Assembly: GCA_007131235.1 (NCBI GenBank)
Contig: SLQY01000110.1
Coordinates: 1-37,600 of the forward strand
DNA from: Wenzhouxiangella sp.
Lineage (GTDB): Bacteria; Pseudomonadota; Gammaproteobacteria; Xanthomonadales; Wenzhouxiangellaceae
Direction: 5' to 3'
Length of the DNA stretch: 37,600 nucleotides
Under the pieces are notes generated by a model that was given only the letters and a program-made list of their open reading frames with translations, had not been told where the DNA came from and ran no database searches. Made by a program: the position numbers and the translations under genes. Positions 1 through 37,600 of the stretch are shown piece after piece. Positions within the stretch are counted from its first letter, which is position 1; each line of letters begins with the position of its first letter.

Positions 1-1
1 C

Positions 2-175
2 AACCCGCATGACAGCCAGCGCTTCGGCCTGGACAACGCGCCCAACGCCTGCAGCGACTGCCACGCTGACTTGAGCCCCAGCGAACTGGTCGCCACCATG
101 CGCCAATGGTGGCCGAACTACGATCCCCCAGATCCAACCGTAGTAACGCGGCAATCCAATAGCTTGCCGCGTTGA
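2..175 (+). CDS. C-terminal fragment of a c-type cytochrome (CxxCH heme motif), truncated by window start
   Basis: Frame 2 reads NPHDSQRFGLDNAPNACSDCHADLSPSELVATMRQWWPNYDPPDPTVVTRQSNSLPR*; CSDCH is a heme c attachment motif; stop TGA at 173-175. Confidence 0.6.
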   Translation, partial: NPHDSQRFGLDNAPNACSDCHADLSPSELVATMRQWWPNYDPPDPTVVTRQSNSLPR

Positions 176-177
176 TG

Positions 178-196
178 CCCGGCCGGAACGGCCGGG
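178..196 (+). terminator. GC-rich hairpin after the cytochrome gene (CCCGGCCG-GAA-CGGCCGGG)
   Basis: Perfect 8 bp stem 3 nt after the stop codon; no clear T-tract, so terminator function uncertain. Confidence 0.4.
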
Positions 197-296
197 ACCT
201 ATGAGCGAAGGCCTACACGGACATGCGCCGCAAATGCCGTGCAACGAATACCGGAGGTGACCGTAGGTATTTCGTTGCCGGGTTGATAAAACATCC

Positions 297-314
297 GGGC
301 CAGCCTGTTGGCCC
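297..314 (-). terminator. Candidate dnaE2 terminator (GGGCCA-ACAGGC-TGGCCC then GGATGTTTTAT on the minus strand)
   Basis: 6 bp perfect stem downstream of the dnaE2 stop with a short T-run. Confidence 0.35.
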
Positions 315-332
315 AGGCAAAGCAGTGATTGA

Positions 333-3300
333 TTAGCAAAAATCCCGAGAGCCTGCTTCCAGCCGGGCCAGTCGATGGTCTTCGCTTTCGATACGTCGGG
401 CGACCAGGTGCTGGGTGCCGTTGGCATTCTGCAGAGTGCCTGCCACGCGCAGGATATGGCCGGAAAGCACGGCGCGTCGGTAGCGCTCGACCAGCTTGGG
501 CCAGACGATGACGTTGATGATGCCGGTCTCGTCTTCCAATGACAGAAAAACCACGCCGGAAGCGGTGCCGGGGCGCTGGCGATGGGTGACCAGGCCGGCG
601 GCTTCGATCCGCGTGCCGTCGGCGATGTCTTTCAGGTCGCGAGCCCGGCGCAGGCGGGGACTGAGCTGACGGCGCAGCAGTTTCAGTGGATGCTGATCCA
701 GGCTCAGGCCCAGGCTGGCATAGTCATCGAGCAGGTTGTCGGACGCGCTGGGCGGGCGGATGCTGAGGCGCGGCTCGGCGATGGCCGCAGGTGCCAACAA
801 ATCCTTCTGCGCGCGCGCCGCCATCGCTTCCCAGCGGGCCCGGTTGCGATGTCCGGCCAGCCCTTTCAGGGCTCCGGCCTCGGCCAGGGCGCGCACCTGA
901 CCCTTGTCCAGCCCGGCCCGTTCGGCCAGATCCTGCACATCACGAAAATCCCGCTCGGCACGGGCGGCGACAATGCGACCGGCAGCGGCCTCGTCGAAGC
1001 TCTTGACCATGCGCAGGCCAAGGCGGATTTTCGAGGAACAAGGATCAAGGAGCAAGGAGCAAGGTTCAGAATGCTTTCTTTCCCTTGTTCCTTGTTCCTT
1101 GTTCCTTGTTCCTTTTGTTTTTCCCGGAAACCGGAAACCGTCTTTCCCCTCCTCCAGAGAGGAGTCCCACCCACTAACCCGCACATCCACCGGCAGCACC
1201 TTGATCCCGTGCCGCTTGACGTCATTGATGATCTGGGCCGGAGCGTAGAAGCCCATCGGTTGGCTGTTGAGCAGGCCGCAGGCGAATTCGGCCGGGTGGT
1301 GACATTTCAGCCAGGCCGAAAAATAGGTCAACAGGGCGAAACTGGCGGCGTGTGATTCCGGGAAACCGTAGTCGCCAAAGCCCTGGATCTGGCTGTAGAT
1401 GCGCTCGGCAAACTCAATCGTGTAGCCGCGCGCGAGCATGCCGTCGATGAGTCTTTCGCGAAATGGCTCCAGTCCGCCGCGGCGCTTCCAGGCGGCCATG
1501 GCGCGGCGAAGCTGGTCGGCTTCGCCGGGTGTGAAACCGGCCGCGGCCATGGCGATTTGCATCACCTGCTCCTGGAAGATCGGCACGCCCAGGGTACGCT
1601 TGAGCACGCCTTCCAGGGCCGGCGAGGGGTAGCTGACTTTGTCCGGCTGCTCGCGCCGTTCCAGGTAGGGGTGAACCATGTCGCCCTGGATCGGCCCGGG
1701 CCGGACAATTGCCACCTCCACCACCAGGTCGTAAAAGCAGCGCGGCTTGAGCCGGGGCAGCATCGCCATCTGCGCCCGCGACTCGACCTGGAACACGCCG
1801 ATGGCATCGCCGCGGCAGAGCATGTCGTAGGTCGCAGGATCTTCGCGGGGAATAGAAGCAAGGTTCAAGGAGCAAGGTTCAAGGTTCAAGGAGCAAGGTT
1901 CAAGGTTCAAGGGGGAATCTGCCTCGCCCGGCCGATTTTGTGCTCCCGTACTGTCTTTCCTTGCTCCTTGTGCCTTGTTCCTTGAACCTTCATTGACATA
2001 GTCAATGGTCTTGCGAATCACGGTCAGCATCCCCAGCGCCAGACAATCCACCTTCAGCAATCCCAGCGTCTCCAGGTCGTCCTTGTCCCACTGGATGATG
2101 GTGCGATCGGCCATGGCGGCGTTTTCGACCGGGACCAGGTGGTGCAGGGGGGTATCGGAGATCACCATGCCGCCGACATGCTGTGACAGGTGGCGGGGCA
2201 GGCCGACCAGCCGGGTCGTCAGGGCCATGAGCTGGCGGGTCGCGGCGGCATTGGGGTCGAAGCCGCATTCGGCCAGGCGCTCGGGCCAGACCTCGGGCCG
2301 GTCCCACCAGGCCAGCGAGGCGGTCAGGCGATTCATCCGCTCCGGTGCCAGGCCCAGGGCGCGACCGACGTCTTTCAGTGCACTCTTGGGGCGATAGCAG
2401 ATCACGGTGGCAGCCAGGGCAGCGCGCTCGCGGCCGTACTTGTCGTAGATGTACTGCAGCACTTCTTCGCGACGCTCGTGCTCGAAGTCGACATCGATAT
2501 CGGGCGGTTCGTTGCGCTCTTTCGATATGAAGCGCTCGAACAGCAGCTGCTGCTTGGAAGGATCGACCTCGGTAACGCCCAGGCAATAGCACACCGCCGA
2601 GTTGGCCGCCGAGCCGCGGCCCTGGCAGAGGATGCCACGCGAGCGGGCAAATCTGACCACATCGTGCACGGTCAGGAAAAAGGCTTCCACGCCCATCTCC
2701 TCGATCAGCTTCAGTTCGCGGGCCACCAGGGCGCGAATCGATGCCGATGGCGAGTCGCCGTAGCGCCGATGGAGCCCTTCCATGGTCAGGCGGCGCAGGT
2801 GCTGGGCCGGAGTCAGTGGGGCAGGGGCCAGTTCGCGTGGATAGCGGTACTCAAGCCGGTCCAGGGAGAAGTCGCAGCGTTCGGCTATTGCTATCGTTTC
2901 ATCCAGCCAGCCGGGTGGGTACAGCCTGGTCAGCGTGTCGACAGGGCGCAGGTGGCGCTCGCCATTGGCGGCCAGGGCCAGTCCGCATGTGGCCAGCGGC
3001 TTGTTTTCATCCAGGGCGGTCAGCACGTCCAGCAGGGGCCGATGCGCTCGGGTTGGCATGCGGGCATCACCGCAGGCCAGGCACGGGATGTTCAGGGACT
3101 GGCCCAGTGCGTCCAGTTCCCGAAACCAGGCGCTTTCGCCGGGCTGCAGTAACCGGGTGGCACCCAGCCAGAGACGGGTGCCGAACAGGTGCTTGAGATG
3201 CCGGCCGGTGGGTCGGTGGTCCGGGGGCGATGCTTGGTGGTCAGTGGCTGGGGGTGCCGTGGTTTCCGACCACCGCCGCTCTGGCTTCCAGATCACCAGC

Positions 3301-3656
3301 ACGGCGTCCAGCTCCTGCTCCAGATCCTTGAGCATGACCCGGTAGCTGCCCTTGACCGAGCGTCGCCGGGCCGTGGTGATCAGGCGGCATAGCTGGGTAT
3401 AAGCAGTCTGGCTTGGCGCAAGCAGGACAAGATGCGGGCCTTCCTCGACAAAGAGCTCGGTGCCGACAATCAGCTTGAAGCCCAGGTCGCGGGCGGTTTC
3501 GTGGGCCCGGATCACGCCGGCCATGGAACATTCGTCGGTCAGGGCAAGGGCGCGATAGCCCAGGGCCGCGGCACGCTTGACCAGCTCGGCCGGCATGGCC
3601 GCCGAGCGGCGAAAGCTGAACGCGCTCAAGGCATGCAGTTCGGCATACTGGGGCAT
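333..3656 (-). CDS. dnaE2: Error-prone DNA polymerase DnaE2 (PolC/DnaE family alpha subunit), with repeat-derived insertions
   Basis: 1107 aa; N-terminus MPQYAELHALSAFSF (PHP domain), ILCQGRGSAANS, ERFISKERNEPPDIDVDFEHERREEVLQYIY, LPRHLSQHVGGMVIS, GFGDYGFPESHAASFALL, C-terminal OB-like domain. Confidence 0.95.
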   Translation of the reverse strand: MPQYAELHALSAFSFRRSAAMPAELVKRAAALGYRALALTDECSMAGVIRAHETARDLGFKLIVGTELFVEEGPHLVLLAPSQTAYTQLCRLITTARRRSVKGSYRVMLKDLEQELDAVLVIWKPERRWSETTAPPATDHQASPPDHRPTGRHLKHLFGTRLWLGATRLLQPGESAWFRELDALGQSLNIPCLACGDARMPTRAHRPLLDVLTALDENKPLATCGLALAANGERHLRPVDTLTRLYPPGWLDETIAIAERCDFSLDRLEYRYPRELAPAPLTPAQHLRRLTMEGLHRRYGDSPSASIRALVARELKLIEEMGVEAFFLTVHDVVRFARSRGILCQGRGSAANSAVCYCLGVTEVDPSKQQLLFERFISKERNEPPDIDVDFEHERREEVLQYIYDKYGRERAALAATVICYRPKSALKDVGRALGLAPERMNRLTASLAWWDRPEVWPERLAECGFDPNAAATRQLMALTTRLVGLPRHLSQHVGGMVISDTPLHHLVPVENAAMADRTIIQWDKDDLETLGLLKVDCLALGMLTVIRKTIDYVNEGSRNKAQGARKDSTGAQNRPGEADSPLNLEPCSLNLEPCSLNLASIPREDPATYDMLCRGDAIGVFQVESRAQMAMLPRLKPRCFYDLVVEVAIVRPGPIQGDMVHPYLERREQPDKVSYPSPALEGVLKRTLGVPIFQEQVMQIAMAAAGFTPGEADQLRRAMAAWKRRGGLEPFRERLIDGMLARGYTIEFAERIYSQIQGFGDYGFPESHAASFALLTYFSAWLKCHHPAEFACGLLNSQPMGFYAPAQIINDVKRHGIKVLPVDVRVSGWDSSLEEGKDGFRFPGKTKGTRNKEQGTRERKHSEPCSLLLDPCSSKIRLGLRMVKSFDEAAAGRIVAARAERDFRDVQDLAERAGLDKGQVRALAEAGALKGLAGHRNRARWEAMAARAQKDLLAPAAIAEPRLSIRPPSASDNLLDDYASLGLSLDQHPLKLLRRQLSPRLRRARDLKDIADGTRIEAAGLVTHRQRPGTASGVVFLSLEDETGIINVIVWPKLVERYRRAVLSGHILRVAGTLQNANGTQHLVARRIESEDHRLARLEAGSRDFC
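1034..1114. repeat. Heptad-repeat inverted element inside dnaE2 (AAGGNNC units)
   Basis: Left arm AGGAACA AGGATCA AGGAGCA AGGAGCA AGGTTCA (1034-1068), right arm CCTTGTT x4 + CCTT (1083-1114). Confidence 0.9.
1860..1990. repeat. Heptad-repeat inverted element inside dnaE2 (AAGGNNC units)
   Basis: Left arm 7 heptads AAGGTTC/AAGGAGC + AAGG (1860-1912), right arm CCTTGCT CCTTGTG CCTTGTT CCTTGAA CCTT (1959-1990). Confidence 0.92.
3203..3290. repeat. Degenerate heptad-repeat element inside dnaE2 (TYRGTGG units)
   Basis: CGGTGGTC (3214-3221), TTGGTGG-TCAGTGG-CTGGGGG (3234-3254), inverted GACCACCG (3268-3275). Confidence 0.55.
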
Positions 3657-3682
3657 ACCGCATTATATGTATAAAAATACAG
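3657..3682 (-). promoter_or_regulatory. LexA/SOS box-like site plus -10 TATAAT upstream of dnaE2
   Basis: Minus strand CTGT-ATTTTTAT-ACAT (3682-3667; one mismatch to CTGT-N8-ACAG); TATAAT at 3667-3662, 5 nt from the ATG. Confidence 0.65.
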
Positions 3683-3818
3683 TTTTCGTGACGGATGTTC
3701 GAATGCCCCGATTGTCCCGGCCCGAATTCCCTTCTTCCCTGTCACTGCCTACGCGCCATAGAACAGCATCCCGGCCTGTGGCAAACTAAGGTCTTGATTT
3801 TTCCCGTGTGAGTCCGTC

Positions 3819-4409
3819 TTGAACCAACCTGATCCGACCCTTCAAGGTGACGTTACCCAGCTGTTGTCCGAACTGAAGGACTCGCCGGATCTGATGGACC
3901 ATATTCTGCCGCTGATCTACGATGATCTGCGTCAGGTGGCGCGTTGTCAGCAGGCCCGGCTGGGCGCGAGCCCAACGCTGCAAACGACCGAGCTGGTCCA
4001 TGAGGCCTTCATCAAGCTGCGCCAGGCATCGGGTCAGCCGATCCATAATCGATTGCACCTGAAGCGCCTGTCCTACCTGGCCATTCGCCAGCTGATTGTC
4101 GATCATGCCCGCGGCAAGATGGCTGCCAAGCGGGGCGCTGGCCAGGCCGCTGAAACCCTGGAAGACCACCTGGTGGCTGATGTGGAGAGCCAGCCCGAGG
4201 AGTCGGTACTGATGGTCAACGACGCCCTGGAGCGTCTCGAGCAGACTTCACCTGAGCTTGCCGAAGTCGTGATCGCCCGGTTTTTCGGCGGCTATACGGC
4301 CGAAGAGATCAGCGAGATGCAGGATATATCGGTGCGCACCGTGCAGCGCTACTGGGAACGGGCGCGGGCCTGGTTGCTGATGGACATGCAAGAGCAGAAT
4401 GACGCCTGA
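3819..4409 (+). CDS. ECF-type RNA polymerase sigma factor (Sigma70_ECF/HpcA-like); TTG start
   Basis: 196 aa; TLQTTELVHEAFIKL (region 2) and C-terminal region 4 HTH VIARFFGGYTAEEISEMQDISVRTVQRYWERARAWL. Confidence 0.88.
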   Translation: MNQPDPTLQGDVTQLLSELKDSPDLMDHILPLIYDDLRQVARCQQARLGASPTLQTTELVHEAFIKLRQASGQPIHNRLHLKRLSYLAIRQLIVDHARGKMAAKRGAGQAAETLEDHLVADVESQPEESVLMVNDALERLEQTSPELAEVVIARFFGGYTAEEISEMQDISVRTVQRYWERARAWLLMDMQEQNDA

Positions 4410-7059
4410 GAGCGGAACACGGCGTCCACGCGGTGGCCGGCTGACGCCGCGCCGACGCAAGATGCTGGATCGTCTGCTTGACCAGGCCCTGGAGCAACCG
4501 GTCGAGGCCAGGGAGGATTTTGTCGCGCGCTGCGTGCAACGTGCGCCGCACCTGGGTTTCTGGTTGCAACGCCTGGTCATGGCCAGTGCCGAGCCAACCG
4601 GCTTCATAGATCACTCGGCCCGGCACCTGGCTGCCGACGCGCTGGCAGCCCGCAGTGACATATTCCCTCGCACGCTGGTACGCGGCACCCGCCTGGGCCC
4701 GTGGCGCATCATCGCGCGGATCGGGACTGGCGGCATGGGCGAGGTCTACCAGGCCGAGCGCGCCGACGGTGCCTTCGAAATGACCGTCGCGATCAAGCTG
4801 ATTCGTTCACGCAAGGAGAATCTTGCCCGTCTGCTCGAGAGCGAGCGCCAGCTCATGGCCCGCCTCAATCACGGCTCCATTGCACGTCTTATTGACGGTG
4901 GCCTGGCCGACGACGAGCGGCCTTACCTGGTGATGGAGTGGGTTGACGGACGCACGCTGGGCGAATGGGCGCAGGGTAATGACATCCCAGCCGAGCGTTT
5001 CCTGGATGTATTCGCCGAGACCTGTGAGGCAGTAGCCTTCGCCCATCGCAGCCTGGTTGTGCACGGCGATATCAAGCCAGCCAACCTGGCGGTGTCCAGG
5101 GATGGCCAGGTCAAACTGCTGGACTTTGGTGTCGCCCAGTTGCTCGATGTCGATCAGGCCGAGCTTTCGCCCAGCGCCCTGACGCCTGGTTTTGCGGCAC
5201 CGGAGCAGATCGAGCGGGGTGAAGTTTCAACCGCCAGCGATATTTACAGCCTGGGTGCGCTGCTGCACTGGATGTTGTTTGGCAAGGCCCCCAACCAGGA
5301 TCAGCCCCGCCCCGGACTGCGCACTGCCTGGCGTGAGTATCGTCGCGTATCAGACCTGCTGGCAATCGCCGACAAGGCGATGGCGACTGATCCGGAGCAG
5401 CGCTATGCCACGGTCAATGCGCTGCTTCTGGAGTTGCATCGGCTGCGTGATGGAAGGCCGGTCAAGGCGCGCAGGTTGTCGGTGGTGGATCGTACGCTGC
5501 TGTGGGTTCGTCGGCGTAAACTGGCCGCAGGACTGGGCGGGCTGGCTACCTTGGCGATTGTGGTCGGTATCAGCGTGGTGCTGTGGCAGGCCCGGATCGT
5601 GGCCCAGGAGCGCGATGTGGCGCGGCATGAGGCAGCCGTATCACTGGCGGTCAAGGACCACCTGATCCAGCTGTTTCGTGAAGCGACCAGCCTGAATCCG
5701 GATGGTGACCAGATGACCGCGCGTCAGCTGCTCGACGAAACCGCGGAGGTTGCTGCCCGGCGCTTGCATGGTGATCCGGAGGCGCGGGCGCAGGTGCAGC
5801 TGGCGATTGCAGAACTGCTGATCAGCATGGATGATTACGCGCGTGCCGATCCGCTCTTGCAGCAGATCCTGGAAGACGTGGACGAGACCTTTTCTTCCGC
5901 GCTCAGGGCCAAGTTGTACCGTAACCTGGCCCTGGTCCTGCACCGTCGAGGTGACATCGGTCGCGGTTTGCTGATGGCAGACCAGGCCGTGAACATGATC
6001 GAGCGCTTTTCCGGCGATCACCGCGAACGTCTGTCCGATGCGCTGCAGATGCGCGCCCGACTGCGCCGCGAACACGGCAACTGGGAGGGCGCGGTGATGG
6101 ACTTGCACAGGGCCCGCTTGCTGGCCCTGGCAGCCACCGAGGTAGCCAGCCCGGTGCAGGCTCGCGCCGAGGCCAACCTGGCAGCGACTTACCTGTCGCG
6201 GGGCGACTTCGAGGCTGCTGTTCGCCACATGGAAGCGGCCGATGTGCTGTGGAATGAACTGGGGCGCAAGGAGTCCCCCGACGCCCTGGTCAATCAGTAC
6301 AACCTTGCCCTGGTGCTGGACCGGCTTGGCCGCATCGATGAAGCCGAGCGACGTTTTCGGTCCAATATTGCCACGCGCGAAAACCGCCTCGGGCCGTCCG
6401 GGGCGCTGGGTGCCGCCAAGCTGCAGCTGGGCCGCTTACTGACCGTGCGCGGCGTTTTCGAGGAGGCTGAGGCGCTGATGCAAGACGCCCAGGGCATGAT
6501 GAGGCGCTTTGTCGGTGAGCAGTCTCCGGACTATGCCAGCACCTACTTTGGCCTGGGCGAACTGGCCCGTGCGCGCGGTCACTCCGATCATGCCCTTGCT
6601 CACTTTGCTGCAGCCGAGGCGGTTTTTGCAGAGGCAGCCGGGCAGCGTCATTTGCACACGCTGATGGCCAGGAGTGAGCAGCTTGGCGTGGCGGTCGAGG
6701 CGGGACGCATCGAGAGCGAGCAGCCATTCGATGAGCTGTTCGACCTGTTGGACGAGTTCGGTGCCGCCGGCAATGCCCTGCGCGCTCAACTCCACTGTGA
6801 GCGCGCTCGCTGGCGCCTGGACCAGCAGCGACACGAGCTGGCACGGAACGATGCGACGCAGTGCCACGCCCTGCGCGAGGCCATGGGTTTGGGTGGCTGG
6901 CGACTGCTGGAGGCGCATGCCCTGGCCCAATTGGCAGGGTTCAGGGCCGGCAATGAACTGGCCGGCGAACAGCTTGCATCTGTGCTTGAGCGGCTGGCGT
7001 CGCAAATGTCGCCACAGCATCAGCGGTTGCGCTGGTTGCTGGATCAGGCGGAGCGCTGA
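4399..7059 (+). CDS. Membrane Ser/Thr protein kinase with C-terminal TPR-like domain
   Basis: 886 aa; GTGGMGEVYQAE P-loop, VAIKLI, HGDIKPANLAV catalytic loop, LLDFGVAQ, AAPEQ; TM LAAGLGGLATLAIVVGISVVLW; helical repeat C-terminus; overlaps the sigma gene by 11 nt. Confidence 0.92.
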   Translation: MTPESGTRRPRGGRLTPRRRKMLDRLLDQALEQPVEAREDFVARCVQRAPHLGFWLQRLVMASAEPTGFIDHSARHLAADALAARSDIFPRTLVRGTRLGPWRIIARIGTGGMGEVYQAERADGAFEMTVAIKLIRSRKENLARLLESERQLMARLNHGSIARLIDGGLADDERPYLVMEWVDGRTLGEWAQGNDIPAERFLDVFAETCEAVAFAHRSLVVHGDIKPANLAVSRDGQVKLLDFGVAQLLDVDQAELSPSALTPGFAAPEQIERGEVSTASDIYSLGALLHWMLFGKAPNQDQPRPGLRTAWREYRRVSDLLAIADKAMATDPEQRYATVNALLLELHRLRDGRPVKARRLSVVDRTLLWVRRRKLAAGLGGLATLAIVVGISVVLWQARIVAQERDVARHEAAVSLAVKDHLIQLFREATSLNPDGDQMTARQLLDETAEVAARRLHGDPEARAQVQLAIAELLISMDDYARADPLLQQILEDVDETFSSALRAKLYRNLALVLHRRGDIGRGLLMADQAVNMIERFSGDHRERLSDALQMRARLRREHGNWEGAVMDLHRARLLALAATEVASPVQARAEANLAATYLSRGDFEAAVRHMEAADVLWNELGRKESPDALVNQYNLALVLDRLGRIDEAERRFRSNIATRENRLGPSGALGAAKLQLGRLLTVRGVFEEAEALMQDAQGMMRRFVGEQSPDYASTYFGLGELARARGHSDHALAHFAAAEAVFAEAAGQRHLHTLMARSEQLGVAVEAGRIESEQPFDELFDLLDEFGAAGNALRAQLHCERARWRLDQQRHELARNDATQCHALREAMGLGGWRLLEAHALAQLAGFRAGNELAGEQLASVLERLASQMSPQHQRLRWLLDQAER

Positions 7060-7935
7060 ATGGTGCTGGACTGGTTTGCTGACACCACCATCCTGATGCG
7101 ATCGGGGCTGGTGCTGTTGGTCGCGGTGCTGGCCCACGCCCTGGTGTGGTCGATTCGCTTGGCGGGAACCCGCCTGACCCGCAGCGAAGCGACGGCCTCG
7201 GTGCGCAAGCTGCGAACCGTGATCACCCTGGTGACCAGCGTGACGGTGTTCGTGGTGTATTTTTCTGTTGTTGGCTTCATTCTCAACGAGTTTGGTATTC
7301 CCCTGACCGCCTACCTGGCCAGCGCTTCGGTCATTGGTCTGGCCGTGGGATTTGGCTCTCAGGGCGTAGTCCAGGACGTGGTCACCGGCGTGACGCTGAT
7401 CTTCGCTGATCTGCTGGACGTGGGCGAGATGATCAATATCGGGGGGCAGGTTGGCATCGTGCGCGCCATCGGGATGCGTTTCGTGACCCTGGAGAATGCC
7501 ATGGGAGCACGGGTCAGCGTGCCCAATCGCAGTATCGGCAACGTGATCAACTACCCGCGTGGATACCTGCGCTGCCTGGTTGACGTGCGCTTGAGCCGGG
7601 ATGATGAGCGGGCGTTGCGCCAGGTCGAGGCCATCGAACAACTGGTGCCGACCGTGCCGGAAAGATTTCCTGGCATCATGCGCTTGCCTCCGACCATCGA
7701 GGGACGTTTCTCGGCCAGTGGCGGGCGTGAGTACCTGCGCGTCAAGTTCCGTATCTGGCCGGATCGGGGTGAGCCCATAGAACGCAGTTTTCGGCCGGAG
7801 CTGCTGGCCGCGTTACGGCGGATCGATCCGGATTATCCCGATTGGCAGGTGTCAGTATATTTCGAGGTTGAGCAGCGGCAGCCGCTGCCGCGGCGCGGCT
7901 TTCTGCGACGCCGTCCCGGACCTGGTGCACGCTGA
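7060..7935 (+). CDS. MscS-family small-conductance mechanosensitive ion channel
   Basis: 291 aa; multiple TM; AYLASASVIGLAVGFGSQGVVQDVVTGVTLIFADLLDVGEMINI and VPNRSIGNVINY; ATG directly follows the kinase stop. Confidence 0.9.
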   Translation: MVLDWFADTTILMRSGLVLLVAVLAHALVWSIRLAGTRLTRSEATASVRKLRTVITLVTSVTVFVVYFSVVGFILNEFGIPLTAYLASASVIGLAVGFGSQGVVQDVVTGVTLIFADLLDVGEMINIGGQVGIVRAIGMRFVTLENAMGARVSVPNRSIGNVINYPRGYLRCLVDVRLSRDDERALRQVEAIEQLVPTVPERFPGIMRLPPTIEGRFSASGGREYLRVKFRIWPDRGEPIERSFRPELLAALRRIDPDYPDWQVSVYFEVEQRQPLPRRGFLRRRPGPGAR

Positions 7936-7939
7936 CCAT

Positions 7940-7968
7940 TTGAATGTAGCCATAGCGACCCATATTCT
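7940..7968 (+). promoter_or_regulatory. Sigma32-like heat-shock promoter for cbpAM
   Basis: TTGAAT (7940-7945) - 13 nt - CCCATATT (7959-7966), upstream of cbpA. Confidence 0.5.
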
Positions 7969-7998
7969 GCCCTGCGACAGCTTGGAAAGCATAAAGCG

Positions 7999-8940
7999 AT
8001 GGAATTCAAGGACTACTACAAGATTCTGGGGGTAGCCCCCGAGGCCGATCAGGATGAGATCAAGCGCGCTTACCGCAAGCTGGCGCGCAAGTTTCACCCT
8101 GATGTCAGCAAGGAGGCGGATGCCGAGGCTCGATTCAAGGAAGTGGGTGAAGCCTACGAGGCGCTGAAGGACCCGAAGAAGCGTGCAGCCTACGACCAGG
8201 TGCGCAGTGGTGGCTGGCGCCAGGGTGATGAGTTCCGTCCCCCGCCCGACTGGGGCCAGGGGTTTGATCCGGGTGCCTTCGAAGGCACGGATGATCCGGC
8301 CGGCTTCAGCGACTTCTTTTCCAGCCTCTTCGGTGGGCTGGGCGGTCGCCGGCGCGGCCCGATGCGCAGTGCCGGACGCGACCAGCATGCCCGCATCGAG
8401 GTTGACCTGGAGACTGCCTTTGCCGGCGGCACGCGCCAGATCAGCCTGACCCGGACGGTGCCTGGTCCGGACGGCATGCCACGTCGTCAGCCCGGGTCTT
8501 TGAAGGTGCGCCTGCCAGCCGGCCTGACCGAGGGACGGCAGCTGCGCCTGCGCGGTAAGGGCGAACCTGGTCTCAACGGTGGTCCGGCCGGGGACCTGTT
8601 TTTGGAGATTGCCATCCGGCCGCATCCCTTGTTCGAGCTGCACGGGCGGGATCTGCACCTGACCTTGCCAATCGCACCCTGGGAGGCGGCCCTGGGCGCA
8701 CAGGTGGCGGTACCGACCCTGGCCGGCAAGGTCGAAATGAACATTCCGCCGGGCGTTTCCAGCGGCAAGCGCCTGCGGCTGAAAGGTAGAGGTCTGCCGG
8801 GTCAGAATCCAGGCGATCAGTATGTCATTGTCAAGGTCGTGGTCCCGCCAGCATCCAGCGAGCGCCAGCGCGAGCTTTACCAGGCGTTGGCCAGTGAGCA
8901 GGCCTTCAATCCACGCGCTGACATGGAGGACAAGTCATGA
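7999..8940 (+). CDS. cbpA: Curved DNA-binding protein / DnaJ-class co-chaperone CbpA
   Basis: 313 aa; J-domain MEFKDYYKILGVAPEADQDEIKRAYRKLARKFHPD with HPD, no zinc finger, DnaJ_C domain. Confidence 0.93.
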   Translation: MEFKDYYKILGVAPEADQDEIKRAYRKLARKFHPDVSKEADAEARFKEVGEAYEALKDPKKRAAYDQVRSGGWRQGDEFRPPPDWGQGFDPGAFEGTDDPAGFSDFFSSLFGGLGGRRRGPMRSAGRDQHARIEVDLETAFAGGTRQISLTRTVPGPDGMPRRQPGSLKVRLPAGLTEGRQLRLRGKGEPGLNGGPAGDLFLEIAIRPHPLFELHGRDLHLTLPIAPWEAALGAQVAVPTLAGKVEMNIPPGVSSGKRLRLKGRGLPGQNPGDQYVIVKVVVPPASSERQRELYQALASEQAFNPRADMEDKS

Positions 8941-9266
8941 GTCAACGACCTGTGGATTCCGTTTCTCCTGTTGAAGAAATCGCTTCCGAGCAGGCGCTTG
9001 ATGCCCGGGAGTTGTGTCGGGTCTGCGAATTGAGCTACGAGGTGTTGCTTGAGTGGGTCGCCGAAGGTGTGGCTGAACCCCGGGCCAGTCGCAACGGGGA
9101 ATGGCGCTTCGGCTCTGCTCAGCTCCGGCGGCTGCGCAAGGCGCGGCGCCTGCAGGCCGACCTGGACCTGGAGACGGCTGCACTGCCACTGGTGCTTGAT
9201 CTTCTCGACGAGCTTGACCAGTTGCGTCAGCGCATCCGTCTGCTTGAGCGCCTGGTCGAGAACTGA
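8937..9266 (+). CDS. cbpM: Chaperone modulator CbpM (MerR-like HTH)
   Basis: 109 aa immediately overlapping cbpA (ATGA); EWRFGSAQLRRLRKARRLQADLDLETAALPLVLDLLDEL. Confidence 0.88.
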   Translation: MSQRPVDSVSPVEEIASEQALDARELCRVCELSYEVLLEWVAEGVAEPRASRNGEWRFGSAQLRRLRKARRLQADLDLETAALPLVLDLLDELDQLRQRIRLLERLVEN

Positions 9267-9357
9267 ACCGGCAGGACTGGTCGCACCGGTCGTTGATCAT
9301 CGCGTGGGGTGGCTGCAGCGGATACACTACCCGCTTGTCCCGCCCGCTACCCGATAA

Positions 9358-11412
<2,055 letters not shown>

Positions 11413-11433
11413 GCGGCCAGGGGAGCTGAAAGC

Positions 11434-12375
11434 TTATGGTGCCTGGGCCCGCTCCAGGTAGCGGAAGAAGTCGGAGTCGGCGCGTAGCATCAGGGTGCTG
11501 TTCTCGCCCAGGGTCCGGTACGTCTCCAGGGTCTGGAAGAAGGTGTAGAATTCCGGGTCTTCGCCAAAGGCCTGGCCGTAGATGCGGGTCGCCTCGGCAT
11601 CGGCGCTGCCGCGGATTTCCTGGGCCTGGCGCTCGGCTTCCGAGCGAATGCTGCGCAGCTCGCGTTCCATTTCACCGAGGATCTGCTGAGCCTGGCCCTG
11701 GCCTTCGGCGCGAAAGCGCTCGGCAATGGACTGGCGCTCGGCAATCATCCGGCTTTCAACCTGGCGGCGTACCGAGTCGATGTAGTTGACTCGCTTGACC
11801 CGGACATCGTGCAGTTCGATACCCAGCTCCGGCATCAGTCGGCGGGCGCGCTGGAGGATTTCCTGCTCCAGCAGTTCGCGTCCCAGCTTGGGACGCTGCT
11901 GCAGGTCGACATCCTCTCGCTCGGCCAATGCCGGGTCTTCGAGGTCGTCGAGGTCCACGCTCCAGTCACGCGAGCGGATGATCTCTTCCAGTTCGGTTGA
12001 AGAAACCATGTCGCGCACCACCGAGTCGATGATGTCATCGAGGCGAGTGCGGGCACCACGCTCGTCGCGCACGCTGCGCAAAAACTGCAGCGGATCGTCG
12101 ATGCGCCAGCGCGCGGTGGTATCGACCAGGATGAATTCGCGCCCCAGGGTCGGGATCTGGGTGACGTCGCCATCCCAGTTGAGCAGGCGTTTGTCAAAGT
12201 AACGAACCTGCTGCCAGGGCAGCTTGGTCTTCAGGCCTGGTTCGGAGATGATGTCGCCGCGTGGCTCCCCGAACTGGACGATGATGGCCTGGTCGGCTTC
12301 ATCAAGCACGAACAGGCAGGTATTGGCAGCGACGATCGCGACCAGCAGCAGGATCAACAGGCTAAGCGCTTTCAT
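11434..12375 (-). CDS. hflC: HflC, FtsH protease modulator (SPFH/band 7)
   Basis: 313 aa; N-terminal TM plus VVRDMVSSTELEEIIRSRD...SVRRQVESRMIAERQSIAERFRAEGQ. Confidence 0.95.
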   Translation of the reverse strand: MKALSLLILLLVAIVAANTCLFVLDEADQAIIVQFGEPRGDIISEPGLKTKLPWQQVRYFDKRLLNWDGDVTQIPTLGREFILVDTTARWRIDDPLQFLRSVRDERGARTRLDDIIDSVVRDMVSSTELEEIIRSRDWSVDLDDLEDPALAEREDVDLQQRPKLGRELLEQEILQRARRLMPELGIELHDVRVKRVNYIDSVRRQVESRMIAERQSIAERFRAEGQGQAQQILGEMERELRSIRSEAERQAQEIRGSADAEATRIYGQAFGEDPEFYTFFQTLETYRTLGENSTLMLRADSDFFRYLERAQAP

Positions 12376-13391
12376 GGACGTGCCTCCTGGGTGCGGACCC
12401 GATCGAGGTTCAACAGGGGAACTGGCGGTACCTGGTCGTCCTGAACCACCAGGATCTTGCCGATGTTGGGCAGGACCTCGTGCAGGGTTTCCAGGTACAA
12501 GCGCGAGCGCGTCACTTCGGGCGCCTGCCGATACTCGGTCAGTACCGCGGAGAATCGGAAGCTTTCCCCCAGCGCACGATTGACCCGCTCAGTGGCATAA
12601 CCCTCGGCCTCGGCGATGGTGCGCATGGCCTGGCCCTCGGCGCGCGGAATTTCCTGGTTGACCCGCTTCTGGGCCTCGTTGATCATGCGTTCGCGCTCCT
12701 GGCGCGCCTCGTTGACCTCGTTGAATGCCGGCTGCACGGCCGGTGGCGGCACCACGTCCTGCAGTTCCACCGTGATGACATGAATGCCGGCGTCGTAGCG
12801 GTCCATGATCTGCTGGATCTCGTCGCGGCCAAGCTGCTGAATGTCGACGCGGCCAACGGTCAATACGTCCGAGCCGAGGCGATTGCCGACGACTCGACGC
12901 ATCACCGATTCAGAGATGTCGCGCAGTGTGCGGGTGGGCTCGCGCATGGAATAGAGGAACTTGATCGGATCGCTGATCCGGTACTGCACCACCCACTCCA
13001 GGTCGATGATGTTCAAATCACCGGTCAGCATCAGCGATTCGTCTTCATACTGCTTGGCGCTGTAGGCGGTGCGACCGTCCCGGGTTCCCTCGGTACGAAA
13101 GCCGAACTCCTGCTTCAGCACCCGCTCCGTAGCCACCAGCTGTACCTGGTCAATGCCGAACGGCAGCCGGAAGTGCAGGCCCGGATCGGTAATGTCAACG
13201 ACTGCGCCAAAGCGCTTGACCACGGCGCGCTGCTCGGGCTGGACGGTGTAGAAGCAGGAAAATACGCCCCAGATCAGCACCAGGACAACGATGGCGCCCA
13301 GCATCAGGCGGGCGGATTTCTTGGGTGATTTGCCCAGCAGCTCTTGCAGGTTGGATGGACCGCCTGCCTGCCGGGATTGCGACTGGCTCAT
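12372..13391 (-). CDS. hflK: HflK, FtsH protease modulator (SPFH/band 7)
   Basis: 339 aa; FYTVQPEQRAVVKRFG...DPGLHFRLPFGIDQV; overlaps hflC by 4 nt. Confidence 0.95.
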   Translation of the reverse strand: MSQSQSRQAGGPSNLQELLGKSPKKSARLMLGAIVVLVLIWGVFSCFYTVQPEQRAVVKRFGAVVDITDPGLHFRLPFGIDQVQLVATERVLKQEFGFRTEGTRDGRTAYSAKQYEDESLMLTGDLNIIDLEWVVQYRISDPIKFLYSMREPTRTLRDISESVMRRVVGNRLGSDVLTVGRVDIQQLGRDEIQQIMDRYDAGIHVITVELQDVVPPPAVQPAFNEVNEARQERERMINEAQKRVNQEIPRAEGQAMRTIAEAEGYATERVNRALGESFRFSAVLTEYRQAPEVTRSRLYLETLHEVLPNIGKILVVQDDQVPPVPLLNLDRVRTQEARP

Positions 13392-13610
13392 GGATTGTCT
13401 TCCCTCCGAATGGTGGTGACTGGTCGGCTAATAGTGAGTTCGACCTGATTTTTCTCCCTTGCCAAATTGTACGGGAAAACTGGAAAAGAAGAGGGAAGAG
13501 AGGTTGGTGACCTGCCGACATGACTGTTCATGCGGCAGGGGTTGGATCGTGCAATATATTGGTTCATTGTGGCCGCTATACTCTGGCCTCCACGCCATCA
13601 GGAACGAGAA

Positions 13611-14243
13611 ATGGAGCAGAACGGACATCCAGGGTCCGAGGGGCGCGTTGACGCCCTGATCCGGGTCGCGCGCGAGTTTGGCCAGCAGGGCTGGACGCCG
13701 GCGACCAGTGGCAACTACTCGGTTCGCTTGGCCGAAGATCGCCTGATGATGACCCGTTCCGGCGTCCACAAGCGCGACCTGGACCGCAGCGGACTGATGC
13801 CGGTGGATCTGCACGGTCGGCCGCTGGAGGGTGGGCGTCCGTCCGCCGAAACCGGCCTGCACACCCAGCTCTACCGGCATTTTCCGGACGCCAACGCCGT
13901 GCTGCATGTCCATTCACCGGCCGCGACTGTCGCTTCGCGTCTGTTGGCGGCCCAGGGCCGGATTGAACTTTCCGATTACGAGATGCTCAAGGCATTTTCC
14001 GGCATCGACACCCATGCCACCCGCCTGGTCGTGCCGGTGTTGCCCAACAGCCAGGATATCGACGCCCTGGCCGCGACGCTGCAACCCTGGCTGGCCGACG
14101 GCACGGTACGCTGGGTGTACCTGATTGCCGGCCATGGCCTCTACGCATGGGGCCGCGAGGTTGCCGATGCAGCGCGCCATGTCGAGGCGCTGGAGTTTCT
14201 GCTAGCCTGCCACCTTCTGGAACAGCGAGTAACCGCAGTATGA
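13611..14243 (+). CDS. mtnB: Methylthioribulose-1-phosphate dehydratase
   Basis: Class II aldolase fold: WTPATSGNYSVRL, MTRSGVHKRDL, ETGLHTQLYR, VLHVHSPAATVASRL; internal ATG preferred over ORF start 13530. Confidence 0.92.
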   Translation: MEQNGHPGSEGRVDALIRVAREFGQQGWTPATSGNYSVRLAEDRLMMTRSGVHKRDLDRSGLMPVDLHGRPLEGGRPSAETGLHTQLYRHFPDANAVLHVHSPAATVASRLLAAQGRIELSDYEMLKAFSGIDTHATRLVVPVLPNSQDIDALAATLQPWLADGTVRWVYLIAGHGLYAWGREVADAARHVEALEFLLACHLLEQRVTAV

Positions 14244-14785
14244 CCCAATTAAGCGTTTATCCGGATACAAAGCCTGACCAGGCCGAGCTGGTCACCGACG
14301 ATTTCGACGCCATCAAGGCCCGACTGGGCGAGGTCGGCGTTGACCTGGAGCGTTGGGAAACCGACCTGGCAATCGATTCCAGCGCCGATCCCGAGCATAT
14401 TCTCAAGGCCTATGCCAGCGATATCGAGCGGCTCAAGCGTGAAGAAGGCTACCAGGCCGTTGACGTGGTCAGCATGGTTCCTGACCACCCCGACAAGGCG
14501 ATGTTCCGGACCAAGTTCCTGGCCGAGCACACCCACAGCGAGGACGAGGTACGCTTTTTCGTCGCCGGCCAGGGGCTGTTCAGCCTGCACATCGACGGCC
14601 GCGTGTTCGAGGTCTTGTGCGGGCGCGGTGACCTGATCCGCGTGCCGGCCAATACCACCCACTGGTTCGATATGGGGCCGAATCCCGAATTCACTGCCAT
14701 TCGTTTGTTCAACAACCCCGAGGGCTGGGTGGCGAATTTCACCGGCAGCGATATTGCCGACCATTTCAGCCGATTGGAAAACTGA
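14240..14785 (+). CDS. mtnD: Acireductone dioxygenase (cupin)
   Basis: 182 codons; HTHSEDEVRFFVAGQGLFSLHI metal-binding motif, RVPANTTHWFDMG; ATGA overlap with mtnB. Confidence 0.95.
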   Translation: MTQLSVYPDTKPDQAELVTDDFDAIKARLGEVGVDLERWETDLAIDSSADPEHILKAYASDIERLKREEGYQAVDVVSMVPDHPDKAMFRTKFLAEHTHSEDEVRFFVAGQGLFSLHIDGRVFEVLCGRGDLIRVPANTTHWFDMGPNPEFTAIRLFNNPEGWVANFTGSDIADHFSRLEN

Positions 14786-15462
14786 TGGTCGATGTCGTTC
14801 TGACCGATATCGAGGGTACGATTGCCGACATCGATTTCGTTCGCAAGGTCTTGTTTCCCTATGCCCGCGAACATCTGCCGGGGTTTGTGCGGCAACAGGC
14901 GGGCAAGCCGGAAGTTGCGGCCCAGCTCGATGCCACGGCTGCAGATGCCGGCCTGGATCGAAACGACCTGGAAGGGCTGATCGGTCAGCTGCTGGACTGG
15001 ATCGACCAGGACGTCAAGGCAACCCCGCTGAAAGCGCTGCAGGGCATGATCTGGAAGACCGGCTATGTCAACGGCGATTACACCGGTCACCTGTATCCTG
15101 ACGCCCTGGAAAAGCTCAGGTCCTGGCACCAGTCCGGGATTCCGCTGTATGTGTACTCGTCCGGCTCGGTCCAGGCCCAAATGCTGTATTTCCAGTACAG
15201 TGATTTTGGCGATATCCGGGCCTGGTTCAAGGGTTTTTTCGATACCACGACCGGACCCAAGAAGGCGGCTGAGTCCTACCGCCTGATAGCTGCCAGTATT
15301 GGGTGTGAAGCAGGCGATATCCTGTTTCTGTCCGATATTGTCGACGAGCTGGATGCTGCCGGCCAGGCCGGCCTGAAGACGGCCCAGATCTGTCGCCCGG
15401 GCAACGAGTCAGCCGGAAATCACCCCCGTTATGCGGCCTTGAACGAGTTATCGGAACCCTGA
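14785..15462 (+). CDS. mtnC: Enolase-phosphatase E1 (HAD superfamily)
   Basis: 225 aa; VVLTDIEGTIADIDFVRKVLFPYA, YVYSSGSVQAQMLYFQYSDFGDI, FLSDIVDELDAA. Confidence 0.95.
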   Translation: MVDVVLTDIEGTIADIDFVRKVLFPYAREHLPGFVRQQAGKPEVAAQLDATAADAGLDRNDLEGLIGQLLDWIDQDVKATPLKALQGMIWKTGYVNGDYTGHLYPDALEKLRSWHQSGIPLYVYSSGSVQAQMLYFQYSDFGDIRAWFKGFFDTTTGPKKAAESYRLIAASIGCEAGDILFLSDIVDELDAAGQAGLKTAQICRPGNESAGNHPRYAALNELSEP

Positions 15463-15519
15463 TCAGCGCTGCCGGGGCGAAGCTGATGATCGCCCACTAC
15501 CGATGATAACGACTAGAAT

Positions 15520-16236
15520 ATGAATATGGCTGAGTGTTCACAGCAGGTGTCCGAGCCCGGCGAGCGCAAGGTAGAACGCCAGCGGCGCGGCCAGCGCACT
15601 CGCCAGGCCATTCTCGATGCCACCCTGGAAGTGATAGCAGACGGCGGTGTGCGCGCGGTAACGCATCGCGCCGTTGCCGCCAGGGCCGAGGTCAATCTGT
15701 CGCTGACCACGTACTACTTCAGCGACATATTCGATATGGTATCCAGTGCTTTCGACGACTTCAGGCTGAAGGGCATCGCGCGTATCGAGCAGGCCTGGTC
15801 AGATGTTTTCGCCAGCGTTCACCGCTATTCGGCCCAGCAGCGTCGGCGCAAATCGGTGCGCCAGGCGCTGCGGCTGGAGCTGACCCGAATTGGCGTGGAT
15901 TTCCTCTACCATGAGCTGACCTGTCGACGCGCCGGTATCGCGGTCGAGCACCATTTTTACTTCGAGGCACTGCATGATCCGCGTCTGCATGACCTGTTTG
16001 AGGCCTGGCATCAGGCGACCCGGGAGCAGATGACGCAATTTGCGGCGGTGTTCAACCGTCATTCGCCGGAGATCGACGCCGAGTTGTTGATTGGCACTAT
16101 CTTCCGGATCGAGCACCGGGCGTTGGCCGGACCAGTTGATCGCACCGAGATGGAAGCGATGCTGGGCCGCGCGCTTGGATGGGTCATGAACTTGAGTGAT
16201 CCCTGGCCAACCGACCAGAAGGATGAGGAACCATGA
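15520..16236 (+). CDS. TetR/AcrR-family transcriptional regulator
   Basis: 238 aa; N-terminal HTH RTRQAILDATLEVIADGGVRAVTHRAVAARAEVNLSLTTYYFSD. Confidence 0.88.
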   Translation: MNMAECSQQVSEPGERKVERQRRGQRTRQAILDATLEVIADGGVRAVTHRAVAARAEVNLSLTTYYFSDIFDMVSSAFDDFRLKGIARIEQAWSDVFASVHRYSAQQRRRKSVRQALRLELTRIGVDFLYHELTCRRAGIAVEHHFYFEALHDPRLHDLFEAWHQATREQMTQFAAVFNRHSPEIDAELLIGTIFRIEHRALAGPVDRTEMEAMLGRALGWVMNLSDPWPTDQKDEEP

Positions 16237-17615
16237 CCGATATGTCACATGGCTACGCTGACATGATGAGCGCCCTGCGCCAGAGCTTTGCAAGCGGCCT
16301 GACCAGGCCACTGGACTGGCGGTCTGGCCAGCTCGATGCGTTGGAAAGAATGCTGAAGGAGAACGAATCGGCAATCAGTGAGGCGCTGGTTGCTGACCTG
16401 GGCAAGCCCGAGCAGGAAATCTTGCTGGGTGAGTTGTCCCTGCTCTATTCCGAGATCCGCCATGCCAGGCGCAAGCTGAAACGATGGAGTCGTCCGCGAC
16501 GGGTCTTCACGCCGATGGTAGGTCAGCCCGGGCGAAGCTGGGTACAGCCGGAGCCACTGGGTGTGGTCCTGATCATGGGCGCATGGAACTACCCGGTTCA
16601 GCTTGTACTGAGCCCGCTGATTCCGGCCCTGGCCGCTGGCAACTGCGTGGTTATCAAGCCATCGGAAATTGCCGCACGCACGGCCGACCTGATGGCCGAG
16701 CTGATTCCACGTTACCTCGATTCGGCCGCCGTCCAGGTTGTTCAGGGCGCGGTCGATGAGACCACGGCGTTGCTGCAGCAACGTTTTGATCATGTCTTCT
16801 ACACCGGCGGCGCTGTCGTGGGGCGGATCGTGATGCGGGCTGCGGCCGAGCACTTGACGCCGGTCACCCTGGAGCTTGGCGGCAAGAGCCCGGCTGTGAT
16901 CGATGCCGGTGCCGACCTGGAGTCGGCAGCCCGACGCCTGGTGTGGGGCAAATGCCTGAATGCCGGCCAGACCTGCATTGCCCCGGATTACGTGCTGGTC
17001 AGTGCCGAGCAGCGCGAACCGCTGGTTGCGGCCATGCGCTCCCAGCTCGACGCCATGTATGGCAGTGATCGACTGGCCAGCCAGGATTACGGGAAGATCA
17101 TCAACCGCCGTCATTTTGATCGACTCAGGGCTTACCTGGATGCCGGCACGGTGGCGGTTGGTGGCCAGGTTGATGAAACCGGGGAGCGGATCGAACCGAC
17201 CATCCTGGTCGATGTCAAGCCCGATGATCCGGTCATGCAGGAAGAGATCTTCGGTCCGATTCTGCCGATACTGACCGTGTCAGACCTGGATGAGGCACTG
17301 GGTTTCATCAAGGCCAGGGAAAAGCCGCTGGCGGCGTATTTTTTCACCCGCAGCAAGGCCAGTGAGCGCCGTTTCGTGGATCAGGTCAGCACCGGCAATC
17401 TCTGCATCAATGACGTACTGATGTTCATGTCAGTGCCGGAGTTGCCCTTTGGTGGCGTCGGCAACAGCGGCATGGGCCAGTATCATGGCAAGGCTGGCTT
17501 CGATCGGCTCAGTCATTTGAAGGCGGTCATGAAGCGCAGCCGCTTCCCGGAAATACCGGTTCGTTTCCCCCCTTACAGCGATTTCAAGATGAAACTGCTG
17601 CGATGGTTGGGCTGA
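16233..17615 (+). CDS. Aldehyde dehydrogenase family protein (class 3-like)
   Basis: 460 aa; LGVVLIMGAWNYPVQLVLSPLIPALAAGN, VTLELGGKSPAV, NAGQTCIAPDYVLV; ATGA overlap with the tetR gene. Confidence 0.92.
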   Translation: MTDMSHGYADMMSALRQSFASGLTRPLDWRSGQLDALERMLKENESAISEALVADLGKPEQEILLGELSLLYSEIRHARRKLKRWSRPRRVFTPMVGQPGRSWVQPEPLGVVLIMGAWNYPVQLVLSPLIPALAAGNCVVIKPSEIAARTADLMAELIPRYLDSAAVQVVQGAVDETTALLQQRFDHVFYTGGAVVGRIVMRAAAEHLTPVTLELGGKSPAVIDAGADLESAARRLVWGKCLNAGQTCIAPDYVLVSAEQREPLVAAMRSQLDAMYGSDRLASQDYGKIINRRHFDRLRAYLDAGTVAVGGQVDETGERIEPTILVDVKPDDPVMQEEIFGPILPILTVSDLDEALGFIKAREKPLAAYFFTRSKASERRFVDQVSTGNLCINDVLMFMSVPELPFGGVGNSGMGQYHGKAGFDRLSHLKAVMKRSRFPEIPVRFPPYSDFKMKLLRWLG

Positions 17616-17694
17616 ACCCTTGGGCTCGATCAGGCTCAAAAGCCTTGTGATCGCTCTGTTGCATGTTTTCTGGCCTTACTGATATCCGCGCTGT

Positions 17695-18216
17695 ATGAAT
17701 CGATTAATCCGGGGGCGTACGCCCTACCTGCTTGTTTTTGTGGCCTGTGTCGGCCTCCTGGCCTACGCGCTCTATGCCCAGTTTGTCATGGAGCTGCCGC
17801 CTTGCCCCCTGTGCATGCTGCAGCGCTATGGCTTCATGCTGATGGGGCTGGTGGCGCTGGCCATGGCCGTGCACAACCCGAGGGCCTGGGGGCGCTGGGT
17901 TTATGCGCTACCTTATTTCGGCGGCGCGATATGGGGAATCTCGACCGCCGGTCGCCACCTGCGTATCCAGGGCACTGAGCCGGATCTGCTCGGTGGTTGC
18001 GGGGCAGACTGGCAGTTCATGGTAGAGACCGAGTGGCCCTGGGCCGATCGCATTCGCGAGGCCTTCACCGCCACCGGCGATTGCACCGAGATCGACTGGG
18101 TGTTTCTGGGCTTGTCAATGCCGGCCTGGACGCTGCTCTGGTATGTTGGTCTTGCAGCGTTTATGCTGTGGGTTCTTATTGCAAACAAGCGCCGAAAAGA
18201 AGCTTTTCAACGATGA
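17695..18216 (+). CDS. dsbB: Disulfide bond formation protein B
   Basis: 173 aa, four TM; ELPPCPLCMLQRYGFMLMG active-site motif. Confidence 0.92.
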   Translation: MNRLIRGRTPYLLVFVACVGLLAYALYAQFVMELPPCPLCMLQRYGFMLMGLVALAMAVHNPRAWGRWVYALPYFGGAIWGISTAGRHLRIQGTEPDLLGGCGADWQFMVETEWPWADRIREAFTATGDCTEIDWVFLGLSMPAWTLLWYVGLAAFMLWVLIANKRRKEAFQR

Positions 18217-19583
18217 CTGAACGACTGAAGACGATCACCCCAGCGCAAGGCTGGCGTCCTGATTCCTGGCAGCAGAAACTGGCCGGTCAGCAGGCCACCT
18301 ACGATGATGAGAACGAGCTTCGGGGCGCCCTGGCACGTCTGGCCGGCATGCCACCGCTGGTCACGTCCTGGGAAATTCTTGCCCTTAAAAAGCAGATTGC
18401 AGAAGCCCAGGCAGGCAAGCGATTCTTCCTCCAGGGCGGTGACTGTGCTGAGGTGTTTGGCGAATGTCAGTCCTCGATCATCGCCAACCGGCTCAAGGTG
18501 CTGTTGCAGATGTCGTTGATTCTGCTCCACGGCCTGGAAATGCCGGTGCTGAGGGTAGGGCGTTTTGCCGGCCAGTACGCCAAGCCGCGCTCATCCGACC
18601 TGGAGACGCGCGACGGGGTCAGTCTGCCTAGCTATCGTGGCGACCTGGTCAATTCCCCTGACTTCACCGAGGCCGCGCGACGGCCGGACCCGGCTCGTCT
18701 TCTCCAGGCCCATGCCTGTTCGGCCATGACCATGAATTTTGTCCGTGCCCTGGTCGACGGCGGCTTTGCAGACCTTCACCACCCGGAATACTGGGACCTG
18801 GGCTGGGTCGAGCATTCCCCGCTGGCGGCGGAGTTTCACCGAATTTCCGACAGCATCGGCCAGTCGGTCCGCTTTGTCGAGACCATTACCGGGCAGAAGC
18901 CAGGCAGTCTCAAGCGGGTTGACTTTTTCACCTCGCACGAGGCCTTGCACTTGCACTACGAGCAGGCCCTGACTCGCCAGGTGCCGCGGCAGTGGGGTTG
19001 GTTCAACCTGGCCACGCATTTCCCGTGGATCGGCATGCGCACTGCCGAAATGGACGGGGCCCATGTCGAAATGTTCCGGGGTATTCGCAATCCCATGGGC
19101 ATCAAGGTGGGGCCGGGCATGAGTGCAAGCTGGCTCAAGGACCTCATTCGGACGCTGAATCCCGACAATGAGCCGGGTAGGCTGGTCCTGATCCACCGCA
19201 TGGGGGCCGGCAAGGTCGGCGATCACCTGCCGGGCCTGATCGAGGCGGCCAAGAGCACCGGATCACCGGTCTTGTGGATTTGCGATCCCATGCATGGCAA
19301 TACCGAAAAGGCTGCCAATGGTTACAAGACCCGTCGCTTCGCCAACATCCAGGCCGAACTGGAACAGGCCTTCGATATCCACGCAGCTTGCGGCTCGCGC
19401 CTGGGTGGTGTGCACCTCGAGCTGACTGGTGAAAACGTGACCGAATGCGTTGGTGGTGCCCGCGAACTCAACGAGGAAGACCTGGCAACCTGCTACAAGA
19501 CCACGGTCGATCCTAGGCTGAATTACGAGCAGGCGCTGGAAATGGCGATGCTGGTCGTGAGAAAACATCGCAGCCTGGCTTGA
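18213..19583 (+). CDS. Class II (plant-type) 3-deoxy-7-phosphoheptulonate synthase
   Basis: 457 codons from internal ATG; FFLQGGDCAEVF, VGRFAGQYAKPRSSD, IHRMGAGKVGDHLPGLIEA, WICDPMHGNT. Confidence 0.93.
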   Translation: MTERLKTITPAQGWRPDSWQQKLAGQQATYDDENELRGALARLAGMPPLVTSWEILALKKQIAEAQAGKRFFLQGGDCAEVFGECQSSIIANRLKVLLQMSLILLHGLEMPVLRVGRFAGQYAKPRSSDLETRDGVSLPSYRGDLVNSPDFTEAARRPDPARLLQAHACSAMTMNFVRALVDGGFADLHHPEYWDLGWVEHSPLAAEFHRISDSIGQSVRFVETITGQKPGSLKRVDFFTSHEALHLHYEQALTRQVPRQWGWFNLATHFPWIGMRTAEMDGAHVEMFRGIRNPMGIKVGPGMSASWLKDLIRTLNPDNEPGRLVLIHRMGAGKVGDHLPGLIEAAKSTGSPVLWICDPMHGNTEKAANGYKTRRFANIQAELEQAFDIHAACGSRLGGVHLELTGENVTECVGGARELNEEDLATCYKTTVDPRLNYEQALEMAMLVVRKHRSLA

Positions 19584-19648
19584 AAGAAAGGGTTCAGGGC
19601 TCAGGAACCCAGCTGTCGGACCTGAGCCCTGAACCCTGAACCCTTATT
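19584..19648. repeat. Heptad-repeat inverted element / likely bidirectional terminator between convergent genes
   Basis: GGGTTCAGGGCTCAGG (19590-19605) - 15 nt loop - CCTGAGCCCTGAACCC (19621-19636) plus extra TGAACCCTT; 16 bp perfect stem. Confidence 0.92.
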
Positions 19649-20626
19649 TCAGAGCAATGCCTCTACCGCTGCCCGCTCCTCGCGCAGTTCCTGGTCAGTG
19701 GCCTCCATGCGCGCCCGCGAGAACGCATTGATTTCCAGGCCCTGAACGATGCTGTACTTGCCGTTTTCGCAGGTGCAGGGGAAGGAGTAGATCACGCCCG
19801 GCGCAATGCCATAGCTGCCGTCGGCGGGAACGGCCATGGAGACCCAGTCGTCACCGTCGGTGCCCAGCGCCCAGTCCCGGATATGGTCAATGGCGGCCGA
19901 GGCCGCCGAGGCGGCGCTTGATGCGCCCCGAGCCTTGATGATCGCGGCGCCGCGTTGCTGTACGGTAGGAATGAAATTATCGCTGTACCAGGCCTGGTCG
20001 ACGCCTTCCATGGCTGGCTTTCCGGCAACCAGGGCATGATGCAGGTCCGGGTACTGGGTCGAGGAGTGGTTGCCCCAGATCGTCATTTTCTTGATGTGGG
20101 TGTGGTGTAGTCCGCTCCTGGCAGCCAGTTGCGCAAGCGCGCGATTGTGGTCAAGCCGGGTCATGGCGGTGAAGTTTGCGGCCGGCAGGTCGGGTGCGTT
20201 GGCCTGGGCAATCAAGGCGTTGGTGTTGGCCGGGTTACCGACCACCAGGACCTTGACATCGCGGCTGGCAACTGCGTTCAACGACTTGCCCTGGGGGCCG
20301 AAGATCTTGCCATTTTCGCTGAGCAGGTCGGCCCGTTCCATGCCCGGTCCGCGTGGCCGGGCACCGACCAGGATGGCGTAGTCGGCGTCCTTGAACCCTT
20401 CGTCCAGATCGGTGGTGGCCACAACGCCATGGAGCAGCGGGAAGGCTGCGTCGTCCAGTTCCATGACCACGCCCTTGAGGGTGTCGAGCGCGGGTGGGAT
20501 TTCCAGCAGCTGAAGAATCACCGGCTGGGTCGGACCCAGCAGATCGCCGGATGCGATGCGAAAACAGAGCTGGTAGCCGATCTGCCCTGCGGCACCGGTG
20601 ATGGCCACGCGTACGGGTTCATTCAT
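19649..20626 (-). CDS. mdh: Malate dehydrogenase
   Basis: 325 aa; [50 protein letters not shown]. Confidence 0.96.
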
Positions 20627-20784
20627 CGAAAGTCTCCACGGTAATCAAGGTAAGCCGCATATGGTAACGCTTTTGCAGGAGCTAGTGCCGTCTCGGTGCC
20701 AGGCACGCCAACGGATGGCCGTGCGCTTGACCTGACCCGGTCGGGCCCCAACTTAACGTTTGCCCTAGCAAACAGTACCGCTTC

Positions 20785-21219
20785 ATGACGCAGGTTCACC
20801 GCTTTGCCCTTGTGACTTTCACGCCGCAGCAGATGTTTGAGCTGGTCCGGGACGTTCCGCGTTATCCGGAGTTTCTCAACTGGGTCCAGGCTGCAACCGT
20901 TCACGAGGAAGATGAGCTGCACCAGTTGGCCACGCTGGAGGTGCGGATCGCCGGCATTACCCGGCGATTCACGACCGACAACAAGCTTATACCCGGGCGC
21001 CGCCTGGAGATGAACCTGCGCAGTGGCCCGTTCGATCATCTGGGCGGTGCCTGGCAGTTCGATGCCCTTGGAGACCTGGGTGCAAAGGTCAGCCTGGATC
21101 TGCAGTTTTCCATGGCCCGTTCGGCGCTGATGCTGCCGTTTCGGCGCGGGTTCAGTCGAATGGCCGATCGCATGGTCGACGACTTCTGTCGTCGCGCCGA
21201 ACAGCTGCATGGCCGCTGA
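20785..21219 (+). CDS. ratA: RatA/COQ10-type START-domain ubiquinone-binding protein
   Basis: 144 aa; FTPQQMFELVRDVPRYPEFLNWVQAATV...FRRGFSRMADRMVDDFCRRAEQLHG. Confidence 0.9.
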   Translation: MTQVHRFALVTFTPQQMFELVRDVPRYPEFLNWVQAATVHEEDELHQLATLEVRIAGITRRFTTDNKLIPGRRLEMNLRSGPFDHLGGAWQFDALGDLGAKVSLDLQFSMARSALMLPFRRGFSRMADRMVDDFCRRAEQLHGR

Positions 21220-21499
21220 GCTGACCATCGAGGTGGTTGCCGGCGACGCCGGGCGGCAGACCCTGCGACGCCTGGTCGTGCCGGAAGGAACGACGGTAAG
21301 CGATGCCATCAAGCGGGCCGGGCTGGACGCCGTTTTGCCTGACCTGGAAATTGATCCAGCTCGACTCGGCATCTTTGGCCAGCGGGTCGAACCCGACCAG
21401 CCCCTCAAGGACGGCGACCGGGTCGAGATCTATCGTCCGCTCAAGGCCGATCCCAAGGAAGTCAGACGGCAGCTGGCCGCGCTGAACCGCAAGCGCTGA
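21209..21499 (+). CDS. rnfH: RnfH family protein (ubiquitin-fold)
   Basis: 96 aa; IFGQRVEPDQPLKDGDRVEIYRPLKADPKEVRRQLA. Confidence 0.92.
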   Translation: MAAELTIEVVAGDAGRQTLRRLVVPEGTTVSDAIKRAGLDAVLPDLEIDPARLGIFGQRVEPDQPLKDGDRVEIYRPLKADPKEVRRQLAALNRKR

Positions 21500-21507
21500 T
21501 TACGCGA

Positions 21508-21909
21508 TCATTGCTCGCGGCGCAGTGACTCGAGGTCCTGGATTGGCTGGTCGTCGCGTTGCTGCAGATCACGCAAGGCCTGGGCGGCGACCGAGTCCTG
21601 ATCGAGAAAGCTGCCTTCCAGGGCAGCAAGTCGGTTGTCCTCGAAGCGCAGGGTCAGGACACGCTTGACGGTGTTGGTTCCGCGCGGTGCGTAGGTATTG
21701 ACATAGTCCCAACGGTCCTGGTGGAACGGGCTTTGGACCGACGGCGACCCGAGCAGGACTTGAACCTGCCGCTTGGTCATGCCGATCTCCAGCCGGGCCA
21801 CATCGTCGTCGTCGAGGACGTTGCCTTGCTGGATATCTTGCTTGTAGACGATATTGCAGGCTGCCAGGCTCAGAGCCAGGGCCACACAAAGCGCGATCCG
21901 CTTTAGCAT
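21508..21909 (-). CDS. bamE: Outer membrane protein assembly factor BamE (SmpA/OmlA lipoprotein)
   Basis: Internal ATG gives lipoprotein signal MLKRIALCVALALSLAACNIVYKQDIQQGN; LEIGMTKRQVQVLLGSPSVQSPFHQDRWDYV. Confidence 0.93.
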   Translation of the reverse strand: MLKRIALCVALALSLAACNIVYKQDIQQGNVLDDDDVARLEIGMTKRQVQVLLGSPSVQSPFHQDRWDYVNTYAPRGTNTVKRVLTLRFEDNRLAALEGSFLDQDSVAAQALRDLQQRDDQPIQDLESLRREQ

Positions 21910-21994
21910 TGAAAAAATCCGGGAATGGGCAAAACAGGCCCAATGATACAATATCGACCCGGTTGGCCGGTTAAACGAATGTTCAGGTGCACTG

Positions 21995-22426
21995 ATGTCC
22001 GAAGAAACCACGGAGTTGCGCAAGGCGGGTCTGAAGGTGACCCATCCCCGCCTGCAGATTCTAAGGCTGCTGGAGCAGACCGACCAGAAGCACATGACCG
22101 CCGACCAGATCTACCGAGCCCTGAACGATCAGGGCGAGGATATTGGCCTGGCCACCGTTTACCGGGTCTTGAGCCAGTTCGAGTCGGCTCAGCTGGTTCG
22201 CAAGCACATGTTCGACGATGGCAGCGGACGACCCGCCCAGGCCTGCTACGAACTCGACGAAGGTGAGCACCACGACCACATGGTGTGCATGGAGACCGGC
22301 GAGGTGATCGAGTTCTTCGACGAGGCCATCGAGCGTCGCCAGGAAGAAATCGCACACAAGCACGGTTACGAGATTGTCGACCACTCACTGGTCATGTACG
22401 TGCGCCCGCGCAAGTCCAACGGCTGA
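21995..22426 (+). CDS. fur: Ferric uptake regulator Fur
   Basis: 143 aa; LRKAGLKVTHPRLQILRLLE, LATVYRVLSQFESAQLV, GEHHDHMVCMETGEVIEF. Confidence 0.96.
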   Translation: MSEETTELRKAGLKVTHPRLQILRLLEQTDQKHMTADQIYRALNDQGEDIGLATVYRVLSQFESAQLVRKHMFDDGSGRPAQACYELDEGEHHDHMVCMETGEVIEFFDEAIERRQEEIAHKHGYEIVDHSLVMYVRPRKSNG

Positions 22427-24091
22427 TCAAGCCTTGCCGGCGGCAAGCAGTTCGCTGGCATGGGCCAGGCTTCGCTTGGAGTCGGGGTTGCCCAGCATGC
22501 GGGCAATCTCGCGCTTGCGCTGGCCGGCGTCCATGGCCACCACCTCAAGCTGCGTACTGTCCTCACCCAGGCGCTTGCTCACCCTGACCTGCTGATCGGC
22601 GCAGGCTGCGACCTGGGCCAGGTGTGTGACGCAAAACGCCTGGCCCTGGTCGGCAACCTGCTTCAGGAACCGCCCAACCACGGCCGCTGTCTCGCCGCCT
22701 ATCCCCGCATCCACCTCGTCGAAGACCCGCACGGTCGGACCGTCGTGCGGTCGGGCGGCAATCATCAGGGCCAGGCTGACTCTGGACAGCTCGCCACCCG
22801 AGGCGACGCGGCCGATTGACTGCGGCGGCTGGCCCGGGTTGGCGCTGAACAGGATGCTGATCCGGTCCTGGCCGTGGGGGGAGGGTGCGAGAGCGCTGTC
22901 GCGTTCAACCAGGATCTGCAGGCGCGCGCGGTCCATTCCCAGGCGCTTCAAGCTTGCTGCAACCTGGCTTTGCAGCGTGTCGGCGGCCTGCTGACGTGCC
23001 TGCCGCAGCCGGTCGGCGCTGGTTTGCCAATCGGCCAGGGCGGTGGACAGCGCCTGCGCCAGCCGTTGCCTTTCCTGGTCCTGGTCTTCCAGCTTGTCCA
23101 GGCGAGTGCGCAGCTCAAGCGCCAGCGCGGGCAATCGTTCGGGATCGACCCGGTGCTTGCGAGCCAGGTCCAGCGCTTTCTGCAGGCGCCGGTTGATCCG
23201 GTCCAGTCGAGCCGGATCAATGTCACCGTCGTCGTCATGGCGCTCCAGCTCGGCGATAGCTTCGTCGACATTGATTCGCGCCTCCTCAAGCAATGCAGCC
23301 GCAGCGTCGAGGTGGGCATCCAGGGTCCGCACCCCGCTCAAGGCCTGCAGGGCTTCGAGCACCAGGCCACGAACAGAGGGCTGATCATCCTGGTCCAGCA
23401 GCGCGCTGGCGCGGGTCAGGGCAGAGCGTACCTCGTCAGATCTGGCCAGGCGCTCCTGCTCCAGTTCCATTTCCTGGAACTCGCCCTCGGCCAGGGCCAG
23501 CTCCTCGAGTTCCTGGCATTGAAAGCGCAGCAATTCTTGCTGGGCCGCGTCGCCGCTATCGGCCTCGAAGTCGGTCAAGGCCTGGCGGGCGTTGCGCCAG
23601 GACTGCCAGCGATCGCGGACCTGGTCGAGGAAAACGGGCTCGACTTGTTGGTCAAGCAGTTGGCGCTGGGTTTCGGCCCGGCCCAGTCGCTGGTGTTCAT
23701 GCTGGCCGTGAATTTCAACCAGCAACTCACCCAGTTCCGCCAGTTGGCCGATCGTGACCGGGCGGCCATTGATCCAGGCCCGCGATGGCCCGCCACGGCC
23801 CAGCAACCGGCGAATCAGCAGCTCGTCGCCGTCACTGAGCGCCTGCTCGGCCAACCAGTCCCTGGCTGCGGACGGGTCGGCCAGCTCGAATCGTGCTGAA
23901 AGTTCGGCCTGGTCCTGGCCGGCTGCGATCAGGCCGGAGTCTGCCCGGTCGCCCAGCAACAGCCCCATGGCGTCGACGAGAATCGATTTGCCGGCACCGG
24001 TCTCGCCGGTGATCGCGGTAAATCCGGCTTCAAAATCCAGCTCGAGCTGCTCGACGATGGCGAAATGACGAATGGACAGGTAACGCAGCAT
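22427..24091 (-). CDS. recN: DNA repair protein RecN
   Basis: MLRYLSIRHFAIVEQLELDFEAGFTAITGETGAGKSILVDAMGLLLGDRA Walker A; RVASGGELSRVSLALMIA; VRVFDEVDAGIGGETA. Confidence 0.95.
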   Translation of the reverse strand: MLRYLSIRHFAIVEQLELDFEAGFTAITGETGAGKSILVDAMGLLLGDRADSGLIAAGQDQAELSARFELADPSAARDWLAEQALSDGDELLIRRLLGRGGPSRAWINGRPVTIGQLAELGELLVEIHGQHEHQRLGRAETQRQLLDQQVEPVFLDQVRDRWQSWRNARQALTDFEADSGDAAQQELLRFQCQELEELALAEGEFQEMELEQERLARSDEVRSALTRASALLDQDDQPSVRGLVLEALQALSGVRTLDAHLDAAAALLEEARINVDEAIAELERHDDDGDIDPARLDRINRRLQKALDLARKHRVDPERLPALALELRTRLDKLEDQDQERQRLAQALSTALADWQTSADRLRQARQQAADTLQSQVAASLKRLGMDRARLQILVERDSALAPSPHGQDRISILFSANPGQPPQSIGRVASGGELSRVSLALMIAARPHDGPTVRVFDEVDAGIGGETAAVVGRFLKQVADQGQAFCVTHLAQVAACADQQVRVSKRLGEDSTQLEVVAMDAGQRKREIARMLGNPDSKRSLAHASELLAAGKA

Positions 24092-24193
24092 GATGACATC
24101 GACAGGTTGAAGGCGGGTGGTCCAGATGGTTCCAGATCGTCCCTTGGCCAATTCTACACGGGCAGACGGTTTGGCCAGTACGTAACCGCGCCG

Positions 24194-24224
24194 TTGTTTT
24201 CCGGACCAGTCAACCCCAGTTAAA
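24194..24224 (+). promoter_or_regulatory. Weak sigma32-like promoter upstream of grpE
   Basis: TTGTTT (24194-24199) - 14 nt - CCCCAGTT (24214-24221). Confidence 0.35.
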
Positions 24225-24239
24225 CGCGCAGGTCAACGA

Positions 24240-24833
24240 ATGCGGAATTCTAATCCCATGGGTGAGCATCAAGACAGCAACCGGGCCGGGTCTGAAACCC
24301 AGCATGAAACGACCCGGCAGCGTGAGGCCGAGCAGGCTGACGAGGCGTTGCAGGGCCAGGTAGAGGACGGCGGGGTGGCCGCCGAGAGCGAACCGGCATC
24401 AAGCGATGAGGAGATGGCACGTCTGCGCGAAGCACTGCTGCGCACCCGGGCCGAGATGGACAATCTGCAGAAGCGAGCGCAGCGGGAAGTGGAGAAATCC
24501 CGGCGCTTCGCCGTTGACAGCCTGTTGCGCGACCTGGTGCCGGTGGTTGACAGTCTCGACCAGGGCCTGGAGAGCGCAGGCGATGACAGCAGCCTCAGCG
24601 AGGGCTTGAGCCTGACCCGGCGCCAGCTGCTCAATACGCTGACTCGCTTCGGCCTGGAGGAAGAAGACCCCTCGGGCAAGCCATTCGATCCGCAATGGCA
24701 CGAAGCGATGAGCATGCAGCCGTCAGACCAGCATCCGCCGGATACGGTCATTACCGTGCTGCAGAAGGGGTACCGGCTGCATGATCGGCTGCTTCGCCCG
24801 GCCAGGGTAATTGTGGCGCGCAGCCCGGATTGA
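24240..24833 (+). CDS. grpE: Nucleotide exchange factor GrpE
   Basis: 197 aa; ALLRTRAEMDNLQKRAQREVEKSRRFAVDSLLRDLVPVVDSLDQGL; FDPQWHEAMSM; start could instead be 24258. Confidence 0.94.
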   Translation: MRNSNPMGEHQDSNRAGSETQHETTRQREAEQADEALQGQVEDGGVAAESEPASSDEEMARLREALLRTRAEMDNLQKRAQREVEKSRRFAVDSLLRDLVPVVDSLDQGLESAGDDSSLSEGLSLTRRQLLNTLTRFGLEEEDPSGKPFDPQWHEAMSMQPSDQHPPDTVITVLQKGYRLHDRLLRPARVIVARSPD

Positions 24834-24845
24834 CGGGTAGGGCAT

Positions 24846-24873
24846 TTGAAAAGCGGGGTCTTCAGCCCCACTA
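24846..24873 (+). promoter_or_regulatory. Sigma32-like heat-shock promoter upstream of dnaK
   Basis: TTGAAA (24846-24851) - 14 nt - CCCCACTA (24866-24873). Confidence 0.6.
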
Positions 24874-24937
24874 AACGGCCAAGAGCTTCGAGTCTTTCTC
24901 GAATTGAAATTGATCAAGGAACAGGATTGTTAAAGCC

Positions 24938-26872
24938 ATGAGCAAGATTATCGGCATAGACTTGGGAACGACGAATTCCTGCGTCGCCATCATGGAAGGT
25001 GGCAAGGCGCGCGTGATTGAAAACGCCGAAGGCGATCGAACCACGCCGTCTACCGTTGCCTTCACCAAGGACGGGGAAGTGCTGGTTGGTCAGCCGGCCA
25101 AGCGCCAGGCGGTCACCAACCCGGAGCGCACCCTGTATGCAGTCAAGCGTCTTATCGGCCGCAAGTTTGGCGAAGATGTGGTCCAGAAGGACAAGGGCCT
25201 GGTGCCTTACCGGATCATCGAGGCCGACAACGGCGATGCCTGGGTTGAAGTAGACGGCAAGAAGATGGCGCCGCCCGAAATTTCGGCGCGCGTGCTGATG
25301 AAGATGAAAAAGACCGCAGAGGACTATCTCGGTGAAGAAGTGAGCGAGGCGGTCATCACCGTCCCGGCTTACTTCAATGATTCGCAGCGCCAGGCAACCA
25401 AGGACGCCGGCAAGATCGCCGGTCTCAACGTGCGCCGCATCATCAACGAGCCTACCGCGGCCGCGCTGGCCTACGGTCTGGACAAGAAGAGTGGTGATCG
25501 CAAGGTAGCCGTCTACGACCTCGGCGGCGGTACTTTTGATATTTCCATCATCGAAATAGCCAACGTCGACGGTGAAATGCAGTTCGAAGTGCTGGCGACC
25601 AACGGTGATACCTTTCTTGGCGGCGAAGACTTTGACAAGCGCCTGATCGACTATCTGGTCGGCGAGTTCAAGAAAGAGCAGGGCGTCAACCTGCACAACG
25701 ATCCGCTGGCGTTGCAGCGTCTGCGCGAGGCGGCAGAGCGGGCCAAGATCGAGCTGTCCTCATCGCAGCAGACCGAGGTCAACCTGCCCTACATCACGGC
25801 CGATGCGTCGGGTCCGAAGCATTTGAACATCAAGGTTACCCGTTCCAAGCTCGAATCGCTGGTTGAAGACCTGGTGAAACGCTCGATCGATCCGTGCCGG
25901 ACGGCGCTGAATGACTCCGGGCTCAAGGTCAACGAGATCGACGAGGTCATCCTGGTCGGTGGCCAGACCCGCATGCCCGCCGTGCAGCAGGCCGTTGCCG
26001 ATTTCTTTGGCAAGGATCCGCGCAAGGATGTCAACCCGGACGAGGCAGTCGCGGTCGGCGCGGCCGTTCAGGGCGGAGTGCTGGCCGGTGATGTCAAGGA
26101 CGTACTGCTGCTGGATGTGACCCCGCTATCGCTGGGTATCGAGACGCTTGGCGGTGTGTTTACCAAGGTCATCGAGAAGAACACTACGATACCCACCAAA
26201 GCTTCGCAGGTGTTTTCCACGGCCGACGACAACCAGAGCGCGGTTACCGTCCACGTGTTGCAGGGTGAGCGCGAGCAGGCGGCAGCGAACAAGTCCCTGG
26301 CCCGTTTTGATTTGACCGGGATCCCGGCAGCGCCGCGGGGTGTTCCGCAGATCGAGGTCACTTTCGATATCGATGCCAACGGCATTCTGCATGTCTCGGC
26401 CAAGGACAAGGCGACCGGTCGCGAGCAGCGTATTGAAATTAAGGCCGGCTCGGGTCTCAGCGAGGACGAGATCGAGAACATGGTTCGCGATGCCGAGGCG
26501 CACCGCGAGGAAGACAAGCGCTTCAGCGAGCTGGTTACCGCGCGCAACCAGGCTGACGGTGTTGCCCATGCCACTCGCTCCAGCCTGGCCGAGCATGGCG
26601 AGAACCTGGATGCCGACGTCAAGCAGCGGATTGAAAGTGCCCTGACCAAGGTTGATGAAGCCATCAAGGGTGACAGCAAGGAGGCGATTGATGCCGCGGT
26701 CAATGAGCTGCAGCAGGCTGGAGCCGAGCTGTACCAGAAAGCCGCCGAGAAGGCCCAGGCCGAAGCGGGTGGCGATGCCGACGCAGGTCAGCAGGAAGCT
26801 GGTGAAAGCTCTGGTAGCCCGGATGATGTCGTGGATGCCGAGTTTACCGAGGTCGACGACGACAAGAAGTAA
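24938..26872 (+). CDS. dnaK: Molecular chaperone DnaK (Hsp70)
   Basis: 644 aa; [52 protein letters not shown]. Confidence 0.98.
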
Positions 26873-26904
26873 TCGATCTGAACGCGATTAACTTCGGTTG
26901 AAAG

Positions 26905-26945
26905 ATGCCGGGCCGACGCAGCAGCATGCTCGTCGGCTCGGGCAT
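26905..26945 (+). other. Strong dnaK-dnaJ intergenic stem-loop
   Basis: GCCGACG(c)AGCA-gca-TGCTCGTCGGC core (26912-26937), extended by ATGCC/GGCAT; second hairpin CGCGC-ctcgga-GCGCG at 26956-26971. Confidence 0.6.
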
Positions 26946-27007
26946 AAAGACCGGGCGCGCCTCGGAGCGCGTTCCTTCCCCATCACGCAATAATTGATCA
27001 AGAGCTT

Positions 27008-28129
27008 ATGCCGGCTGACTACTACGAAGTCCTGGGTGTTTCACGAAGTGCGACTGCCGATGAGTTGAAAAAGGCGTACCGTCGCCTGGCGCGAAAGTAC
27101 CATCCGGATGTCAGCCAGGAACCCGACGCCGAGGACCGCTTCAAGGAGGTCCAGAAGGCCTACGAGGTGCTGAAGGACGACCAGAAGCGGGCCGCTTATG
27201 ACCGGTTCGGGGCTGACGCGGTCAATGGTATGGGCGGCGGTGCCGGTGGCGGGGCCGGGTTCGGGGATATCAACGATATTTTCGGCGATATTTTCGGCGA
27301 TATTTTCGGTGGCGGACGACGCCGCCAGAGCCAGCGGTCCCGACGCGGCCAGGATCTGCGCTACACCCTGGATCTCGACCTTGAAGAAGCCGTCAACGGC
27401 ATCGACAAGGAGATCAGGATCCCTACGGTCGGGCGCTGCACAACCTGCGATGGCACGGGCTCGAAAAGCGGCAAGCTGGAGGTCTGTTCGACCTGCGGCG
27501 GCCAGGGCCAGGTGCGCATGCAGCAGGGGATTTTCTCGGTTCAGCAGACATGTCCAACCTGCGGCGGCAGCGGCAAGGTAATCAAGGATCCCTGCGATGT
27601 CTGCCATGGCAGCGGCCAGGTGCGTGAGACACGCACCCTGCAGGTCAAGATTCCGGCGGGCGTGGATGAGGGCGACCGTATTCGCTTGAGCGGAGAAGGT
27701 GCGGCCGGGGCCCAGGGCGGTCACGCCGGCGACCTGTATGTCGATATCCATGTTCGTCCCCATCCGCTGTTTCAGCGCGAAGGTGACGATCTTTACTGCG
27801 AAGTACCGATTCCGATCACCACGGCGGCGCTGGGTGGCCAGCTCAAGGTGCCTACCCTGGACAGCTCGGTGATGCTCAAGATCCCGGCAGAAACCCAGTC
27901 CGGCAAGCTGTTTCGACTCCGCGGCAAGGGCGTACAGTCGGTGCGCAGCCGCTCGGCTGGCGATCTCCTGTGCCGAGTCAGTGTCGAAACGCCGGTCAAG
28001 CTCACCCGAGAACAAAAGGATTTGTTGCGCAAGTTCCAGGAGTCCTTCGGCGAGGGTAGCGACCACAATCCGCAGTCGTCGGGCTGGACTGACAAGGTCA
28101 GGAGCTTTTTCGACCGCATGGGGCTCTGA
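27008..28129 (+). CDS. dnaJ: Molecular chaperone DnaJ (Hsp40)
   Basis: 373 aa; J-domain with HPD; four zinc-binding CxxCxGxG-type repeats ([32 protein letters not shown]). Confidence 0.98.
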
Positions 28130-28173
28130 TCGAGCGGTCATGCCGGGCCGACTTTTCGGCTATGCTTGGGCCC

Positions 28174-28908
28174 ATGAGCCTGGGAATTCTTGTCAGCGGA
28201 GCCAGCGGAACCATTGGTCAGTCCTTGATCGAGGAAATGGCTGCCGATGACCGCTTTACGGTGGTCGGAACTGCCACAAGCGAGCGCTTCTTCGAGCCGG
28301 ACACGCAGGCCGATGTCATTATCGACTTCTCTCATCCGCGGCTGCTCGAACGAACGCTCGACTATGCCCTGCGGCATCGCCTGCCGCTGGTAACTGGCAC
28401 GACCGGGCTCGACGGCCTGTTGAGTGAACGGGTCAGCGAAGCGGCTCGAAGCATTGCCATCTGCCAGGCGGCCAATTTCAGTGTTGGGGTCAACCTGTTG
28501 CTGCGGCTGGCGACCGATGCTGCTCGGGTCCTTGGCGAGGGCTTTGATATCGAGCTGTCAGAGCTGCACCACCGACGCAAGATAGACGCCCCCTCGGGCA
28601 CGGCGCTGGCGCTTGCCCGGGCCCTGGCCGGTGCCCGCGGGCTGGTTGCGCGCGAAGCGCTGGTGCAAGACCGCAGCCGTCACCGCATTCCGCGCAGCAA
28701 CAACGAGATCGGAGTCGGTGTCTTGCGCGGCGGCGATGTTCCCGGCGAGCATACGGTCTACTTTCTTGGTGACGGCGAGCGACTGGAACTGACCCATCGG
28801 GCGACCGATCGCGGGATTTTTGCCCGCGGTGCCTTGCTGGCCGCGCAGCGGATGCAGGACAGGCCCGCCGGGCTGGTCGAGTTCCAGGACTTGGCGCTTG
28901 GTGGTTAA
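28174..28908 (+). CDS. dapB: 4-hydroxy-tetrahydrodipicolinate reductase
   Basis: ILVSGASGTIGQSLIEEM; VIIDFSHPRLLE; LVTGTTGL; ELSELHHRRKIDAPSGTAL. Confidence 0.94.
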   Translation: MSLGILVSGASGTIGQSLIEEMAADDRFTVVGTATSERFFEPDTQADVIIDFSHPRLLERTLDYALRHRLPLVTGTTGLDGLLSERVSEAARSIAICQAANFSVGVNLLLRLATDAARVLGEGFDIELSELHHRRKIDAPSGTALALARALAGARGLVAREALVQDRSRHRIPRSNNEIGVGVLRGGDVPGEHTVYFLGDGERLELTHRATDRGIFARGALLAAQRMQDRPAGLVEFQDLALGG

Positions 28909-28941
28909 CCGCCCGGACCACTATTGGCCCTGTGAGGGATG

Positions 28942-28978
28942 GAGAGCTCACGACAGGACGTGAGCTCTCGGTTTTTTT
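28942..28978 (+). terminator. Rho-independent terminator downstream of dapB
   Basis: GAGAGCTCACG-ACAGGA-CGTGAGCTCTC followed by GTTTTTTTCC; perfect 11 bp stem. Confidence 0.93.
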
Positions 28979-28990
28979 CCGGCCCGCTAC

Positions 28991-31633
28991 TTACTTGTTG
29001 TCGTCGGTCAAGCGGTAGAGGCCACTATCTTCCTTGACCGCTCGCGGCGCTTTATCCTTGCTGTCGGAGTCGGAACCGGTGTCAGGCTTCCTCGTTTCTG
29101 AGGCCGGTTCCTTCCTCGGCGGCTCCACCTTGTCGGCAGGCTTGGACGCTGGTGATTCCGCAGCACCCTGTGCCTTGTTACCGGTCTTGTTGTCGGGTTC
29201 GGCAGATGCTGGCCTGGCCTGGTCTGGCTTCGGCTGGTCCGGCTTGCTGTCGGCCTTGGCGGCCTCGGCGCGCGGCTTGTCACTTTTCGCCTGGTCGTTG
29301 GATTCCGGCCGGGCCGGTTTGGCAGGCTGTCCATCACTGGTCGGCTTTGCCGGTGCGGCCTGCTGGGCAGGCTTCGATGACGACTCCGTGTCGGACCTGG
29401 GTGGGCTCGATGGTGTTGCTGCCGGCTTGTCTGCAGTCGCGCCCGCGCCCGGCCGCTGGTCTGCGGCTTGCCCGGCTGGCTGTGGCTTGTCCTGGCTTGA
29501 CGGCGCCGGCTTGTCCTGGCTGCCGCTGTCCTTGTCCGCTGCGCCTGAACCAGACGGTGTTTTTTCCGCGCCTGTTGATTGCGGCTGGCCGGCCTGATTG
29601 TTGTCGGTGTTGGCGTCACTACCGCCGCGTGCGGTTCGGCGTTTCTTGCCTCCGCGCCGACGACGCTTTTTCTTTTTCGGTCGGTTGTCTTCGGTATTGC
29701 TTTCGTTGCTGTTGCCAGCGCCGGCGCGATTGCCAGGCTGGCTATCATCGCTGTCGCTGGGTTTGCGGCGAGATTTCTTCTTTTTCTTGCGCGGCGGGGC
29801 ATTGCGCGATGATTCGTCGGCAGGCTTGTCCCCGTCGGACTTGACGCGCTTGCGATGGTGGTCGCGGGCGAACTGACCTTTACGCGATGAAGCTGATGAC
29901 TCGGTGCGGGCCTTGGTCTGGCGCTTGCCATCTCCCTGGCCGGATCCGAAAATCATGGCAAAGAAAGCCTTGATGGCATCAAGCAGGCTGCGCTTCTTGC
30001 GCTCCGGTGCTGGCGCGGCCGGCCGTACCCCGGAGACGGCGGCCTGAGCCGGCGGTTTGGGTGGGGCCTGCTGTACATCCTGGCGCTGATAGCCCTGGCT
30101 CTCTGCTTCTTCGCTGACGGTCAGGGCATAGCTCGGCTCGTCGACGTTTTCATTGGTTCGCAGGCGCTGAATCTCGAAGCGGGGAGTCTCCAGGTCATCG
30201 TTGGCGACGATGGTCACGGGCAGCTTGTTGCGTTGTTCGATTTCCGCCAGCGCGGTACGCTTTTCGTTGAGCAGGAAATTCGCCACGCTGATCGGTGCTT
30301 GCACGATCACGCGAGCGGTGTGGTCCTTCATCGCCTCTTCTTCAGCCAGGCGCAGAATGGCCAGGGCCAATGACTCGATGGAGCGGATCGATCCGTGGCC
30401 ATCGCAGCGCGGGCAGGTGATGTAGCTCGATTCACCCAGGGACGGCCGCAAGCGTTGGCGCGACATTTCCAGCAGGCCAAAGCGCGAGATGCGACCGATT
30501 TGCACGCGGGCCTTGTCCATGCGCATGGCTTCGCGCAGCTGGTTCTCGACCTGGCGCTGGGCGTCCTTGCTCATCATGTCAATGAAATCGATCACGACCA
30601 GTCCGCCGAGATCGCGGATTCTGAGCTGGCGGGCGATTTCGTCGGCAGCCTCGAGGTTGGTGTGCAGGGCGGTTTCTTCGATGTCTGCGCCCTTGGTCGC
30701 TCGAGCCGAGTTGATGTCGATGGACAACAAGGCCTCGGTGTGGTCGATAACCACCGCGCCACCGGACGGCAAGCGAACCTCCCGGGCAAAGGCTGATTCG
30801 ATCTGGCTCTCGATCTGGTAGCGGGAGAAAAGCGGGATGGGGTCGCGATAAATCTTGAGCTTGCGAAGATTGTGCGGCATCACCTGCTGCATGAACTCGC
30901 GTGCGTCCTCGAACACCTGTTCGTCGTCGATCAGGATCTCGCCGATGTCCTCGCGCAGGTAATCCCTGAGCGCACGAATGATGAGCTTGCTTTCCTGGTA
31001 AACAAGAAACGGCGCTTTGCGCGACCCGGCGGCGTCCTTGATGGCAGCCCATAGCTGGGTCAGGTAGTCCAGGTCCCACTGCAGGTCTTCCTGCTCACGG
31101 CCGACGCCAGCGGTGCGCACGATCAGGCCCATGCCATCGGGCACTTCGATTTTCTTCAGGGTATCGAGCAGTTCCTTGCGGTCGTCGCGCGAAATCTGGC
31201 GCGATACGCCGCCGGCTCGAGGATTGTTGGGCATCAGTACCAGGTAGCGCCCGGCCAGGCTGATGAAGGTCGTCAGGGCCGCGCCCTTGGTGCCGCGCTC
31301 TTCCTTGTCGACCTGGATGATGACTTCCTGGCCAGCCTTGACCGCATCCTTGATTTCGACCCGGTTGCCGGAATCAAGCTGCTTCTGGGCTTCTTCGCTG
31401 AAGTACTCGCGACTGATTTCCTTCAGCGACAAAAAGCCGTGGCGCTCGGATCCGAATTCCACGAAGCAGGCATCAAGGCTGGGCTCGACCCGGGTGATGC
31501 GGCCTTTGTAAATGTTGGACTTTTTCTGTTCCTGGGCAGGAACCTCAATGTCGAGGTCAAGCAGGGACTGACCATCGGCGATCGCGACACGAACCTCTTC
31601 GGGCTGGGTCGCGTTGATTAACATGCGTTTCAT
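28991..31633 (-). CDS. rne: Ribonuclease E with long low-complexity C-terminal scaffold
   Basis: 880 aa; [31 protein letters not shown]1 domain, [30 protein letters not shown] zinc link; basic and then S/D/P/K-rich tail. Confidence 0.96.
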
Positions 31634-31711
31634 TGTTGTTGATCCTCTCGCGTCCCGAACCTGGACTCCAGGCGTGGAGAGGATGCCGACATGTGCGCGG
31701 TACGTCGCGCA
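31634..31711 (-). promoter_or_regulatory. rne 5'UTR hairpins, one sequestering the Shine-Dalgarno
   Basis: Minus strand ATCCTCTC-(27 nt with CCTGG-AGT-CCAGG)-GAGAGGAT ending 8 nt before ATG; additional hairpin TGCGCG-ACGTAC-CGCGCA at 31711-31694. Confidence 0.6.
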
Positions 31712-32308
31712 ATAAACAATGGGGCAGGCTTCAGTGACGATTCACCAGCCTGGCGATGACCGGTCTGGAAAGGCTTTAGCACCGTTCCAGGAACGGATCC
31801 GTCGATTGGTCTGCACCTTCATTGTCGCGGCAGCCAGCGCCTCGTAATACGGTGCTGGCTACAGCATCTGGCATCCATCCCCGGCTTCAAGTCTTGATCG
31901 CGTACCGGGAGCGCGTCATTTTTGTTGGTTGTCCGGCCTGCATCAATGCAGCCAGCCTGTCGTGGGTCGCGGGTCGTTGCCCCGGGCCCGATGGGCGTTT
32001 GCCAATCCGGGTGGTTGCGGCGTCAGGCCCCTGCGGCCCGTTCATCTTTTCTGCGCGTGCCGTGCGTTGTGGTCCGGCTGGCGCGGTCTAGCTTGTTGTC
32101 GGAGTGCCCCCCTGTCGCGCCATGAACGGTCAACAACGGATCGCCTGTCATGACTGCGGTGTCTGCTTGGGTCTGTGGCAGAATGCAATCAAAGCGGCCG
32201 CGACATCGGGCTCAGGCCTGGCAACTTGCCAATCGGGCCTGAACCTGTGTGCCGGGATGTACCCCAACCGCACTATACTATCACCGAAATCGCAGCTTTG
32301 AAACCTAT

Positions 32309-33247
32309 ATGAGCCGGACGGATCGCAAGGTCCAGCACGTCAAGGTAGCGCCCGACCGCGCCGGGCAGCGCCTGGACAACTTTCTGATCGGGCAGCTCGG
32401 TGGCGTGCCGCGCGGACTGGTCTACCGGCTGGTTCGTACCGGCCAGGTTCGGGTCAATGGATCCCGGGCCAAGCCGATGAAGAAGCTGGTGGCTGGCGAC
32501 GAAGTCCGGATTCCTCCAGTCGCAACGCAGGCGCCGGAGCATCGCCAGGTGCCCGATGGCCTGGTCGAGGAAGTACGTCAGCGCATCCTCTACCGGGATC
32601 ATGACCTGGTCGTGCTCGACAAGCCTGCCGGTCTGGCCGTTCACGGCGGGTCGGGGCTGAACTATGGGTTGGTCGACGCGGTCAACTTGATTGATGCCAA
32701 CTGGAAGCCGGTGCATCGCCTGGATCGCCCGACCAGCGGCCTGCTGCTGCTTGCCTGCCATCACCAGGCAGTGGTGCGTTTGCAGCGGGCGTTTGCTGAG
32801 CGAGCGGTGGAAAAGCGCTACCTGGCCCTGGTCCGCGGTGAGTTGGCCGAGCCCCGGATTCGCGTCGATGCGCCGCTGAAGAAAATCCGTGACGGCAGTG
32901 GTCAACGAAGAATCATAGTCGCCGAGGAAGGTCAGCCCGCCGTGTCGATCTTTCGCTGCCTGGAAACACTGCCTGGCTACAGCTTCGTGGAAGTTGAAAT
33001 TGAAACCGGACGAACGCACCAGATTCGAGCCCATGCCCGACATATTGGTCACCCGGTTGCCGGCGATGAGCTGTACGATGAGAACATGCCGCCCGTTGGC
33101 CTGAAGCGATTGTTCCTGCATGCCCATTACCTGCGGCTGCGCTCGCCCGACGACCGCGTGTTCAGCGCGCCCCTGCCGGCCGAACTTGGCCAGGTACTCG
33201 ATCGTCTCAGAGACCGGTCCGTGCCGTCCGACCCGGCTCCTGACTGA
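32309..33247 (+). CDS. rluC: RluC/RluD-family 23S rRNA pseudouridine synthase
   Basis: 313 codons; S4-like N-terminus, VHRLDRPTSGLLLLA catalytic motif, ETGRTHQIRAHARHIGHPVAGDELY. Confidence 0.92.
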   Translation: MSRTDRKVQHVKVAPDRAGQRLDNFLIGQLGGVPRGLVYRLVRTGQVRVNGSRAKPMKKLVAGDEVRIPPVATQAPEHRQVPDGLVEEVRQRILYRDHDLVVLDKPAGLAVHGGSGLNYGLVDAVNLIDANWKPVHRLDRPTSGLLLLACHHQAVVRLQRAFAERAVEKRYLALVRGELAEPRIRVDAPLKKIRDGSGQRRIIVAEEGQPAVSIFRCLETLPGYSFVEVEIETGRTHQIRAHARHIGHPVAGDELYDENMPPVGLKRLFLHAHYLRLRSPDDRVFSAPLPAELGQVLDRLRDRSVPSDPAPD

Positions 33248-33266
33248 AGGATACACAAGCCCAGAC

Positions 33267-34514
33267 ATGTACCAGCCCCTGACCCTGTTCATTGGTCTGC
33301 GCTACTTGCGCGCCAAGCGTAGAAATCACTTTATCTCGTTCATTTCGCTGATCTCCATGGCGGGCATTGCCCTAGGCGTGATGACCTTGATTACCGTTAT
33401 CAGCGTGATGAACGGTTTCGAACGGGAGTTGCGGGAGAGAATTCTTGGCATGATTTCGCATGCCACCATTCAGGCCCCGGATGGACGTTTCGTTGGCTGG
33501 GAGCGCGTCATCGACCAGGCGCGGGAGCATCCCGAGGTGGTTGGTGCGGCACCCTTCGTCGAGCAGGAGACCATGCTCAGGGCCAGTTCCCGTACCTCGG
33601 GTGCGCTGGTCAGGGGCGTGGACCCGGCCAGTGAGCCGGAGGTGTCGGACATTCACAAGCTGATGGTGCGGGGATCGCTCGACGACCTGGTGCCAGGCCA
33701 ATGGCAGGTGCTGCTGGGGGTGGGCCTGGCCAATCGCCTCGGCGTTGGCACCGGCGATTCGATCACCATCTTTGCGCCGGAAATCCGGGCCACCCCGGCC
33801 GGGGTCGTGCCCCAGGTCCGACGCTTTGTTGTGGCCGGACTATTCGAGGCAGGGGTGCATGAATATGACACGGCCCTGGCCGTGATTCATTACCAGGATG
33901 CCCAGCGCCTGTTCAGGCTTGAAGACAACATTGGCGGGATACGGCTGAAGTTGACCGACATGATGCGTGCCCAGCGGGTGGCGCGGGAACTGAGCGCGGA
34001 ATTGCCCGGGTTTTTCCGGGTGCGCGACTGGACCCAGCAGCACGCCAATTTTTTCCGCGCCGTACAGACCGAGAAAACCGTGATGTTCATCATCCTGTCC
34101 CTGATCATCGCCGTTGCCGCCTTCAATATCATCTCCACGCTGGTCATGGTGGTGACAGACAAGCAGGCCGATATTGCCATTCTCAAGACCATGGGGCTGG
34201 GGCCGCGCCGCATCATGGGGATTTTCATCATCCAGGGATCATTGATCGGAGTGATTGGCACGGTCCTTGGCGTGATCCTTGGCATCATTCTGGCGTTGAA
34301 CGTGGAAAGCGTGGTGGCTGCGGTCGAGCGCTTGCTGTCAATCGAGTTCCTGTCGGCCGAGGTTTACTACATTTCCGACTTGCCATCGGAGCTTCGGGTC
34401 AGTGACGTGACGCGGTTTGCCCTGGTCGCGCTTGGCTTGTCCTTGTTGTCGACCGTTTACCCCGCCTGGCGCGCGGCCCGCACCGAGCCCGTGGAGGCCC
34501 TGCGCTATGAGTGA
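33267..34514 (+). CDS. lolC: Lipoprotein-releasing ABC transporter permease (LolC/LolE/LolF family)
   Basis: 416 codons; [53 protein letters not shown]-terminal FtsX domain. Confidence 0.92.
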
Positions 34515-35193
34515 GCAACCCGTCATCCGCTGCCGCGGACTGGTTCGACGTTTCGTTCAGGGTGAAGTCGTGCTCAAAGTGCTGGCCGGCGTGGATTTCG
34601 ATGTGTTGCCGGGCGAGCGCGTCGCCATCCTGGGCGCTTCTGGCGTCGGCAAGAGCACCCTGCTGCACATACTCGGCGGTCTCGACAAGCCCAGCGAAGG
34701 GGTGGTCGAGGTCGAAGGCCAGGATATGGCGACGGCAAACGAACGCAGCCGGGCTCGCATTCGCAACCGCTCGCTGGGCTTTATTTACCAGTTTCACCAC
34801 TTGCTTCCGGAATTCACGGCGTTGGAAAATGTTGCCATGCCGCTGCTGATTCGCGGTGACCAGGCCACTGATGCCAAGGCCCAGGCCTCGGCCCTGCTGG
34901 ATCGGGTCGGCCTGGGAGAGCGTTTGCATCACAAGCCTGGCGAGTTGTCCGGTGGCGAGCGCCAGCGTGCCGCCGTTGCCCGGGCCCTGATCAATCGACC
35001 GGCCTGCGTGCTCGGCGATGAGCCGACCGGCAACCTGGATGAACGCAACGCGGCCTCGGTTTATGACCTGATGCTGGAGCTCAACCAAGAGCTGAAGACC
35101 TCCATCGTTCTGGTTACCCACGACCCGCGCCTGGCCCGACGGCTGGACCGGCGTCTGGAAATGACCGGCGGCCTGCTGCACCCCATCGACTGA
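34507..35193 (+). CDS. lolD: Lipoprotein-releasing ABC transporter ATPase LolD
   Basis: 229 codons; [18 protein letters not shown] Walker [16 protein letters not shown] signature, [11 protein letters not shown] Walker B. Confidence 0.94.
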
Positions 35194-35201
35194 GTTCGGG
35201 C

Positions 35202-37505
35202 GTGGACTGGCGACTGCCGCTCAGCTTTGCTGTCGGAGTCCTGCTGGCCACGTTGTTTCCGACCGTGCCAGCGCCGGCCTGGAGCCTGGGCGTCTTGCTG
35301 GTGGCGTTGCCCGGCCTGTACTGGGCCAAAGGGCGGGTGCCGGTGTTGATGGTCGTTGGGGCAGCCTGGTTTCTGTTCCAGGCTGGCCTCGAGTTGGAGC
35401 GAAGCTGGGACCCGGCCGATCGCGGCGCCCGACTGACCGTGACCGGCACCGTCGTCGGCCTGCCGGAGTATAGCGGGCAGCGAGTCCGCTTCCGCTTCAT
35501 CCCGGATCGCGGCCAGGAGGTCAGCTTGCCCGCGCGTCTTCAGGTCAGCTGGTACCGTCCGACCGAATATGTTCAGCCAGGTCAGCGCTGGGCGTTGCCG
35601 GTGCGCCTGGATCCACCGCATGGTCGGCTTAACGCGGCCGGTTTCGATTTCCACCGACACCTGGTGGCCATGCGAATTGGCGGCCTGGCCAACGTTGCCG
35701 AGCCACCCCGGCTCCTGGGCCAGTCCCGCTGGCGTGGTCACATCGACCGCCAGCGCCAGTATCTCAGTGAAGTGCTGCAGGCCGAAACCCGCTATCACCG
35801 TGCTGCTGCACTGACGCGGGCCTTGGTACTGGCCGATCGCTCGGGTATTGACAGCGAACTGTCGGAACGGCTGCGCCGCACCGGTACCGCCCACCTCCTG
35901 GCCATCTCCGGTTTGCATGTCGGCATGGTCGCGGGCCTGGCGGCACTGCTTGGTGGCTGGCTGCTTGCTCCCCTGGTCCTGGCCAGTTCCGGGCTGGACC
36001 GGCGCCGACTGGCCCTGCTCTGTGCCCTGTTCGCCGCCACTGCGTATGGATTTCTGGCCGGCTGGACCTTGCCGACCCAGCGAGCCCTGGTCATGCTGGT
36101 CATCGCTGCCGGCGCGCTGCTGTTGCGACGGGGACTCCAGCCCGCCCACGCCCTGATCATGGCCCTGGGGTTCATCTTGTTGCTCGATCCGCTGGCCCCG
36201 CTGGCCAGTGGGTTCTGGTTATCGTTTGCTGCCGTCGCAGTGCTGATCTGGGCATTTGCCTGGCGCCCAGTCGCCGACGGTGGATCATCCGGCTGGCTGT
36301 CCGGACTGTTCAGGGCCCAACTGGTCATCGCCATTGGCATGTTGCCGCTCAACGTCGGCGTATTTCAGCACCTGGTGCCGCTGGCGTTGCCGGCCAACCT
36401 GGTTGCCATCCCGCTGGTTGGCTTGCTGATTCTGCCTTCCCTGCTGCTCAGCGTGGTGTTGATCCTGCTTGACCTGCCGGCAAGCTGGACCTTGTGGCTG
36501 ACCGAGACCGGGCTGGTCTGGCTGCTGCGAGTGCTGGATGCGCTGGACGGCCTTGACCTTGGCTACCGGCAGGTGCCGGGTGCCGGTTTGCTGGCCATGG
36601 CCCTGGCCCTGGTCGGTGCACTCTGGCTGCTGGCCCCGCAGGGCTGGCCCGCACGCTGGCTGGGTCTGGCCCTGTTGCTGCCTTTGCTCTGGCCCCGCCA
36701 GGCCGAGCTGGAGGCTGACGCGCTGGAGTTGACCATGCTGGACGTGGGCAATGGCCTGGCCGTCCTGATCAGGACCCATGACGAAATGCTGCTCTACGAC
36801 ACCGGCCCGGGCGATGGCGAAGGCGGCGATGTGCTGGGACGCACTTTGCCGGGCCTGTTGAAGGCGGTTGGCGGCGGAGCCATTGATCGCCTGGTCGTTT
36901 CGCATCGGCATCGCGATCATGCCGGGGGACTGGGTTCGCTGGATCTTTCGGACCCGGATCTGGTCGTGTTCAGTGCCCATGGCCTGGTCGGACAGCCTTG
37001 TCTGAGCGGCGAGGGGTGGCGCAGTGGCGTCTGGCAGTTCCGATTCCTGCACCCCTCGCCTGGCCTGCCGGACCTTGGCGGCAACAGTGCCTGCGTGCTG
37101 CACGTTACCGGCCCGGGCGGCTCGGTGCTGCTCAGCGCTGGGATTGATCACACCGTCGAGAGTCGCTTGCTGCTTGAAAATCCGGACTTGCAGGCCGATA
37201 TCCTGGTGCTCTCGGCCGGTGGCCATCGCCGCGCCAGCAGCCCTGAATTCCTGGCCCGCCTGCAACCGAGCCTGGCCCTGGCGTCGGTGTCGGCGGTGGA
37301 TCGGTCCGGACGTCCCCACCCGGAGGTTGTGGCTGGGCTGGACGAGCTCGGCGCGCACCTGGTCAGCACGGCCTGGTGCGGTGCCATCACGGTGACGCTC
37401 AAGGTCGACCAGGCGCCGACGTTCACGACCGTCGCCGGCGCGCATTCGCGTTTCTGGCGGCGCGCGGACGATTGCGGGCCTAGTGTACTGTCTGGTATTG
37501 ATTGA
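35202..37505 (+). CDS. comEC: DNA internalization competence protein ComEC/Rec2; GTG start
   Basis: 767 aa; HLLAISGLHVGMVAGLAALLGG competence domain, many TM, metallo-beta-lactamase motif HRHRDHAGG. Confidence 0.93.
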   Translation: MDWRLPLSFAVGVLLATLFPTVPAPAWSLGVLLVALPGLYWAKGRVPVLMVVGAAWFLFQAGLELERSWDPADRGARLTVTGTVVGLPEYSGQRVRFRFIPDRGQEVSLPARLQVSWYRPTEYVQPGQRWALPVRLDPPHGRLNAAGFDFHRHLVAMRIGGLANVAEPPRLLGQSRWRGHIDRQRQYLSEVLQAETRYHRAAALTRALVLADRSGIDSELSERLRRTGTAHLLAISGLHVGMVAGLAALLGGWLLAPLVLASSGLDRRRLALLCALFAATAYGFLAGWTLPTQRALVMLVIAAGALLLRRGLQPAHALIMALGFILLLDPLAPLASGFWLSFAAVAVLIWAFAWRPVADGGSSGWLSGLFRAQLVIAIGMLPLNVGVFQHLVPLALPANLVAIPLVGLLILPSLLLSVVLILLDLPASWTLWLTETGLVWLLRVLDALDGLDLGYRQVPGAGLLAMALALVGALWLLAPQGWPARWLGLALLLPLLWPRQAELEADALELTMLDVGNGLAVLIRTHDEMLLYDTGPGDGEGGDVLGRTLPGLLKAVGGGAIDRLVVSHRHRDHAGGLGSLDLSDPDLVVFSAHGLVGQPCLSGEGWRSGVWQFRFLHPSPGLPDLGGNSACVLHVTGPGGSVLLSAGIDHTVESRLLLENPDLQADILVLSAGGHRRASSPEFLARLQPSLALASVSAVDRSGRPHPEVVAGLDELGAHLVSTAWCGAITVTLKVDQAPTFTTVAGAHSRFWRRADDCGPSVLSGID

Positions 37506-37600
37506 TGAAATCAGCGAGTCGCCAAGTGGTCAGCTGCCAGGCGCGCGCTCGCCGGAAGGGTGAGCCCCTTTCAAGAGCGCGCAACGCCGCAGATGGCCGC

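Follow-up and report, generated by a model that had tools for sequence, protein, structure and literature searches.

An inverted heptad repeat fills the gap between the DAHP synthase and mdh genes

The window analysed here, the whole 37,600-nt stretch of DNA, comes from a Wenzhouxiangella-type MAG that, judged from Mdh, is most closely related to other Wenzhouxiangella MAGs and to W. limi. A class II DAHP synthase (DAHPS) gene, in a reading frame open from 17997, faces an mdh gene for malate dehydrogenase across a 65-bp gap at 19584–19648 (Table 1). The gap holds a perfect 17-bp inverted heptad repeat (AGGGTTCAGGGCTCAGG / CCTGAGCCCTGAACCCT) built of GGGTTCA and GGGCTCA units, with three runs of at least two G in the G-rich arm on the + strand and four such runs on the − strand. 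The initial annotation, made from the letters alone, had described the gap as an inverted 7-mer repeat with one additional TGAACCC unit, and the sequence together with an inverted-repeat search bore this out; the stem, given there as a perfect 16 bp, is indeed perfect and is one pair longer. Folding of positions 19581–19660 as RNA gave −38.5 kcal/mol, compared with −20.7 ± 3.3 kcal/mol for dinucleotide shuffles (z −5.4), and none of 200 shuffles folded as well. A scan of the window against Rfam 15 at the gathering score returned no matches.

Table 1 Coordinates of the genes and repeat features in the window
Feature	Position	Strand	Basis and remarks
Inverted heptad element in dnaE2, AAGGNNC units	1034–1113		Read in frame; absent from G018
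Inverted heptad element in dnaE2	1854–1990		Read in frame; G018 has a GGTGAAA-type array at this coding position
Class II DAHP synthase gene, 456 aa	18213–19583	+	Stop TGA 19581–19583; Pfam PF01474, E 2.8e-187; gene finder
T-rich tail TTTCTTTC, possible terminator tail	19582–19589	−	3' end of stem on the mdh strand; from sequence
G-rich arm, AGGGTTC AGGGCTC AGG	19589–19605	+	Perfect inverted repeat
Loop, 15 nt	19606–19620		Inverted repeat and RNA fold
C-rich arm, CCTGAGC CCTGAAC CCT	19621–19637	+	Perfect inverted repeat
Extra heptad unit, TGAACCC	19638–19644	+	Period-7 segment 19616–19648 and sequence
mdh, malate dehydrogenase	19649–20626	−	Stop codon 19649–19651; Pfam PF02866 / PF00056

At the threshold used, five period-7 segments were detected in the window, corresponding to three elements, two in dnaE2 and the gap copy, and none at any other period from 4 to 11. 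The gap copy had been counted as the fourth such element, a number left unconfirmed because only three pass the period-7 test. A lone CAGGGTTCAGGG at 6935 lies inside coding sequence and looks like a chance occurrence.

The gap element and the dnaE2 copies are of one kind, as had been proposed, both being inverted heptad arrays. The dnaE2 element had further been read as an insertion. However, DnaE2 of G018, a relative with a complete genome, is 71% identical and contains an inverted heptad array of another sequence, also in frame (GGTGAAAAGGTAAAAGG ... CCTTTTACC; C1, about 2582418), at the position matching window 1854–1990, which makes this a shared array site and not a one-off insertion.

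Heptad arrays are abundant in the host genome and its relatives

Genes were called using a home-made finder, and the relatives are mostly MAGs. In the host genome, 54 period-7 segments were found in 528 kb, while other periods within 4–13 gave 0–17, in a sample biased by the choice of contigs carrying matches. Within an array, identical units follow one another and variants come in blocks; the units cluster near AAGGNNC, AGGGTTC, ACGGGTT and CGGTTTG, with GGTTCAA also present, and 52 of the 54 arrays have GG at 7-nt intervals. MAG contigs C14, C55, C56, C113, C148 and C186 (G000) start or stop within heptad arrays. Such arrays seem to break MAG assembly, and their number in the host genome is therefore probably underestimated.

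In an unbiased 1.2-Mb sample of G018, period-7 arrays occupied 53 of 497 gaps, compared with 1–9 for periods 4–6 and 8–13; a signal at period 14 is a harmonic of 7. The units of G018 mostly differ from those of the host genome (AAGTGTG, AAAGGTG, AGGTGTT, ACGGGAG), and its GTGTGAA arrays break the GG-every-7 rule, which holds in the host genome and was rejected as universal. G026 is essentially array-free (0 of 151 gaps occupied, a single segment across 400 kb), yet its DAHPS is 89% identical to that of the window, compared with 81% for G018. In other families of the order (G049, G055, G058, G059), the heptads CAGGGCC, AGGGAGC and CAAGGGG were observed.

Homologous sites carry arrays of different heptads

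The flanks of ten other array sites of the host genome were searched in eight relatives; the sites were picked as well-formed, and the rates obtained apply to such sites. Many homologous gaps contain inverted heptad arrays that start right after the stop codon and use a heptad different from that of the host. At a strict threshold, arrays occupied 24 of the 49 homologous gaps from nine relatives, against the background of 53 in 497 (p = 5e-10), a count that leaves out array-free G026 (0/7) and a p value that rests on one genome, since the background is G018 alone. Within G018 only, four of seven homologous gaps were occupied (p = 0.004). A first, smaller control of site conservation (small loci, 22 gaps) was not significant (p = 0.12), and the larger G018 background was used afterwards. 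W. limi and G026 were array-free at most homologous sites.

Downstream of one gene, the heptad reads AAGGCGC, AAGGTGC, AAAAGGG, AAGGCAC, AAAGGTG or AGGTGTT across genomes, and the neighbouring protein is 80–96% identical between species showing swapped heptads. An inverted array with an apparent 9-nt unit (GCACGAAGC/G) lies past the G026 homologue of L144:1595, in a gap where relatives have heptads.

Comparison of the DAHPS/mdh gap among relatives, suggested by the initial annotation, revealed recurring inverted heptad arrays, but with other heptads, and relatives lacking the array. Where the window has AGGGTTC, G022 and G015 (DAHPS 96% identical in each) carry GGGAGAG-type and AGGTAGA-type heptads, the latter only weakly structured (z about −1 to −2); ACGGGTT is found in W. 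limi (G017), AGAGGGN-type heptads in G007, G018 and G029, and GTGAAAG arms flanking a canonical terminator in G019. G011 (DAHPS 95%) has an empty allele, a 27-bp gap without the element. Canonical terminators lie in the gap or just 3' of DAHPS in four relatives with no array here, namely G026, where the gap itself holds one, G016, G003 and G009. The gap folds strongly in G019, G029, G007, G018, G022 and G017 (z −11 to −3, mononucleotide shuffles). At the DAHPS 3' end of some relatives (L031, L032, L154), a hairpin, AGCCTGGCCTGACGGCCAGGCT, has the DAHPS stop codon in its loop; the window lacks its second arm.

The two arms change in concert and keep a fixed order

Local alignment of each arm with the complement of the other gave a median score of 24.5 within a locus, compared with 13 between orthologues (p = 7e-8) and 14 between different sites of a genome (p = 3e-6), in a test that splits gaps in half, so that some arms are misplaced and the within-locus score is weakened. 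The distance between dominant heptads was 1.29 within a locus, 2.17 at other sites of the same genome, 2.20 at the same site in other genomes, and 2.63 where neither was shared. Between species of the genus, the heptad is often swapped in both arms together, while position and pairing are kept. No description of such wholesale concerted unit replacement within one genus was found in the open-access literature searched.

The G-rich arm preceded the C-rich arm in all 44 adjacent two-arm pairs (14 in the host genome, 18 in G018, and 12 in loci of relatives, some of which may overlap in genome). Because this order is symmetric under strand, it carries no information on transcription; were one arm the product of fold-back copying, the order would mark the G-rich strand as the one that folded back.

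Arrays lie near stop codons, with partial termination plausible at the gap copy

The gap element had been proposed to act as a bidirectional terminator, with similar hairpins expected to be enriched at convergent gene ends. A census in G018 found arrays in 10 of 69 convergent, 32 of 300 codirectional and 11 of 128 divergent gaps, with no significant enrichment of the convergent class over the rest (p = 0.29); the array-bearing contigs of the host genome gave 5/30, 25/158 and 2/62, respectively. Arrays lie a median of 5 nt from the stop codon and 40 nt from the start, and 24 of the 32 in codirectional gaps of G018 are nearer the stop. At least four T in eight positions were found in 15% of outer flanks, compared with 7% in the background, and T-tracts past the C-rich arm occur at about twice the background. 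Among one-armed arrays in codirectional gaps, the G-rich strand is coding in 17 and the C-rich strand in 19, a lack of strand preference that speaks against an RNA-level role.

At the gap itself, the stem runs directly into TTTCTTTC on the mdh strand, while no T-tract directly follows it on the DAHPS strand, and a terminator pattern scan of the gap called no terminator. Given the T-rich tail, incidental and partial termination is plausible, most likely for mdh, and this part of the proposal stands. A general terminator role for heptad arrays is not supported, in view of the missing convergent enrichment, the weak T-tracts, the arrays in divergent gaps and in frame in dnaE2, the empty allele, and one relative that is essentially array-free. 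If dnaE2 is expressed, the arrays inside it cannot be efficient terminators.

Origin and maintenance of the arrays

Our best explanation, held as a whole with roughly even confidence, is that the gap copy is one member of a class of satellite-like inverted heptad repeats that occurs throughout Wenzhouxiangella and arises from slippage and fold-back template switching, with termination as an incidental effect. In this pathway, a tandem array of G-rich 7-nt units would expand via slippage, for which the block-wise make-up of the arrays provides support. The stalled G-rich strand would then fold back, and template switching would copy the array into a C-rich inverted arm, giving the fixed G-then-C order. 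Repeated correction of the hairpin would keep the arms matched while the unit drifts or is replaced, and arrays would persist mostly just past stop codons because they are tolerated, rather than selected, there. Transcripts ending at the gap copy, mostly those of mdh, would do so incidentally and in part. RNA hairpins are reported to arise and persist through template switching (PMC8794818), which is also reported to homogenise the arms of inverted repeats (PMC8604942). No mutational event was observed directly, and slippage alone is insufficient, since the heptads of one genome are alike across sites (2.17 vs 2.63 above).

The main rival, which we consider rather unlikely, is selection for a 3'-end hairpin, an RNA structure that ends, attenuates or protects transcripts after the stop codon, such that pairing matters and sequence drifts. 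Selection would fit the stop-proximal position, the concerted change of the arms, the strong folds at the DAHPS/mdh gap in six relatives and the TTTCTTTC tail. The canonical terminators that several array-free relatives have in this gap or just past DAHPS also indicate that a hairpin there may be useful, which counts against the satellite-like origin, as does the roughly twofold excess of T-tracts past the C-rich arm, and a hairpin kept at one site through many swaps could equally reflect selection. It accounts less well for the weak T-tracts, for arrays in divergent gaps and in gaps of 44–60 bp between codirectional genes, for the many one-armed arrays, and for those in frame inside dnaE2; moreover, G011 has an empty allele, and W. 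limi and G026 manage without arrays at most homologous sites.

Less probable still is an element acting as DNA, namely a cruciform, a G-quadruplex or a REP-like protein-binding site affecting supercoiling or replication, with GG every 7 nt on the G-rich strand as its signal. The prevalence of this spacing in the host genome and the absence of strand preference relative to genes would agree with such a role, as would the formation of G4 in vitro by the GGGAATC heptamers of Xanthomonas (PMC4692102), but the spacing fails in G018, the unit sequence is not conserved, and the G-rich arm of the gap copy offers only its three G runs. A mobile element with its own spreading enzyme (RAYT/REPIN-like or a reverse transcriptase) is very improbable despite the heptad vocabulary common within a genome: Y1_Tnp/RAYT (PF01797) was not found in the host genome (93.7% complete) and is patchy in the genus, the distribution of reverse transcriptase (PF00078) does not follow that of arrays, and both were rejected as drivers for want of association. 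About nine PF00078 matches within 30 kb of G018 (C1, 3792391–3820990), several with identical scores, are a local cluster of near-identical copies. The unit CAAGGAT resembles a GGA motif, which suggested CsrA sites; these were set aside, as most heptad units have no GGA.

Returning to slippage and template switching, a broader reading, which we offer tentatively and hold somewhat below even confidence, is that 3'-end hairpins throughout the genus are kept by position and shape alone, while a replication process acting on the G-rich strand only periodically rewrites the 7-nt word in both arms. The arrays would then be satellite DNA evolving in concert at dispersed conserved sites, including in frame within a polymerase gene. 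These sites provide a clear natural case in which the position and pairing of a hairpin persist while its sequence is replaced in both arms, and whether long hairpins originate and stay matched through template switching or selection can be tested directly in relatives that grow in culture, W. limi among them. They also warn that a stem conserved through 'compensatory' changes does not have to imply RNA function, and that heptad arrays seem to break short-read assemblies.

Comparison with known repeat systems

Like an intrinsic (Rho-independent) terminator, the gap element is a G+C-rich hairpin past a stop codon. Its loop is long, however, a T-rich stretch directly follows the stem on the mdh side but not on the DAHPS side, and its class occurs also in coding and divergent contexts. 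The arrays resemble REP and REPIN sequences with RAYT in being extragenic palindromes near gene ends with many copies per genome, but they have an internal period of 7, no fixed palindrome, as the unit differs by site and species, and no RAYT was found in the host genome. The TAACTGA heptamers of Beggiatoaceae are likewise abundant and intergenic, but they repeat a single fixed word directly, lie mostly upstream of start codons, and include just one inverted case (PMC4679880).

The closest known system is that of the GGGAATC heptamers of Xanthomonas, in the same bacterial order, which are also 7-nt G-rich units found genome-wide, mostly intergenic near gene ends, with about 70 G-then-C (convergent) pairs per genome and with the gene context shared between two species for 83% of repeats (PMC4692102). 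The gap copy shares the tandem G-rich 7-nt unit and the G-then-C pairing but not the word GGGAATC, and many Wenzhouxiangella units have no GGG. In Xanthomonas, as in Nostoc with its GGGGA(C/T)T counterpart, there is one heptad per genus (PMC4692102), whereas in Wenzhouxiangella the heptad varies by species and site, in both arms together. The Wenzhouxiangella arrays are of the Xanthomonas kind, with wholesale sequence turnover.
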